A DNA stretch of 64,000 bases. It comes from Cytophagaceae bacterium. Lineage in GTDB: Bacteria > Bacteroidota > Bacteroidia > Cytophagales > JAIYAX01. The notes under the pieces are model-generated. The model was not told where the DNA came from, ran no database searches, and saw only the letters and a list, made by a program, of their open reading frames with translations. The stretch covers positions 1-64,000 of the forward strand of contig JAIYAX010000001.1 in assembly GCA_027488815.1 (NCBI GenBank), written 5' to 3'. Of this stretch, positions 1 to 64,000 are shown one piece after another. The number at the start of each line of letters is the position of its first letter. Within the stretch, counting starts at the first letter, position 1. The translations under genes were made by a program, and so were the position numbers.

Positions 1-32
1 TCCTTTTGTGTACATATTACCTTTTTTGTTAC

Positions 33-85
33 TATACTAAATTATACTAGTATACTTTGGTATAGTAGTATATTTTGTATAGCGA
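33..85 (+). promoter_or_regulatory. Candidate operator: TATAC/GTATA inverted repeats
   Basis: The stretch upstream of the NmrA-like gene contains clustered TATAC and GTATA half-sites, including the palindrome TATACTAGTATA and the pair TATAC..GGTATA. Such clustering is typical of a dimeric repressor site, for example of the HxlR or MarR families that often govern NmrA-like genes. No regulator gene lies downstream; it would be before the window. The function is inferred. Confidence 0.4.
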
Positions 86-129
86 AGGTAAATATTTTTG
101 CAACATCATTAACAATAAATTTCAAAAAA

Positions 130-1026
130 ATGAAAGTACTAGTTTATGGAGCGGCAGGCTCTCAACAATTTCCTGTCATCAAAGCACTATTGAACAAAGG
201 TGCTGAGGTTTATGCAACGACACACACAGAAAGCAACTTGCTTAAGTTAACCCAAGCGGGAGCAACGGCTTTGTTGGCGGATATGTCAGACGCAAACCGA
301 TTGAAAGAAATTTCTAGAGGTGTGGATGCTATTTCTTTGTTAGTGCCTTTCTTTCTGGCAAATCCTAATGATGGTTTAGCTTATGCCAAAAATGCCATTG
401 ATGCGGCTATTGCCAATAATGTAAAATTGTTGGTTTGGAATTCTAGTGGTTTTATTCTTCCGGTTAAAATTGGTAATCCTCCGATGGATATTAGAATTGA
501 TATTGCTAATTATTTAAAAGAAAGCAGCTTGCCGCACATTATTGTTCAACCCTCAGTTTATGCTGAAAATCTTTTAGGTCCCTGGACAGCTCCTTATGTT
601 GTCAATGAAAAAAAGGTAGCATACCCAACACCCGAAGAAATGCCTGTTGGTTGGATTGCAACTCAAGATGTAGCAGCATTTGTGGCAGAAGCAATTTTTA
701 AACCTGAATTGGCTGGTGAAAGTTTTCTGGTGAGTGGAATTGAAAACCTCACAGGCAATCAATTAGCTGAAAAATTTTCAATCGGTTTAAACCAAAAAAT
801 TTCTTACTTCCCAATGCCACCTAAAGAATTTGGTCAAATTTTAGATAGTCTTTTTGGCGTAGGTGCTGGAAAAGGTGCTGAAGAAGTATACCAACAGATA
901 GCTGATACGAAACAATATCCTGTTATGTTTTCTCCGAATATGTCAGAGGTCTTAGAAAAACTACCCGTTAAGATGACATCTATTGAAGCTTGGGTTGGTC
1001 AGCATTCACAATTTTTTAAGAGATAA
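130..1026 (+). CDS. NmrA-like NAD(P)-binding oxidoreductase
   Basis: This is a 298-residue atypical short-chain dehydrogenase of the NmrA/isoflavone-reductase kind. The N-terminus has a beta strand followed by a glycine-rich nucleotide loop (VYGAAGSQ, residues 6-13). A second strand with an acidic residue (LLADMSD, near residue 50) and LLVWNSSG in the middle fit a Rossmann fold. No catalytic Tyr-x3-Lys pair is obvious, as is common in NmrA-like proteins, which may be NAD(P)(H) sensors or reductases; the substrate cannot be predicted. The gene stands alone, is AT-rich, and is closed by a strong terminator. The 80 bases before it are full of TATAC/GTATA inverted repeats, which may be an operator. 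The family is secure; the role is unknown. Confidence 0.9.
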   Translation: MKVLVYGAAGSQQFPVIKALLNKGAEVYATTHTESNLLKLTQAGATALLADMSDANRLKEISRGVDAISLLVPFFLANPNDGLAYAKNAIDAAIANNVKLLVWNSSGFILPVKIGNPPMDIRIDIANYLKESSLPHIIVQPSVYAENLLGPWTAPYVVNEKKVAYPTPEEMPVGWIATQDVAAFVAEAIFKPELAGESFLVSGIENLTGNQLAEKFSIGLNQKISYFPMPPKEFGQILDSLFGVGAGKGAEEVYQQIADTKQYPVMFSPNMSEVLEKLPVKMTSIEAWVGQHSQFFKR

Positions 1027-1036
1027 GGTTTAAATT

Positions 1037-1083
1037 GTCTGACTTGGCAAAGTGATTATTCTGTCAAGTCAGACTTTTTTTTA
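1037..1083 (+). terminator. Rho-independent terminator of the NmrA-like gene
   Basis: A perfect 10-bp stem (GTCTGACTTG / CAAGTCAGAC, arms 1037-1046 and 1065-1074) encloses an 18-base loop and is followed by a run of T. It sits 11 bases after the stop codon. Confidence 0.85.
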
Positions 1084-1478
1084 GGAAGTGGCATTTTACA
1101 CTTGTTACTAATGTTTGGTAGCTACAAGAAGTTGGCGATTTCGGAGACGAAAACTGTCTGCCATCACTTAACTTGATAAGAAGCACAAAACTCATTTAAC
1201 CACTGAACCGCCAATATCTTAAACCCGCTGTTACCAGATGCCCTTCTGTCTGTCCAAAGAAGTGAAGTGTCAAGTCCCCACGCACTTTGTCCGAAGGAAT
1301 TTACATTAGAAGCGATGTCTGTCCGATTAAGCCCAAAGCCCGTGCGTTGGGGAAAAAAATTTATAAAAAAAGGAAGGGAGGCTTTTGGGGTGGAGCAAAA
1401 AATACTTTCTTAAAAAAATGCTTTTAGCTTTGGCTTGTGCGTTTTTTAAGAGTGTATTTTTTTGTGAGTTGGTTTTTA
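1084..1478. other. Intergenic region with attC-like fold-back
   Basis: This noncoding stretch lies between the terminator and the receiver-protein gene. It holds an imperfect inverted repeat with arms 1276-1289 (CCCCACGCACTTTG) and 1334-1352 (CAAAGCCCGTGCGTTGGGG). One arm has an unpaired A, as in integron attC sites, and the outer GTTGGGG is one base off the attC core GTTRRRY. A second pair, TTGGCG near 1131 and CGCCAA near 1210, could also fold back. No open reading frame of note is present. The integron link is a guess. Confidence 0.35.
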
Positions 1479-2399
1479 TCATTTAGTAATCACTGTCAAT
1501 ATTTCCTCTAAACTGAGGCTATGCTGCTTTACTTTTATTCTTATGTCAATACAAAATTTGTCTGTAAATTCTAACTCACTATTACCACTTTTCAATTTCA
1601 TTTTTCCTTCTTCATAAACTTCAATTACATGAGCTAATAAATCTCTTTTCTGTTTAAGGGCTGTATAGCTGTCACTAAATTTGTTTCCCTGGTGAGGTTT
1701 AGTTACTTCATGGTCTATTGCATCAATGATAAATTGAACAGCAAGAATTTTTTGCGATGTGTCAAACATCAAATTGTCCTTAATCACTTTATCAATTCTG
1801 TCATTCTTTTGATATTTATCAAAGTCATCTTTCTTGCTATTTACCTTGCTCTTTACATTTTCAAAAATTGCACTCGTAAGTTTATCTTTTATGCCAAAGG
1901 AATCTTGTTCAAGAACAGTAGAAATAATTGCAAACATTGTACTGTCAATGTCGCTTGTCTCAGCCATAATTAAACCTCTCATATTATTGAGGTCTTGGAC
2001 TTTCTTAACTGTTGTATGAATTACCTTTTCTACTTTATCAATGAAATCCTCATTCGCTCTATCAGCACAATAGACTCCGTCAATCTGAAAATTTCGTAAC
2101 TCATTTCTTACATAATCTTCACCTTGAGAAGAGTAAAAAACAACTTCCGTGTAAATTCCTTTCTCTCGAATATTATTCAAAATATCTGACCCCTTCTCTC
2201 CATTTGCCAAATTAAAATCCGCTATAATTAAATCATAAGACGGAAAATCTATAGTATCAAGATTTTCAGCATCCACTTCGTTTCTTGGTTCAGGGAAAAC
2301 AAACCCTAATCCTTCAACAACTCTTTTTACCAATCTCTTTTTTGCATTGAAGGATGCTTCAATGTCTTCAAACCATAGTATTTTGTATTCTAATTTCAT
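1479..2399 (-). CDS. Receiver-domain protein with HEPN-like C-terminal domain
   Basis: This 306-residue protein has two parts. Residues 1-130 form a response-regulator receiver domain: acidic pair E11-D12, phospho-acceptor candidate D61 (LIIADFNL), and hydroxyl residues S90/S91 at the end of the next strand. The conserved Lys of classic receivers is not evident (YCADR instead). Residues 140-306 are helical and match no DNA-binding domain. They contain R252-DLLA-H257, the R-x4-H signature of HEPN ribonucleases. The start overlaps the stop of the kinase-like gene by 4 bases (ATGA), implying translational coupling. It is the last gene of the operon with the methyltransferase and GHKL protein. 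I infer that it is the effector, possibly an RNase controlled by phosphorylation; the HEPN call rests on one motif. Confidence 0.88.
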   Translation of the reverse strand: MKLEYKILWFEDIEASFNAKKRLVKRVVEGLGFVFPEPRNEVDAENLDTIDFPSYDLIIADFNLANGEKGSDILNNIREKGIYTEVVFYSSQGEDYVRNELRNFQIDGVYCADRANEDFIDKVEKVIHTTVKKVQDLNNMRGLIMAETSDIDSTMFAIISTVLEQDSFGIKDKLTSAIFENVKSKVNSKKDDFDKYQKNDRIDKVIKDNLMFDTSQKILAVQFIIDAIDHEVTKPHQGNKFSDSYTALKQKRDLLAHVIEVYEEGKMKLKSGNSELEFTDKFCIDIRIKVKQHSLSLEEILTVITK

Positions 2400-4711
2400 T
2401 TCTTGATTGTTATTACAAACTCGGCACCTTTTTTATAGGAAGTATTCGCTGTGATGCTCCATTTGTATCTTTTAATAATGTTGTTGATATGGTAAAGTCC
2501 AAGTCCTGTGCTTTTTGTTGTTGAATATCCTTGTTTGAAAATGTCATTTATATCAGCAATATCTTTATTAAACCCAACACCATTATCTCTAAAAATTATT
2601 TCAAATCTGTTTGGAAATGTTTCTGTCGTAATGGTTAGTTCACTTGCCTTATGTTTTTTAGAATTATTAATCATATTATCGATAATGATTGAAATATCTA
2701 AAGGTCGGAATGCTGTTTTGAAAGGGTTAGAAGAAAGGGGCTTATATGAAACCTTTATTTTACTTATCTTAAAGTAATTTGAAATTTTGCTTACATAGTC
2801 ACTAAGAAAATCTGAGATGTCATTCTCCTTTATAGAATTAAAATCCTCAAAAATTGCTCTCATTCCAAATCTTGAAAGCGATTCAATTTTTTTGTTTTCG
2901 GAAATCAATTCGTCCATAAACTGAATTAGTTGCTTTTTGGAAATTTCTCCTTCATCAAGTGTAATTTGATTATACATTTCCTTTAAGGTAGTGCTTATCG
3001 TGTCTGCAATAACAAAAACTTGGTGGTGCAGATTTGTTACATTTTCTATGTCTTGTGCTTCAATTGAATCACGGACTGCTAATTGTTCTAATTTTTTTTC
3101 TAGCTCTTGCTCAACAAGTTTTTTCTCTTGAACTTTTGTATCTCTTTCTTTCTCTGCAGCATCTGCTCTTTTGAGAGAAGTAGTAATTGCCTTTTCTATT
3201 CGTTCTGCCTCTTTATATAGTTGTCTGTTGCTTGATTCGGCAGCAATACGCTTGAAGTTTTTAACTAATTTAGTTGCACTCTTCTCTTCTTTCAATGAAA
3301 GAAGGTCAAGTATGTCTTTGTTATATTTTAAGTCAACCGTTTTTTTGTCGGAAATATTCGCAACTAACTTTACAAGTCCTTCAATCGCCTTTTGAGAAGT
3401 TAGGTCAATATTTTCATCGTCATTATTTACACCCCACTGTGTAACATCAATCACATACTTTTCCAAACGCCTTAATGTCTGGATTAGAAAGCTATCGTCT
3501 TTGTTAGCTAATTGCTGATAGGTTTTATTTTTTAACAAACCGTCACCACGACTTGTAGTTTCTCTCAAATCATAATTAACTCCTTGAATTGAAATCTCTC
3601 CAATCAAACTTCTCAAGCCGATATATCTAGCGTAACCTTGCAATGCTCTATTGTCAATTCCTAAAGAATCATCGCCTCTTTCTCCATAAGGATAAATTCT
3701 AAAGCCGTTTTTGTAAACGAATATACTCCCAAAGTCAACATGCTCAACACCAGTCCGCTTATGAAAAGTAACTTTAGCCGAACGATTTAAAAAATACAAT
3801 GTGATGCCAACATTCGAAAGCAAATCAAATTCACTTTTCTCCTTTATTTCGTAAACAAAATTTTCTCTGTCTGTTAATCTTGTTGTAATTATTCCTTTGT
3901 CATCTATGTGTGATTCTATTTTAGTTGTCTTAATATCCATTTCAGTGAAAACAAAATTTTTGATTTCACCATTTACTGTATTGTAGTAAAGCTGTATATC
4001 ACTTTTTGTTACCAGCTTTAGCTTTTTCATTACCTCTCTGTCCTCGTCTAATTCGTCAGGCACTGAAAGAATGATTTTAAACCTCTGCACTTGGTCGGAA
4101 GCATTGAGGTCGGGTCGGATAAGTTTTGATAGCTTCTCTTTGAGTCTTTTAAAATTATCTCTATTCCAAAAGTCATTTGGAACTCCTGTAATTTCTAGAA
4201 CGGTTCCATGTTTTAAGTCGTATTTAGTTTTTGAAAGTTCAGTTTGAACAACCGGAATTTTGTCAAATAATATTTTTTGGTTCTGCTCAAATTTTGTCCA
4301 ATCAACAAAGATATTCTCAATCTTACTCTTAGGTTTTTCGCTGATAGTAATAAGGTTTAAAAATTTCCCAAGTCGGTCACAAGAAAATCTACCTACACCT
4401 TTTGCTCCAGCGTAAACTCTACCTGATTTTATTTTGTCTCTGTAATCTTCAGTATTATCACGTTTTGCTGAATATCCAAGGAATAACCATTTCTCATTTA
4501 GGTCTTCATTATCCATTCCTTTGCCGTTGTCTTGAATAACGATTTTGGGATTCTTGGAATAAATATCTTCAAAAGTGATTTTCACTTCTGTTGCTCTGGC
4601 ATCAAATGAATTTTTTACTAATTCAAAAACAGCAACGAAGTTGTCAGTGATTAAATCACTTCCGATTAGATTTTTTAAAGCTGAACTTATCTTGAAATAT
4701 TTATCACTCAT
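2396..4711 (-). CDS. Dual-GHKL ATPase / histidine-kinase-like sensor
   Basis: This is a 771-residue protein with two GHKL ATPase modules. The N-terminal one resembles Hsp90, MutL and MORC ATPases: N-box E30/N34/D37, G1 box D61-NGKGM, and a glycine-rich lid AGAKGVGR near 101-108. The middle (about 500-590) is a coiled coil rich in Lys and Glu, ending in a helix with NLHHQVF that could hold a phospho-acceptor His. The C-terminal 130 residues form a histidine-kinase type ATPase domain with NMINNSKKH, RDNGVGF and STGLGLY. No membrane segment is present, so it is cytosolic. The start shares one base with the stop of the methyltransferase (TAATG). It probably senses a DNA or nucleotide state and signals to the receiver protein; the N-terminal ATPase may clamp DNA as MORC/MutL proteins do. 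That role is inferred. Confidence 0.9.
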   Translation of the reverse strand: MSDKYFKISSALKNLIGSDLITDNFVAVFELVKNSFDARATEVKITFEDIYSKNPKIVIQDNGKGMDNEDLNEKWLFLGYSAKRDNTEDYRDKIKSGRVYAGAKGVGRFSCDRLGKFLNLITISEKPKSKIENIFVDWTKFEQNQKILFDKIPVVQTELSKTKYDLKHGTVLEITGVPNDFWNRDNFKRLKEKLSKLIRPDLNASDQVQRFKIILSVPDELDEDREVMKKLKLVTKSDIQLYYNTVNGEIKNFVFTEMDIKTTKIESHIDDKGIITTRLTDRENFVYEIKEKSEFDLLSNVGITLYFLNRSAKVTFHKRTGVEHVDFGSIFVYKNGFRIYPYGERGDDSLGIDNRALQGYARYIGLRSLIGEISIQGVNYDLRETTSRGDGLLKNKTYQQLANKDDSFLIQTLRRLEKYVIDVTQWGVNNDDENIDLTSQKAIEGLVKLVANISDKKTVDLKYNKDILDLLSLKEEKSATKLVKNFKRIAAESSNRQLYKEAERIEKAITTSLKRADAAEKERDTKVQEKKLVEQELEKKLEQLAVRDSIEAQDIENVTNLHHQVFVIADTISTTLKEMYNQITLDEGEISKKQLIQFMDELISENKKIESLSRFGMRAIFEDFNSIKENDISDFLSDYVSKISNYFKISKIKVSYKPLSSNPFKTAFRPLDISIIIDNMINNSKKHKASELTITTETFPNRFEIIFRDNGVGFNKDIADINDIFKQGYSTTKSTGLGLYHINNIIKRYKWSITANTSYKKGAEFVITIKK

Positions 4712-5925
4712 TAGCTGATTAGTTGTTTTAAAACCAATCCGCTTTGTTCTCCGAAAAGAGGTGGTATAGCATTGCCAATTTGAGAATATCTTGGAACTTC
4801 TTGTGTTCTGCGTTTTCCGCCTGTTGTGTATTTTCCTTGAAACTCATACCAGTCAGGGAAACTTTGAATTCTTGCATATTCACGAACCGTCAAAATTCTT
4901 GGTTCGCAATAATGAATATAATCATCTGGCAAAGTTGTAATTGTTGGGCTTTTCGAGTTCTTGTCAAGTGGAATAATTGTATGCTTCTTGATATTAAAGC
5001 GTTCCCTTGTTTTTGCATCAATGTCTTTGTTTTTTTTACAAGTATTCAAAATTACCTGAAACTTTTCAATGATGTCGGGTCTGTGTTTTGGGAAACGATG
5101 GCTGTCTGCAATTTTACTTTCAATTCCTTCTCTCAATAAAATTTGATAAGAGCTTCTTGCTTTGGAATAAATACCCGCTTGAAAACTTTTTGTATCGGGA
5201 GATTCAATTGTTCCGTTTTGCTTTAGCAAATCGGAAATTGCATCTTTCAATTTTGTATTGACAGTTAGATTTTTGTTTATCAAAAATTGCTTTTTGTCAG
5301 CCTCAATTTTTTTGAAAAATGAGTTTGCAATTTGTTTGTTGCTATTTGCAATATCATTTCTAACTCCAACTAAAATAAATCTTGTTCTTTTTTGAGGAAT
5401 TCCAAAGTCGCCAAAGTTTACCAGTTCTCCTTTCACTTTGTAACCTGCCCGTTTCAAAGCATTCTCAACATAGTTTGAGTATTGTTTTCCCTTCTCTTTG
5501 TTTTTATTAAACTCTTGTGTGAAGCCCTTTACATTTTCAAAGAAAATTATTTTGGGTTGAACCAGTTTGATAAAACTGATGTAGGATTTTACAAGTTTGT
5601 TTCTGTCGTCACTTTCATTTCTCCGTCCTGCCATTGAAAAACCCTGGCAAGGTGGCCCACCTGCAACCATATCAACTGTTCCTCTTAACGCTGTCAGTTG
5701 AGCTTTGTAGTTTTTGATTACATCGTTTATTTCAAGGTTTGTCTGCGGTAACCAGTCGCACCAACTGAAATGCTTTTTGTCGTCAATAAGGTTGTGCTTT
5801 AAAGTTTTGAAGGCATCAGGACTTTTTTCAATCGCAAAAAGTCCTTTCCAACCTGCGTTGTGTAAGCCCAACGAGAGCCCACCGCAACCTGCAAAGAGGT
5901 CAATATATGTGTTGAATTTAGTCAT
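4711..5925 (-). CDS. DNA (cytosine-5) methyltransferase
   Basis: This 404-residue enzyme transfers a methyl group from S-adenosylmethionine to C5 of cytosine in a specific DNA sequence. Motifs appear in the usual order: I, DLFAGCGG (9-16); IV, GGPPCQG with catalytic Cys93; VI, ENVKG (130-134); VIII, QKRTR (178-182); and IX/X near the C-terminus (REYARIQ, QIGNAIPP). The region from about 200 to 330 is the target-recognition domain; its target is unknown. It is the first gene of a coupled three-gene operon, overlapping the next gene by one base. No restriction endonuclease gene is adjacent. The gene is much richer in A+T than the core genes in the window, which suggests horizontal transfer. Confidence 0.95.
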   Translation of the reverse strand: MTKFNTYIDLFAGCGGLSLGLHNAGWKGLFAIEKSPDAFKTLKHNLIDDKKHFSWCDWLPQTNLEINDVIKNYKAQLTALRGTVDMVAGGPPCQGFSMAGRRNESDDRNKLVKSYISFIKLVQPKIIFFENVKGFTQEFNKNKEKGKQYSNYVENALKRAGYKVKGELVNFGDFGIPQKRTRFILVGVRNDIANSNKQIANSFFKKIEADKKQFLINKNLTVNTKLKDAISDLLKQNGTIESPDTKSFQAGIYSKARSSYQILLREGIESKIADSHRFPKHRPDIIEKFQVILNTCKKNKDIDAKTRERFNIKKHTIIPLDKNSKSPTITTLPDDYIHYCEPRILTVREYARIQSFPDWYEFQGKYTTGGKRRTQEVPRYSQIGNAIPPLFGEQSGLVLKQLIS

Positions 5926-6314
5926 ATTTGCTTTCGCAAATTAAGCAATTTTATCGGTTGAATCCTCTATGAAATTGTCCTTTTTTTGAACAGCCTTTTG
6001 TCAGTGTCGTTAAACAAGGAAACAGCCCCGAAAACGGGGCTGTTTTGTTTTTGGTTTTTCTTTTCTGGAAGGCGAAAACACTCTTTCAATTTATTTGGGG
6101 TTGGTCCGTGTGTCAGCAAAAAAATGAAAGTGTGTTTTGTGCGTTGAGTGGGAGGGCTTTTTTTACAAATTTATTTTTTGAAGCTTGGGAATTAGAAGCA
6201 GAGTCGGTTATTGTCCCAAGTTGTCCGAAAAAGGTTGTTCAAAGTCCGTCCGTTTGATGTCTGCACGGTCGCCATAGGGTTTCTGGTAACTACTCCGTAT
6301 CCGCATGATTTCGC
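5926..6314. other. Intergenic stretch upstream of methyltransferase operon
   Basis: No convincing gene is present. It holds the promoter region of the minus-strand methyltransferase operon and a strong hairpin at 6020-6045. Around 6138-6170 the text GTGCGTTGAGTGGGAGGGCTTTT resembles sequence beyond the other end of the operon (about 1341-1390, GTGCGTTGGGG then GGGAGGCTTTT). The operon may thus be a cassette with similar edges. Confidence 0.4.
6020..6047. terminator. Hairpin, probable bidirectional terminator
   Basis: An 11-bp perfect stem AAACAGCCCCG / CGGGGCTGTTT closes a 4-base loop and is followed on the + strand by T-rich sequence. It lies between the integrase fragment and the methyltransferase, so it may insulate the operon from minus-strand read-through. 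No + strand gene ends here. Confidence 0.6.
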
Positions 6315-6656
6315 CTATTGCCCATATCGCCGAGGTCCAGGTGATTCAACAGGCTCTTTCAAAGGCCCTTCAAATAGCCAATCATCTGGTTTATACTCCA
6401 TGAGGTATTTATGAATCAAGCTGCGGATATTTTCAGCCAATATAGCAGTTCTGTCTTTTTTTTCCTTCCCTGATTTGATAAAAATTCTTCCGCTGTCCAT
6501 GTGCAAGTCATCTACCCTCAGTTTAAGTAGTTCGCCCAGTCTCAGCCCGGCAGAGTAGATCAGCATCAGGATGGTTTTGTGCTTCAGGTTTTCTGTGGCC
6601 TGAAAGATCGTCAACACCTCTTTTTCTACTTCTGGTCTAAGCCTCTCGCTGAGCAC
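6315..6656 (-). pseudogene. Tyrosine recombinase fragment (broken integrase)
   Basis: This 113-residue fragment comes from the middle of a phage-integrase/Xer-type tyrosine recombinase. The segment YSAGLRLGELLKLRVDDL carries the first catalytic Arg, and KSGKEKKDR the beta-hairpin Lys region. The N-terminal DNA-binding half is absent. The C-terminal part with HxLRH and the nucleophilic Tyr is also missing: after DDWLFEGPLKEP the frame runs into unrelated sequence and a stop. It cannot be an active recombinase. It marks past mobility next to the methyltransferase operon and the VapBC pair. Confidence 0.8.
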
Positions 6657-6738
6657 TATGCAAATTTCATAGTCTACTTACCTATTTAAAATTCAGCATT
6701 GAAAATGGCCGGATCAATAAGCTCTTAACATTACCTAT

Positions 6739-6845
6739 GGTCTCAGCGAGACGCTGATGGACAGGTGGGGCCATGGCATAGGTACTAGCCTATTGTGTCG
6801 CTGCAAGCGACTTTCTCATACAACCTCGTTGCAAACGAGGGCGAT
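6739..6845 (-). repeat. REP-like palindrome copy A
   Basis: Two adjacent imperfect palindromes, TCGCTGCAAGCGA (6798-6810) and CCTCGTTGCAAACGAGG (6824-6840), are joined by TTTCTCATACAA. The same unit occurs in the opposite orientation at 34494, in decayed form at 38101 and 40821, and at 41670. Just before it lie overlapping small palindromes (GTCTCAGCGAGAC, 6740-6752). The family belongs with the REP-associated transposase at 34872 by resemblance; the link is inferred. Confidence 0.65.
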
Positions 6846-6865
6846 TGGACTCATTTACCATTCCT

Positions 6866-7588
6866 CTAAAAGTGGCTGGCGATCTGAATAATTGAGGTGA
6901 TGATAATGACTATCAAAACCAGATATCGGAATATAGTTTCGGTTGTTCTGGCCAGAATGAGTTTACCCAGATAAGTTCCTAAAAATCCAATTGCAACTAA
7001 AAACGGAATTAAAAACAAGTATTCCTTTTCAAAATAGCCATTACTTAAATACACAATAGCTCTGCTTGAATCAACACCTAAATCAATGAAGGCAGACGTG
7101 GCAATAAACACCTCTTTGCGAAGCTGAAATGCTGATAACGTAATCCCTCTGATGGCGCCACCTGTTCCTGCCAAACCCGCTATAAGACCTGATGCCAATC
7201 CTCCAATAATCAAATTGGCATTTGATTGCTTGATGGTTCTATTAAAATTGATGATTAAGTAAATTGAAAGAAATACCAGAATGATATTCATCACTAATTC
7301 AATTTGTTTAGAAGGTATAATCGTTGTCAATAATGCTCCAATCGTAACAAATATGACGGCAGGTGTACCTAGCTTTATCACAATGTTTTTATCGATCCCT
7401 TTTCGGAACAATGCTATTTTTGATAGATTACTGAAAACGTGAAAGACAGCCGTAATGCCAAATACCAGTTTAAAGTCAAAAAATAAGGAGGCTAATGGAA
7501 CAAATAGTATGGAAGAGCCAAATCCTGAGACGGTTCCAATGATTTCAGAGAGGAGTGCAAAGATTAAAAAAAGAGAGTATTTTTCCAT
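6866..7588 (-). CDS. TSUP (TauE/SafE) family membrane transporter
   Basis: This is a 240-residue integral membrane protein with seven or eight hydrophobic helices and the TSUP pattern: an early GFGSSILFVPLASL loop and a repeat-half loop GLAGTGGAIRGI near residue 140. Family members export sulfite, sulfoacetate or related organic anions. The substrate cannot be read from the sequence. It is a single gene on the minus strand, at normal family length. Confidence 0.9.
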   Translation of the reverse strand: MEKYSLFLIFALLSEIIGTVSGFGSSILFVPLASLFFDFKLVFGITAVFHVFSNLSKIALFRKGIDKNIVIKLGTPAVIFVTIGALLTTIIPSKQIELVMNIILVFLSIYLIINFNRTIKQSNANLIIGGLASGLIAGLAGTGGAIRGITLSAFQLRKEVFIATSAFIDLGVDSSRAIVYLSNGYFEKEYLFLIPFLVAIGFLGTYLGKLILARTTETIFRYLVLIVIIITSIIQIASHF

Positions 7589-7761
7589 CAGAAGTACATT
7601 TGCATTTGGTCAATGTTGTCTTGAGTCAAGAATGAGGTGATTGATGTTCTTACATTTCTGAAACTCTTTTTCAAACTTCGTTCCAGTCAAATCTACATGA
7701 ATTCTGATGATGAAATGTATAAAGTAAACTTGTAGGAACTGTGAAAAGGTCATCGTTAAAA

Positions 7762-8175
7762 CTATCGGCCAGAAAGATATTGTTCAGCTGTCATGACAAT
7801 GATCTCAGCAGTTTTGTAGTCATTAAGATTGCGTGTCAATATAAGTTTGAGCTGGTGCTCGGTTGCTGTGTAGTACTGCAATCCATCTTCAAAATCTCTA
7901 AAGTCTGAGGACAAAGCCAGTTCTACTATCTTGTCAGTCACTGCAAGGACTGTAACTAATGTTTTAAATTTAAGTAATGCCTTTCTGGCTTGTTCGGATG
8001 AGTATTGTTTCGACAAAAGATAGTTCAAATTGGCAAATGTTAATGAGGATACAAATAACTTAACCTTACCCTGATCAGCTTTTGAAAAGAGGTCAGCTGC
8101 AAAAGAATAGAAGGGCTCACGCCTCGCAAGTAAATCCAATACAATATCTGTATCCAGAAAAACTTCATCAATCAT
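7762..8175 (-). CDS. PIN-domain toxin, VapC-like
   Basis: This 137-residue PIN-fold protein has acidic residues for metal-dependent RNA cleavage: D8 or D10 in FLDTDIVLDLL, D97 in DFEDG, and D119 near the C-terminus. The usual second acid after the SxLT strand is replaced (SSLTFANLNY), as in a Bacteroidota sub-family of PIN proteins. The start codon overlaps the antitoxin stop by 4 bases (ATGA), so the two are translationally coupled. It is likely a growth-inhibiting RNase neutralised by the preceding protein. Confidence 0.9.
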   Translation of the reverse strand: MIDEVFLDTDIVLDLLARREPFYSFAADLFSKADQGKVKLFVSSLTFANLNYLLSKQYSSEQARKALLKFKTLVTVLAVTDKIVELALSSDFRDFEDGLQYYTATEHQLKLILTRNLNDYKTAEIIVMTAEQYLSGR

Positions 8176-8417
8176 TGGTACTTTTTCTCCAGGTGATCGG
8201 TATAAGCTTTTTTATGATCGAGGTTGTCCTGTAGGTTAATTATGCCGGATAGGCTTTTCACCAAAGGAGTAATTCCCTCACTGGTTTCTTTTTCGGTGGT
8301 GATACTCTGCAGGTAGTTTTCAATCAATCTGGACAAACTCGTTTTCCGCTTTTTTGCATACTCTTTTGCCTTTTCAATTACCGATTGTTCCAGCTTCAGT
8401 GTCAATTTTGTGTCCAT
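8172..8417 (-). CDS. Antitoxin of the VapC-like pair (ribbon-helix-helix)
   Basis: This is an 81-residue protein. The N-terminus MDTKLTLKLEQSVIEKAKEY followed by KTSLSRLIENYL is a ribbon-helix-helix DNA-binding module. The C-terminal half should wrap the toxin. It precedes and overlaps the PIN toxin gene. Two TACGTAC palindromes just upstream are likely its autoregulatory operators. Confidence 0.9.
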   Translation of the reverse strand: MDTKLTLKLEQSVIEKAKEYAKKRKTSLSRLIENYLQSITTEKETSEGITPLVKSLSGIINLQDNLDHKKAYTDHLEKKYQ

Positions 8418-8426
8418 ATAAAAAAT

Positions 8427-8459
8427 ATTACGTACAAATATATCTAATCAATACGTACT
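8427..8459 (-). promoter_or_regulatory. Candidate VapB operator: paired TACGTAC palindromes
   Basis: TACGTAC occurs at 8429-8435 and 8452-8458, 23 bases apart (about two helical turns), immediately upstream of the antitoxin start. TAATCAA repeats flank the second copy. This arrangement fits cooperative binding of ribbon-helix-helix dimers for autorepression. Confidence 0.5.
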
Positions 8460-8761
8460 AATCAAGAATAACTCTTCAGTAGCCATCAAGATCTAGAAAT
8501 GTCATTCAGGCTCTGTATGGGGCGTATTACTCTTATCTACGTGTGGTTCTAATTCTCGACTATTTCGAATTTCCAATCTGCCATTAATACCTAAAAGAAA
8601 TATTGAAACCCATTACTAAAACAAGCTATGGAACAGCTAGGAAACTCACTGCCAAGATGTGCAGCTTAATTTGTCACAATCTCATAAATCTTTTTTTGTT
8701 AAAATGAATAGAATATCAAGGCTGAATTAACTCAGCTATCTAGAAACCACAAATGATAATC
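8460..8761. other. Intergenic region, nothing recognised
   Basis: I see no open reading frame, hairpin terminator or repeat worth reporting between the VapBC operator and the next minus-strand gene. Confidence 0.5.
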
Positions 8762-9205
8762 TTATTCTGTGTATAAGTCTGGTGTAACACTAATTTTTAA
8801 TACAAATACTCCATTTTTATCCTTGTAATTATAAGCCATTGTTACTTTATTCTCTCGATATGTTTTTAAGTCTGGATTTGTCTTTACATTATTGATTATT
8901 TCAGGCTCAATATACTTTTTTACAGTGTCAATATTCACTTCTGATTTATCCAAATTAACCAACGTATAATTGTATTGAAATATATTGTCCGGTAAAGCTA
9001 CAGCATTATCAAGACGAGTGTCTTGGTCAACCATAATTGGGCAAGCTTTATTTAGTTCACTCGCTGCTTCCATCATCGCTTTGTCAAAGGTATTCGTTTT
9101 AAAAAAAATCTGCTGAACGGCAAAATAGGAAAGTCCAAATACTATTATTCCTACAATAGTCCCAACAATTTTATTTCTTTTATTCTTGTCTTCTGCTTGT
9201 TCCAT
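8762..9205 (-). CDS. Membrane-anchored hypothetical protein
   Basis: This 147-residue protein has a charged N-terminus (EDKNKRNK), one transmembrane helix at about residues 13-30 and a periplasmic domain with a single Cys in KACPIMVD. The segment from KACPIMVDQDTRLDN to YNYTLV resembles small anchored proteins of unknown function found in many bacteria. It stands alone, AT-rich, between the toxin-antitoxin region and the mutase. I do not assign a function. Confidence 0.75.
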   Translation of the reverse strand: MEQAEDKNKRNKIVGTIVGIIVFGLSYFAVQQIFFKTNTFDKAMMEAASELNKACPIMVDQDTRLDNAVALPDNIFQYNYTLVNLDKSEVNIDTVKKYIEPEIINNVKTNPDLKTYRENKVTMAYNYKDKNGVFVLKISVTPDLYTE

Positions 9206-9426
9206 GGACTTGCTGAATCTTTAACTACATTGTTTAGGTCGCAATATAATAGTTAACGCATTATAGTCCATAGATTAGACACAATTTCAGCCATCAATTG
9301 ATTGGAATAAGTCATTCTATACCAAATTATTAGAAACATTTACATTCATGGAGCCTTAGACCCAAGTCTTACGATCTACAATTAAGACTTAGCATCAGTA
9401 AAGAATGAATAGCGGGAAAATTCAGC

Positions 9427-12400
9427 TTACATGTTCCTGCGGTATTGCCCACCCACCTGATACAAAGCCCCGCTGATCTGACCAAGCGTGCAATACTTGC
9501 AGGCCTCCATCAGCGAATTGAAGATGTTTCCATTTTGAATCGCCGTTTCCTGCAACTCTTTAAGAGCAGCTTTGCCTTTGGCTGCATTCCGGTTTCGGAA
9601 ATCATCCCGACTGGTAATGGCATACTCTTTTTCCTCTGTAGTCGAGCGAATGACTTCCGCTGGAATAATTGTTGGTGAACCTTTGGGGTCCAGAAAAGTA
9701 TTTACGCCGATAATGGGAAGGTCACCGTTGTGTTTTAATGTCTCGTAGTAGAGGCTCTCTTCCTGTATTTTACTACGCTGGTACATTCGTTCCATGGCCC
9801 CGAGTACCCCTCCCCTATCAGAGATCGATTTGAACTCCTGATAAACCGCTTCTTCTACCAGATCCGTAAGCTCTTCAATGATAAATGCACCTTGCAATGG
9901 GTTCTCGTTTTTAGCCAGACCCAATTCTTTGTTAATGATCAGCTGAATAGCCATTGCCCTGCGCACGCTCTCCTCTGTAGGAGTGGTGATGGCTTCATCA
10001 TAGGCATTGGTATGCAGAGAGTTGCAGTTGTCGTAGATGGCATACAATGCCTGCAAAGTAGTGCGGATGTCGTTGAATGCGATCTCCTGAGCATGGAGTG
10101 ATCGGCCTGATGTCTGAATGTGGTACTTCAGCTTCTGGCTGCGGTCATTACCCTTGTACTTGTGTTTGATGGCCTTCGCCCAAATCCTTCTGGCCACCCT
10201 ACCCATCACAGAGTACTCCGGATCCATACCATTGGAAAAGAAAAAGGACAAATTGGGAGCAAAATCATCGATATGCATGCCCCTGCTGAGGTAGTACTCC
10301 ACAAAGGTGAAACCATTGCTCAACGTAAAGGCCAACTGTGAAATGGGGTTAGCCCCGGCCTCAGCGATATGGTAACCGGAAATAGAAACCGAATAAAAGT
10401 TGCGCACTTTTTGGTCGATGAAATACTGCTGTATGTCACCCATCATTCGCAAGGCAAACTCTGTCGAAAAGATGCAGGTATTTTGCGCCTGATCTTCTTT
10501 GAGGATATCCGCCTGCACAGTCCCTCTGACCTGAGAGAGGGCATGTGCTTTGATTTTTTGATAAACCTCGGCAGGCAGTACCTGATCACCACTCAGTCCT
10601 AGAAGCAGTAGCCCAAGACCATCATTGCCTTCCGGTAAAGGACCCTGGTATTGGGGTATGGGTTGACCGAGTGTTTTGTAAATCTGATCTATCTTTTTGC
10701 TGGTCTCCTGCTCCAACCCATGCTGCCTTATGTACAATTCGCACTGCTGATCAATGGCAGCGTTCATGAAAAAGCCCAGGATGATTGGGGCCGGACCGTT
10801 AATGGTCATGGAGACAGAGGTCGCTGGGTCACAAAGGTTAAAACCTGAGTACAGTTTTTTTGCATCGTCCAGGTTGGCTACACTCACACCGCTGTTGCCA
10901 ATTTTTCCGTAGATATCGGGGCGGTGGTCGGGGTCTTCACCATAAAGGGTTACCGAGTCAAATGCAGTCGAGAGACGCTTTGCAGGCATGGACTTGGAAA
11001 CGTAGTGAAAGCGTCGGTTCGTTCGCTCCGGCCCACCTTCTCCGGCAAACATCCGGGTAGGATCCTCTCCTTCACGCTTGAGTGGGAAAACCCCTGAAGC
11101 ATAAGGGAAAAATCCAGGCACATTCTCCGTTAACATCCAGTAGAGCAAATCTCCCCAATCTTTGTACGTGGGAAGTGAAACTTTGGGAATACGCAAATGC
11201 GACAATGACTTGCTAAACAAATCCTGCTCTACCACTTTGTCACGTACCTGAAACTGGTACTTATCTGCCCGATACCGTTTTTGCATGGCTGGCCATTCGT
11301 CGAGCATGGCTTTGCACTCGGTATTAAGCCTTGACTCTAAGTCATGGTAAAGATCAATAAGCTCCTTCAAATAGTCAGGCTCCCCGACGGTATACTCCAC
11401 GACCCTCACCAGGTCACTGTTTTCCTCAACGACATCGATGGTTCGTGTGCCTATCCGCTCTTTCAGCATGTTGATGGTGCCTTGTAGCTGGTACATTCGT
11501 CGGGCGATGCCTGATTGCTCCAGAACGAACTGACGATATTCATCCGCATTCTCAACAATCTCAGCAAGGTATCGCACCCGATCAGGAGGGATGATGTAGA
11601 TTTTTTCCGATAAACCCCCACTGACTTCAAAATCGGAGGTAAGCTTTTCTGACTGGGTTTTCTGAACCAAGGTATCCATGACAGCCCGGTAAAGTGCATT
11701 CATTCCGGGGTCGTTGAACTGACTGGCGATGGTCCCGTAGATGGGCAATTGCTCATCGGGGGTATCCCAAAGCTGATGGTTGCGCTTGTACTGCTTTCGA
11801 ACATCTCTAAGTGCATCCAAAGAGCCTCTTTTGTCAAATTTGTTGATGGCGATAAGGTCGGCGAAGTCAAGCATGTCAATCTTTTCCAATTGGGTAGCAG
11901 CACCATACTCAGAGGTCATGACGTAGAGCGACACATCGCAATGGTCTGTGATTTCAGTATCGCTTTGGCCTATGCCAGAAGTTTCAACGACGATCAGGTC
12001 AAAGCCTGCAGCCTTACAGATATCGATGCTTTCCTGCACATGTTTGCTGAGTGCCAGATTGCTTTGGCGGGTGGCCAGCGAGCGCATGTAAACACGTGGA
12101 TTGTTGATGGCATTCATTCGAATACGATCACCAAGCAATGCCCCTCCTGTTTTGCGCTTACTGGGATCCACTGAGATAATGGCCATGGTGAGTTGCTCAA
12201 AGTCAAGCAGAAATCTTCGAACGAGCTCATCGACTAGTGACGATTTTCCTGCACCGCCAGTACCTGTGATGCCGAGAACGGGCACTTTACGGGTAGCAAC
12301 AAGAGCACTTAGTTCCTGATGGGCTTTCTGCATTTCATCTGGAAAATTCTCTGCCAGTGAGATGAGTTTTCCAATGGTCTGAGGGTTTTTATTGGGCAAT

Positions 12401-12879
12401 GACTTTAACTCCCCGTTGAGAGGTGGAGTTTTTGTCGGAAAGTCACATTTCTCAAGCAAGTCGTTGATCATTCCCTGCAAGCCCATAGATCGCCCGTCAT
12501 CAGGTGAGTAAATCCGGTCGATGCCGTACGCATGAAGTTCTTCGATTTCTGTTGGTAGAATGGTTCCTCCTCCTCCTCCAAACAGTTTGATATGTCCGGC
12601 ACCCTGTTCCCTTAGCAGGTCATACATATATTTGAAATACTCCACATGCCCACCCTGGTAAGAGGTGATGGCAATGCCTTGAACGTCTTCCTGAATAGCG
12701 CAATCCACGATCTCTTTCACTGAGCGGTTATGCCCCAGATGAATTACTTCTGCACCAGAGGACTGGATGATACGCCGCATAATGTTGATGGCGGCATCGT
12801 GGCCATCAAATAATGAGGCGGCAGTAACGATGCGAACATGGTGCTTAGGCTTGTAGGGAGTAATGGCTACGGCGGACAT
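9427..12879 (-). CDS. icmF: Fused isobutyryl-CoA mutase (IcmF)
   Basis: This 1150-residue adenosylcobalamin enzyme interconverts isobutyryl-CoA and n-butyryl-CoA by a carbon-skeleton radical rearrangement. Domain order fits IcmF: a B12-binding domain (about 12-145) with DGH (D25-H27) for the lower cobalt ligand and GGGGG (101-105); a MeaB-like G-protein chaperone (about 197-410) with P-loop GTGGAGKSS (205-213) and NKFDK (346-350); a linker; and the substrate-binding TIM barrel (about 560-1150). Two specificity positions carry the isobutyryl-type residues: F611 (methylmalonyl-CoA mutases have Tyr) and Q799 (they have Arg). The C-terminus ends normally. It is monocistronic, with a TAGTTTTG promoter box just upstream. 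Some IcmFs also act on pivalyl- or isovaleryl-CoA, so the exact substrate needs assay. Confidence 0.95.
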
Positions 12880-12906
12880 ATGCAGTGAGTAAAAAAGGTG
12901 ATGTTA

Positions 12907-12914
12907 CAAAACTA
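12907..12914 (-). promoter_or_regulatory. -7 promoter element of icmF
   Basis: TAGTTTTG on the minus strand matches the Bacteroidota TAnnTTTG element and would give a leader of about 22 bases. Confidence 0.5.
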
Positions 12915-12938
12915 TAAATTTTAATCCGGTGAAAAGGT

Positions 12939-13718
12939 TTAGGGCAGTACAACCTGACGAATAGGGCCGGACTGTAGTGAAGACCTGTTCAATCCCATTT
13001 TGAATAAGCTGGTTTCTCTCCAAAAAGAGGTATTGGACGAGTTGGCCGAGGTGCCATTGGCAACAAAATAAACTGTTGACCCGGGCAAAAACCGACCGAC
13101 ACCGGGAGCTATAATGCTGTCGCTGAATTGAAAGGAAAGTAAGTTGCTATCGGCTTGTTGAAAGAGCAATTGCCCAAATTCCAGGGCTTGTGCCTGTGCG
13201 GGGCTGGAGCCCAGCCTCAGGTTTGCACCCCTGTCCATAGGATCCTGAGAGGGATTAAGCTGAACCAAAAACTGATAAACTTTAGGCCCCAAAGCATCCA
13301 GGTAATAACTGAAATAGACGCTATCGATGATGGTTTGACTTCGACGGGTGTAAATCAACGTATCCATAATGATGACATCCTCCTGAAAATCCCCCTGATA
13401 CCGGAGCCTGATGTTCGAAAAGGGTATCTTCACTGAGTCGCTGCCACCACCATCCAGGCAGGTAAATTGAGCAACCAGAGGCCTTTGACCCAGATTAATC
13501 TGAAACCTACCGGAAGCTGTTGTAACGCCCCTTAGTCCATCTACCCAAACTTGTATGCCGGCATGACTGGTATCTCTTGTTTTACGAAATTCATCTCCTC
13601 TTTTCACCCAGCCGATCAACGTAGAATCGGGCTTAGGGACGATGATTTTCTCCTCTCTGCAGCTTGAAATCAGTAAAACCACGAGGCAAATCCCCAACAG
13701 ACTTTGCTTTTTATGCAT
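12939..13718 (-). CDS. Hypothetical lipoprotein
   Basis: This is a 259-residue protein with a signal peptide and lipobox (LLISSC, Cys20), so probably lipid-anchored in the envelope. The mature part contains a short carboxypeptidase-regulatory-like strand set (HAGIQVWVDGLRG..TTASGRFQINLG) followed by beta-rich sequence. I recognise no catalytic motif. It is divergent from the small lipoprotein gene at 13741, with only 22 bases between their starts, so their promoters must overlap the coding sequences or each other. Confidence 0.85.
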   Translation of the reverse strand: MHKKQSLLGICLVVLLISSCREEKIIVPKPDSTLIGWVKRGDEFRKTRDTSHAGIQVWVDGLRGVTTASGRFQINLGQRPLVAQFTCLDGGGSDSVKIPFSNIRLRYQGDFQEDVIIMDTLIYTRRSQTIIDSVYFSYYLDALGPKVYQFLVQLNPSQDPMDRGANLRLGSSPAQAQALEFGQLLFQQADSNLLSFQFSDSIIAPGVGRFLPGSTVYFVANGTSANSSNTSFWRETSLFKMGLNRSSLQSGPIRQVVLP

Positions 13719-13740
13719 TTTTACACCTGACTAGTTTCAT

Positions 13741-14133
13741 ATGAAGCTCAAATATCTGAAAGAATCAACAATACCTGCCCTGCTGTTATTGCTGTTCGCC
13801 AGCTGTGAACAGGCAAAGCAAACAACACAGGCCGATATTGAAGGTCGTGCCCAAAGGCGAACAGAACGAATGGACAGCTTGCTGAGTCTAAGTCCCGATC
13901 AGAAAAGTGCCTTGCATAAAGCACATGTTAGCTATTTGCAGGTCATGGATGAGTATAGACCTGAGAAAGGTGAAAAAATAAGCATGAAAGGCAGGGCTAA
14001 GTTGATGCAATCAGCCCAGGAACTGAAGCAGTTATACCGTAACACCTTAGACTCCACTCAATATACTACCTACTTGAGCTGGAAAGCCAGAAGGAAGGCA
14101 GCACGAAAAATGATCCCAAAGCCACAGCCATAA
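13741..14133 (+). CDS. Small lipoprotein, Spy/LTxxQ-like
   Basis: This 130-residue protein has a lipobox (LLFASC, Cys22). The mature part is helical and highly charged, with LSLSPDQKSALHKAH and a C-terminal Arg/Lys-rich helix. This pattern recalls LTxxQ/Spy-like periplasmic chaperones and is similar in style to the protein at 42681. Function is not established. A shared bidirectional terminator follows. Confidence 0.8.
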   Translation: MKLKYLKESTIPALLLLLFASCEQAKQTTQADIEGRAQRRTERMDSLLSLSPDQKSALHKAHVSYLQVMDEYRPEKGEKISMKGRAKLMQSAQELKQLYRNTLDSTQYTTYLSWKARRKAARKMIPKPQP

Positions 14134-14134
14134 A

Positions 14135-14158
14135 AAAAGCCGGGTTTCTCCGGCTTTT
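14135..14158. terminator. Bidirectional terminator
   Basis: A 9-bp stem AAAAGCCGG / CCGGCTTTT has A and T runs at its ends and lies between two convergent genes, serving both. Confidence 0.85.
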
Positions 14159-14178
14159 CACTTCTCAAATAGTTGTCT

Positions 14179-14865
14179 TTAGTTCAGCACGTAGGATGAC
14201 ATGAGTAATTGAATGATCACAGGATCATTGTTTTCATCCACACCTGCTAGCTGCATAGTAAGATCAGTTTCAAGCTGATTCACCTGAGTGATAGCAGTGA
14301 TATCCCAAACCTCCTCATCAGGATCCCCCAAGTCAAAGGCCAGGTACTCAAGGTTGTTGTCGATGTACCAATATCCCCAATCCCAGTCAAAATCATCAAT
14401 ATCTGCATCATAATAAAAGGTGATGTAGATGTTATCATCAAACATGAGCAAAACGAAATAGTCAAAGAAATCGAAGAAAGGATCATCAGAAAAATCAACC
14501 CCATTGATAGAAATCCCTTCAATGAACCAGCCCAGAAAATCGCTGGAGATCCTTAAGTTGTTGGTTGATGTATTTCCACCTATCATCCGGCCATAGCTTT
14601 GCTGATCAGTAGTAGATAAATTGCTACGCTGCTGGCTTGGTGGTAAAACGGCTACCGTTTCTGTACCATACGTGATATTGCCTCCATTGGAAGGGTTGGA
14701 GCGGGCTGCCTCATTTTTAATGTTTTTATTGAGGGCAGAGGGCTTGGCGTTTGTCTTTGGGTCAACAGGCTTGGGATCTTCTTTCTTGTCTTTGCAAGAA
14801 GCGAAAACAAGCAACAAGGGTAGAATCAGTACCACTAGCCAACGAATGGGAAGGTAAGTTTTCAT
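14179..14865 (-). CDS. Acidic hypothetical lipoprotein
   Basis: This 228-residue protein has a lipobox (LVFASC, Cys24) and a Lys/Asp/Pro-rich linker. The C-terminal half is strikingly acidic and aromatic (DDPFFDFFDYF, DADIDDFDWDWGYWY), which could bind cations. No family is recognised. A TACATTTG promoter box lies upstream. Confidence 0.85.
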   Translation of the reverse strand: MKTYLPIRWLVVLILPLLLVFASCKDKKEDPKPVDPKTNAKPSALNKNIKNEAARSNPSNGGNITYGTETVAVLPPSQQRSNLSTTDQQSYGRMIGGNTSTNNLRISSDFLGWFIEGISINGVDFSDDPFFDFFDYFVLLMFDDNIYITFYYDADIDDFDWDWGYWYIDNNLEYLAFDLGDPDEEVWDITAITQVNQLETDLTMQLAGVDENNDPVIIQLLMSSYVLN

Positions 14866-14896
14866 CGTTATCGTTTTTTTGATTTATCAGTTAACA

Positions 14897-14904
14897 CAAA
14901 TGTA
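14897..14904 (-). promoter_or_regulatory. -7 promoter element of the acidic lipoprotein gene
   Basis: TACATTTG on the minus strand matches TAnnTTTG, giving a leader of about 25 bases. Confidence 0.45.
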
Positions 14905-15094
14905 GTCTGCTTTTGTTCAACATCAGCACAGGCATGTATACGAAAGTGAATAAAAAGGTAATGAAGGCCAATTTCAAATGTGCAAGCCTACTCAATGACT
15001 TAATGTGATATCTAAGCCCTTTCATTTCTCCAATGGTAAAACTTTCATAAGATTATTTCATTTATGTCAAAGGTTCCTATTCAGTTCTAAACAG

Positions 15095-15130
15095 CAAAAA
15101 AAAGGGTGGCTTCATGGAAGCCAACCCTTT
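15095..15130 (-). terminator. Terminator of the ECF sigma operon
   Basis: On the minus strand the stem AAAGGGTTGGCTTC / GAAGCCACCCTTT, with one bulged base, ends in a run of eight T. It lies just after the stop of the secreted-protein gene at 15149. Confidence 0.8.
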
Positions 15131-15148
15131 ATTCAATTCTTAATGAAC

Positions 15149-16552
15149 TTATCTTGATTGCCTGAACTGTCTTAACGCTTCTTCTTGCGTAATCTCTCTG
15201 CGCTCGAGCTTACGCACGACCGTAACAGGTAAGCTGAGTGTAATTTCATTCTCGCTGTAATCATCCAGTTTGATGATGATCATCTCTCCTTCTTTCAATG
15301 AGCCCAGAGTAGCTGCATATCGTAAAATGGGCGCTTTCAGGTGGTTGGCAATGCTGTCCAATGACAATTGGCTATCTTCTTCATCCTCAGAGAGAACTAA
15401 TCCATTCATTTCGGCAGTGGCAGCTTCCATTGCAACTCTGGTACTGGCTTCCACAAGCTTGTTGAGATCCCTGTTCAACTCTTTCAATTCCCTTGCGTTG
15501 GTCTTTGACTCTTCAATTTCATCACAATCCACCACGCTGGAAGAGTTGCTATCCATAATGATCACCTTGCTTTTTTTAGCATCAGCTTCATATTTTGACT
15601 TCGAGGCCTCTTCCTTTCTCGATTTCTTTCCTTTTTCAGCCTGCTTTTCGTCGCTGTCATACTCATATACCTCAACATTTACCGATCCTCCCGCTGAATT
15701 GTCATATTTAAAGGCCATAGGAGGACTAGGAGGTGAGGGCATGCGAGGCGCACCGGGAACGGTAGTCATGTTGTTGCTACCTCTGAAGCGCATGACAGGA
15801 TTGCGGTGCAGATTGCAATTGTAGACTACTCCCAAGCCGGATATGTAGTTGAACTTCACCTGGCAAAAACCATAGGTACCACGCTCTTTGTCCAAAAGGT
15901 TTTTAAGGATGTTGGCCATAATGGAAAACTCTGTATCGTCAGTAGGCTCGATCGTGTTGCCATACTTGATTTCCACTTTCGTCATCAGTTCATCCTTGCT
16001 AAGCTTGCCCTGGCGGAAGTTTTCCAACTGCTCAAAGCTCATCTCTGCATAGATGCCTTTGAAATTTGAAGTTCCTTTGTTGTTTTTAGAAGTGGAGGCC
16101 AAAGGGCTGGCAAACTGGTTGTTCACGATCCAGTGATCATAGTTGAGCCTTATTTTCTCACCCGGTTGCAGACTGGTGATCAGCTTAGCATAGTTGACAT
16201 AGTATTGCCTGATGACATCGGTTATCTTTTTTTGCCTCACACTTACCAGACTATCAATGTTCGGGGCTGGATACTTGCGTCCATTGATGGTAACTGCATC
16301 GAAGCCGTCAAAGTACATAGCATTGCCATCGTTAAGTTTGGCAGCATTGATCAGGAACCCATAGCCTGGATAATAATTGACCTTGGTGTCCCCGTCCCTG
16401 AAATAGAACTCGCTATCGGAGCGCTTTGCAAACAGTTGGTTTACAACTGCTTTTGTTATGGCTACTTCTTCTTTTGCCTGATTGTTATTCTGAGCTGATA
16501 AGCTGCCGACTGACAGGATTAAGAAAGCTAAAATGCTGTTAATTGTCTTCAT
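15149..16552 (-). CDS. Secreted hypothetical protein of the ECF operon
   Basis: This 467-residue protein has a signal peptide (cleavage after LSAQ, about residue 21). The first 260 residues form a domain with several YY/YF-rich strands; the middle (300-345) is a low-complexity Lys/Glu/Ala stretch likely to be a flexible or coiled linker. The C-terminus is helical. No known domain is recognised. It is the third gene after the sigma factor and anti-sigma factor, 11 bases after the latter, so it is probably part of the regulon output. Its location is likely periplasmic or outer-membrane facing. Confidence 0.85.
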   Translation of the reverse strand: MKTINSILAFLILSVGSLSAQNNNQAKEEVAITKAVVNQLFAKRSDSEFYFRDGDTKVNYYPGYGFLINAAKLNDGNAMYFDGFDAVTINGRKYPAPNIDSLVSVRQKKITDVIRQYYVNYAKLITSLQPGEKIRLNYDHWIVNNQFASPLASTSKNNKGTSNFKGIYAEMSFEQLENFRQGKLSKDELMTKVEIKYGNTIEPTDDTEFSIMANILKNLLDKERGTYGFCQVKFNYISGLGVVYNCNLHRNPVMRFRGSNNMTTVPGAPRMPSPPSPPMAFKYDNSAGGSVNVEVYEYDSDEKQAEKGKKSRKEEASKSKYEADAKKSKVIIMDSNSSSVVDCDEIEESKTNARELKELNRDLNKLVEASTRVAMEAATAEMNGLVLSEDEEDSQLSLDSIANHLKAPILRYAATLGSLKEGEMIIIKLDDYSENEITLSLPVTVVRKLERREITQEEALRQFRQSR

Positions 16553-16563
16553 GATGTGCGGTG

Positions 16564-17376
16564 TTACTTGTTTTTGTTTGGGTTACTTCCTCTTGGCTCA
16601 GGGTTGTTTATGAGCTCACTCAACAAGTAGTCTGTTTTACTGCGCTGTAGTTGCTGATTCTCTTGCATTGCGGTTAAAGCCATCTCTATTTTCTTCAAAT
16701 CTTCATCTCTCCGGCTGTCATAGTAGGTGTTCAGGCTTGACAGCAGCTTGTCGACATAAACCTGGTTTTGCCGACGCTCATCGTTGAGCATGGCTGTCAG
16801 GGTTTGATTGGTCTCCAACCTGAATTGGCCAAGAGTAGCCAGCAATTCTTCTTTGGTAATTAATTCTCCATCTTCCGGCTTAAGGGGGCCTTTGGGGGTA
16901 TTTGAAGCCCTGGGAAGTTGATTTAACTTTTGCTGCAATTGCATCAGTCTGATTTCGAGGCTGTCGTTTTTGGATTGCTGTGCAGCGATGAGCTGGATCA
17001 CCTCTTCTTTGCTGAGACCTGACTGCTGTTTGGATTGACCAGCTACCGCCAGTTCTTGCTTAGGATCAACCTGACCTGAATTGCCCCAAAGAATCACTGC
17101 AAGGGCCACAAAGAGGGGCAGTAATGCTGCAGCTACCCTGAACCAGTTTTGCTGCCAGATGCCTATGGAGGGAGCCTGGGTGGGGATGATAAGCGGCTGA
17201 GGGAGTTCTTCGTCTTTAAGCTCCGACATCAGCAGTTTTGTCTGTTCCAGTGCTTTTAGTTCTGCTGCCAAAGAGGGGTTTTGCTGCAACTTCAGGTCTA
17301 TTTTCTCCTTGGTCTTGCAATCAAGCTCACCATACAGGTAGCTGATCAGTTGTGATTTATCCGGGTTAATGTCCAT
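16564..17376 (-). CDS. Probable anti-sigma factor (membrane)
   Basis: This 270-residue protein has a short cytosolic N-terminal part (ISYLYGELD..KIDLKLQQNPSL, residues 11-37) typical of zinc-free anti-sigma domains. One transmembrane helix spans about 80-97, and a helical Gln-rich periplasmic part has coiled-coil character. It overlaps the sigma-factor gene by 11 bases, the usual coupling of an ECF sigma with its membrane inhibitor. Assignment rests mostly on position and topology. Confidence 0.85.
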   Translation of the reverse strand: MDINPDKSQLISYLYGELDCKTKEKIDLKLQQNPSLAAELKALEQTKLLMSELKDEELPQPLIIPTQAPSIGIWQQNWFRVAAALLPLFVALAVILWGNSGQVDPKQELAVAGQSKQQSGLSKEEVIQLIAAQQSKNDSLEIRLMQLQQKLNQLPRASNTPKGPLKPEDGELITKEELLATLGQFRLETNQTLTAMLNDERRQNQVYVDKLLSSLNTYYDSRRDEDLKKIEMALTAMQENQQLQRSKTDYLLSELINNPEPRGSNPNKNK

Positions 17377-17968
17377 AACTCAGTGTTTCTTTAGTAATGT
17401 TCCAGCGGTTCAAAATTTTTCTCAAATGATCAAGTCCATAATACAACCTCGACTTAGCGGTGTTTTCTGAAATCTGAAGTACCTCTGCGATCTCATGAAA
17501 CTTAAATCCTTCATACTCTTTCATGATCACAACCAGCCTCTGCTCTTCTGAAAGCAAGCCAAGGGCTTTCTTTAGTATCTGCGAAAGCTCTTCCTGCTCA
17601 AAACTTCGCATCGGGTGGTGCTCACTTTCAGGCTCAGGATAAAAACGACCTTCTTCATCGGAGGCATTTCCAAACTGTACCTGGGTGGTTCGGGCACTGC
17701 GTCGTTTTTCATCATGGCAATAATTTGCCGCAATGGTGTACAACCAGGATCTGAACTGCCCATGATCCTTCAATGTGTGTAGTTTGGAACACATGGTGAT
17801 GAAGGTCTTCTGGGTGATTTCCATCGCCACATCATGGTTGCCAAAATACTTCAGACAAAAGTTATAAATTCGTTTCTGCCATACCTGTACCAAACGGGTA
17901 ATCGCAACCTGCTGCCCTTTGGCAGCATCGGCGATCAGTTGGTCAGTGTACATGGTGCCTGATTTCAT
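17366..17968 (-). CDS. ECF RNA polymerase sigma factor
   Basis: This is a 200-residue sigma-70 family protein with region 2 (IYNFCLKYFGNHDVAMEITQ then FRSWLYTIAANYCHDEKRR) and region 4 (LSEEQRLVVIMKEYEG then ISENTAKSRLYYGL). Region 3 is missing, as in ECF factors. An alternative start is Met6 (17953). It is the first gene of a sigma/anti-sigma/secreted-protein operon and should direct transcription in response to an envelope signal. Confidence 0.95.
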   Translation of the reverse strand: MKSGTMYTDQLIADAAKGQQVAITRLVQVWQKRIYNFCLKYFGNHDVAMEITQKTFITMCSKLHTLKDHGQFRSWLYTIAANYCHDEKRRSARTTQVQFGNASDEEGRFYPEPESEHHPMRSFEQEELSQILKKALGLLSEEQRLVVIMKEYEGFKFHEIAEVLQISENTAKSRLYYGLDHLRKILNRWNITKETLSYGH

Positions 17969-18036
17969 CTTGTTCCATGTATCGGATGTTTGAGTTGAAA
18001 AAATAGTTTTAGTGCTGCATGTTTTTTCTTTTTGGC

Positions 18037-18702
18037 TTAGGTGTTCCTGCTCACCAACAAGCCCTCTGCCGTCATTCGGCTGATGGTTTGCCTTTTCCCC
18101 ATGTACTCGATCACCAAAGATCCATCAAAAGTTACCCGTTCAATCAATTTGAATTCTATCCCAATCCTGATTTCAAGGTGGCTAAGGTACTGCAGATAGG
18201 TGGGGTCATTCCCTTTCACAGCCAGAAGGGTGACCACTTCACCCGTTTCCACTTGGTTGATGGGTATGGCCGCCAATGGTTCTAGATGTCCGTCCGAATC
18301 GGGTATGTAGTCACCATGTGGATCAACCTTTGGGTATCCCAGAAAAAAATCCAGCCGGTCAATCAGTTTTGCGGATTGGATATGCTCCAGTTGCTCTGCC
18401 ACTTCATGTACTTCATCCCAACTGAAACCCAGTGTGTCATGAAGAAATGTCTCCCAAAGGCGATGCTTCCTCAAAATCCCCACTGCCAGGGCTCTTCCTG
18501 ACTCATTCAGACTTATTTTGCCGTATTTCTGATAATTGATCCAACCCCTGTTCCTTAATCGCTTCAGCATATCATGCACTGACGAAGGCTTTACCTGAAG
18601 GTAGGCCGCTAATTCATTGGTGCCCACTTGTCCTTCTGCTAAGGGCTCATTACCCAGTCTGAGCAGGGCTTTGAGGTAGTTTTCTTCCGTGATACTTGGC
18701 AT
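18037..18702 (-). CDS. DtxR/MntR-family metal-dependent repressor
   Basis: This is a 222-residue regulator (ATG start at 18702; an upstream TTG at 18708 is less likely because it almost touches the promoter box). It has an N-terminal winged helix (about 8-65), a dimerisation domain with metal ligands in the DtxR spacing (RKHRLWE, then EVHEVAEQLEH), and a C-terminal FeoA/SH3-like domain. With Mn2+ or Fe2+ bound, such proteins repress metal-uptake genes. It is divergent from a TonB-dependent receptor, with a matching operator between them (18739-18754). Whether it senses Mn or Fe cannot be decided from sequence. Confidence 0.93.
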   Translation of the reverse strand: MPSITEENYLKALLRLGNEPLAEGQVGTNELAAYLQVKPSSVHDMLKRLRNRGWINYQKYGKISLNESGRALAVGILRKHRLWETFLHDTLGFSWDEVHEVAEQLEHIQSAKLIDRLDFFLGYPKVDPHGDYIPDSDGHLEPLAAIPINQVETGEVVTLLAVKGNDPTYLQYLSHLEIRIGIEFKLIERVTFDGSLVIEYMGKRQTISRMTAEGLLVSRNT

Positions 18703-18709
18703 GACCAAG

Positions 18710-18717
18710 CAAAATTA
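18710..18717 (-). promoter_or_regulatory. -7 promoter element of the DtxR/MntR-like gene
   Basis: TAATTTTG on the minus strand ends 7 bases before the ATG at 18702, predicting a very short leader. This supports ATG 18702 over TTG 18708. Confidence 0.5.
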
Positions 18718-18738
18718 GATAAACTTTGCATTTACTTG

Positions 18739-18754
18739 TTAGACCTGCCTAACT
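18739..18754 (+). promoter_or_regulatory. DtxR/MntR-type operator
   Basis: GTTAGACCTGCCTAAC has perfect 5-bp arms GTTAG / CTAAC around a 6-bp centre, close to operators of the DtxR/MntR family. It lies exactly between a TTG (18737-18739, -33 region) and a TAATTTTG -7 box (18760-18767) of the TonB receptor gene. A bound repressor would therefore occlude RNA polymerase. Confidence 0.75.
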
Positions 18755-18759
18755 TTACT

Positions 18760-18767
18760 AATTTTGC
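18760..18767 (+). promoter_or_regulatory. -7 promoter element of the TonB receptor gene
   Basis: TAATTTTG matches TAnnTTTG; a TTG lies 20 bases upstream. The start codon follows 15 bases after the box. Confidence 0.6.
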
Positions 18768-18782
18768 AGCCCAAACATTTGT

Positions 18783-21077
18783 ATGAACTTCCGTTTTCTG
18801 GCTCTCGTTATCACTCTCCTCCTGGGTATTTCTGCCTGGGGACAGACGATCCGGGGTTTGGTAAAAGCAGAGGGTGAGCCCTTGCCTTATGCAACACTTC
18901 AATGGTCAGGCTCAAAAGGCCTGGCAGCTGACTCGTTGGGTCGCTTTGTGTTGGATGCCACCGAACTCAAAGAACTGACCATAACCGTTTCAGCGTTAGG
19001 TTACAAAAGCCAACAGGTCAAAATCCCGGCGACAAACAAACTTTCAAGACTGTGGGTGATTAGTCTTTCACCTACTTCAGAGCAACTCAACGAAGTAGTC
19101 GTGAGTGGAACTTTAAGCCCCAGAAGCAAATCTGAGAGTGCGGTAGCGGTAGAACGCTATGAGGCCTCTTTCTTCAAATCCAACCCGACCAATAACCTGC
19201 TGGAGGCGATGGGGCAGATCAATGGGCTTCGTCCGCAGATTAACTGCGGGGTTTGCTACACCGGAGATCTCAGAATCAATGGATTGGACGGTCCCTACAC
19301 GATGGTGTTAATTGATGGTACTCCAATTGTAAGTGGGTTGGGCACAGTTTATGGATTTAGTGGCATCCCAACAGGCCTGATCGAGCGTGTAGAGGTTATA
19401 AAAGGGCCGGCATCAACCCTTTACGGATCAGAGGCTGTGGCGGGCATGATCAACATCATTACCCAATCTCCTGCTAAAAAACCGGCCTTTACCGCAGACA
19501 TTTGGGGGAGCACCTGGCTGGAGAAGAACGCTGATTTAGGGATGGGATATAGGCTGTCACCAAAGATCAAAGCGCTAAGTGGCATCAATCTTTACCATTA
19601 TGGAAGCCCCAAAGACCAGAACGGAGATGGATTTATGGATGTACCGCTTCAGAGCCGTTTCTCAGCCTTTCAAAAATTTGACTGGGAAAGAAACCGTGGA
19701 AGAAGTGCTTCCATTGCCGGCAGATGGGTGATGGAAGACCGGTTGGGTGGACAAATGAACTACCGTCGAGAGTTTCGGGGAGGTGACAGTGTGTATGGTG
19801 AACAAATCAGTACACGACGCTGGGAATTGCTGGGGCACTATGATCTGCCGGTAAATCAAAAAATGCGGCTGACCTACAGCCTCAACAGCCATGAGCAAAA
19901 CAGCATGTATGGCACCAGTCCCTATGTGGCTTCCCAATACATTGGATTTTTACAGGCTACCTGGGACAAATCTCTCGGCAGCAAATCAAAATGGCTTAAT
20001 GGGTTGGCTTATCGGTTTTCCTGGTACGATGACAATACCCCTGCCACTCAAACGGCTGACGGGTCCCGAAGAAATCTACCTGCTTCGACACCACTGCCGG
20101 GATTTTTTAGCCAGTATGAATGGAGACCCGGTTCGCAAAATACACTGCTTGCAGGGATCAGGTGGGATCAGCATCCTGTTCATGGGCAGATATTTTCGCC
20201 TCGCTTAAACTATAAATTGAGTAGCAAAGACCAAAGGAGCAGCTTAAGGCTAGCCCTTGGAAATGGCTTCCGTGTGGCCAATGTTTTCACCGAAGACCAT
20301 GCTGCACTAAGCGGAGCCAGAAGAGTGGTTTTCACTGAAAATCTGAGACCTGAGCAATCATACAACCTTACCTTGAATGCAAGTCACGGTATCTTTCATT
20401 TCTCCGATTTCAATTTGCTGATGGATGCTTCTGCATTCATTACCCACTTCAGTAACCGCATACTTCCCGACTATGACACTGATCCCAATTTGATAATTTA
20501 CAGCAACCTGAACGGTTTTGCCCGGTCTCAGGGAGTTTCGGCCAATATCGATGCGGATTTTGTGAATGGCCTGGACATTAAACTAGGTGCCACCTTAATG
20601 GATGTATCCGTATTTGAAGAAGGAACACGTAGACGCCAGCCATTTACAGAGCAGTTTTCAGCTGTCTGGACCATAGGTTACCGTCTTCCCACAACTAAAC
20701 TCAGGATCGATTATACAGGAACTCTTTACAGCCCCATGCGCTTGCCCTTGCTGGGTGAGCTTGATCCAAGAAGTGATCATTCACCCTGGTGGAGCATCCA
20801 AAATCTTCAGATCAATTACCTGCATTCAGAGGCCATTGAGTTTTATGTATCCATCAAGAACCTGCTCAACTGGACACCTGCACAACGTACACCCTTCTTA
20901 ATTGCGAGGGCTAATGACCCTTTTGATCGGCAAGTAGAGACGGATGCTCAGGGACGGATCCTTGCCACAGCAGCCAATCCCTATGCTCTCAGTTTTGACC
21001 CCACCAATGTGTATGCACCCAATCAGGGCATTCGGGCACTGATCGGAATCAGGCTGAAGTTGAGTAAAGGCAAGTAA
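18783..21077 (+). CDS. TonB-dependent receptor, probable metal uptake
   Basis: This is a 764-residue outer-membrane receptor: signal peptide (cleavage near 20/21), CarboxypepD_reg-like domain (about 22-100), TonB-box region, plug domain (about 115-230) with LIDGTPIV and KGPASTLYGSEA, then a 22-strand-type barrel with a C-terminal aromatic-poor strand (ALIGIRLKL). The plug holds an unusual CGVC motif (155-158) at the tip, which could coordinate a metal or form a disulfide. A DtxR/MntR-type operator overlaps its promoter, so uptake of Mn or Fe, or a chelate of either, is likely. Length is normal. Confidence 0.93.
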   Translation: MNFRFLALVITLLLGISAWGQTIRGLVKAEGEPLPYATLQWSGSKGLAADSLGRFVLDATELKELTITVSALGYKSQQVKIPATNKLSRLWVISLSPTSEQLNEVVVSGTLSPRSKSESAVAVERYEASFFKSNPTNNLLEAMGQINGLRPQINCGVCYTGDLRINGLDGPYTMVLIDGTPIVSGLGTVYGFSGIPTGLIERVEVIKGPASTLYGSEAVAGMINIITQSPAKKPAFTADIWGSTWLEKNADLGMGYRLSPKIKALSGINLYHYGSPKDQNGDGFMDVPLQSRFSAFQKFDWERNRGRSASIAGRWVMEDRLGGQMNYRREFRGGDSVYGEQISTRRWELLGHYDLPVNQKMRLTYSLNSHEQNSMYGTSPYVASQYIGFLQATWDKSLGSKSKWLNGLAYRFSWYDDNTPATQTADGSRRNLPASTPLPGFFSQYEWRPGSQNTLLAGIRWDQHPVHGQIFSPRLNYKLSSKDQRSSLRLALGNGFRVANVFTEDHAALSGARRVVFTENLRPEQSYNLTLNASHGIFHFSDFNLLMDASAFITHFSNRILPDYDTDPNLIIYSNLNGFARSQGVSANIDADFVNGLDIKLGATLMDVSVFEEGTRRRQPFTEQFSAVWTIGYRLPTTKLRIDYTGTLYSPMRLPLLGELDPRSDHSPWWSIQNLQINYLHSEAIEFYVSIKNLLNWTPAQRTPFLIARANDPFDRQVETDAQGRILATAANPYALSFDPTNVYAPNQGIRALIGIRLKLSKGK

Positions 21078-21109
21078 GACGATAAAATCAGCTCCTTTGC
21101 AGGTTTGAT

Positions 21110-23494
21110 TTACAATCCCACGCTCAATGCGACTTTGAGCACCAGATTTTCACGGGTATTCGGCAGGGCATACGGCCCATAGCGCATGAATACCCCTGCT
21201 CCAAGCCCGGTTTTAAGACCTGCCGCTTGCAGGACGAGCAAATGATGCAACACAAATCCACTTTCAAAGTAACCCCGTTCCATTGATCGGGTGCTGATGC
21301 CAAGATGTTCTGAGGCATTTTTCAGGCTGCCCCAGCCCATGTTGTGACTAAGGTCCAGCTCAGGGCTAAACCATCGTAAGCCATAGGCCAAAGGCAATTT
21401 GCCCAGTTGAAAAGTGAAATGGATGGTGGCAAATTCATCCATCAGAAACTCATTAAAACCCATCGTTTCAAAAGAGTTGTGACTGACGGCTGATAGCGAC
21501 CTGAAGCTACCTCTTGCCTGAAAAAGCCTGCTGAAAGGCAGCTCACCGATGGCCCTCCCCAACCTGATTTGTGTATGAAAAGTACCAACCCCTATACGCT
21601 TGTAACTGTGAACCGTCCGAAACTCCCACTGCCTGTAGTTAAGCGAGCCCAGGCCCTGTAAGACTCTGAAATAGAAAACAGGAAACGGGGTTTTCAGCGA
21701 GATTTGATCATTTGTCAGTCGGATTTTACGTTCACCAAAAGCATATCTCGCTTCTCCAAAAAGTTCATTGAGGCTAAACTCATCCCTGTTGGCCGATTGC
21801 CCCTCAGCTATCCATTCATAGAGGTACAAAGGGCTGCGCCTGCTGTGAGAAACCCCAAAGAGAATGTCTGTGTAATCAGCGGGGTGCCATTGGCTTTGAA
21901 CACTAAGTTTTCTCTCCAGATCAAACACCAGTAGCCGGACTTTACGAAGTGCTTCAGAGGCAAACTGCCTTTTGTACAAAAGCATCTCAACGTTTCCCGG
22001 CTCTGATAAATCTTCAGAAACCTCCGCATAAAAAGGTTGATTTCGTCGACCCTTGCTGTACCAGCCCAGGGTAGCACCGCCCTTCATCCTGTTGTCCTGC
22101 AGGCCGTAAGCCAAGTAAGCTCCTAACTCCCATTGCTCAGAAAACCGGGTGTTTGTCCGGCCGCCAAGACCTATCCTCAACCCTTCAAAATCATTCACCT
22201 GCACTACTTTGGAGAGTTCAACGTCAACCTTACCAACCGGAACGAAACCCGCATTCAAACGTCGGCCAAGAAATAAGTAGTTGGAGAGGCTACTGATTTT
22301 TCCTAAACGATGGTAAAATCCGGAGGTTGCTGCTTCTTCAGCACTTAGTGGAACAGGCCGTTTCAACTCGTTTTCTGCTGCATCAGCACTAAATATGACG
22401 GCTTCTTCCTGTGGCCATTGGAGACCTTGATCTGTCTGAACAGGCACAGCCGGTTCAAAGTGCTGTGACATATACCCTTCCAAAAGCAGGGGTTCACGGT
22501 TCACGACTTCCTGATCGTATCGGGTGTAAATGTTTTCAGGCAGCCAGGTTTGATTGGTGTCACTTTTTTGTCGAAGACACCAGCGCAGAGAAGAGTTTTG
22601 GTCCAAGTCAGGATAAGCTTCTACAGCATAAATGGCCATACTGCGGGTTTCCAACCAGAAATAGCCTCTCAGTTTTTCATAACGATTTCGTTCTTTTTTA
22701 GGGCTAAACTGAAAAAGAAGCAAGTCATGCCCATCAACAAAAAGAGTGTCTAAGAGCTTGTAGTGGTAATAATAGGATGAAGATGAGTGAGCAAAGCTTT
22801 GGAAGCTACTACCGGCAATGCTCAAAGTTCTGTTGTACACATGAAAAGACTGCACAAAGGCTGGTATACCAAGTCCGGAAGGCCTCTCCACCCCGCTGAT
22901 CGAAGATGCACTGATCCACTCCTGATCCGTCCATCGCCCGGTTTTGCGCTTGGTTCCTGAACTCTCCACCAGCAGCAGGCGGTAGGGCTGTTGAAAGGCT
23001 GGCCAACGAATGCCCAATGCCCACATGTACCCTTTCAGGTAGGTATCCATTCGCTCCGGATTGCGGCTACCCACACTTAGCCTGGTGTAAAACGGTATGT
23101 TAAAACTTCCACTTAGGTCAGGATTATGTACCGAGCCAGCCGCCAGCATCTTGCTGCTCCAGGAGGCACTCAGACTATCTGTTTCCTTCAGCACGCCGGC
23201 TTGCTCATAACGCAGCATTCGAAGGGTGGTAGTGGTATCCGAGGTTTGAAAATAAAAAGGTCGGTATTGGGGCTTATTCAAAAGAATTTGAACGGGCACC
23301 GAATCCCTTGAAAATGTCAGGACACCATCCGCATCAGATAGACCCGCAGGTCCGTCTGGTAATGTCCAATAGTGAACAAAGGAAACAGGTCGGCCATCCA
23401 AGGCATCGACGATTTTCAGGCTTGTTTGCTGAGAATAGCCAATCAAGCAGAACAAAAAGAAAACCAAGGAGACAAGCCCCAGCGATGGCCTCAT
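21110..23494 (-). CDS. DUF5686-like outer-membrane barrel protein
   Basis: This is a 794-residue protein with a signal peptide (cleavage after GYSQ, about 21), a carboxypeptidase-regulatory-like domain (25-95), a central domain containing YYYHYKLLDTLFVDGHD and a Y/T-rich W-L-E-T strand set, and a long C-terminal part that looks like a beta-barrel. This layout matches DUF5686-family proteins of Bacteroidota, of unknown function. It overlaps the upstream patatin gene by 4 bases (ATGA), so both are made together, suggesting a shared envelope-lipid role. Confidence 0.85.
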   Translation of the reverse strand: MRPSLGLVSLVFFLFCLIGYSQQTSLKIVDALDGRPVSFVHYWTLPDGPAGLSDADGVLTFSRDSVPVQILLNKPQYRPFYFQTSDTTTTLRMLRYEQAGVLKETDSLSASWSSKMLAAGSVHNPDLSGSFNIPFYTRLSVGSRNPERMDTYLKGYMWALGIRWPAFQQPYRLLLVESSGTKRKTGRWTDQEWISASSISGVERPSGLGIPAFVQSFHVYNRTLSIAGSSFQSFAHSSSSYYYHYKLLDTLFVDGHDLLLFQFSPKKERNRYEKLRGYFWLETRSMAIYAVEAYPDLDQNSSLRWCLRQKSDTNQTWLPENIYTRYDQEVVNREPLLLEGYMSQHFEPAVPVQTDQGLQWPQEEAVIFSADAAENELKRPVPLSAEEAATSGFYHRLGKISSLSNYLFLGRRLNAGFVPVGKVDVELSKVVQVNDFEGLRIGLGGRTNTRFSEQWELGAYLAYGLQDNRMKGGATLGWYSKGRRNQPFYAEVSEDLSEPGNVEMLLYKRQFASEALRKVRLLVFDLERKLSVQSQWHPADYTDILFGVSHSRRSPLYLYEWIAEGQSANRDEFSLNELFGEARYAFGERKIRLTNDQISLKTPFPVFYFRVLQGLGSLNYRQWEFRTVHSYKRIGVGTFHTQIRLGRAIGELPFSRLFQARGSFRSLSAVSHNSFETMGFNEFLMDEFATIHFTFQLGKLPLAYGLRWFSPELDLSHNMGWGSLKNASEHLGISTRSMERGYFESGFVLHHLLVLQAAGLKTGLGAGVFMRYGPYALPNTRENLVLKVALSVGL

Positions 23495-25839
23495 TTGGCA
23501 TGAATCAGGTTTCGAAGCTTACGCAAAGCCACTATGTTGCGTTCATCGTAAAATCCATCCTTTAGTGACTTTTTCTCCTGCTGGGTCAAATGCCAGCTCA
23601 AAGAAACCCTCTCCTCTTTTAAGTTGAGGCTTTTAAGCATGGCCTCATCAATGATATAACCATTCCTTTTGGCATAATCCAAAAACTGCTCCCTTTCCGA
23701 CTTCCAAACCGTGTAGTATTGAAATGAAACCAGGTTAACGGGTTTACTCAACCAGGATGCCATGTACTCCAATTGGCTATCGTTGTTTAAATCCTGCATG
23801 TTGTCCCAATTGCTGTACAAACTGCCTATGGGAGTAAACACCCTTCCCAACAAGGACTGCCCCTTGCGTTGCAGGACTTCCCTTTGCTTTTGGGAGTCCC
23901 GGATAGAAACTAAAATGACACCAGAGGTATGTTCCTCAATAAAATCCTTGAACACGTGCAAAAACCTTGACGCATCGCTAATTCCAAAATTGTCTGACAT
24001 CCCCGCATCTATGATTTCCATACTTGGTATGCTGGGTAAATGGATGTTGGGGGTGATGTATGGGAAGGTGGCACTCATGCGCAAGGCTGTCACAAACCGC
24101 AAGTCCTTTGCGCCTTGTTTGGCAAACATCCGGTTGAATTCGATACCTCTTATTTTGTAATCATTGGCACGTGAGGCAAAAATGGAAGATTTACACATGT
24201 ACGAGACCGGTACCGGACTTAGGTACAGCTTTCTGCCATCATTTACAATAGTAGGATTGATGAGCAGCATGGGGATTTCCGCATTGGACTCAGGCTCTGC
24301 ATAATCTGAGAGTTTTTTGTCCAGAACAAAATCAACGTTACTCAACAGTTTTTGCTCAAAGGCATAGCCTCTGTCCTGACGATAGGTGCGGCCTGCATAA
24401 TCAAAAGACGAGAGGGCATAAATATTATCCCCAACAGCAATGCTGAAGATGATAGGGTTCAGCAAATCCCGGCTTAGTTTCTCGTAATAGGTTTCAGCGA
24501 CTTTGGCATTCACATTTGAGCCGTAACGGAGAAATAGCTCCCGGTACAAAGCACCACCCACTAGACCACCCGAAGCTCCTGTGATTAATACCGTATGGCG
24601 CATGAGCTGTCCACCCAACATGCTGTCGATTTTGCTCAGGGCATTAAACGACCACAGTGCAGCACGCTGGCCCCCTCCGCTCAAACTCAGAACTATGAGC
24701 TTAGGCTTCGTATTCTCTTGCTTCTTATGCCACTTACCCAGAATCTCAAGCCCTTTCTCACGGTCAGCTGAGAAGTTCTGATCGGCTGTGATCGTACTCA
24801 GCGTTTTAAGACTGTACTCTGCCGGAGCTACGCTATAATTAAGTCCAAAGGCTTTGTAGTGGTTGTCAACCCAACCGTTTGAAACCACTACATTGGCTCC
24901 AATCAGCAGCATCACCATGACCGGGATCGCCCATTCCCGTAACCAATAGGTAATCGCTCCGATCACCATAGAAAAAAATGAAAAAATAAGCATCACACTG
25001 GCTGCCGCAGGTAATTGAAGCCCTTCCACCTGTTTAAACGCACCTAAAACAATGAGGGAAAAGATGATGATCAATTGGAGAATGACGGCATTGAGGTGAT
25101 TCTGATCAAACACTTTCAGCACCAGATGGGAATCATAACTTTGGGGATCGGGAACAGGACTAATTTTCCATGGATAATGAAGGTAGTACTCAATACGCTG
25201 ATGTTTTTGGTTCCTTTTCGCCGACTCCATCCTTTGCATTACATTCACCTTACTGATCACATTCTTCTTCAGTTGCTTGTTCAGGGAGCTGGCGATGTAT
25301 TTAAAAATATCCTTGTTGGTAAAATTGAAATAGATGAAAATGAGCCATACGCTGATCATCATGCCCATCGTGAAGCTGAAAATGTAGGCCATGGTCGTCA
25401 TCATAGGTTCTGAACCGCTCACAGCTCTGAACCGCAGCAAGGCCAGCATGTAAACGATGTAGAAAATGAGTGGCAGCAGGGAATTATTCAACGCAAACCG
25501 AAAGAAGGGTTTACCGATGCAGCCCAGAAAACTATACCGGTGGGCATAGAGAATATAGCTCACCATGTGAAAGGCCATGATGAAAATGCCAAAGGCAAAG
25601 CCCACCAGAGACAGGCTCAGCCATCCCACTTCATTGAGGTATTCTGGATCCAGAAACAGATAGTGTATCCCCATGAGGTTTCCCAAGCTGCTGGTCACAA
25701 AACCGAGCAACAAAACCCAGAAGAGCAATAGAAAATGATTGCGCTTCAGATGAAGAAGCATCAATTGCACCGGAAAGCTCTCCCCTACTTCTTTGAGAAA
25801 TTGAACAAAAACAGGTCTCTGGACAGGCAAAGGCGTCAT
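23491..25839 (-). CDS. Patatin-like phospholipase with membrane N-terminus
   Basis: This 782-residue protein has up to eight hydrophobic helices in the first 340 residues, with a soluble loop around 185-245. A patatin domain follows: the oxyanion loop SLSGGGQRA, nucleophile elbow TGASGG (G-x-S-x-G), and the catalytic Asp in DAGMSDN. It is likely an inner-membrane lipid acyl hydrolase with a cytosolic or periplasmic catalytic face. The start codon is near a cluster of hydrophilic residues and gives no signal peptide. It is the first gene of a two-gene operon with the DUF5686-like protein. Confidence 0.9.
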   Translation of the reverse strand: MTPLPVQRPVFVQFLKEVGESFPVQLMLLHLKRNHFLLLFWVLLLGFVTSSLGNLMGIHYLFLDPEYLNEVGWLSLSLVGFAFGIFIMAFHMVSYILYAHRYSFLGCIGKPFFRFALNNSLLPLIFYIVYMLALLRFRAVSGSEPMMTTMAYIFSFTMGMMISVWLIFIYFNFTNKDIFKYIASSLNKQLKKNVISKVNVMQRMESAKRNQKHQRIEYYLHYPWKISPVPDPQSYDSHLVLKVFDQNHLNAVILQLIIIFSLIVLGAFKQVEGLQLPAAASVMLIFSFFSMVIGAITYWLREWAIPVMVMLLIGANVVVSNGWVDNHYKAFGLNYSVAPAEYSLKTLSTITADQNFSADREKGLEILGKWHKKQENTKPKLIVLSLSGGGQRAALWSFNALSKIDSMLGGQLMRHTVLITGASGGLVGGALYRELFLRYGSNVNAKVAETYYEKLSRDLLNPIIFSIAVGDNIYALSSFDYAGRTYRQDRGYAFEQKLLSNVDFVLDKKLSDYAEPESNAEIPMLLINPTIVNDGRKLYLSPVPVSYMCKSSIFASRANDYKIRGIEFNRMFAKQGAKDLRFVTALRMSATFPYITPNIHLPSIPSMEIIDAGMSDNFGISDASRFLHVFKDFIEEHTSGVILVSIRDSQKQREVLQRKGQSLLGRVFTPIGSLYSNWDNMQDLNNDSQLEYMASWLSKPVNLVSFQYYTVWKSEREQFLDYAKRNGYIIDEAMLKSLNLKEERVSLSWHLTQQEKKSLKDGFYDERNIVALRKLRNLIHAK

Positions 25840-25929
25840 CAGGGCTCAATTTAAACTTTTCCTCATTGAACAATTGTTTTGAGTGGGACAAGATTTTAAC
25901 TCAATCCTAAATGGATGGGCCTTATCTTC

Positions 25930-25937
25930 TATTTTTG
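25930..25937 (+). promoter_or_regulatory. -7 promoter element of lepA operon
   Basis: TATTTTTG matches TAnnTTTG and lies 16 bases before the lepA start codon. Confidence 0.5.
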
Positions 25938-25953
25938 CACCTCAATTGACTAA

Positions 25954-27744
25954 ATGAAAAATATCCGCAACTTCTGCATCATCGCTCATATCGACCATGG
26001 CAAGAGTACCCTTGCCGACCGCCTTTTGCAAACCACACAAACGGTCACTGATCGACAGATGCAGAATCAACTGCTTGATGATATGGATCTGGAGCGTGAG
26101 CGAGGGATCACCATCAAGGCCCACGCCATTCAAATGGAGTATATCTACAAAGGGGAAAACTACATCCTGAATCTGATCGATACTCCGGGCCATGTGGATT
26201 TTTCCTATGAAGTTTCGAGGTCCATTGCTGCCTGCGAAGGGGCATTGCTCGTGGTAGATGCTTCTCAGGGGATCGAAGCACAGACCATTTCAAACTTGTA
26301 CCTCGCCCTTGGCAACGACCTGGAAATCATACCTGTACTCAATAAAATCGATCTGCCCGGAGCTATGCCGGAAGATGTAAAGGATCAGATCGTGGACATG
26401 CTGGGTTGCAAACGTGAAGAAATCATACCCGCTTCCGGAAAAGAAGGGATTGGAATTACCGATATTCTTAACGCTATAGTGGAGCGCATCCCTCCTCCGG
26501 TGGGTGATCCGCAGGCACCTTTACAAGCATTGATTTTTGACTCAGTCTTCAACTCATTCAGAGGGATCGAAGTGTATTTCCGAGTTAAAAACGGAAAGAT
26601 CAGAAAGGGCGACAAAGTGAAGTTTATGGCCACTGGCAAAGAGTATGCTGCTGATGAGGTAGGCACCCTTAAGCTGGAAAAGGAGCCTAAACAGGAAATC
26701 GGCTGTGGTGATGTGGGCTACCTCATCTCCGGTATCAAAGTGGCCAAAGAAGTAAAAGTAGGTGATACCATCACTCATACCGATCGACAAAGCCCGGAAG
26801 CCATCAGAGGTTTTGAAGATGTCAAGCCGATGGTATTTGCAGGAATCTATCCGGTTGAAACCTCTGAATTTGAAGAGCTAAGGTCATCGATGGAAAAATT
26901 GCAGCTGAATGATGCCTCTTTGGTGTGGGAACCTGAGTCCTCTGCCGCTTTGGGTTTTGGCTTCCGCTGCGGCTTCCTGGGCATGTTGCACATGGAAATC
27001 ATTCAGGAGAGGCTGGAAAGGGAATTTGGCATGACCGTGATCACAACAGTTCCTTCTGTTCAGTTTCATGCCATCAGCACCAAAAATGAAATTGAGATCA
27101 TCAATGCCCCATCCGATATGCCTGAGCCCAATACAATCAGCCATATCGAAGAGCCTTTCATTAGGGCACAGATCATCAGCAAATCAGAATTTGTGGGGGC
27201 GATCATGACCCTTTGCATCGAGAAGAGAGGGCTTTTTAAGAATCAGGTCTACCTCACCCAGGACCGTGTGGAAATGATTTTTGAAATGCCATTGTCGGAA
27301 ATTGTATTTGATTTCTTTGACCGCCTTAAAACCATCTCCAGAGGATACGCCTCGCTAGATTATGAATTGATCGGCTTCAGGCCCTCTCATATGGTGAAGC
27401 TTGACATCATGCTCAACGCTGAGAAAGTGGATGCCCTGTCGGCTATCGTTCACAAAGACAAAGCCTATGAATGGGGCAAACGACTTTGTGAAAAATTACG
27501 GGAACTGATCCCAAGGCAAATGTTTGAGATCGCCATTCAGGCTTCGATAGGTTCGAAAATCGTTGCCAGAGAAACCGTGAAAGCCATGCGAAAGAATGTA
27601 TTGGCTAAGTGCTACGGTGGTGATATTTCCAGAAAGCGTAAGCTGCTGGAAAAACAAAAGGCCGGTAAAAAACGAATGAGGCAAGTTGGAAGTGTAGAAA
27701 TACCTCAGGAGGCCTTTATGGCCGTACTTAAACTGGAGGGCTAA
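25954..27744 (+). CDS. lepA: Elongation factor 4 (LepA)
   Basis: This 596-residue translational GTPase acts on ribosomes to relieve stalled or mispositioned states. G motifs are clear: AHIDHGKST (11-19), RERGITIKA switch I, DTPGH (76-80), and NKID (130-133). The EF-G-like domains and the LepA C-terminal domain ([16 protein letters not shown] near the end) are present, at full family length. It is the first gene of a + strand operon with folD (4-base gap), queE and an OmpA-PD40 gene. Confidence 0.98.
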
Positions 27745-27748
27745 GGGT

Positions 27749-28630
27749 ATGGTTTTGCTTGATGGTAAAGCGATTTCTTCGCAGATCAGGGCCGAGTTAG
27801 CCGAAGAAACGGCGCAACGCCGGGCCCAAGGCCTCAAAGTGCCTCACCTGGCGGCCATTCTGGTGGGAAATGATGGGCCAAGTGAAACGTACGTCAGCAG
27901 CAAGGTCAAAACCTGTCAGGAGATCGGTTTTGAAAGCACTTTACTGCGATTTGACCACAGTATTTCGGAAGCCGCTTTACTGGCTGAAATTCAAAAAGTA
28001 AATGAAAATCCTTCCATCGACGGCCTGATCGTGCAGGTACCTCTGCCAGCACACATCTCGGTGGACAAGGTGATGGAAACCATCTCACCGGCCAAAGACG
28101 TGGATGGCTTTCACCCGATCAATGTGGGAAAGACGGTCAAAAACCTGCCCACCTTCCTGCCGGCGACTCCTTATGGCATTCTGATGCTTTTGAAGCGCTA
28201 CGAAATCGAAACTCAGGGAAAACACTGCGTGATCATTGGCCGCAGTCAGATCGTAGGCACTCCCATGAGCATTCTTATGGCCCGCAATGAATACCCGGGA
28301 AATTCCACCGTTACCCTTACGCATAGCAAAACAAGGGATCTGGATGGCATTTGCCGACAGGCGGATATTCTGATCGCAGCCATCGGCAGACCGGGAATGG
28401 TAGGCCCAGAGATGGTCAAACAGGGAGCAGTCGTAATCGATGTAGGGATCAACCGTATCGAGGACAGCAGCAAAAAGTCAGGCTTCCGGCTAGTGGGAGA
28501 TGTGGACTTTGACCGGGTGGCACCGCTGTGCAGCTACATTACCCCGGTACCCGGAGGCGTCGGCCTGATGACTATCGCAGGCCTAATGCGCAATACCCTT
28601 AAGGCAGCCAGAAAAGATTTCTACCCATGA
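27749..28630 (+). CDS. folD: Methylenetetrahydrofolate dehydrogenase/cyclohydrolase
   Basis: This 293-residue bifunctional enzyme oxidises 5,10-methylene-THF to methenyl-THF with NADP and hydrolyses it to 10-formyl-THF in the cytosol. Family motifs are present: [10 protein letters not shown] with the catalytic Lys, [25 protein letters not shown] for NADP, and the C-terminal [12 protein letters not shown]. Four bases after lepA; overlaps queE by 4 bases (ATGA). Confidence 0.97.
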
Positions 28631-29244
28631 CCGCTGAATGGCTTCAGGTCCGATATCCGGTGATGGAGCATTTTTATACGCTTCAAGGCGAAGGAGCCTT
28701 TGCAGGGCATGCCGCCTATTTTATCCGTACAGGCGGCTGTGATGTCGGTTGCCATTGGTGCGATGTAAAAGAGTCCTGGGATGCGAGTATGCACCCTGAG
28801 CTCAGCGTAGAAGAACTGATCGCTGCCGCCTCTCAACAGCCTGCAAGGTTGGCCGTTATCACCGGTGGAGAACCGCTGATGTATGACATGCAGGCCCTTA
28901 CCTCCGCCCTTAAAGTGTCGGGGTTTCACACCCATATCGAAACCTCAGGAGCCTACCCGCTCAGTGGCGATTGGGATTGGATTTGCCTCTCACCTAAAAA
29001 ATTCAAAGCCCCGGTCGAGGGAATCCACCAAAAGGCCTCGGAGCTAAAAGTGATTGTTTACAACACACATGATTTTACCTTTGCAGAAAACCATGCAAAA
29101 CAAGTCTCGCCCGGTTGCCGCCTTTTCCTTCAGCCGGAATGGTCCAGAGCTGCACACGTGCTGCCTGAAATCATCGAGTATGTGAAGCTACACCCTGAAT
29201 GGCGTATTTCCCTTCAAACACACAAATACTTAAATATTCCTTAG
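28627..29244 (+). CDS. queE: 7-carboxy-7-deazaguanine synthase
   Basis: This is a 205-residue radical-SAM enzyme that converts carboxytetrahydropterin to 7-carboxy-7-deazaguanine in queuosine synthesis. The [4Fe-4S] cysteines occur as C-x3-C-x2-C in [11 protein letters not shown] (about 37-47), and the SAM-binding GGEP follows. QGEGAFAG near residue 20 is typical of QueE. No other queuosine gene is nearby. It overlaps folD by 4 bases and the next gene by 46. Confidence 0.95.
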
Positions 29245-31148
29245 GTTTTATCCTGGCCTTGCTGATCATTCCTGATCTCACAGGCCAACGGATGCCTCCC
29301 CTCTCCAGTACGAATAAAAAAGCCCTTAAAGCCTATGAAGAAGGCTCTATGGCCATGCGCTCCAGGGCATTTGATGTGGCCATCGTCCAGTTTCAAAAAG
29401 CGTTGAAATATGACTCCGGTTTTGCAGAAGCCCATCTCTCCATCGCCAACTGCTACGTAGTGCTTGGGGACAAACCTGCTGCAAAGCCCTGGCTGGAAAA
29501 AGCCATTCGCTTCGGGCAAGGGCGTAGTGATTTTCACATGGCCTATCAGGCTCTGGGTGACTTGTGCTATGAACGTGGCGAATACAACTGCGCTCAGCAG
29601 CAATACCTGACCTACCTGGGTTTACGCTCGGCAAGGAAAGACCTGATACCTGAACTGAAAGAGCGGATCAGAAATTGTGAGTTTGCGCTGCAACAGCAAA
29701 AAAGCCCCCATCGCATTTCTCCAAAAAAAGCACCCGACTCCGTCAATGCTTTTCAATACCAATACTTCCCTACCCTTCCAGCCGATCAGCAGCAGATTTT
29801 TTTTACTGCCAGAAATGACAACAGCCTGGAGGACATTATGGTGAGCAACAAAATGGGTGAACTTTGGAGCCTGCCCAGATCAGTTTCCCCTTTGATCAAC
29901 GATGTGAGCACCAACGACGGCACCTGTGCGATCTCAGGTGATGGCCGTAGCCTTGTCCTTACTGCCTGCGAACGCAAAGGCAATGTGGGTCGTTGTGATC
30001 TCTACATGAGTTATTTTCAGGCAGGAACATGGACCAAGCCAGAGAACATGGGTATCCCTGTCAACAGTGTGCACTGGGAGTCCCAGCCCAGCCTTTCCTC
30101 GGATGGCAGGATACTGATATTCACCTCTGACAAACCCGGTGGATATGGAAAAAGAGACTTATACATCAGCCGCAAAGGCGAAGACGGCAAATGGTCAAGC
30201 CCAAAAAACATGGGTCTCATGATCAATACCGCAAAGGATGAGCTATCCCCTTTTATACATGCCAACAACCAAAGCCTGTTCTTTGCCTCCAACGGGCACC
30301 TGGGCATGGGAGGATTCGACATGTACATGGTCAACCTGGCTGACTCCATCAAAGATTTACCGATAAACCTTGGCTATCCGATCAACACCCATCAGGACGA
30401 GGTTTCGCTGTTTTTGACCGCCGACGGTAAAAGAGCTTACTATAGCCTTGACCTCATGAAACCCGGCATGCGAACAGGCGGTCGCAGCTTTATCTATGAG
30501 TTGGAGTGGCCGGAAAGCCTGACGGTGCCCCGCAGCATCGTGTGGAAAGGGCATGTGTACGATGCCGAAAGCAAAAAGCCACTGGCAGCAAGTCTTGAGA
30601 TGGCCGTACTAAGCCGGAGCGCTGAAAACCTGAGGTTTAGATCAGACAGCAGCGATGGCAGCTATACCGTAGTGCTCACCGAGCAAAACAAGTATGGCTT
30701 GTTTGTAGAGGCCCCCGGATACTTGTACGAGAGCATCAACATCGACTTTATCAACTCCGAGCAGTTTGACAGGCAGACACTGGATCTGTACCTACAGCCC
30801 CTCAAGAAAGGCAGCAGTGTGGTGATGAACAACCTCTTTTTTGACACCGATAAGTATGAGCTAAAGCCGGAGTCCACCGCTGAACTGCAGACCGTTTTTC
30901 AACTGTTGAAGAGAAACCAGGCCCTGGCCATAGAAATTGGCGGGCATACCGATGATGTGGGCAAGGACGAGTACAACCTTGAGCTTTCGAGAAAAAGAGC
31001 CCAATCTGTTCACCAATACCTGCTCGATAAAGGCGTGCCAGCCTCACGCATCAGCTACGCAGGCTATGGGGAGAAAAGACCCAAGCTAGCCAATACCAGT
31101 GACGAAAACCGGGCTGTGAACAGGAGGATTGAGTTTGTGATCCGGTAG
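29199..31148 (+). CDS. TPR-PD40-OmpA envelope protein
   Basis: This is a 649-residue protein. The ATG at 29199 is the only start giving the hydrophobic segment ([15 protein letters not shown]) that looks like a signal peptide. Order: TPR repeats (about 35-140), PD40/WD40-like beta-propeller repeats (about 180-400; e.g. SSDGRILIFTSDKPGG), a carboxypeptidase-regulatory-like domain (about 435-520), and a C-terminal OmpA peptidoglycan-binding domain (about 535-649) with GGHTDDVGKDEYNLELS and NRRIEFVIR. Family members anchor the outer membrane to peptidoglycan and include type IX secretion partners. Its last 268 bases are repeated downstream at 31988-32255. Confidence 0.92.
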   Translation: MAYFPSNTQILKYSLGFILALLIIPDLTGQRMPPLSSTNKKALKAYEEGSMAMRSRAFDVAIVQFQKALKYDSGFAEAHLSIANCYVVLGDKPAAKPWLEKAIRFGQGRSDFHMAYQALGDLCYERGEYNCAQQQYLTYLGLRSARKDLIPELKERIRNCEFALQQQKSPHRISPKKAPDSVNAFQYQYFPTLPADQQQIFFTARNDNSLEDIMVSNKMGELWSLPRSVSPLINDVSTNDGTCAISGDGRSLVLTACERKGNVGRCDLYMSYFQAGTWTKPENMGIPVNSVHWESQPSLSSDGRILIFTSDKPGGYGKRDLYISRKGEDGKWSSPKNMGLMINTAKDELSPFIHANNQSLFFASNGHLGMGGFDMYMVNLADSIKDLPINLGYPINTHQDEVSLFLTADGKRAYYSLDLMKPGMRTGGRSFIYELEWPESLTVPRSIVWKGHVYDAESKKPLAASLEMAVLSRSAENLRFRSDSSDGSYTVVLTEQNKYGLFVEAPGYLYESINIDFINSEQFDRQTLDLYLQPLKKGSSVVMNNLFFDTDKYELKPESTAELQTVFQLLKRNQALAIEIGGHTDDVGKDEYNLELSRKRAQSVHQYLLDKGVPASRISYAGYGEKRPKLANTSDENRAVNRRIEFVIR

Positions 31149-31258
31149 AGGTCGGAAATTAATGAATATAGTTGCTGGGTTTAAGTAATACAGATTGTTC
31201 AATGTCAAGGAAATAAACGCTTCACCCAATAGCGTAACGACTTAAAAATAAAAGTTCA

Positions 31259-31978
31259 ATGGGAAAGTTTAAAACGAGAAGTTTAATAATTATAGTGACG
31301 CTAAGTTTAATTTTGATCAGTTGTGGAGAAAAGAGACACAAAAATAATAGCTCAAATAATAGGTATCTAATTGGGAGTATAAAGTCAGCAGAATTGATAA
31401 ATGTAGATATCGATCAACAAAAAAAAATAGACTCTATAGCTGCATTCAAAATATGTAAGCGATACCCTAATATTCACCAATGGGAAAAAACTCTTTTTGG
31501 TTTAAAAGAGATAATGCCAAAAAATTACCTCAAAAACAACTTAGAATATGAAAGAGAAAGAAGCATCAAAGACTTTCTAGAGTTAAACAATATATATGAA
31601 TACACTTGGGAAAATCAACATATCAAACATAAGGGTTACATAACTAAATATAAATCTAAGCCTTCAGAATGGAATAATACTGGTTTTGACATGTCAGTTT
31701 ATATTGTGAGTGTATCAGGAACAGAAATTGAACCAATACTTGTATCTAATTATATCCATACTATGTTCGTTACTGAATATAAAGTTGAAAGTACTACAAA
31801 TTTCTATTCGGATAATTCTATAGATTTTATCGAAAGTGACATTTCTTGTTCAGATATAGAGATATTAGAACAAGAGTCACTCTGCGACTCAACGATAACT
31901 ACTATAAAATATCACTTAGACAGAAAAAGAAAAAAGATGCTAATGAACTCGAGCACGAAAGTAATAACTATAAAATGA
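31259..31978 (+). CDS. Hypothetical lipoprotein in an AT-rich insert
   Basis: This 239-residue protein has a lipobox (LILISC, Cys22) and a Lys/Asn-rich mature part, with DSIAAFKICKRYP and a beta-rich C-terminus containing two Cys pairs of candidates. No family is recognised. Codon use is far more AT-rich than in the OmpA gene before it. It lies precisely between the full OmpA gene and a duplicate of that gene's 3' end, so it was probably brought in by recombination at paralogous OmpA sequences. Confidence 0.75.
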   Translation: MGKFKTRSLIIIVTLSLILISCGEKRHKNNSSNNRYLIGSIKSAELINVDIDQQKKIDSIAAFKICKRYPNIHQWEKTLFGLKEIMPKNYLKNNLEYERERSIKDFLELNNIYEYTWENQHIKHKGYITKYKSKPSEWNNTGFDMSVYIVSVSGTEIEPILVSNYIHTMFVTEYKVESTTNFYSDNSIDFIESDISCSDIEILEQESLCDSTITTIKYHLDRKRKKMLMNSSTKVITIK

Positions 31979-31987
31979 AGGCAAAAC

Positions 31988-32255
31988 TGAGCTGCAAACC
32001 GTATTTCAACTGTTGAAGCGCAACCCTGCCCTGGCCATAGAGATTGGAGGACATACCGATGATGTGGGCAAAGATGAATACAACCTGGAGCTATCGAGAA
32101 AAAGGGCCCAATCCGTACACCAATACCTGCTCGATAAAGGAGTGCCGCCCGCACGCATCAGCTACGCAGGCTATGGAGAGAAAAAGCCCAAACTGGCCAA
32201 TACCAGCGACGAAAACCGGGCGGTGAACAGGAGGATTGAGTTTGTGATCCGATAA
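31988..32255 (+). pseudogene. Duplicate 3' fragment of the OmpA gene
   Basis: These 268 bases align without gaps to 30881-31148, the end of the OmpA-domain gene, keeping frame and stop. The encoded 88 residues differ at only about four positions (for example RNQ to RNP, PAS to PPA, KRP to KKP), while many third positions differ. That suggests an old paralogue under selection rather than a recent copy. The 5' part of the gene is gone; no plausible start or signal peptide remains. Confidence 0.85.
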
Positions 32256-32743
32256 AAGTCGGAGGATAGCAATGGCGGACTCACCCTTGAGTATCCACCG
32301 GGGTTGTAGGGTACAGAGCAGTTTAAAACCGTGATCTGATGACAGAAAATGGATTTGGCAAAAATTTATCCATTCTGCTTAGGTGAAAAAAGAACGATCT
32401 TCTATATTAGCTCAAAATATCTGCCACTTGCGCAAGGAAAACCACAGGGAACAACCAATTCATAACGGGCCAGTTGAAAGGCCTAAAGGCTTTTTTGCCG
32501 GGCAGGTTTCGTGCATGAATGAAATGACAAATGCCAAAAATGGGCTTAGGGCCTTTGGAGGGCTATTCCTTCGGATGGAAAAACCATTGGCTCTTGAAGA
32601 AGAACCAAGGATGAGCGTTAAAAAAAATAAGTACCCACAAAATTGGGACAATGATGACGCCAATACATCTCAAAGAGGGTGGATAGGCGCAATGGAGTGA
32701 CTGATATGAACAAATTAGCGGTAATGTGTAACGACCACCCACA
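32256..32743. other. Intergenic region before cassette-like genes
   Basis: A reading frame at 32383-32700 exists but has no domain, poor composition and no initiation signal, so I do not call it. At 32716-32730 the text TTAGCGGTAATGTGT is the inverse of GTTAGCGGTAGTGT's complement at the end of the DUF2971 gene (33654-33668), so the gene is bracketed by inverted repeats. Confidence 0.4.
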
Positions 32744-33667
32744 ATGAAGCAAACAGACAACAATTGGACAAAAGATTATTGGGACTTTATGGTAAAGGAG
32801 GACTTTGAATCAGCTATTCCTCTTAAAGAATTACATTTTCCAAAGTCTTTTTTTAAGTATAGAGCGTTAAGCGAAAAGACAATTGATATTCTTGAGCAAA
32901 GCTATGTTTGGTTATCAGAAATTTCTCTTCTTAACGACCCATTTGAATGCACAATTCAATTTGACAATGACAAATGCCTTCGTGAGTTTTATGGTTCAGA
33001 AAAATTCCAATCATCATTTGGCTTTGCAACTGGACACACTCTTTCCAAAACAGAAATAGAAACTCTAATGACTAGTGAAAAACCCTATGACGAATACATT
33101 AAAATTTGTTCTTTAAATTATATTCCTCTTGACCAGACAGCAGACCAACAATTAGTAAAAGTTCAAAATCGTTGGACAGAAATTGTTGATGAGACAAATC
33201 GCAATCTCAGAATTTGCAGCTTTAGTTTGACAAATAGTTCTTTATTACTTTGGAGTCATTACTCCGATGAGCATAAGGGAATTTGCATAGAGTATGACTT
33301 TCAATACCATGACCAGATAAGACCTTATATTCAACCAGTAATATACAGTGACAAGGTTCATAAGATTGGACTGTTCGAGGAATACACAACTATGAATATG
33401 ATTGCTTCAAGCTTAATTAAATCAAAAGATTGGGAATACGAGCAAGAGTGGAGGCTGACAATTTTCAAACAAAAGAAGGAGTTCCCTCAAAAAATGAATA
33501 CGCCCAAACCAAAAGCTATATATATTGGGACAAGGTTTTCGAAAAACAAAGAAGACTTAAAAGCACAATTAATTAAAATTGCCAAGGATAATGACATACC
33601 GCTTTATCAAATGAAAAAAGACACAAATGAATTTAAACTTATCGCAGGACAATCACACTACCGCTAA
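32744..33667 (+). CDS. DUF2971 family protein
   Basis: This is a 307-residue protein of the DUF2971 family. Landmarks are FKYRALSEKTIDIL near 37-50, LLNDPFEC near 65, ICSFSLTNSSLLLWSHY in the middle, and KGICIEYDF. The function is unknown, but the family is common in mobile regions and some members are suspected of roles in phage defence. AT-rich, with inverted repeats at both ends like a gene cassette. The HEPN-like gene follows 134 bases later. Confidence 0.85.
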   Translation: MKQTDNNWTKDYWDFMVKEDFESAIPLKELHFPKSFFKYRALSEKTIDILEQSYVWLSEISLLNDPFECTIQFDNDKCLREFYGSEKFQSSFGFATGHTLSKTEIETLMTSEKPYDEYIKICSLNYIPLDQTADQQLVKVQNRWTEIVDETNRNLRICSFSLTNSSLLLWSHYSDEHKGICIEYDFQYHDQIRPYIQPVIYSDKVHKIGLFEEYTTMNMIASSLIKSKDWEYEQEWRLTIFKQKKEFPQKMNTPKPKAIYIGTRFSKNKEDLKAQLIKIAKDNDIPLYQMKKDTNEFKLIAGQSHYR

Positions 33668-33790
33668 CAGCACTTACCCAAAAGGCGGGGTTTCGTGTTC
33701 CAAAGAAAGATTTATGGTTACAGGAACTTTTGTACTTTTAATCAACATTTGTGGTGAAACGCCCGCCCTTCGGGTAGCTGCGAAACGATA
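33662..33790 (+). repeat. Long imperfect inverted repeat, attC-like
   Basis: The left arm, starting CTAACAGCACTTACCC then AAAGGCGGGGTTTCGTG, pairs with a right arm GTGAAACGCCCGCCC then GGGTAGCTGCGAAACGATAG (ending near 33790), across about 55 bases. The ends CTAAC and GATAG approach the attC core pair RYYYAAC / GTTRRRY but deviate. The arms have mismatches and unpaired bases. It separates two AT-rich single genes, as attC sites do. Confidence 0.45.
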
Positions 33791-33801
33791 GGACTAATTT
33801 T

Positions 33802-34464
33802 ATGAAAGACAAGACTAACAAATCTGAAAAAATAAGCAATCGTCTATCAAAGGCTGTATTTGAAAGCGTTGTAAAGACACTCATAAAAGATGGTTCACTA
33901 TCAATTGAAGACTTTAATGATGAAGAGAAATTTAAAAAGAAACTCTTTGATATAAACAAAAAGACAGAATGGGCAATTGTTATTGACCACTCGGACAATT
34001 TAATCTCAACGGCAAAACAATTTGCTGACAAGGGCGATTTTGACAAGGCTAAACTATTTTATGCGACTTTTATTGAGCACGAGATTAACAAAATAATTAT
34101 CGACACTTGTAACAAAAAAAAGATTGACAAAAAAACTGCAAATGAAATAATTAGAAGCACCAATATGATAGCGAAACTCACTTGGCTGCCTGAAATCTTA
34201 GACATTCCAAAAGTAAATGACAACCATAGAAAAGTTATACTTAAACTTTCAGACGACAGAAACGCATTTGTTCATTATAAACACAACTCATTACCAGACG
34301 ACATAGAAATTAACCAAAAAGAGAAACAAGCTACGGAAATAGAAGACATTAAAAAGACAATTATTTACTTCCGAAAATATTCAAGTCGAGTGCTTTTTAA
34401 AAATGGTAAAACAAAAGTTGACAAATTTTTAAAAAATGAACGTAACAAAAAGAAGAAAAACTAG
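33802..34464 (+). CDS. HEPN-like protein
   Basis: This 220-residue helical protein is Lys-rich throughout. It contains the motif R153-NAFV-H158, the R-x4-H active-site pattern of HEPN ribonucleases, preceded by an aliphatic helix (KVILKLSDD) as usual in that fold. A second helix block, KLFYATFIEHEINKIIID near 84-101, fits the HEPN helical bundle. No partner nucleotidyltransferase or antitoxin is next to it. It may be a stress or defence RNase, or a catalytically silent HEPN. No RNase activity is shown. Confidence 0.75.
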   Translation: MKDKTNKSEKISNRLSKAVFESVVKTLIKDGSLSIEDFNDEEKFKKKLFDINKKTEWAIVIDHSDNLISTAKQFADKGDFDKAKLFYATFIEHEINKIIIDTCNKKKIDKKTANEIIRSTNMIAKLTWLPEILDIPKVNDNHRKVILKLSDDRNAFVHYKHNSLPDDIEINQKEKQATEIEDIKKTIIYFRKYSSRVLFKNGKTKVDKFLKNERNKKKKN

Positions 34465-34871
34465 CCAGCTCTTCGAGATTTGTACCTACCCCTATCGCCC
34501 TCGTTTGCAACGAGGGTGTATGAGAAAATCTCTTGCTGGCGCAAGTCTGTGACTTGTGCCATTTTTCATTTTAGTAGTTCAGCCATCACTCCTTGGCAGG
34601 TGTCCTCACCTGTCAAGCATTTTCCTTAGTCACCCTCAATTGCAACGGAAGCGAATGAGAAACCTGCTCTTCGGGATTTGTAATCCCGAAGCCGTATCGT
34701 AGGATTTGCAATCCGTCTATCCAAAATAACAAAGCTCAAAACCTCGATTTTCTACACCATAAAACCCTGCTCTTCGGGATTTGTAACTAGCTCTTCGGGA
34801 TTTGTAATCCCGAAGCCGTATCGTAGGATTTGCAATCCGTCTATCGCCGTATCGTAGGATTTGCAATCCGT
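34465..34871 (+). repeat. REP-like and transposase-end repeat block
   Basis: The gene-free stretch is filled with repeats. A REP-like unit (copy B) lies at 34494-34560 and a CAGGTGTCCTCACCTG palindrome at 34597-34612. Then a unit of about 99 bases (34666-34764) joins CTTCGGGATTTGTAATCCCGAAG, a palindrome, to CGTATCGTAGGATTTGCAAT and to the 3' end of the transposase gene; a second, rearranged copy runs from 34769 into the gene. The CGTAGGATTTGCAATCC part is tandemly doubled at 34814-34875. Confidence 0.75.
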
Positions 34872-35402
34872 CTATCCAAAATAACAAAGCTCAAAACCTC
34901 GATTTTCTATACCATAAAATCTGGCTGCGCTGCTATTCAGGTAATCCTCCGGCTTTGCTACTATCCCTGCTTTTACCGGATTGTAATGAATGTACTCCGC
35001 CTTGGTGAGAAAAAATTCCTTACTAAAAACCTCTTCTCCATGATACCCCTCTTCCCAGAACCAAATCCTGCCATCAATACTGAGCACCTTCAACAACCAT
35101 TCTTTTCTGCTTTCTTGTGCATTTGCTTCAATGGCTTTAAAGATCTGCTTTGCAGTGTGTTTCTTCAGGTCCCTGATGATATCACTTAAGTTTTCATGGG
35201 CAGCACGTAAAATCAGGTGACAATGGTTGCTCATCACTACCCAGGCATATATTTCCAGCCCTTTGTTTTTTTGGCAATACACCAGGCTCTCAAGCAAAAT
35301 ATCAACGTAGGTTTGACGAGTGAACACATCTGCCCATTGGTGCACCGTGAAAGTGACAAAGTGGACGGAACCCTGATCGGAGATGGTATAAGAAAAGGCC
35401 AT
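34872..35402 (-). CDS. REP-associated tyrosine transposase (Y1, IS200-like)
   Basis: This 176-residue single-strand transposase has the HUH motif H60-C-H62 (VMSNHCHLIL) and a C-terminal catalytic Tyr candidate (Y137 or Y140 in AEYIHYNPV). Sequence and size match RAYT proteins, which act on REP palindromes rather than classical IS ends. Copies of GTAGGATTTGCAATCC lie on both sides in inverted orientation (34814-34875 and 35423-35442). The ORF looks intact. Confidence 0.92.
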   Translation of the reverse strand: MAFSYTISDQGSVHFVTFTVHQWADVFTRQTYVDILLESLVYCQKNKGLEIYAWVVMSNHCHLILRAAHENLSDIIRDLKKHTAKQIFKAIEANAQESRKEWLLKVLSIDGRIWFWEEGYHGEEVFSKEFFLTKAEYIHYNPVKAGIVAKPEDYLNSSAARFYGIENRGFELCYFG

Positions 35403-35422
35403 TCAACAAAGTTATTGGCATC

Positions 35423-35442
35423 GGATTGCAAATCCTACGATA
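35423..35442 (-). repeat. Inverted REP copy on the right of the transposase
   Basis: GGATTGCAAATCCTACGATA is the reverse complement of TATCGTAGGATTTGCAATCC found left of the gene, so the transposase is bracketed by inverted copies. Confidence 0.8.
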
Positions 35443-35690
35443 GTGGTTTGACATTGCAAATGTCGAACAGCGAGAAGAATGGCCAAATAGTAACGACAGA
35501 CAAAAGCACTGCTGGCAGCAAAATGTTTGCGGCAATAGAGGAGTGACATGTTGTTAGAAGTTTGTATCTTCGTTCTACGCTCTGTGTCGGGGCCACCTCG
35601 AGGGTTCGAAAGCCCGCTACTTCGCAAACACAGGTCGTTACCTTCAAGCGTAACAAAAAAACGAATGATAAATTTATAGACTAAAAAGAC

Positions 35691-37895
35691 ATGAAAACCC
35701 TTTTACTTTCAATACTTATTTTATATTCAAGTATGTTGTATAGCCAAACCTGGACATCAATAGGACCAAATGGCGGTTATTTTAAAGACTTCGCCATCCA
35801 CCCGACAAACTCACAAATCATAATTGCTGGAAGTGACGATAGCGGTGGCTTATGGAAAAGTATTGACGGTGGACAAACCTGGAATTTAATTACTGGAATG
35901 TTTCCCAATTTTACAGGATGGAAAGTTGTGTTTAATAAATTGAATCCAAATATTATTTATGCTTGTGACCTTTATAGTAGATATGGTTTAATAAAATCTT
36001 CTGACGGTGGATCCACTTGGCAAATAATAAATTCAGGTCTTACAACTCAGTATGATAAAATGGTAACTGGGTTGGTAGTTGCAAATGGCACAAATGATAC
36101 ATTACTAATTAGTACCGGGTATGAACAAACCGGTACTCCTCCTCGGCCAGGAAACGGAGTTTTTAAAAGTATTAATGGAGGATTAACATGGGCACCTTCT
36201 GGTTTACAAGGTATAAGCACCCCTTGTATTGCTTCAAATGGTGCGGGAGGGGCGATTTTTGTTGGTACAAGGGGAGCAGGTTTAAAAATCACAACAAATT
36301 TAGGAGCAACATGGAGTAATCACCCTCAAATTCCACTCACTGCTGACATTAAAGAAATTGAAACAGATAGTAATATCGTGATGGTTTCTGCTGGATCTTT
36401 AGGAATATACCTAAGTACTGATTATGGTAATAATTTCACAGGTATTGGAATGACTAGCGAATTCAATTTCGATATTAATATTTTCAGAAAAAATCCAAAC
36501 ATAGAATTGTTTTCTTCAACACTTAGTGGTCTTAAAAAATATTCTTCACAAACAGGTCTTTGGTCTGCGGTTAATCATATTGAATTAAATAATCATCTTG
36601 CAATGGGAATAGCATCTCGTGGAAATGATATTTATTTAAGCAATTTCACAAATGGATTAATCCTAAAGTCAACTGACTCAGGGATTAATTGGAATCCTAT
36701 TATACAATCACCAAAAGCTACTGAAATTGGAGGATTATACATTAATGTAAATAATCCAAATCACATTTTAGCTTCACTATTAGGAACATATAACATTGGT
36801 GGCTTAAGTGGTAAAGAAAGCATTTCGGAAACTACAAATGGTGGTGCTACTTGGACAAGAAAGGGACCAGTTGGTCATGGAGGCGTTTTAACAAAAGATT
36901 TAAACAGCACTAACACGTTTTATCTAGGAATTTTCGGACAAGGTTTATTTAAAACCACCGATGGATTTTCAACATATTCAAATATTCGAATTGGAAATAA
37001 AGTTATTCTGGATGTAATTGTAAATCCAACAAATTCACTTGAGGTTTTAATTAGTGAATTGGATATTTCCACCAGCACTTACGCAATCCTTAAAAGTACA
37101 AATGGAGGCATCTCATTTATAAATACATTAAGCATGATAACGACAAAGCTTGAATACGACTCAAACAATCCATCCATTGTTTATGCAGCAACATGGGCAG
37201 GACTGTATAGAAGTACAAATGGAGGGAATACATGGAATATTTATTTATTCAGCGGACTACCTATCTCAACGGTAAAATCATATACAAATCACATCTACGC
37301 TCCGCTATACAATGGTGTACTTTACAGAATTGTTGGAACATCATTTACTAACATCACAGGCACTTGGCCCAACAATAGCCAAATTACAAACATAATTGAA
37401 CACAATGGGAAATTAGTTATTGGTATCAATGGGGCAGAAAAGGATACTACATTAAATCTAATCGGGAGTGTTTTTATGAGTGCTGACAGTGGAACAACAT
37501 GGACTGATATTTCAGGTAATATGCCTTGTACCCAGGTGTATGGCGTGAAAACTTTACAAGCCATAAACAACGACCTTTATGTTGGTACATATGGAGGAGG
37601 TGTATCTAAGTCAAGTGGAACTTTAGGTAGTGTGGTCGAATTAAATTTTGATGACGAAAATATTTTAGTATTTCCAAATCCCGCTCAAAATATATTAACT
37701 TTTGAATTGAAGCTTGAAATGAGAAATTCAAATCTAACTATTTTTAACAAAACAGGTCAAATTGTAAAAAAATATTCAAACATAAATAACAGACAAATTA
37801 GTATTGATATTACTGACCTTCCGAATGGCGTATATATTTTTACTTTGCAAAATGAATACAGAAACGTAAGAGGAAAATTTATTATTATCAAATGA
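35691..37895 (+). CDS. Type IX-secreted BNR/sortilin-like repeat protein
   Basis: This 734-residue exported protein has a signal peptide (cleavage after LYSQ, about 19), then many BNR/Asp-box repeats such as GGLWKSIDGGQTW, LIKSSDGGSTW and VFKSINGGLTW that build a sialidase/VPS10-like beta-propeller. The C-terminal ~75 residues, starting with VFPNPAQN near 659 and including NGVYIFTL, are a type A sorting domain for type IX secretion and surface attachment. Propeller ligand unknown; no catalytic Arg triad or Glu/Tyr pair for a sialidase was verified. AT-rich and flanked by REP blocks, so probably accessory. Confidence 0.9.
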   Translation: MKTLLLSILILYSSMLYSQTWTSIGPNGGYFKDFAIHPTNSQIIIAGSDDSGGLWKSIDGGQTWNLITGMFPNFTGWKVVFNKLNPNIIYACDLYSRYGLIKSSDGGSTWQIINSGLTTQYDKMVTGLVVANGTNDTLLISTGYEQTGTPPRPGNGVFKSINGGLTWAPSGLQGISTPCIASNGAGGAIFVGTRGAGLKITTNLGATWSNHPQIPLTADIKEIETDSNIVMVSAGSLGIYLSTDYGNNFTGIGMTSEFNFDINIFRKNPNIELFSSTLSGLKKYSSQTGLWSAVNHIELNNHLAMGIASRGNDIYLSNFTNGLILKSTDSGINWNPIIQSPKATEIGGLYINVNNPNHILASLLGTYNIGGLSGKESISETTNGGATWTRKGPVGHGGVLTKDLNSTNTFYLGIFGQGLFKTTDGFSTYSNIRIGNKVILDVIVNPTNSLEVLISELDISTSTYAILKSTNGGISFINTLSMITTKLEYDSNNPSIVYAATWAGLYRSTNGGNTWNIYLFSGLPISTVKSYTNHIYAPLYNGVLYRIVGTSFTNITGTWPNNSQITNIIEHNGKLVIGINGAEKDTTLNLIGSVFMSADSGTTWTDISGNMPCTQVYGVKTLQAINNDLYVGTYGGGVSKSSGTLGSVVELNFDDENILVFPNPAQNILTFELKLEMRNSNLTIFNKTGQIVKKYSNINNRQISIDITDLPNGVYIFTLQNEYRNVRGKFIIIK

Positions 37896-38343
37896 CAGAT
37901 TTCCCTCTAGCAGGTGTCCTCACCTGACAAGCATTTCACACCAATACTCCTCTAGCCCCCCTGCTGATGCGAGTTTGTAGCTCCTGCCCACTCCGAGCAT
38001 TCCGAATCCCCCTCGTTTGCACGAACCCCCTGCTGGTGCGAACTTGTAGCTCGTACCCTCTCCTTTGCAGGTGTCCTCACCTGACAAGCATTCCCAATCT
38101 CCCTCGTTTGCACGAACCCGTTTGAGATAATCGCTTGAAATGATGCCCAATTTGATTGGCTTTCTTTGGAGTTTTTGCAGTCGGGTCCTACTTTTACTTG
38201 ATGCCTGCTGCTGGTGCGATCCCGAAATCCGGGCAGTAACTTATACCCTATTCGCCCTCAAATCCGCTGGAGATCACTAACTGGATGATCGTATGCTGAT
38301 CATATACACAAAGGTACCTGCTTGCATTTTTGATAAATCTGAA
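37896..38343 (+). repeat. REP-like repeat block
   Basis: Gene-free stretch composed of repeats. The palindrome CAGGTGTCCTCACCTG occurs at 37911-37926 and 38068-38083. The unit GCTGGTGCGAACTTGTAGCTCGTACC occurs near 37965 and 38030 in variant forms. A decayed copy of the CCTCGTTTGCA...TCGCTTG unit lies at 38101-38143. These families are shared with the blocks at 34465 and 40684. Confidence 0.7.
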
Positions 38344-38355
38344 CCGCATAATGCG

Positions 38356-38363
38356 TAGATTTG
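38356..38363 (+). promoter_or_regulatory. -7 promoter element of the antiporter gene
   Basis: TAGATTTG matches TAnnTTTG; a TTG lies 23 bases upstream. The predicted leader is about 38 bases. Confidence 0.45.
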
Positions 38364-38406
38364 TATAAAGCAATTACGGCAGAAGACGGTCAAGAAATAA
38401 AAAAAT

Positions 38407-40683
38407 ATGAAGAGATTTAAGAATAGTTTTTTTTATATAGGTGTAATTGGTGGGTTTTCTGCTTTAATGTATTGGACTGTTTTGCTGGGAGAAAAATTAG
38501 AACAAGGAAGAAATATAGTAATACCTGCAACAGGTAAAAATCAGTGGCAAAACTTTATGGATTCTTTAGTCCATAATTTAGAACATCCTTTAGCTATACT
38601 TTTAGCACAAATAGTGACCATCATTTTAGTAGCCCGTTTATTTGGTTGGGTGTGTAAAAAGATAGGACAGCCAACCGTAATAGGTGAAATTATTGCAGGT
38701 ATTGTTTTAGGGCCTTCACTTATAGGATTGTATTTCCCAGAGTTTTCAAGTGCTTTATTCCCTGCGCAATCTTTAGGTAATTTACAGTTTTTAAGTCAAA
38801 TCGGCTTAATCCTTTTTATGTTCGTTGTAGGAATGGAACTGGACTTAAAAGTGCTGAAAAACCAAGCTCAAGGTGCAGTTGTAATTAGTCACGCAAGTAT
38901 CATTATTCCTTTTGCGCTGGGTATGGGATTGGCGTATTTCATTTACCAATCTTTTTCTCCACAGGGTGTTCAATTTTTGTCATTCGGTTTATTTTTAGGT
39001 ATTGCAATGAGCATTACAGCATTTCCTGTTTTGGCAAGAATTGTTCAAGAAAGGGGTTTACATAAAACACGTTTAGGAACCATTGTTATTACGTGTGCAG
39101 CAGCAGATGATATTACGGCTTGGTGTTTATTAGCGGCTGTAATTGCTATTGTTAAGGCTGGTTCTTTTGCTAGTGCCTTCTATATTATCGGGTTGGCTGC
39201 GGCTTATGTATTGTTGATGGTCAAAGTAGTTAGACCGTTTTTAAAACGAGTAGGAGATTTGCACTCAACAAGAGAAAATCTAAGTAAACCCATTGTGGCT
39301 ATTTTCTTTTTGACTTTAATCCTATCTTCTTATGCAACAGAAGTAATCGGTATCCACGCCCTATTTGGTGCCTTTATGGCAGGAGCAATTATGCCAGAAA
39401 ACACAAGATTCAGGAGCATATTTATTGAAAAAGTTGAAGATGTTGCACTTGTATTGTTACTTCCGCTATTCTTTGTATTTACTGGTTTAAGAACTGAAAT
39501 TGGTTTGCTCAACGACCCATATCTGTGGAAAGTAACTGGCGTAATTATTTTGGTAGCTGTAGTTGGGAAATTTGTTGGTAGTGCTTTAGCGGCAAAATTC
39601 GGTGGTCAAAATTGGAAGGACAGTTTGACCATTGGAGCTTTAATGAACACGAGGGGCTTAATGGAATTAGTGGTATTAAATATCGGTTACGACCTTGGTG
39701 TTTTAACTCCTGAAATTTTTGCTATGATGGTGATAATGGCATTGGTTACAACTTTTATGACTGGACCTTCATTAGCTCTTATTAATTGGATATTCAAATC
39801 AAAATCAGTTGAAACGTTGCAAGAGATTACCGAAATGAACAAGTATAAAATCCTTGTTTCTTTTGGTAACCCTGAACGTGGGAAATCACTTTTAAGATTA
39901 GCTAATGGTTTAACAAAAAAGTTAGACGACAATGCAACAATTACAGTAATGCACTTAACATCTAGTAACGAGATGCACCACTACAATGCAGAAGAGTATG
40001 AAACTGAAAGTTTTGCTCCAATCATTCAAGAATCAAAAGACTTAAATCAAAAAATAACTACCCTTTACAAAGCTTCAAATGATATTGATGCAGATATTGC
40101 AGAAGTTGCAAACAAAGGAAATTTTGATTTACTTTTAATTGGTGTTGGTCAATCAATTTATGAAGGAAGTTTACTAGGAAAAATTTTAGGTTTCACGACA
40201 AAAATAATAAACCCTGAAAATTTAATTAACCAAGTAACTGGTAAGGAAAGCCTTTTTGAAACCTCACCATTTGACGACAGAACAAAAACAATAATAGGTA
40301 AAAGTGACACATCGGTAGGCATTTTGGTTGACAAAGGTTTTAAAAAATTAGACCAGGTATTTATTCCGATTTTTAGTGAAAAGGATATTTATTTAGTTCT
40401 GTTTGCCCAAAAATTGATTAAAAATTCTGGTTCACAAATAACAATCTTAGATGCAGCAGGTCAAATAAAAAATAACGCTGAAATCAATGAACTCATCAGA
40501 GTCATTGAACAATTTGCACCCAATCATATAAATCTAATCAGTGAACGTGTTATTGAAAAGGACTTATTAAAACAAAATAATTTAATGATTATTAGTGCAA
40601 ATAGTTGGAAAAAACTTATTGAAACAAAAAGTGTTTGGTTATCTGACATACCATCAACGTTAATCCTTTCAGACAAAAATTAA
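38407..40683 (+). CDS. Cation/proton antiporter, CPA2 family
   Basis: This is a 758-residue protein. Residues 1-470 hold about 12-13 membrane helices of the Na+/H+ exchanger fold, with the CPA2 landmarks IGQPTVIGEIIAGIVLGPSL, MELDLK, the ion-site AADD (DDITAW) near 235 and LFGAFMAGAIMP. Residues 475-758 form two universal-stress-protein-like domains in the cytosol, likely to bind nucleotides and regulate transport. It probably moves K+ or Na+ against H+. It stands alone among REP blocks and is AT-rich. Confidence 0.93.
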   Translation: MKRFKNSFFYIGVIGGFSALMYWTVLLGEKLEQGRNIVIPATGKNQWQNFMDSLVHNLEHPLAILLAQIVTIILVARLFGWVCKKIGQPTVIGEIIAGIVLGPSLIGLYFPEFSSALFPAQSLGNLQFLSQIGLILFMFVVGMELDLKVLKNQAQGAVVISHASIIIPFALGMGLAYFIYQSFSPQGVQFLSFGLFLGIAMSITAFPVLARIVQERGLHKTRLGTIVITCAAADDITAWCLLAAVIAIVKAGSFASAFYIIGLAAAYVLLMVKVVRPFLKRVGDLHSTRENLSKPIVAIFFLTLILSSYATEVIGIHALFGAFMAGAIMPENTRFRSIFIEKVEDVALVLLLPLFFVFTGLRTEIGLLNDPYLWKVTGVIILVAVVGKFVGSALAAKFGGQNWKDSLTIGALMNTRGLMELVVLNIGYDLGVLTPEIFAMMVIMALVTTFMTGPSLALINWIFKSKSVETLQEITEMNKYKILVSFGNPERGKSLLRLANGLTKKLDDNATITVMHLTSSNEMHHYNAEEYETESFAPIIQESKDLNQKITTLYKASNDIDADIAEVANKGNFDLLLIGVGQSIYEGSLLGKILGFTTKIINPENLINQVTGKESLFETSPFDDRTKTIIGKSDTSVGILVDKGFKKLDQVFIPIFSEKDIYLVLFAQKLIKNSGSQITILDAAGQIKNNAEINELIRVIEQFAPNHINLISERVIEKDLLKQNNLMIISANSWKKLIETKSVWLSDIPSTLILSDKN

Positions 40684-41093
40684 GTCTTCACAAAATTTTC
40701 ACACCACACAGCTACACACATTACCAAGCCCCCTGCTGCTGCGAGCTTGTGGCTCATGCCCACTCCTTGGCAGGTGTCCACGCCTTACAAGCATTTCATA
40801 CCTCACATCAACTATGCCCCCCTACCCTCGTTTGTCACCTGGGTATTTGATAAAATCGCTTGCAGCGCTACTCAATTTAATTCCCTCTTCATGGAGTTTT
40901 GGCAGTTGAGACCTTTATCATGCTGAAATGGGTTTAAAGCTAAATCAGGTCAAGACAGTTTTGTGTTCCGATCCTGAAGCGTTGGGCCTGGTTGACGCCA
41001 ATGCCCTAAAACTTTGACTATAAGGAGGTAACCAAAAAAACGAACACCATAAACTATTTAAAAAGCATTAACTTGTGACAAATATCTATTCCT
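40684..41093 (+). repeat. REP-like repeat block
   Basis: Gene-free stretch. It carries GCTGCTGCGAGCTTGTGGCTC (from 40735), a decayed CAGGTGTCCACGCC palindrome (40771-40786), and a copy of the CCCTCGTTTG...TCGCTTGCAGCG unit (40821-40869, copy D). The last ~150 bases before the antitoxin hold no recognisable repeat. Confidence 0.65.
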
Positions 41094-41330
41094 ATGTCGA
41101 CTGTAGAATTGAGAAGGCGTTTAATTGAAAAAATCCAGAACACCAAAGATGAGAGAATTCTTGAAGAAGCTTACAGACTCCTGGAACTTGACACAGACGA
41201 CCTTGGAATTTATAAATTAGACGATGATCAGAAAATGGCTATAAATGAAGCCAGGCAACAGACTAAAAACGGACAATTTTTAACTGAAGACCATGCTAAC
41301 AAAGAGATGGACGAATGGTTAAACAAATAA
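41094..41330 (+). CDS. RelB-like antitoxin
   Basis: This 78-residue protein has a short helical N-terminus (VELRRRLIEKI), DERILEEAYRLLELD and the C-terminal segment EDHANKEMDEWLNK, typical of small antitoxins paired with ParE/RelE toxins in Bacteroidota. Its stop overlaps the toxin start by 16 bases. It probably still folds, although its partner is interrupted. Confidence 0.8.
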   Translation: MSTVELRRRLIEKIQNTKDERILEEAYRLLELDTDDLGIYKLDDDQKMAINEARQQTKNGQFLTEDHANKEMDEWLNK

Positions 41331-41617
41331 TTTGGTCTTAGAGAGCTCAAGACGACAGAAAGAAAATTTTGCAGTATTGGAGTAAGAGGAATAAATCAAA
41401 TACCTATAGCAAGATACTGGACAAGAGGTTTAGGGAAGCAGTCAATATCATTCGAGACTACCCTCAAATTGGCAAACAAACAGACGACCCAAAAGTAAGA
41501 GTTAAAATAGTAAAGGACTACCTTCTAATTTATGAGGAGACCGCTGACTCAATAATTCTTCTCACCATTTCGTATAGCCGACAATACCCTAAAAAATTAG
41601 AAAAGATTTTAGAGTGA
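41315..41617 (+). pseudogene. RelE/ParE toxin with in-frame stop at codon 9
   Basis: Read from the ATG at 41315 the frame gives MVKQIIWS, a TAG stop at 41339-41341, then RAQDDRKKILQYW and a full RelE/ParE-fold remainder (EAVNIIRDYPQIGKQTDD, KVRVKIVKDYLLIYEE, RQYPKKLEKIL) to 41617. The same frame continues on both sides, so one codon change (for example AAG or CAG to TAG) explains it. A TTG at 41369 could restart translation but would lack the first strand and helix. I judge the toxin inactive unless the stop is suppressed. Confidence 0.82.
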
Positions 41618-41669
41618 CCGGCCTGCCGCCAATACTGGGTTTGTTTTATGGTGAATGACAAGGTTCCCC

Positions 41670-41718
41670 ATCGCCCTCATTTACAACAATGGCGTATGAG
41701 AAGATCGCTTGTAGCGAT
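41670..41718 (+). repeat. REP-like palindrome copy E
   Basis: ATCGCCCTCATTTACAACAAT then GCGTATGAG and ATCGCTTGTAGCGAT repeat the unit seen at 34494 and, inverted, at 6798. The second half-palindrome ATCGCTTGTAGCGAT is nearly perfect. Confidence 0.65.
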
Positions 41719-41745
41719 GACAATTAATTGCACCTGAGACCTATC

Positions 41746-42159
41746 TCAATCACTCAGAAATCGCTCTTTGATACCGGCATCCGGCAGGAGACATTCTGAC
41801 CTTTTGCCAAACCAGGAATAACGGCTTTTGGCGACCAGCCTGTAGATGCCATTCCTGATAAACGACGGAATGATCCATGCCAGTGTCAACAAACTCCAGG
41901 GAAATCCTAAATATTTAAAAATCATCAGTACCGCTGAAGACTCCAGGTAAAATCGGTCTTCTGTCTGCAGCACCACCGTGTTGAGCCCATCCACCTTAGC
42001 CAGGCCGATCAATGCTCTCTGGGCATAAGCGGATTGCAGAGAAGCAAATTTGAAAACTCCCTTTCTGTCATGACGTATGATCCATTTCACCAGCCCCTCA
42101 CAAAGCAGACATACCCCATCAAAGTAGATAATTCTGTCCCTCACAAGGTTAAAGACCAA
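41746..42159 (-). CDS. DCC-type thiol-disulfide oxidoreductase (DUF393)
   Basis: This is a 137-residue protein of the DUF393/DCC family. YFDGVCLLCEGLVKW at about 12-26 carries the D-x-x-C-x-x-C pattern, and the thioredoxin-like fold follows. The family is predicted to be a redox protein; partner unknown. It lies 17 bases after the VOC gene on the same strand. Confidence 0.9.
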   Translation of the reverse strand: MVFNLVRDRIIYFDGVCLLCEGLVKWIIRHDRKGVFKFASLQSAYAQRALIGLAKVDGLNTVVLQTEDRFYLESSAVLMIFKYLGFPWSLLTLAWIIPSFIRNGIYRLVAKSRYSWFGKRSECLLPDAGIKERFLSD

Positions 42160-42176
42160 ATGTAGGGCTCATTGTT

Positions 42177-42587
42177 TTACTTAATGGTTTGTTTAGGGAT
42201 GAACTCTTCAGGTGCTGAAACAGGTGGCTCCCAAAGCTCAACTTTGTTGCCATCACCGTCCAGAATATGAATGAACTTGCCATAGGGAGTGTCTTCGATC
42301 TTATCCACAGGTTGAATGCCTTTGGCCTGCAGTTCCTGAACAAATTCCTCAAGATGATTCACCGTGTAATTGATCATCAACTCCTGTCCTTGCGGGATGT
42401 ATTTTTCCTGACTGGACATGATGCTCCATTGCAGGTATTCCGTTTTTCCATCAACAGCACTTTGGCGCTCAAAAATGACCCCATATTGATCGACCGGGAA
42501 ACCCAGATGGTTTGCATACCATTCCTTTGCCTGCTGAGGGTCTTTGCTTCTGAAAAAAATACCCCCAATTCCTGTTATTCTAGCCAT
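42177..42587 (-). CDS. VOC/glyoxalase-family protein
   Basis: This is a 136-residue protein with the vicinal-oxygen-chelate fold of two beta-alpha-beta3 halves: GIGGIFFRSKDPQQAKEWY at the start and FIHILDGDGNKVELWEP at the end, where Glu is a usual metal ligand. Such proteins are glyoxalases, dioxygenases or drug-binding proteins; the substrate cannot be told. Probable two-gene operon with the DCC protein. Confidence 0.9.
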   Translation of the reverse strand: MARITGIGGIFFRSKDPQQAKEWYANHLGFPVDQYGVIFERQSAVDGKTEYLQWSIMSSQEKYIPQGQELMINYTVNHLEEFVQELQAKGIQPVDKIEDTPYGKFIHILDGDGNKVELWEPPVSAPEEFIPKQTIK

Positions 42588-42632
42588 AAGCTGTCGTTAA
42601 GGTGAATGCATATTTAGAGAAAGTTCTAAAAC

Positions 42633-42656
42633 AAAAAAAGCCCCGTTCAGGGGCCT
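42633..42656 (-). terminator. Terminator of the 42681 gene
   Basis: On the minus strand GCCCC-TGAAC-GGGGC is followed by seven T, 25 bases after the stop. Confidence 0.85.
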
Positions 42657-42680
42657 TGAGAGGAAATAGCTTAGGAGGGA

Positions 42681-43088
42681 TTATTTTCCGCCTGCAGCCC
42701 TTCTTTCTTGCATTTTCTCTCTGCGTTTGGCCTGATTCGCCTCTCTCATTTTCACATAGCTGGTAAACTGATCCGGGGTAAGGATGACTTTCATACGCTC
42801 CTCATGCTCGGTACGCATTTGCTTCATTTGTTCGACCTTTTGCTGGCGCATCTCTTTGCCCTGTCCTCTCATTTCCTCTACTTTCTTCGCCTGATTGAGG
42901 TTCACTTCGTAGACTGAGCTCTGCTGTTCAGTGCTAAGTCCAAATTGCTTGGTCATGCGGGTAGTAAGGTTTTTTGCCCGCTCTTCAGGGCTTCGGCCCT
43001 GACCTTCCATAGGCTGATCTTGTGCAAAAGTTGCTGAGGTAAAACCGATCAGCAGAAGGGTCATGGCTACTAAAAATAATCTGTTCAT
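42681..43088 (-). CDS. Small periplasmic Spy/LTxxQ-like protein
   Basis: This 135-residue secreted protein has a signal peptide (cleavage after TFAQ, about 23) and a charged, helical mature part. The pattern FGLSTEQQSSVYEVN and then LTPDQFTSYVKM fits the repeated LTxxQ motif of Spy/CpxP-like chaperones, which sense or relieve envelope stress. The C-terminus is Arg-rich. Paralogue-like in style to the lipoprotein at 13741. Confidence 0.88.
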   Translation of the reverse strand: MNRLFLVAMTLLLIGFTSATFAQDQPMEGQGRSPEERAKNLTTRMTKQFGLSTEQQSSVYEVNLNQAKKVEEMRGQGKEMRQQKVEQMKQMRTEHEERMKVILTPDQFTSYVKMREANQAKRREKMQERRAAGGK

Positions 43089-43286
43089 GGCTTGTCTGTT
43101 ATTTGTTGCTAAGATGGTCGAACGGGTAAATGGTTTAAGCGACCCTCAAGAAAACCTTTGGTGCGGGTTGTACCCGGGATGGATGTAAACTTCTCTTGAT
43201 CCTCTTTTTCTGAAGTTGTTGTTGAAACTTTCAAGAGCGAAAAAAGGCAGGAGTTGTCTACCTAATTTTATAAAAATATCTTCTCC

Positions 43287-44987
43287 TTACTTGGAACCCG
43301 CATTCATCACCTCACCTACCCGGCTCATGATTTTCTTTTCCCATGTCTCGGTTTCCTGTACCAGGTTTTGGGCTTTTTTCATAATGCTTTCCAGCGCTTG
43401 TTTATCGTGGTACCCGGAGGCGTTGATCTGAACATTGAGCCATGCCCCCAGCACCGCAGCCCTGACACAAAGTGCCCCAACACCGGCATCACTTACTGAA
43501 TTAGGATTGCCCTTATCGGCCATTTCATACAACATGGGGAATGCCGAAAAAGCGGTTTCCATCACTTGAAAAGGCACTTCAATGGCATAAAATGTAGCCT
43601 CCTGAATGGCCTTGGAACGGGCAGATTTCTCTTCAGGACTGTTTTTAGGTAATGAAAAGGCCTCCATGATGCGGTTAAAGGCACGGGTATCTTCATCCAC
43701 CAAAAACATGAGGCGCTCTTTTAAATCTTGGGCGTCCTCCGCCGAGGTACTGAATTCCTCCCAACGCTCATCCCAGCCTCGTTTATGGGCGGATAGGTTT
43801 GCCACCATGCCGCCCAAGGCTACTCCCAAGGCACCTACATAGGCACTGATACTACCCCCTCCGGGTGCGGGCGACTCAGAGAGGGTTTCATCTGCAAATG
43901 CCTGAAGGCTCATTCCGGCCAGTTTAGCACTTGGGAATCTGGACCTTACACTATACTCGATGATTTTCTTTTCCGGGTCAAAGGGTTTGAGGTCATCCAA
44001 TCCCATTGATTTGATTGCGATCTTGATCAGCTCCGCCTCCGGAATTCCAACAGAACGCTGCTGCTTTCGCAGGTAATGCTTGCCTGCCTCTGTAAGAACT
44101 CTCAAAGGCAGCAGACCTACCACTTCGGTACCGGTAACTCTCAGCCCTCTCTCTGTCGCACTTTCGACAACTGCATCAAATGCTGTGTGAAGTGAGGTAA
44201 TGCCGATGTTGGTCAGGTTCATTGAAATTTGTGCGATGCCATATTCCTCAATGTACCAGCCGATGGCTTTGGCCGCTTTTAGCTTCCCCGGGATTCGGAT
44301 CTCATTTCCGTTTTCATCCAGCACCACTTCCCCGGTTACCGGATCGCCTTTGCGTTTCACCCGGCCAGCCTCCCTCACATCGAATGCAATCGCATTGGCC
44401 CGACGGGTGGAGGTAGTGTTAAGGTTAAAATTCACCGCCAATAAAAAATCACGGGCACCGATGGCGGTTGCCCCACTTCTTGGTACAAAGTTGGCCGGAC
44501 CATAATCAGGTTTCCAATCCGCATCCTGAAGTTTTTTGGCCAGTCCTTCGTACTCTCCGGCTCGAACGGTCGCCAGATTTGAACGTTCAGGCCGGCTTGC
44601 TGCCTGCTCATAGAGGTAAACCGGATAATTCAGTTCACGACCGACACGTTCTGCAAGCTGCCTGGCATAAGCTGCGGCCTCTTCCATACTGACACCACTC
44701 ACGGGGATAAGTGGTACTACATCAGCCGCTCCAAATCTGGGGTGCTCCCCTTTGTGTTTGCTCATGTCAATAAGCGCAACGGCTTTTGATATGCCTCGGA
44801 AAGCTGCCTCGACCACGGCTTCCGGAGCACCTACAAAAGTGACAACCGTACGGTTAGTTGCCTTGCCCGGATCCACATCGAGCAGAAGAATTCCTTCCAC
44901 GGTAATGATCTCATCCGTAATTTGTTTGATGATGGCCGGGTCTCTTCCTTCAGAAAAGTTAGGCACGCATTCCAAAAGTCTTTGCAT
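43287..44987 (-). CDS. Bifunctional glutamate formiminotransferase / cyclodeaminase
   Basis: This is a 566-residue protein with the two fused activities that pass the formimino group of formiminoglutamate to THF and then release ammonia to give methenyl-THF. Residues 1-330 are the transferase (LLECVPNFSEGRD start, GEHPRFGAADVVPLIP, NLTNIGITSLH). Residues about 345-566 are the cyclodeaminase (SESPAPGGGSISAYVGALG). It lies 41 bases after hutI on the same strand, which fits histidine degradation. Feeds one-carbon units into the pool used by folD. The histidase and urocanase genes are not in the window. Confidence 0.95.
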   Translation of the reverse strand: MQRLLECVPNFSEGRDPAIIKQITDEIITVEGILLLDVDPGKATNRTVVTFVGAPEAVVEAAFRGISKAVALIDMSKHKGEHPRFGAADVVPLIPVSGVSMEEAAAYARQLAERVGRELNYPVYLYEQAASRPERSNLATVRAGEYEGLAKKLQDADWKPDYGPANFVPRSGATAIGARDFLLAVNFNLNTTSTRRANAIAFDVREAGRVKRKGDPVTGEVVLDENGNEIRIPGKLKAAKAIGWYIEEYGIAQISMNLTNIGITSLHTAFDAVVESATERGLRVTGTEVVGLLPLRVLTEAGKHYLRKQQRSVGIPEAELIKIAIKSMGLDDLKPFDPEKKIIEYSVRSRFPSAKLAGMSLQAFADETLSESPAPGGGSISAYVGALGVALGGMVANLSAHKRGWDERWEEFSTSAEDAQDLKERLMFLVDEDTRAFNRIMEAFSLPKNSPEEKSARSKAIQEATFYAIEVPFQVMETAFSAFPMLYEMADKGNPNSVSDAGVGALCVRAAVLGAWLNVQINASGYHDKQALESIMKKAQNLVQETETWEKKIMSRVGEVMNAGSK

Positions 44988-45028
44988 GATCTGACAGCTT
45001 TACTGGTGGCAAAGATAGGATTTGGTGG

Positions 45029-46273
45029 CTAAGCCTTATAGACTTCACCGTTCAGGATCACCTGATCGACCAGATTGCTGCCAAAGGAGTAAGGAATGCG
45101 AGCAATGGAGCCAATGGGTTTTGAAATCCAGAGATTGGCCACTTTGCCCGGGCTGATGCTGCCGTACTGTTGCTGGATTTCCAAGGCACAGGCGGTATTC
45201 AGGGTCGTGGCATTGATAGCTTCTTCGGGGGTCATCTTCATTCGCAGACAAGCCAGACTCAACACAAAAGGCATATTACCGGATGGGCAACTGCCTGGGT
45301 TGTAGTCGGAGGCCAGTGCAAGGGGAAGGTTTGCCGCCATCATGGCCCTGGCATCAGGGTAGGGAATTCCTAAAAAGAAAGCTGTGCCAGGCAATCCGGT
45401 AGGGATGCAGGGGCTGTTTTTCAGCAGCTCAATCTCTTCAGAAGAGAGGTACTCCAGATGGTCAATGCTAACTGCCTTGCGATTCACCCCGACCTGAACA
45501 CCCCCCGTATGACCCAGTTCATTGGCGTGTAGCCTGGGTTTCAGCCCATGGTCGAGAGCAGCTTTGAGGATACGGTCAGTCTCCTCAGGACTAAAAAAGC
45601 CACGGTCACAGAATACATCACAGTAATCGGCAAGGCCTTCCTTTGCGATTTGCGGGATCATTTGGGTGATGATCTCCTTAATGTATCCTTCATGGTCATT
45701 TTTGTACTGGGAAGGAAAGGCATGTGCCCCCAGAAAAGTGGCTTTTACAGGAATAGGAGAACTTTTTCTGATTTCTTTGATCACCCTGAGCATTTTAAGC
45801 TCTGAATCAGTGCTAAGTCCATAACCGCTCTTAATTTCTATCGCTCCGGTGCCCGTTGCGATCACTTCCTGAAGGCGTTGCCATGCCTGTTCAAACAGCT
45901 CCTCTTCGCTTGCCTGCGCCATGTGACGGGCAGAATTTAAAATTCCACCTCCCCTTTTAGCAATTTCTTCATAGCTGAGGCCATTGATCCGGTCCACAAA
46001 CTCAGCCTCCCGTGTGGCTGCAAATACCAAATGAGTATGAGAGTCTACAAATGAGGGGAATACCATTCTACCTGAGATGTTTAGCTGATTATCACAGGGT
46101 GGTGGTTCCTGATCAATCGAACCATAGGAATGAATAAGCCCTTCTCTGATCAATAACCATGCGTTTTCAAGCATGGGCAGTTCTGCCATTTCACGGCCAT
46201 AAACAGGAGCCTCCGCCTGAGGCCTTAGCTGCACCAGGGCTTTGCAATAGGTAAGTAACAGGTCTTTCGCCAT
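45029..46273 (-). CDS. hutI: Imidazolonepropionase
   Basis: This 414-residue amidohydrolase hydrolyses imidazolone-5-propanoate to formiminoglutamate, the third step of histidine degradation. The metal-site HxH is in FPSFVDSHTHLVFA; the substrate region NGLSYEEIAKRGGGI, plus ANELGHTGGVQVG and ALASDYNPG (metal Asp), are present. Full length. Precedes the formiminotransferase, which uses its product. Confidence 0.96.
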   Translation of the reverse strand: MAKDLLLTYCKALVQLRPQAEAPVYGREMAELPMLENAWLLIREGLIHSYGSIDQEPPPCDNQLNISGRMVFPSFVDSHTHLVFAATREAEFVDRINGLSYEEIAKRGGGILNSARHMAQASEEELFEQAWQRLQEVIATGTGAIEIKSGYGLSTDSELKMLRVIKEIRKSSPIPVKATFLGAHAFPSQYKNDHEGYIKEIITQMIPQIAKEGLADYCDVFCDRGFFSPEETDRILKAALDHGLKPRLHANELGHTGGVQVGVNRKAVSIDHLEYLSSEEIELLKNSPCIPTGLPGTAFFLGIPYPDARAMMAANLPLALASDYNPGSCPSGNMPFVLSLACLRMKMTPEEAINATTLNTACALEIQQQYGSISPGKVANLWISKPIGSIARIPYSFGSNLVDQVILNGEVYKA

Positions 46274-46317
46274 AGGATTGTAAACCTAGGCAATCGGGTT
46301 CAGGAAGGCAAAAAAGC

Positions 46318-47325
46318 CTACTTATTCAACTTCTTATCAATCGTAAATGCCATCACCGGGAAGGCGATTTTGGCAGTAAAAAATCCTGCCCTGCGGCTTA
46401 GACCTGTGTGTGAGCCCATCTCGATGTTAAAACTCCAGTGTTTTGCCCGATTGTGCATCACGTCAAGGCCAATTCTCCAGCCCAGCGCATTGGTTTTCAT
46501 AGGATCGAGGTCATAAAGTTGGTTGCCATCTTTCACCTGGTCCAGATTGATAAAAGGTGAGTACATGAGGTCAGCGTAGGCAGTAAGTATCTGATCGCTG
46601 CCTGAATTTTTGTAGGCAACACCACTGCCTCCTTCGGGCTTGACCACCACATTTCGGATGGTCGTGAAGGAACCTCCCAGGTAAAAACCGCTCACCATCA
46701 TGCTGCTGTAAATGCGCTCCTTTGTGCTGATAGTCAAGGGGTTTCCTTCCTGACTGGTAAGCTTGATTCCCTGCCGGATCATGTTGTTGCTTACATCGAT
46801 GGTGGTTTGGTAGTTGTAAGCCCCTGCTCTTACCCCGATGATCTCTCTCACCAAGCAAGGCACCTCAAAATAATTGTAGTTGTCGAAGCTGTGCGCTTTG
46901 GTCTTTTTGGTGTAGGGTACGATTCGTGCATTTCCGTCACGTTCACGGTCTTTGATGTGGTAGGTGGCTCCTGCCTGTATCCAACGAAAAGGCCTTGTAT
47001 CGTTCTGATTGGTTTTATTGGTCTCTGCCAGGTCTCTCATGACATCGGTAGCACGGCCATAAGCTTTGCGTATGCTGATCTCATAGTTGAGCTTTTTACC
47101 GGGTAAATAATTGGCTTCAAAGCCAAAACTCACATTGGGGTTGGTCAGGAACACATCAGCAATCACCGGCTGAAAATGAATGAACAGGCGGTTGATGGCA
47201 TAGGGCTCATCATAAAGAATTTCAAAGCTGCTGGGGCCTTTTTTGGTTTGAGCCTTGCTTTCCTGACAGCAGAGGAGCACTGGCACAACGAAAAAGAAGA
47301 GCAAACATTTGAAGAAGAGCTTCAT
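46318..47325 (-). CDS. Secreted hypothetical protein, probable outer-membrane barrel
   Basis: This is a 335-residue protein with a signal sequence (FFKCLLFFFVVPVLL) and beta-rich mature part with alternating hydrophobic residues (FGFEANYLPG, SFNIEMGSHTG, AKIAFPVMAFTI), as in small barrels of Bacteroidota. No known family is recognised. A Cys-Cys near residue 20 could be a lipobox variant (VLLCC), so lipidation is possible. A TACTTTTG promoter box lies upstream. Confidence 0.82.
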   Translation of the reverse strand: MKLFFKCLLFFFVVPVLLCCQESKAQTKKGPSSFEILYDEPYAINRLFIHFQPVIADVFLTNPNVSFGFEANYLPGKKLNYEISIRKAYGRATDVMRDLAETNKTNQNDTRPFRWIQAGATYHIKDRERDGNARIVPYTKKTKAHSFDNYNYFEVPCLVREIIGVRAGAYNYQTTIDVSNNMIRQGIKLTSQEGNPLTISTKERIYSSMMVSGFYLGGSFTTIRNVVVKPEGGSGVAYKNSGSDQILTAYADLMYSPFINLDQVKDGNQLYDLDPMKTNALGWRIGLDVMHNRAKHWSFNIEMGSHTGLSRRAGFFTAKIAFPVMAFTIDKKLNK

Positions 47326-47348
47326 GGAGAACAGGATACGTTACTTCA

Positions 47349-47356
47349 CAAAAGTA
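47349..47356 (-). promoter_or_regulatory. -7 promoter element of the 46318 gene
   Basis: TACTTTTG on the minus strand matches TAnnTTTG and lies 23 bases before the start codon. Confidence 0.5.
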
Positions 47357-47428
47357 CGGCCTTACAAAAGCCCAATTCTCTTAAAAATGCCCTTTAAACA
47401 TACATGGTGAGGTCTGGGGCATTAAGGC

Positions 47429-47980
47429 TCAGTTCGAGGGGTACTCCCAGGCATTGCGCCACATCATGCTTTCGACAGGCTTGATGGTACGCTCATTGTA
47501 TTTTGCTCCTGCTTTCTTGTTATAAAAATTGGTGATATCGCCGCTTACCTCAAAATAGATCAGTTGACCAATCGGCATGCCGGCATAAATACGCACGGGC
47601 TGGCTGACAGAGATTTCAAGTGTCCAGGTATTGCAAAAACCAACGTCCCCCTTGCCTGCTGTGGCATGGATATCGATCCCCAGACGGCCCACGCTTGACT
47701 TGCCTTCCAAAAAGGGCACATGAGCATGGCTCTCTGTGTACTCAAGCGTTACCCCCAGGTACAAGACCCCCGGCATAAGCACAAAGCCTTCTTCCGGAAT
47801 TTCGAAAACATCAATAGGATTATGCTTACGGGCATCCAGCACACGGTCACGGTAGGTAGCCAGATACTTGCCTAAATGCACATCATACGAATTGGTTCCT
47901 AAGCAGGCCGGGTCAAAAGGCTCGATTCTAATGGTTCCTTTTCCGATTTCCTCGAGGATTTGCTGATCAGTTAAAATCAT
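47429..47980 (-). CDS. dcd: dCTP deaminase
   Basis: This 183-residue trimeric enzyme deaminates dCTP to dUTP for thymidylate synthesis. Conserved segments: GTNSYDVHLG near 29-38, LEGKSSVGRLGI with the catalytic-site Arg/Ser region, and a C-terminal GQLIYFE. Full length. Divergent from the DUF3667 gene with 48 bases between. Confidence 0.95.
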   Translation of the reverse strand: MILTDQQILEEIGKGTIRIEPFDPACLGTNSYDVHLGKYLATYRDRVLDARKHNPIDVFEIPEEGFVLMPGVLYLGVTLEYTESHAHVPFLEGKSSVGRLGIDIHATAGKGDVGFCNTWTLEISVSQPVRIYAGMPIGQLIYFEVSGDITNFYNKKAGAKYNERTIKPVESMMWRNAWEYPSN

Positions 47981-48028
47981 GTTGCGAAACTAAGTCAGTC
48001 AACCGACAAATAAAATTTTGAGCATGTT

Positions 48029-49135
48029 ATGGTGCATTTTAGCAAATTTGTGGACTTGACTTTGGAACGAAAAAACCGATATCATCACAGGCAATGCCTC
48101 AATTGTGGCTATAAAAGTCAGGTTGTCTTCCACTATTGCCCACGCTGTGGACAGGAAAACATTTCTATCCGAATTCCTTTCTGGGATTGGCTCTATGACC
48201 TTACCCAGAATGCCTTTGCCGTAGACTCCAAAATCGTAAAGAGCTTTGTTCCCTTTTTATTCAAACCGGGCTTTCTCACCCTGGCATTTAATACCGGCCA
48301 TAGGGCTAGCTATGTCAATCCCTTCCGCCTGTACCTGATCATGAGTTTGGTATTGTTCACGATCACGGCTTTTGATCCTCCTGATAAACCTGAGGATGCT
48401 GGGCCAGGTGTAAGTGTAAATGAGACCATTGAATTACCCTTTGGCGTGGAGGTCGAGCCTGAAACAACAAGCGAAGCCAACACGGAAAAGAAGGAAGCGA
48501 ACAAATCGTCTGATAGTTCGGATTTTCCGGTTTCAACGGAAGAGAATAAAGTGCGTTTGAATTTTGGTCTCAATCCTAAAAATGAAAAGGCTTGGGAAAA
48601 ACTGCTCGAGGACACAGCTTTACGTAAATCCAGGTACATTCCAAATACTGATAAAGAAACTGACTCAATGATTCAACACTATGGGATGTCAGATCATTTT
48701 GTCAATCGAACACTCTTGAAACAAGGATTAAAGGCACTCAACGAGACTGAATCACTCAACGAATATGCCCAGAGCAAGCTTCCAAGCACCATCTTTTTCA
48801 TGCTGCCTTTTTACACCATGTTTGTTCAGCTGATTTACAGAAGGCGTAAATTTTATTACCAGGAGCATCTGGTGCATACCTTTAACATCCACAGCTTTTC
48901 ATTCTTCCTGATCTCTGTTCTTTACTTTGTTTACCTGATGGGTTGGGTGGAAGATTTCCCTTTGGGTATTTTGCTGATCGTGACCATGGCCCATGTGTAC
49001 TTTTCCTTACGGACCGTCTATCTGCAAAGCCATTTTAAAACCCTACTTAAATTCTGCTTGCTCGGGACTGGCTACATTCTGGTACTGACTCTCGCTCTTA
49101 TGATCAATATAGCGATCAGCTTTCTACTCTTTTAG
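48029..49135 (+). CDS. DUF3667 membrane protein with zinc ribbon
   Basis: This is a 368-residue protein. An N-terminal zinc ribbon (CLNCGYKSQVVFHYCPRCGQ, about 24-43) is followed by the FWDWLYDL segment typical of DUF3667, then a membrane helix near 100, an acidic variable loop, and three or more helices in the C-terminal third. The function is unknown. Start may be the GTG/ATG cluster a few codons later. Confidence 0.88.
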   Translation: MVHFSKFVDLTLERKNRYHHRQCLNCGYKSQVVFHYCPRCGQENISIRIPFWDWLYDLTQNAFAVDSKIVKSFVPFLFKPGFLTLAFNTGHRASYVNPFRLYLIMSLVLFTITAFDPPDKPEDAGPGVSVNETIELPFGVEVEPETTSEANTEKKEANKSSDSSDFPVSTEENKVRLNFGLNPKNEKAWEKLLEDTALRKSRYIPNTDKETDSMIQHYGMSDHFVNRTLLKQGLKALNETESLNEYAQSKLPSTIFFMLPFYTMFVQLIYRRRKFYYQEHLVHTFNIHSFSFFLISVLYFVYLMGWVEDFPLGILLIVTMAHVYFSLRTVYLQSHFKTLLKFCLLGTGYILVLTLALMINIAISFLLF

Positions 49136-50815
49136 CAGTGCTTCGTTTGCCAATTGAATCTCCTGCTGATTAAACTTCAGGATCGGCACACAGGAATTTC
49201 CACCAGATGAACTGTTTCGAAAGCCGCTCATCAGTACACCTCTGATATAAATGCCTGAGCGCAAATGCTCCGCCAATTTACCTTCATGCTGTTTCAACAG
49301 CTTCCCAAAAAGCAGGCTGTGCTCAAACCCTTTATAGGCATAAATCGATGGTACAACTCCCATAGACTCGGTGTAACTGCGGCTAAACCTTAAGGACAAA
49401 GGATGCTGATAGTTGACATAGGCCGGGTGAAAAAAACGGAAATACTTTCTTTCGAACTGATCAAAACTGATCAGGTTATTGTCCAACCATTCATAAGAAG
49501 CATATACCTCCGTCATGTTCAGGTTTTGATCCAGTGCGCTCATGACCGCTGCTTCGAGCGTGGGGTCCGTTACGGATACAAAAAGGTGTTTAAGGCTGTC
49601 CAAGTGATGCACTGACAATCGCTCATACAAATGCATGTAATTGTAACGAGTTACTTTAAACGTGCCAGCACAATGTGCCTCCGGAAATGTTTTCAATGCC
49701 TTAACATATTGCAGGGCAAGAAGGCTGTCTTTTTCAGTCTCTCCATAAATGATCAAAGCGGTGTCAGCAATGGTCTGGCTGATGGCATACTTCGCTACTT
49801 GCATGGCGAGTTGTTCTCGAACGGGTTCAGTAGAAAACACATACTTTTTCCCCTGGCTGATGCTTGCCTGATCGTTGATCGGGTTGATCATGGTCAACTC
49901 CTTCTCTTCGGCATAGTTTGAAAGTAAATGGCTTTGCTGGGTGAGCAATGGGCCGACCACTAGGTCCGTTGATAAAAGAGAACCATCGGAAAGTAGTTTT
50001 TGAAATGTGGTCTGATCCTTTCCGATGTCAACTACATTTAATTTGACATTAAACCCCGCCTTGTTTAAGCTATCGATGCCTTTTTTAAATCCAAAGTAAT
50101 AATCATAGACATAAGAATTGGTCAGTGATTTACGGTTATAGTCCACTTGATCCACCTGAAATGGCAACAAGAGCGCAATACTCATTGCTTTCCCATTGGT
50201 CTTTTTTGCAGGCTTTTCCCATTCCTTTGGCCATGGAATTTGAAATTTCTGGTACCAATCTTTTGCTTTTGCCATGCTCTCTGGTGTTGATTCAGCCCAA
50301 AGTCTATTTCCTAAGACCAAAGCAGCAGGCATTCGCCCTCCCCTCGCCCAGGCCTCAAGGCTATCCGTTGTCGCCAGCTCAATTGCTGCCGTCATCATTA
50401 AGTTAAATTGGGTCTCTTCTTTAGAACCTTTGGGTGCAGTTCCCCATAGAGTCCATGCCTCTGAAAATCGCTGAGCCCCAAGCAGCCATTCCAATCGCTT
50501 GGCTCTTAAATCAGATAAAATGGGGTGTTGACTATATTGTTTTTCGCTCAGTGCTATCAGGCTGATAGCCTCTGCCGGCTTACCTGTACCATGAAGCGCA
50601 AGGCAATAAAAATAAATCGCATAAGGATGAACGGGCAGATCAGCCCTCCCGGTGATTGGCTTTAGATAGAGAAGCGCCTCCGCATATTCTGCTCGCTCCA
50701 AGGCAGATTTACCCTTGAGGTAATGCAGTTGCATGGAAGCATCATCCTGAGCAAAGCTATGCAGTTGACAGGTCGCAAGAATAAAAATGAACCCTAAAAA
50801 CTGCTTTATTCCCAT
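49124..50815 (-). CDS. Periplasmic binding-fold protein with N-terminal TPR
   Basis: This is a 563-residue protein with signal peptide (cleavage after HSFAQ, about 22), TPR-like helical repeats (about 30-185) and a type I periplasmic-binding fold (about 210-540; [34 protein letters not shown]). The layout resembles LpoA-like proteins, which activate peptidoglycan synthases in other bacteria, and branched-chain amino acid receptors. It overlaps guaA by 10 bases, and its 3' end is convergent with the DUF3667 gene (12-base overlap). Role inferred only. Confidence 0.85.
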
Positions 50816-52326
50816 TCAATTGTCGCCGGAGGCTTTGATGAAATGTCATAAACGACCCTGTTCACCCCTTTCACCTGGTTGATGATCTTATTCGAGATTT
50901 CAGCTAACAATTCATAAGGTAGGTGAACCCAATCTGCTGTCATACCATCGGTACTCGACACTGCCCTGAGGGCCACTACACGCTCGTAGGTGCGTTCATC
51001 ACCCATCACTCCTACCGACTGCACCGGTAACAAAATAGCTCCTGCCTGCCATACCTGCTGATACCATCCACTGCTTTTCAGCATACCGATATAGATATCA
51101 TCTACTTCCTGCAACAAGTGCACTTTCTCCGGAGTGATATCGCCCAAAATGCGAATAGCTAAACCGGGGCCTGGAAAAGGGTGCCTTCCTAAAATGGCAG
51201 GATCAAGGCCCAGGCTCTGGCCAACTGAGCGAACCTCGTCTTTGAACAATGAGCGCAATGGTTCGATGACCTTAAGCTTCATCAACTCAGGCAATCCGCC
51301 TACATTGTGGTGCGATTTGATGGTTGCACTCGGACCTTTGACAGAGACTGATTCGATCACATCAGGATAAATCGTCCCCTGCCCCAGCCACTTGACCTGA
51401 TCTATTCGGTGAGCTTCACGGTCAAATACGTCTATAAAAACCCTCCCGATGGCTTTACGCTTTTGCTCCGGATCTGTCAATCCTTTCAAAGCCTGGTAAA
51501 AATCCCGACTGGCATCTACTCCTTTGACCTGAAGGCCCATGTGCTGGTAGGAGTCTAATACTTGGCTAAACTCATTCTTCCTAAGCAATCCGTTGTCGAC
51601 AAAGATGCAATAGAGTTGCTTGCCTATGGCCCTGTGCAGCAGCATGGCAGCGACGCTGGAGTCAACCCCTCCTGACAAGCCTAGTACTACTTTATCCTGA
51701 CCTACTTTTTGTCTGATTTCTTCAACTGATTGCTCTACAAAAGAAACAGGTGTCCAATCCGGGGAGCAGCCGCAAATGTCAAAAAGGAAATTAGCCAGAA
51801 TGAGCCTGCCTTCTAAGCTGTGTGTCACCTCGGGGTGAAACTGGATGGCGAAAACCGGCCTTTGCCGATGCTGAAAAGCGGCCACCTCAACTCCGTCCGT
51901 TCCAGCAATGAGTTCATAAGGCTCCGGCAAATTGATTACCGTATCACTGTGAGACATCCAGACCTGACTTCCGTTTGAGATGCCTTTAAGCAAAGGGCTT
52001 TTGTTGCCGTTGGGCAGAAGTTGAGCTCTGCCGTACTCCCTGGTTTTGCTGGGCTGTACAGTGCCGCCTGATGATTTTGCAAGCCATTGAGCACCGTAGC
52101 AAACACCTAAAACCGGAATACTCAAAGAAAGTGGGTCAAGACTTGGTTGAGGGGCCTCCGCATCATTGACCGAAGCCGGACTCCCCGACAGGATCAATCC
52201 TTTGATGTGTGGGCCAAGCGAAGGCAGATGGTTATAAGGATGTATCTCGCAGTAGACATTGCACTCTCGTATGCGCCTGGCGATCAACTGGGTATACTGA
52301 GAGCCAAAGTCGGCAATCAGGATCAT
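50806..52326 (-). CDS. guaA: GMP synthase (glutamine-hydrolysing)
   Basis: This 506-residue enzyme converts XMP to GMP using ATP and glutamine. Class I glutaminase: nucleophile in GVCYGAQ and His/Glu in FHPEV. ATP pyrophosphatase: P-loop [10 protein letters not shown]-terminal dimer domain ends normally (KPPATIEWE). I choose ATG 52326, giving the usual start [10 protein letters not shown]. The in-frame ATG at 52338 lies only 4 bases after a TACCTTTG promoter box, where transcription should begin. Confidence 0.96.
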
Positions 52327-52342
52327 GTCATGCTCCATGCGG

Positions 52343-52350
52343 CAAAGGTA
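52343..52350 (-). promoter_or_regulatory. -7 promoter element of guaA
   Basis: TACCTTTG on the minus strand matches TAnnTTTG. With initiation near 52338 the leader to the ATG at 52326 is about 12 bases. Confidence 0.6.
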
Positions 52351-52379
52351 ACATCATTTAATCCCTCCGAAACCAGGGA

Positions 52380-53396
52380 TTAAAGAAAAACCTCCCTCAC
52401 ATTGCAAGTGCTTTTCTTGCCTATGAATTGGAAATTCTGTTCTAGCCACTGATCAGCATACTGTCGGCCAATCCATTTGAGTTTGAGTAAAAACTCCATG
52501 CTTGCATTTAACTTGCTGGAAACCGTGTAGTGCGAAATCTCCTTCTCCGGGTTGATGTTGTGTATGTATAGTTTCTTGAGTGGCTTGTTTGCATGAAAGT
52601 TAACCCCTTCATCAAGCATACGCTGTACAAAATCCACTTTGCGCATTTCGAACATAAGGCTGGCATTGAAACTCAATTCATTGATCCTGTCTCTGATTTC
52701 GATAGCCGAAGTGGGTACTTTGTCAATCTCAATAGGATTCACTTGAATAATGAGGATATCGTTGGTATCCGTATGATCAATCAGAGGGAAAATGGGAGGG
52801 TTACCCATAAAACCGCCATCCCAGTAGAATTCACCATTGACTTCAACAGCGTGAAAAAGAAAAGGAATGCAGGCAGAAGCCAAAACAGCATCCACGCTCA
52901 TCTCCGGTAAGGTAAAAACTTTTGCTCTTGAGGTCTTTACGTTAGTGGCACAGAGAAAAAGCTGGGTTGCTTTGCAGCTTTTCAGGTAATCAAAATCGAC
53001 CAGTTCAAGTAGAATTTCCCTCAGAGGATTTAAATTCAAGGGGTTGTACTGGTAGGGGGACATCATATTGGTGAACATTTCAAAGAAATGATACGCCGGA
53101 GAGGTATCCATGCTTCCATTACCTTCAGCTTTGTCCCAAATGGAAGGCTGTATTAGCGAATAGGTTTGCTGTTGAGAGACTCTTGCCCAGAAGGCATTGA
53201 GTAGATCAATGGCACCTTGCCGACCGTTTCGTTGCAAACCTGCGGCTACCATAGTGGCGTTCATAGCCCCTGCACTGGTTCCACAAAGACCAGCTAGTGC
53301 AATTCGCTCATCCTCAAGCAGACGCTCCAGTACCCCCCAGGTAAATGCTCCATGAGAGCCGCCGCCCTGAAGGGCCAAGTCCAAAGATTTAGTCAT
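52380..53396 (-). CDS. Patatin-like phospholipase
   Basis: This is a soluble patatin-like acyl hydrolase of about 338 residues. DLALQGGGSHGAF near the N-terminus is the oxyanion loop and GTSAG the nucleophile elbow; WDGGFMGNPP carries the catalytic Asp. The longer frame (to 53567) runs into the next gene. The start could be ATG 53435 (8 bases after the dehydrogenase stop) or ATG 53396, which follows an A/T-rich leader; I prefer the latter. It follows a 3-hydroxybutyrate dehydrogenase gene and may share a transcript; a role in lipid or polyhydroxybutyrate-related turnover is guesswork. Confidence 0.88.
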   Translation of the reverse strand: MTKSLDLALQGGGSHGAFTWGVLERLLEDERIALAGLCGTSAGAMNATMVAAGLQRNGRQGAIDLLNAFWARVSQQQTYSLIQPSIWDKAEGNGSMDTSPAYHFFEMFTNMMSPYQYNPLNLNPLREILLELVDFDYLKSCKATQLFLCATNVKTSRAKVFTLPEMSVDAVLASACIPFLFHAVEVNGEFYWDGGFMGNPPIFPLIDHTDTNDILIIQVNPIEIDKVPTSAIEIRDRINELSFNASLMFEMRKVDFVQRMLDEGVNFHANKPLKKLYIHNINPEKEISHYTVSSKLNASMEFLLKLKWIGRQYADQWLEQNFQFIGKKSTCNVREVFL

Positions 53397-53442
53397 TTTA
53401 GTAGTTAAAATAGGTGTATTATTGGTTGATGGCATTGTAAAA

Positions 53443-54210
53443 TCATCTTGCAGTCCAGCCGGCTTCCATAGGCAGGCTTGCTCCAGTGATTTGCGCACCT
53501 GCATCGGAAGCAAGGAAGACGGCAAGTTTACCGATGCTCTCCACAGGTACAAACTCCTTGATGGCATGTTGCTTCAGCATAATGTCGGAGATGACCTTAT
53601 CCTCGGACAGGCCGTGTACTTTAGCCTGATCTTTTATCTGACCTTCCACCAGTGGCGTGCGAACGTAACCCGGGCAAATGGCGTTGCAGGTGATTTTATA
53701 AGGCCCTCCTTCCAGTGCCAGCACTTTGGTGAGCCCTGTAACGCCATGTTTTGCAGCTACATAGGCTGATTTAAACTCACTTGCGACAAGGCCGTGGGCA
53801 GAACTGATGTTGATGATCCGGCCAAAGTTTCTGGATTTCATAGATGCCCAAACAGCCTGGGAAGTGAAGAACACGGCATTCAGATTTACTCCTAGAATAA
53901 AATGCCATTTTTCTTCTGGGAACTCGTCTACCGGAGCTACAAACTGAACACCGGCATTGTTGACTAGAACATCCACAGGACCCAGGTTCTTTTCAGCCTG
54001 AGCGACCATTTCCCTGATCTGATCCGTTTTCAGAAGGTTGGCAGGGGAATAATCCGTTTTGACTTTAAAAGTCTCCCCAACCTCACGAGCGATATCGGCT
54101 CCGTTAGGCTCCAGACCGTTGAACATGATTGAATAGCCTGCAGCTGCAAACTCTTTGGCAATACCGAGGCCTATGCCGCTGGTACTGCCCGTAATGAGAA
54201 CTGTTTTCAT
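53443..54210 (-). CDS. 3-hydroxybutyrate dehydrogenase (SDR)
   Basis: This is a 255-residue short-chain dehydrogenase, normal length. NAD motif GSTSGIG (8-14), NNAG, and catalytic ISS..SAYVAAKHG. The C-terminal part (GYVRTPLVEGQIKDQAK; KQHAIKEFVP) is close to D-beta-hydroxybutyrate dehydrogenases, which oxidise 3-hydroxybutyrate to acetoacetate. Substrate assigned by family likeness. Confidence 0.9.
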   Translation of the reverse strand: MKTVLITGSTSGIGLGIAKEFAAAGYSIMFNGLEPNGADIAREVGETFKVKTDYSPANLLKTDQIREMVAQAEKNLGPVDVLVNNAGVQFVAPVDEFPEEKWHFILGVNLNAVFFTSQAVWASMKSRNFGRIINISSAHGLVASEFKSAYVAAKHGVTGLTKVLALEGGPYKITCNAICPGYVRTPLVEGQIKDQAKVHGLSEDKVISDIMLKQHAIKEFVPVESIGKLAVFLASDAGAQITGASLPMEAGWTAR

Positions 54211-54296
54211 GATGAAGATGGACGAGGTGGTAAAAATAGAACAATTCAGTCAGCGGAGCACAAATAAAGGCTTTTGTTTGAACGGCCTTAATCGAT

Positions 54297-54304
54297 TACC
54301 TTTG
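54297..54304 (+). promoter_or_regulatory. -7 promoter element of the SRP RNA
   Basis: TACCTTTG matches TAnnTTTG, with TTG 20 bases upstream (54274-54276) and the RNA 5' end about 5 bases downstream. Confidence 0.7.
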
Positions 54305-54308
54305 CAGC

Positions 54309-54407
54309 GGCAAGCCGGTACGACCAGCTCCTGCTGAACCCCCCCAGGTTCGGAAGAAAGCAAGGGTAAGCGGTTGTAGCGGTGTGATATTCGGTTTGCC
54401 ACTTTTT
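54309..54407 (+). ncRNA. ffs: Signal recognition particle RNA, small bacterial type
   Basis: About 92 nt of 4.5S-like RNA. The conserved core is clear: ACCAGCTCCTGCTGAACC, then CCCAGG, the tetraloop-flanking CGGAAG, AGCAAGGGTAAG and the closing GGTGTG. The outer stem pairs GGCAAGCCG (54309-54317) with CGGTTTGCC (54392-54400). A run of T (54403-54408) follows as terminator. It lies between divergent dehydrogenase and transaldolase genes. It pairs with the Ffh protein, not seen here, to target membrane proteins. Confidence 0.92.
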
Positions 54408-54430
54408 TCCTCAAATTCCCCTCCCTACCT

Positions 54431-55087
54431 ATGAAGTTTTTTATCGATACAGCCAACCTAAACGAAATAAGGGAGGCTCATGACCTTGGTGTGCTTGATG
54501 GTGTAACTACTAACCCATCTCTCATGGCCAAAGAAGGCATCAGCGGTCAGGAAAGGATCATTCAGCACTACAAAGACATCTGTAAAATTGTCGATGGTGA
54601 TGTGAGCGCTGAAGTCATTTCCACAGATTTTGAGGGCATGATCAAAGAGGGAAAAATCCTAGCGGAACTGGACGACAAGATCGTGGTGAAAGTACCCATG
54701 ATCAAGGATGGTGTTAAAGCCATTCGTTACTTCAGCTCTGAAGGTATTAAAACCAATTGCACTTTGGTGTTTTCTGCCGGGCAGGCTATTCTGGCAGCCA
54801 AGGCTGGCGCAACCTATGTGTCTCCATTCATTGGCCGACTGGATGATGTTTCTACGGATGGCCTTCAACTTATTGAGCAGCTAGTCACCATTTACGATAA
54901 CTATGGCTACGGCACGCAAATACTGGCAGCATCGGTAAGGCATACCATGCATTTGGTTCAATGTGCTGAAATCGGTGCTGATGTTGTCACCTGTCCCTTA
55001 TCCGTTATCACTGCTTTACTCAACCATCCTCTCACTGATATCGGTTTGGCCAAATTTCTGGCAGACCACAAAAAAGCCAACAGCTAA
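54431..55087 (+). CDS. Fructose-6-phosphate aldolase/transaldolase-like protein
   Basis: This is a 218-residue TIM-barrel aldolase of the small transaldolase (TalC/FSA) type. [16 protein letters not shown] and DGVTTNPSL are the family hallmark; the Schiff-base Lys is in IVVKVPM (near 86). Short members include both transaldolases and fructose-6-phosphate aldolases; which activity is present cannot be told here. Begins shortly after the SRP RNA. Confidence 0.94.
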
Positions 55088-55101
55088 ACCCTGCTTCGCT
55101 C

Positions 55102-55308
55102 TTGTTCATCATCAAAGTCAAAGGCAAAGCCAAAATTCCTGATTACATTCAACTACGGGATGATCAGTTTGTATTGGTGGCCTACTTCAGAGCTGACCGG
55201 CCATTGCTGAAAAACATAGAGAAATTCGGGCTGGCTGGAAAGGAAAAGGAACTGGAGGAATTGATCCGGGATATGCCTTTTGGCAAACTTCAAAAACTCG
55301 ATCTCTGA
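55102..55308 (+). CDS. Small conserved-type hypothetical protein
   Basis: This 68-residue protein starts with TTG (no ATG is available) and is 4 bases before the ABC ATPase start. It is soluble, with a beta-rich N-terminus (FIIKVKGKAKIP) and a helix (KEKELEELIRDM). Its tight place in the transaldolase-ABC ATPase string, and balanced composition, support it as a real gene. Function not known. Confidence 0.7.
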   Translation: MFIIKVKGKAKIPDYIQLRDDQFVLVAYFRADRPLLKNIEKFGLAGKEKELEELIRDMPFGKLQKLDL

Positions 55309-55311
55309 TCC

Positions 55312-56007
55312 ATGGAGAAACTGGTGGTCGCAGAAGCTCTGGAGGTAGCCCAACTCCATCGCAGGGTCTTGTCTGATGTTAACTTCAGCATTGAAAAAGG
55401 AGAATTCGTCTTTTTGATCGGTAAAAACGGCTCTGGTAAAAGTTCCCTGATGAAGACCCTATATGCCGATCTGCCGGTTACTCATGGCAAGGTGATCGTG
55501 GCTGATATAGCCATTCAGGGCATAAAGCGATCAAAAGTCCCCTTCCTTCGCCGTAAACTGGGCATCGTTTTTCAGGACTTTCAGTTATTTCAGGACCGAA
55601 CGGTGTCTGAAAATCTGTCCTTCGTTTTGAAAGCCACAGGCTGGAAAGAAAATTCGAAGATCAAAAACAGAATAGCTGAGACTCTGATGCGGGTAGGCCT
55701 GGGTTCTGTTGACTCTAAATTACCTTATCAACTTTCCGGAGGAGAACAACAAAGGGTCGTGATCGCCAGAGCCCTACTCAATGACCCATTGCTTCTCATT
55801 GCGGATGAACCTACCGGAAACCTTGACCCTGAAGTAGCTTTGGGCATTTTCAAGCTCTTCCGAGAGATCAATAAAGGAGGCACAGCTGTGCTGATGGCCA
55901 CGCATAACTACCGATTTATCCACGACTATCCTGCACGAGTGCTGAAGTGCGAGGAAGGTCATTTGCTGGATAGCCTAACACAAGCCTCGATTGTCCCTAC
56001 ACTCTGA
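55312..56007 (+). CDS. FtsE-like ABC transporter ATPase
   Basis: This is a 231-residue ATPase with Walker A GKNGSGKSS (about 37-45), Q-loop VFQDFQLF, signature LSGGEQQR, Walker B LLIADEPTGN and H-loop ATHN. Best resembles FtsE, which with membrane partner FtsX controls cell-wall hydrolases in division. No ftsX is next to it in the window. Overlaps the glycosyltransferase gene by 17 bases. Confidence 0.9.
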   Translation: MEKLVVAEALEVAQLHRRVLSDVNFSIEKGEFVFLIGKNGSGKSSLMKTLYADLPVTHGKVIVADIAIQGIKRSKVPFLRRKLGIVFQDFQLFQDRTVSENLSFVLKATGWKENSKIKNRIAETLMRVGLGSVDSKLPYQLSGGEQQRVVIARALLNDPLLLIADEPTGNLDPEVALGIFKLFREINKGGTAVLMATHNYRFIHDYPARVLKCEEGHLLDSLTQASIVPTL

Positions 56008-56905
56008 AACCACCGGACTTTCCATACTGATACCTGCCTATCAGATAGATATTGAAAGGCTTATTTCAGGACTTGTACAACAGCAACACCGGTGGCCTGC
56101 TTTGGAAATCATCGTATTTGATGATTGCAGCCCTGACGAGGCGATCAAATCAAAGAACAGGATTGTACTTGAGAAAAACCCTGACATTCAATACGTTGAG
56201 CTAAACGCCAATGTCGGCAGGAGTCAAATCAGAAACCTGATGGCTCGAAAGGCCATCTACAGTCATTTGCTGCTGCTCGATGCGGACAGTTTCATCCATA
56301 ACCCTGATTTTTTAGAGAAGTACCTGCAACTGTCTGATGCGCAGGTTGCTTATGGTGGAACCTGTTACCCAAATAAGCCGGAATCAAGAGAGTTAATGTT
56401 GCATTATTGGGTGGGTTTGCACCGGGAGGCCCATAAAGCAAGTTACCGTCAGCGTGATCCCTACCGATACTTTACGCTTAACAATGTGATGGTACAACGA
56501 TCTCTGATATTGGATATGCCGCTTTACAATCAGCTTAAAAGCTATGGCCATGAGGATACGCTATGGGTTCAGCAACTGGAGGCAAAGCAGGTTCTGGTCG
56601 AGCATCTGGACAACCCCGTAGAGCATACCGGGCTGGAACCAGTGGAGCAATTTTTAAAGAAAAGCAAACAGGCGGTTAGCAATTTGGAGCTTCTGTACAC
56701 ACAGGGACTGTTGCTCAAAGAAACACCATTACTGAAGCTATGGAAAAACAAACGAGTGCCATGGTTGACACTCGTTGTTGACTCCTTGTTAAATGGGGTG
56801 ATTAAGCTGATCGGCAAACAGTTGATGCGTTACCACCGCCCATTGTTTCTATTTGATCTCTATAAGCTGCTATGTTTAGAGCAGGCCTACAGAGCAAGGA
56901 AGTAA
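55991..56905 (+). CDS. Family 2 glycosyltransferase
   Basis: This 304-residue protein starts at a TTG (no nearby ATG) within the end of the ABC ATPase gene. GT-A fold: LSILIPAY, FDDCSPDEA and the metal DxD site LLLDADSFI. Near 165 NNVMVQRSL is a usual acceptor-side motif, and a weak amphipathic or membrane segment lies near the C-terminus. It transfers a sugar to an unknown envelope acceptor. Confidence 0.9.
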   Translation: MSLHSETTGLSILIPAYQIDIERLISGLVQQQHRWPALEIIVFDDCSPDEAIKSKNRIVLEKNPDIQYVELNANVGRSQIRNLMARKAIYSHLLLLDADSFIHNPDFLEKYLQLSDAQVAYGGTCYPNKPESRELMLHYWVGLHREAHKASYRQRDPYRYFTLNNVMVQRSLILDMPLYNQLKSYGHEDTLWVQQLEAKQVLVEHLDNPVEHTGLEPVEQFLKKSKQAVSNLELLYTQGLLLKETPLLKLWKNKRVPWLTLVVDSLLNGVIKLIGKQLMRYHRPLFLFDLYKLLCLEQAYRARK

Positions 56906-56906
56906 A

Positions 56907-57707
56907 TTACTTTTTAGGAGCCGGGGTAGGCTTGGTTTCTGACTTAGTCTCTTTCCTTTTCTTGATGACTTCAATATTGTTTTTCGCCAGAGCAAACTCA
57001 GGGTACAGTTTTAGCGCTTCCTCGTACGCTTTTGCGGCAAGATCAAACTCTGCTAGTTCTCCTGCCAAAACCCCTCTCATGTTATAAGCTGCAGCCTTGA
57101 TGGGCACATCCTGACGGCGGCGGTCCTGAGTGAAGAATGGAACAGTAGCCTTGTCCGTTTCTGTCGAAGCCAGGATCATATTGATGCTATTGGAGCATTC
57201 AGCAACCCTTTTAAGATCGTATTGCATGGCTGCAATCTGATAGAGGTATCTAACATCTTTTGCCTTCTCATATAGCATTTCAAAGTCATTTAGGGCTTCC
57301 TTAAGCATGCCCAGATTTTGCTCACTGATGGCCTTTACCTCGAGCATTCCAATCTTGCTATTGTCTTCAGTATACACCTTTTCAGAAAGGATCATGGCCT
57401 CATTGAACTGTCCTGAGCCGAAATACAAATAGGCGAGAGTATCATACAAATTCTTAGCCTCGGGCTTGAGTTGGATCATTCTGAACAAAGCCACTCTGGC
57501 AACCAGTCCGTCATTGTACTGAAGAGCCTCTTTAAAAATTCGCTCTTCCAATTCGTATTCCTTGCTGTTAGGAGAGGAGTTAGTGGCTGCAGGACTTGTA
57601 GAGGCAGCAGGTTCGGTAGTTGACTTACCTTTTTGTGCTACACTTGAAAATGCAATAAGCAGACACAAAGTGATCAGCGATAATTGTTTACGTTTTGAGT
57701 TTGGCAT
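56907..57707 (-). CDS. Secreted TPR protein
   Basis: This is a 266-residue protein with a signal peptide (cleavage after VAQ, about 25), a Ser/Thr/Pro linker, and TPR helices (e.g. ARVALFRMIQLKPEAKNL; AAKAYEEALKLYPEFALAKNN). It probably scaffolds envelope protein interactions. It ends in a Lys-rich tail. A TACTTTTG box lies upstream. Confidence 0.88.
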   Translation of the reverse strand: MPNSKRKQLSLITLCLLIAFSSVAQKGKSTTEPAASTSPAATNSSPNSKEYELEERIFKEALQYNDGLVARVALFRMIQLKPEAKNLYDTLAYLYFGSGQFNEAMILSEKVYTEDNSKIGMLEVKAISEQNLGMLKEALNDFEMLYEKAKDVRYLYQIAAMQYDLKRVAECSNSINMILASTETDKATVPFFTQDRRRQDVPIKAAAYNMRGVLAGELAEFDLAAKAYEEALKLYPEFALAKNNIEVIKKRKETKSETKPTPAPKK

Positions 57708-57725
57708 AGTTTATAAATTGTGGGT

Positions 57726-57733
57726 CAAAAGTA
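57726..57733 (-). promoter_or_regulatory. -7 promoter element of the TPR gene
   Basis: TACTTTTG on the minus strand matches TAnnTTTG, 18 bases before the start codon. Confidence 0.5.
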
Positions 57734-57753
57734 GTACTTATTCTTTAGCCTCA

Positions 57754-59175
57754 CTAAATCGGTTTTTCTTTCAATGTGTAACCAAGTGAAGCGGCTGATT
57801 CAACCATCAGCTTAAAACCAGGCTCCCAGTCGTTGCTGATACGACCTTCGAGAATGGCTTCTTTAATGGCATTTTTAATCAAGCCAATGTCTTTTCCAGG
57901 CCGAATATCAAAATATTGCATGATATGCTCACCTGTTATGACCGGTTGCAAATTTCTGACATGGTCACGGGCCTCCACTTCGGTAAGCTTCTGTTCCACT
58001 TTGTCGAAATTCTCCAGATAACGTTTTACTCGGTTGCCATCTTTAGACGTAATGTCAGCCCTGCACAACTTCATCAAGTCATCCAGATCATCACCCGCTT
58101 CAAAAAGCAGCCTACGTAAAGCAGTATCAGTGACTGTCTCTTTTACCAATGCAATAGGTCTCAGGTGAAGCCGAACGAGTTTTTGTACATAGCGCATCTT
58201 TTCGTTCATGGGCAATTTGAGTTGCCTGAACAACTCCGGCACCATTCGGGCTCCCAGTTCTTCATGGCCATGAAACGTCCACCCTTGATTTTTGTAGTAT
58301 TTTTTGGTGGCCGGTTTAGCGATGTCATGAAGCAAAGCAGCCCATCGAAGCCACAAGTCATCGCTCGTCTGGCAAAGGTTATCAAGTACCTTCAGTGTAT
58401 GGTAAAAATTGTCTTTATGGGCATGTCCATCAATCACTTCTACCCCTGCTAACTTGCCCATTTGAGGAAAAAACAAGTCCAGGAGGCCAGTGTGAAACAA
58501 AAAGGTAAAACCTGAAGAGGGCTTGGGGCTAAGGATGATTTTATTGAGTTCATCCATGATACGTTCCATGGAAACAATCGCTATTCTATCCTTTTGCAGC
58601 ATGATCGCCTCGTAGGTATCAGGCTCAATATCGAAATCCAGTTGGGTGGCGAAACGAATAGCCCTCATCATGCGCAAAGGATCGTCACTAAAAGTGATTT
58701 GCGGATCGGTTGGTGTCCGGATCATCTTGCGCTTCAGGTCTTTCTGGCCATCAAAAGGGTCAATCAAGCGAGCGAAACTTTCCTTTTCAAGACTTATGCT
58801 CATTGTATTGATGCTGAAGTCTCTGCGCAGTTCATCTTCAGCAAAGGAACCGGCCTCTACCTCAGGCTTGCGGGAGTCGCCACGATAGCTTTCTTTCCGG
58901 GCTCCCACAAACTCCAGCACCCAGTCTTCCCATTGCACCATAGCGGTGCCAAAATTTTTAAACACATGCACATGTGCTCCTTCTCGTTCGGAAGCCACTG
59001 CCTCTGCCAGTCGAATGCCATCACCTTCACATACAATATCGATGTCCTTGGAGGGCCGCTTGAGCAGTTGATCCCTGACAAACCCACCTACTATTCGGGC
59101 TTTGATGCCCTGTTCCTGGGCTTTTTGAGCAATGATTGAAATTGGGGCTTCTTGCAGGAGCTCGGTAAAATTCAC
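57754..59175 (-). CDS. CCA tRNA nucleotidyltransferase / poly(A) polymerase-type
   Basis: This is a 473-residue nucleotidyltransferase. Head: GGFVRDQLLKR and the metal DxD in DIDIV (near 48). A neck (DDPLRMMRAIRFA) and an HD phosphohydrolase domain (LHDIAKP near 290) follow. Such enzymes add or repair the CCA tail of tRNA; the HD part hydrolyses cyclic phosphates. The frame runs to a TTG at 59181, but this lies inside a TAACTTTG promoter box (59179-59186), so I choose GTG 59175 (VNFTELLQEAP). Confidence 0.92.
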   Translation of the reverse strand: MNFTELLQEAPISIIAQKAQEQGIKARIVGGFVRDQLLKRPSKDIDIVCEGDGIRLAEAVASEREGAHVHVFKNFGTAMVQWEDWVLEFVGARKESYRGDSRKPEVEAGSFAEDELRRDFSINTMSISLEKESFARLIDPFDGQKDLKRKMIRTPTDPQITFSDDPLRMMRAIRFATQLDFDIEPDTYEAIMLQKDRIAIVSMERIMDELNKIILSPKPSSGFTFLFHTGLLDLFFPQMGKLAGVEVIDGHAHKDNFYHTLKVLDNLCQTSDDLWLRWAALLHDIAKPATKKYYKNQGWTFHGHEELGARMVPELFRQLKLPMNEKMRYVQKLVRLHLRPIALVKETVTDTALRRLLFEAGDDLDDLMKLCRADITSKDGNRVKRYLENFDKVEQKLTEVEARDHVRNLQPVITGEHIMQYFDIRPGKDIGLIKNAIKEAILEGRISNDWEPGFKLMVESAASLGYTLKEKPI

Positions 59176-59178
59176 AGA

Positions 59179-59186
59179 CAAAGTTA
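59179..59186 (-). promoter_or_regulatory. -7 promoter element of the CCA enzyme gene
   Basis: TAACTTTG on the minus strand matches TAnnTTTG. It ends 3 bases before the chosen GTG, so the message may be leaderless. Confidence 0.5.
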
Positions 59187-59211
59187 ATGTAGAAGGCTAT
59201 ATAATTCGAGC

Positions 59212-59739
59212 CTAGCCTTTTCGAAGCCACTGAAGGCCTCCTTGCCGGCTTAGGAAAAGCACTTTGTAGTTTTTTACTCCGGCTAAAGCTGGGTATTCTG
59301 TTGTTTCAGCATGGCCTTCAGGCAGCTTGAGGCAGGGTTTGGACAATGAGCCTGAAAGCGGAAAAGCCAACAGTGGGTGCGGGATTGCCTTTGCCAAAGA
59401 AGACAATTCATCCTCTTGCAATCGACAAAAGCCCATCACTGCCTCGGGTCCATCCCAGTCTTCACCTAAGTTTTTGAGCCCCTGGAGACACAGGATCAAA
59501 GGTTTTTCGGCATATTCCATCAGATCCCATGCCAGATCGGGAACTTGGTTCACATGTAAATGGAGGGTATCCACCATCTGTAAGGGCATAAATGCTTCCA
59601 TGGACTCGGTTGTGCTGATATAACCAGCCGGTAGTTCAGCTTTAAAGTAACGGGGACATATCACAAGACAATAGCCCGGTATGGCAGTACAAATGACAGC
59701 CTCACCTGCTTTGAGTTTGGTGACTTTTTGCTGAATCAT
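59212..59739 (-). CDS. Hypothetical protein
   Basis: This 175-residue protein lacks a signal peptide and membrane helices; it has several Cys (e.g. VICTAIPGYCLVICP near 16-30). The mid part (ILCLQGLKNLG) and the end (GLQWLRKG) give no recognised family. It overlaps the PorP-like gene by 4 bases (ATGA), so it belongs to that transcript. I cannot assign a function. Confidence 0.75.
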   Translation of the reverse strand: MIQQKVTKLKAGEAVICTAIPGYCLVICPRYFKAELPAGYISTTESMEAFMPLQMVDTLHLHVNQVPDLAWDLMEYAEKPLILCLQGLKNLGEDWDGPEAVMGFCRLQEDELSSLAKAIPHPLLAFPLSGSLSKPCLKLPEGHAETTEYPALAGVKNYKVLFLSRQGGLQWLRKG

Positions 59740-60776
59740 ACACCCGGATAAGGGTTTCGGTTTAGGCGGCCACGTTTCATTTTCTTTACTTTTCCAGCCT
59801 TTGTGGTCGAAAAATGCCAGAGCAGGCTGATCTCATGTGCTCCACCTGCAGCAATACCCAAAGCGGAGAGGGTATAATCAAAGCTGTATCCCACCGTATA
59901 CTTTTCCTCCTGAAGACCAGCCATCATCACAAAAGCATCCTGGTTCATCATTCCGTAACGGCTGTTCCACGGTTTGCCACGGTAAAATGTTCCAAACCAC
60001 ATAGGTTCAAGTCTTAAAATAGCCCCTATGTCAAACTGAGAAAAAGGGCCCTGACTCCTAAACACGACCTGAGGTGCGATGCTTTTTGCCGGAAGGTCTT
60101 TTTTCAAGCCTTTGGGGTCGTTTAGGTCGATCCTGTATCCGGCATGAAGTAGAATGGCCATTGGCAAAGGCTCAGAACCATCCAGAAAAAAGGATTGATC
60201 AGGGCGATTGAGGTGGTTAATGGCCAGGCCTGCCCAGGCATTGGAATTGTAAACAACGGTACCCCAGTTAACATCTAAAAACTGGACATTGCTAAGTTTT
60301 CCATAGTCTTCATTGCTCAACTGCTGCAACACCCCATCAGGGCCAAGCTGATCAGGGAAGGTAAGACTGAAGAAATTGACAGATCGGGAAGTTAGGCCTA
60401 CACGAAGTCCGGAGCGTAGGGCCCATTTCCTGGAGAGTGAAAGCCTGTACGAATAGTTCAAAGCCATCGTAGTGGAATTGAGGCCTCCTACTCCGGCTGT
60501 TGCCCTGCTGATCTGAATGCCAATTCCACTGTTGATTTGAATAAGATTACGGTCAAGTCCAAACACAGTATAGGTGATACCTCCAGGAATAGCTGGCCAT
60601 TGGTTGCGGTATTGCAACATCACCCTGTTCTCAGGGGTCTCTCCGGTAAGGGCAGGGTTTAGCCAGGGCCCTGAGCTATAGGATTGGGAAAAAAAAGGAT
60701 CCTGAGCCAGAATGGGTGCAGACAGGAGCAGAAAAAGCCCCAGAACTAGTGAATTACTTGCCTTTGAGATAAACAT
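59736..60776 (-). CDS. PorP/SprF-like type IX secretion membrane protein
   Basis: This is about 346 residues, start ATG 60776 (a longer frame to 60806 is possible). Signal peptide with cleavage after LAQ, then QDPFFSQSYSSGPWLNPALTG, the N-terminal mark of PorP/SprF proteins, and a 14-strand-type barrel. PorP/SprF proteins take part in type IX secretion and gliding in Bacteroidota. It overlaps the PD40 gene by 23 bases and forms a pair with it, as usual. Confidence 0.92.
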   Translation of the reverse strand: MFISKASNSLVLGLFLLLSAPILAQDPFFSQSYSSGPWLNPALTGETPENRVMLQYRNQWPAIPGGITYTVFGLDRNLIQINSGIGIQISRATAGVGGLNSTTMALNYSYRLSLSRKWALRSGLRVGLTSRSVNFFSLTFPDQLGPDGVLQQLSNEDYGKLSNVQFLDVNWGTVVYNSNAWAGLAINHLNRPDQSFFLDGSEPLPMAILLHAGYRIDLNDPKGLKKDLPAKSIAPQVVFRSQGPFSQFDIGAILRLEPMWFGTFYRGKPWNSRYGMMNQDAFVMMAGLQEEKYTVGYSFDYTLSALGIAAGGAHEISLLWHFSTTKAGKVKKMKRGRLNRNPYPGV

Positions 60777-62322
60777 CCCTGTCAATTTCAGAAAACCGAT
60801 CTTCATTCTGTAAGTCTACCAATTCAACATCCGTAAAATGGGAGTCATTCTCAAACATGACTTTGTAGCTTTTGCCCAAATTAAGCACCAGAATGTACTT
60901 GCCCGTAAGTGAATTGCTCCTGAAGATCCCTTCAATCCGATTTTTATTCTGATCGATCAAGGTTATAGATGAGGATGTCGGCACTTTGTTTTGATCATAA
61001 ACGATCCCTTTCATGATCATAACTTCAGCCGCTGTATTCTTTAAATCGATCCTGTAGATGTCTTTTTTTCCAAAGCCACCGTCTTTGTCTGAAGAATAAT
61101 AGCCTTTGTCATAATTCGCTGCGATCACATAAAAGATATCGTCACCCACCGTATTAATCGGATAGCCTACGTTTTGAGGCTCTGACCAGAAATTATCCTC
61201 CAACTTGATGCTGGAGAAAATATCAAAGCTGCCCATGTTTTCATGCCCTCTGGAGCTAAAGAATATCGTTTTACCGTCTGCATGCATAAATGGTGCATCC
61301 TCATCTTCTGTAGTGTTGATGATAGGTCCCAGGTTACGTGGAAGGGCCCACTCTCCATTTGGCAGTTTTCGGGAAACATAAATATCTCTGCCTCCGTACC
61401 CTCCGGGCCTGTTGCTGGAGAAATATATCTCTCTGCCATCAGGAGAAAGAGCAGCGCTTGGTTCCCAGTAAGGCGAATTGATGTTTTCATTTAATTTTTC
61501 GGGTTCGCTCCAGCGGTCACCCTGAAGTGCGGCAATGAACAAATCACCTGAATAACCAACGGTAGTGCGGTACAAAAGCATATATTGCCCATCAGCAGAT
61601 AATGAGATCACAGCATCATGCTTGCTGGAGTTTATAGGCTTGCCCAGGTTTATTGGAGATTGCCACTCGTTGTTTTCAAACTCTGCTTTGTAAATATCTT
61701 CAAAACAATCTCCGTCAGTGTCTTTTTCATTGCTGATGCCCCCTTCACGACGGGAGGTGAAAAAAATCTCAGTGTCATCGGCTGAAAATACCGGGCTATA
61801 ATCATCAAAAGGTGAATTGACCTTGGTACCTAAGTTGGTGATTTGAACGTCAAGGGGCTTGGTCATTAATTTTTTAGCTGTGCGGACACGAGCTATTTGT
61901 TTTTCGACATCGGAGTCCAGATAGGCCCTGGGGCTGGCTTTTACTTTGAAGTAATTCAAGGCATCAATGGACTCATCGAGGCGCTCAAGCAAATGGTATG
62001 CTCTACCCAAATAATAGTAGGAATACACCTCACCCCCATCTTTGGCCTTTAACAATAGCGGCATCGCTTTCGAAGGCTGATTCAGGTTCATTAAGCATAT
62101 CCCGGTTCTTAGCTGATAAAAAGTGTTTTCGGGATCGGTTTCAAGGAGTTTCTGATAATCCCTGAGCGCCTCAGGGAAATTGCCCTCTTCGAACATCGCC
62201 TGCGCATCGGCTACAAGACGAGGATCGGATTTGCTTTTCTTTTTTTGATCCTGTGCCGAGCCGACTGAACAAAGAAATATCAAAAAGAAAAAGACCAGAT
62301 AAAACAAACGATGAGTCAACAT
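60754..62322 (-). CDS. TPR-PD40 protein, type IX secretion-associated
   Basis: This is about 522 residues with ATG 62322 (start of a signal peptide, FFFLIFLCSVGSAQ); the longer frame upstream has no signal peptide at its start. TPR repeats (EGNFPEALRDYQKLLETDPEN) are followed by PD40 propeller repeats (FSADDTEIFFTSRREGG; LSPDGREIYFSSNRPGG; HADGKTIFFSSRG) and a carboxypeptidase-regulatory-like end. Such proteins pair with PorP/SprF in type IX secretion. It lacks the OmpA domain seen at 29199. Confidence 0.92.
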   Translation of the reverse strand: MLTHRLFYLVFFFLIFLCSVGSAQDQKKKSKSDPRLVADAQAMFEEGNFPEALRDYQKLLETDPENTFYQLRTGICLMNLNQPSKAMPLLLKAKDGGEVYSYYYLGRAYHLLERLDESIDALNYFKVKASPRAYLDSDVEKQIARVRTAKKLMTKPLDVQITNLGTKVNSPFDDYSPVFSADDTEIFFTSRREGGISNEKDTDGDCFEDIYKAEFENNEWQSPINLGKPINSSKHDAVISLSADGQYMLLYRTTVGYSGDLFIAALQGDRWSEPEKLNENINSPYWEPSAALSPDGREIYFSSNRPGGYGGRDIYVSRKLPNGEWALPRNLGPIINTTEDEDAPFMHADGKTIFFSSRGHENMGSFDIFSSIKLEDNFWSEPQNVGYPINTVGDDIFYVIAANYDKGYYSSDKDGGFGKKDIYRIDLKNTAAEVMIMKGIVYDQNKVPTSSSITLIDQNKNRIEGIFRSNSLTGKYILVLNLGKSYKVMFENDSHFTDVELVDLQNEDRFSEIDRDVYLKGK

Positions 62323-62481
62323 ACGAAAGGGATGAAGGTCAGAATAATGCGTAATCAAGTAAGCGCAAATTCGAACAAATATAATTGAATAACATAAAAA
62401 CAAACCCAGGAAGAGCAAAGGCTTTAACGCCAAAGATAAGAGCACTTGACAACAGCGCCAAGTAGTTATAAACTTTATATT

Positions 62482-62494
62482 ATTGAATATCAAT
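62482..62494. promoter_or_regulatory. Palindrome ATTGA-ATA-TCAAT upstream of padR
   Basis: Perfect 5-bp arms ATTGA / TCAAT. With the second palindrome TGATATATCA (62535-62544) it may form the PadR-binding region. Confidence 0.4.
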
Positions 62495-62533
62495 GCTTTA
62501 CATATTATATATCATATTCTTATATATATTGTT

Positions 62534-62564
62534 TTGATATATCATTTATTGATACATACCTTTG
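62534..62564 (+). promoter_or_regulatory. padR promoter with overlapping palindrome
   Basis: TTG (62534-62536) and TACCTTTG (62557-62564), 20 bases apart, form a good Bacteroidota promoter. The palindrome TGATATATCA (62535-62544) covers the -33 element, a typical place for autorepression. The ATG at 62569 follows the -7 box by 4 bases, so the message may be leaderless. Confidence 0.6.
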
Positions 62565-62568
62565 AGCC

Positions 62569-62910
62569 ATGATCTCACAAGAATTACTAAAGGGTTCTCT
62601 GAAAACCATCATTCTGAGGCTCTTGGAAGAAAACGGAAGAATGTACGGCTACGACATTTCCAAACGAGTGGAAGAGTTAACCGAGGGTAAAATCGTGCTC
62701 AACTATGGTGCGCTTTACCCTGTGCTTCACAGGCTTTTGGCTGAGGGCCAGATCAAAAGCGAAGAAGAGGCAATCGGTAAGCGGGTAAGGATTTATTATT
62801 CCTTAACCGAGACAGGCAAAGAGGCCTCACTGCTAAGTCTTCAAGACTTCATCGACTATGTTGACACCATGAAGCTAATCATTAACCCACCTAAACCTGC
62901 CATAGGCTGA
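62569..62910 (+). CDS. PadR-family transcriptional regulator
   Basis: This 113-residue protein has the PadR winged helix: LLKGSLKTIILRLLEE and MYGYDISKRVEE, LNYGALYPVLHRL, and a C-terminal dimer helix. First gene of an operon with a PIG-L deacetylase (5-base gap) and a third gene. PadR proteins often repress their neighbours and respond to small molecules or antibiotics. Confidence 0.95.
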   Translation: MISQELLKGSLKTIILRLLEENGRMYGYDISKRVEELTEGKIVLNYGALYPVLHRLLAEGQIKSEEEAIGKRVRIYYSLTETGKEASLLSLQDFIDYVDTMKLIINPPKPAIG

Positions 62911-62915
62911 AAAAC

Positions 62916-63782
62916 ATGAAGTATCTCTGTTCATTAATAATTCTTGGTTTAGGCCTCGTCACAGGCTGTCAAAAGACCCCCACTGATTTCAAGGCTATCG
63001 CTTCTATGCAGGATACCAATATCACTGCCTTGACAATTGAAAAAGGAGCTTATCGTAAGGCTTTGCTCATATTTCCCCATGCAGATGATGAAATAGTGGT
63101 GAATGGACTTAGTATGTATCTTAAAAGTAAGGGCGTAGAGTTGCATTTACTCACACTCTGCCGACATGATAGCCTGAGAATGGAAGAATGGGAATGCTCT
63201 CATCAAAAACAAGGCATGGAAGGCGCAGAAACGGCTGGTCTCCTAAACAACAGTTGGGAGCGGATCATGTCCGACGAAGTCATTTTTTGGTACGATCATA
63301 AGGATAGCATCTACTCAATTATTAAAAGCCAAATCACTGCTCTTTCGCCTGAGATACTCATCACTTATGACACTGAAATAGGTGCCTATGGTCATCCAGA
63401 GCATAGAATAGCAGCCGAGGTAGCTGAGCAGGTAGCGACGGATATGATCCTGGCTGGAGATACTTCTCTAAAACTTATTTTTCAGTCTACACTCACCAAG
63501 CCTTTGGAAACGTTTCTTTGCAGCCCTTCCCCTGGCTATGAGCTTGCTAAAAAACGGACAGGAAGTACCGGTTTACCGGCTCCAAATGTAGCCGTAGATA
63601 TCCGACCTTTTTGGCCGGGAAAGCGGGAAGCTGCTTCCTGCTATCAATCTCAGCTACACACCCTTAGTAAGTTCTACGTGTTTTACGAAGCTGAAGAAGC
63701 AAAAGAACACCATGATGCGTTTTCTCATGAATACTACGTGATGAAGACCCTCAGAGGAACATTCTCTGCTTCAAAACCATGA
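62916..63782 (+). CDS. PIG-L (LmbE) family deacetylase lipoprotein
   Basis: This is a 288-residue zinc hydrolase with lipobox (GLVTGC, Cys18). Zinc-site PHADDE (54-59) plus a later GHPEH ligand motif. Members remove N-acetyl groups from sugars such as GlcNAc conjugates or mycothiol precursors. Unusual for being lipid-anchored; its substrate is unknown. Coupled to PadR and to the next gene (ATGA overlap). Confidence 0.92.
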   Translation: MKYLCSLIILGLGLVTGCQKTPTDFKAIASMQDTNITALTIEKGAYRKALLIFPHADDEIVVNGLSMYLKSKGVELHLLTLCRHDSLRMEEWECSHQKQGMEGAETAGLLNNSWERIMSDEVIFWYDHKDSIYSIIKSQITALSPEILITYDTEIGAYGHPEHRIAAEVAEQVATDMILAGDTSLKLIFQSTLTKPLETFLCSPSPGYELAKKRTGSTGLPAPNVAVDIRPFWPGKREAASCYQSQLHTLSKFYVFYEAEEAKEHHDAFSHEYYVMKTLRGTFSASKP

Positions 63783-64000
63783 GAATGGAAAGCCTTCAAT
63801 TACAGGAGGATCAGGTTCTGCTCATTGCAAACTACCTCAATGAGCAAGGGCTTCAGGGAGCCTTGTTGTATGATGAGCTTCTTGACCACCTCTGCTGCGA
63901 TATTGAATCCCTAATGGCAGAGGGAAGCAGTTTTGATGAGGCCTGGCATCAACTTAAAACACATGTACCTGCTGAACAACTCCATTTCATCGAACATCAA
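63779..64000 (+). CDS. Partial gene, continues beyond the window
   Basis: Reading starts at ATG 63779 (overlaps the deacetylase stop by 4) and stays open to the edge for 74 residues. The visible helical part LLYDELLDHLCCDIESLM is the kind of N-terminal segment seen in PadR-associated membrane proteins of Bacteroidota. Function is not assigned. Confidence 0.7.
   Translation, partial: MRMESLQLQEDQVLLIANYLNEQGLQGALLYDELLDHLCCDIESLMAEGSSFDEAWHQLKTHVPAEQLHFIEHQ

Follow-up and report, generated by a model that had tools for sequence, protein, structure and literature searches.

The 80-bp gap at positions 18703-18782 of the window (the whole 64-kb stretch of DNA that was analysed) very probably holds a Bacteroidota metal-uptake switch, in which an MntR-like repressor bound at the palindrome GTTAGACCTGCCTAAC would shut off a divergently encoded TonB-dependent receptor. 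Systems of this kind are already known, and the present one is a variant from the Bacteroidota, distinguished by its operator, its promoter setting and its pair of paralogous regulators. What is new is the Bacteroidota operator itself, its occurrence in two flavours which follow the clade of the regulator, and the existence of genomes containing both flavours, one for each paralog. Metal regulation in the Bacteroidota has been little charted, and a defined operator makes candidate MntR regulons readable from their genomes, names a receptor family that likely imports manganese through the outer membrane, and provides a natural two-paralog system for how closely related repressors keep their sites apart.

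The gap spans exactly 80 bp and separates the mntR-like regulator gene (18037-18702, minus strand; ATG at 18702; 221 amino acids), assigned on the basis of Pfam matches and a solved relative, from the TonB-dependent receptor gene (18783-21077, plus strand; ATG at 18783; 764 amino acids), assigned from Pfam matches and an AlphaFold2 model. These open reading frames agree with the divergent orientation claimed in a preliminary description of this DNA. The G-type operator, the 16-mer GTTAGACCTGCCTAAC, occupies positions 18738-18753 and is delimited by its sequence and its conservation in relatives, with the core TTAG-N6-CTAA at 18739-18752. The receptor promoter comprises a TTG at 18736-18738 (plus strand), found at the same place in the G-type relatives, and TAATTTTG at 18759-18766 (plus strand), six bases past the operator core, leaving a spacer of 20 bases; TTTG and TANNTTTG are taken here to be the -33 and -7 boxes of Bacteroidota promoters. 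Scanning this region for sigma-70 promoters returned two sites against 3.3 in shuffled sequences, a result that is uninformative for Bacteroidota. While the 16-mer does lie inside the promoter spacer, the preliminary description had placed it exactly between the two boxes, and in this it must be amended, as the first G of the operator is also the last G of the TTG. The TAATTTTG box ascribed to the regulator gene is likewise present (18710-18717, minus strand), but it stands only seven bases before the ATG and no TTG occurs at a fitting distance for a -33 box, so the regulator promoter is less certain. Since GTTAGACCTGCCTAAC also lies approximately 20 bases upstream of this candidate -7 box, the regulator probably controls its own expression. 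Downstream of the receptor gene, a gene for a DUF5686 protein (21110-23494) converges on it across a 33-bp gap, and the receptor gene thus seems to be transcribed alone.

In the proposed mechanism, the MntR-like protein (18037-18702), in its form with bound Mn(II) or perhaps Fe(II), would bind GTTAGACCTGCCTAAC as a dimer and fill the spacer that separates the -33 TTG from the -7 TAATTTTG, thereby turning the receptor gene off. When the metal is scarce the repressor would release the site, and the receptor, which carries a CxxC motif in its plug domain, would be made and would import the metal through the outer membrane. What the sequences show directly is the layout, a conserved site with conserved spacing, and an operator type that covaries with the clade of the regulator; binding, repression, metal identity and transport are inferred. 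The metal dependence of this repression is deduced from knowledge of the family and from the promoter geometry. The operators of DtxR/IdeR and of Bacillus MntR are palindromes with TTAG/CTAA-like arms, to which dimeric members of this family bind; the arms of the DtxR operator are TTAGGTTAGCCTAACCTAA, and their spacing differs from the TTAG-N6-CTAA observed here.

Conservation of the site was assessed in 194 genomes of the same order, which were searched with the receptor and from which 69 orthologs (approximately 37-54 % identity, that of the window included) were taken. Allowing up to two mismatches to TTAGRCNNGYCTAA within 350 bp upstream, the site could be found for 57/69 of these orthologs and, by the same measure, for none of twenty control TonB receptors (26-29 % identity). 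The 69 order-level loci were combined with named loci, namely the best 80, by likeness to the query, of 579 stretches encoding a receptor relative. Among the resulting 149 receptor relatives, TTAG-N6-CTAA occurs within 250 bp upstream in 130, compared to 26/2980 shuffled upstream regions, while its absence from this interval in the remaining nineteen is counted against the switch. A divergent regulator gene lies within 400 bp in 58/80 best-matching named loci and 11/69 order-level loci, and in 64 of the 69 loci with such a regulator the site is located between both genes. This layout is present in Flavobacteriaceae, Cyclobacteriaceae, Sphingobacteriaceae, Chitinophagaceae and others. A palindrome in the promoter of the target gene is thus conserved together with the regulator, as in DtxR-family operators, and this phylogenetic footprint, together with the control receptors that lack the site, strongly supports the DtxR/MntR operator originally proposed.

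The outermost base pairs distinguish two operator flavours, GTTAG..CTAAC (G-type) and TTTAG..CTAAA (T-type), with the 130 sites divided into 88 T..A, 36 G..C and six with mixed or other ends. In 34/36 G-type sites the outer G is the last base of a TTG, and in 30/36 TANNTTTG starts five to six bases past the core, a pair of offsets that is met at only 1 % of random places in the same upstream regions; the site in the window belongs to this arrangement. The promoter setting of the two types differs, as the G-type sites fill the spacer between the -33 and -7 boxes, while many T-type sites contain the -7 box (TAGNTTTG; 38/88 sites). Repression is taken as the mechanism because, in either arrangement, a dimer on the site would stand in the way of the polymerase. 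It could be argued that the outer G..C pair reflects a constraint of the promoter, being the last G of the -33 TTTG, rather than recognition by the repressor, and the coincidence of the outer G with the end of TTG in 34/36 G-type sites fits this explanation. However, the opposite end of these sites has the matching C of the palindrome, where no promoter box calls for one (36 G..C, 88 T..A, six other), and across 59 loci with both genes the operator type requires a single change on the regulator tree as opposed to four on the receptor tree, making such a constraint a rather unlikely source of the pair.

The exact 16-mer GTTAGACCTGCCTAAC is unique in the 3.37-Mb genome, and its palindromic consensus TTAGRYNNRYCTAA is matched at a single place in the window and was generated in 16/100000 shuffles of the 80-bp gap. 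The genome scan for the 16-bp site suggested in the preliminary description therefore yielded this single exact copy, but the degenerate pattern did not rise above a reversed-pattern control, with 16 versus 32 matches at up to three mismatches and 55 versus 126 per strand at up to one mismatch. Similarly, GTTAGRYNNRYCTAAC was found at 27 sites across the 194 genomes compared to approximately 64 in the control, while the strict T-type pattern was counted 25 times versus 12 in the control. Genome-wide counts of the 16-mer or the degenerate motif were dropped as evidence of a regulon, the reversed control being equal or higher, and the evidence for function consequently lies in position and conservation rather than in abundance. 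The lack of genome-wide excess would also suit a palindrome that arose by chance, or a structural feature without a protein partner. The conservation of the site at one place across the Bacteroidota, its absence from control receptors and its fixed phase relative to the promoter all speak against this, and in light of the footprinting such an origin is very improbable.

The regulator consists of an N-terminal winged helix (PF01325; 5.7e-12), a metal-binding and dimerisation domain (PF02742; 2.1e-29) and a C-terminal FeoA domain (PF04023; 3.1e-9). Both its Fe_dep_repress and Fe_dep_repr_C matches are above the Pfam cut-off, which places it in the DtxR/MntR family, and its closest solved relative is the metal-dependent transcriptional regulator 5zr4 (6e-36). 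Its scores against the four NCBIfam equivalogs that it matches (three MntR, one DtxR) all stay below the respective curated cut-off, the best being NF047407 MntR at 158 bits versus a cut-off of 350. The canonical metal ligands attributed to it are nearly all in place. The residues H80, E84, H99, E103, E106 and H107, which together with position 8 we take to be the metal ligand positions, are present, but position 8 is Asn where MntR has Asp8 and DtxR, at the equivalent position, Met10. Asn occupies this position in 95/115 Bacteroidota regulators and Asp in the other 20/115. Conservation of the regulator's ligands is counted in favour of the switch. Because Asn8 departs from the ligand of the studied MntR and DtxR proteins, the choice of metal is not readable from the regulator sequence. 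Glu103 corresponds in position to Cys102 of DtxR, with Glu there as in MntR.

The receptor combines a CarboxypepD_reg-like domain (PF13715; 3.6e-12) with a plug domain (PF07715; 1.2e-18) followed by a beta-barrel, and its AlphaFold2 model (mean pLDDT 84.9) shows the standard fold of TonB receptors. The model matches Cir, FepA and BtuB with E-values of 1e-30 or better, which identifies it as a TonB-dependent receptor; as a clue to the substrate, these fold matches to solved structures were set aside, being generic for TonB receptors. The plug incorporates the motif C155-G-V-C158, of which both cysteines are retained in 69/69 order-level orthologs. In five relatives (L080, L081, L158, L159 and L161) the receptor gene is followed by a gene from the same thioredoxin-fold cluster as the one in the operon of the second MntR of the window's genome, and one of these (L158, in genome G068) has this gene grouped with those for the regulator, Nramp and the receptor.

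The nearest known counterpart is the MntR-controlled TBDR-pTFP module of Stenotrophomonas maltophilia Sm18 (PMC13217887, 2026), for which synteny has been reported in Lysobacterales, Sphingomonadales and Opitutales, and the main text of which contains no word starting with 'Bacteroid'. The two share an MntR-box upstream of a TonB-dependent receptor, located between the -35 and -10 boxes in Sm18, as well as a CxxC motif in the plug (CQNC in Sm18), a thioredoxin-fold partner and proximity to mntR and mntH (PMC13217887). They differ in that the Sm18 module is proteobacterial and has a 25-bp palindrome, while the Bacteroidota operator measures 16 bp and is set in Bacteroidota-type promoter boxes. 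Furthermore, the plug motif here is C[NSGA][VI]C, with CGVC in the window and CQNC in 0/69 orthologs, so that the CQNC signature of the Stenotrophomonas family is absent among them, and in the genome of the window the thioredoxin-fold gene is found in the operon of a second MntR. The CarboxypepD_reg-like domain may be a further difference from the Sm18 receptor. Distant relatives of the receptor, all with 31 % identity or less, were found in nineteen plasmid records, none of which is from Sphingomonadales. TonB-dependent manganese uptake through the outer membrane has also been ascribed, in a citation of PMC13217887, to MnoT of Burkholderia thailandensis, which works with a secreted manganese-binding protein.

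Within the Bacteroidota, the available passages of PMC4805248 describe PgMntR of Porphyromonas gingivalis as a DtxR-family MntR with FeoA domains, although as a twin copy instead of the single one found here, and with a target that is the FB2 transporter operon and not a TonB receptor. According to the same passages, PgMntR binds a 385-bp promoter fragment of its manganese transporter operon with an affinity raised by manganese, but it interacts with Fe(II) as well and can bind DNA in the metal-free state; simple manganese-dependent repression may thus not carry over. These passages contain no definition of the PgMntR operator, and the parts of PMC10434189 at hand present a P. gingivalis DtxR-family gene merely as iron-responsive. 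A literature search, with subscription papers mostly outside its reach, recognised neither a Bacteroidota MntR/DtxR operator nor an MntR-controlled TonB receptor in this group.

Manganese is considered a likelier effector than iron on the basis of the genes adjoining the motif, which include Nramp genes beside T-type sites (L281 and L286), a ZnuA-type ABC operon and an Fe/Mn SOD gene, and of the Stenotrophomonas counterpart (PMC13217887). A second mntR in the genome of the window is preceded by the same motif and heads a ZnuA/ABC-3 metal operon encoding, after the regulator, a binding protein of the ZnuA type, an ABC ATPase (by sequence), two permeases and, last, the thioredoxin-fold protein. 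A true DtxR-family operator with Fe(II) as effector, and a receptor importing an iron complex such as a siderophore or heme in place of manganese, would run counter to this gene company and to the MntR-like Glu103 at the position of DtxR Cys102. It would be consistent with the FeoA domain of the regulator, with the receptor's best solved matches being the iron and cobalamin receptors Cir, FepA and BtuB, all remote at approximately 15 % identity, and with the binding of Fe(II) by P. gingivalis MntR (available passages of PMC4805248), and on balance it appears unlikely.

In the second MntR operon, a permease of the ABC-3 type (L049, 5887-7101, minus strand) is fused C-terminally to a DtxR-type metal-binding (Fe_dep_repr_C) domain, and is possibly a metal-sensing transporter. 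The genome also contains a third perfect site, the T-type TTTAGACTTGTCTAAA (L141, 1500-1515; G000:C30:19970-19985), which begins directly past the stop codon of the Fe/Mn SOD gene, the product of which has a signal-like N-terminus, and ahead of an alpha/beta hydrolase gene.

The second MntR (contig C16) shares 44 % identity with the regulator in the window, and its promoter carries TTTAGACTTGTCTAAT. The upstream region of the second paralog was also taken from seven further genomes that have a G-type regulator (L299-L305), and all have T-type arms (7/7; TTTAG with CTAAA or CTAAT, the middle being off consensus in some). The outermost base pairs thus differ between the promoters of the two paralogs in 8/8 examined genomes with a G-type regulator, that of the window included. 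Five further stretches were fetched, of which three have T-type arms, one (L308) offers no more than a site with one mismatch and one (L310) proved to be that of a G-type regulator. A regulator tree was built from 79 of 115 collected sequences with a typed operator, excluding 28 without an acceptable site and eight with mixed ends. On this tree the operator type requires two changes, compared to 25 with shuffled labels; the regulator in the window falls inside one G-type clade of twelve rows (SH-aLRT 97), with another G-type clade comprising twenty rows. For the 59 loci with both genes, the one change on the regulator tree versus four on the receptor tree indicates that the operator type tracks the regulator more closely than it does the receptor. 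The operator could nonetheless be read mainly by the second MntR, or by both paralogs, and not by the divergent regulator, given that the core TTAG-N6-CTAA is common to both types and that relatives without a divergent regulator still have the site at the receptor gene. Both the different outermost pairs at the paralogs' own promoters (8/8) and the agreement of operator type with regulator clade (2 versus 25 changes) make this improbable, and the simplest reading of these sequences is that two paralogs would use separate sites in one cell.

Several residues differ between regulators of G- and T-type operators, including Lys62 or Pro versus Gly or Ala, Leu13 or Met versus Ile, mostly Val37 or Ile versus Thr, and mostly Thr41 versus Ser, with the regulator in the window having Ser at position 41. 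They are not claimed as recognition residues, as they are confounded by descent.

A wider generalisation, which is plausible but somewhat more apt to be wrong than right, is that many Bacteroidota possess two MntR paralogs with DNA codes insulated through the outermost pair, where the G-type code would serve a single plug-CxxC manganese importer of the outer membrane and the T-type code inner-membrane uptake and related genes. If this is true, the plug-CxxC receptors would constitute a widespread and hitherto unrecognised manganese receptor family.

Some minor features of these loci were also observed. Adjoining the regulator gene in the window, on the same strand, is a gene for an ECF-type sigma factor (17366-17968), overlapped downstream by a gene (16564-17376) without a Pfam match, the product of which is, judged by position, probably an anti-sigma factor; neither recurs across the receptor neighbourhoods compared. 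In G075 (L156, 3941-7200) a G-type regulator is divergent from an 811-amino-acid gene outside the receptor cluster, and as this genome has no receptor match the regulator may control another gene. Finally, in five genomes of one family (L299-L303) the promoter of the second mntR has two T-type sites located 76 bp apart, an arrangement that may allow cooperative binding.
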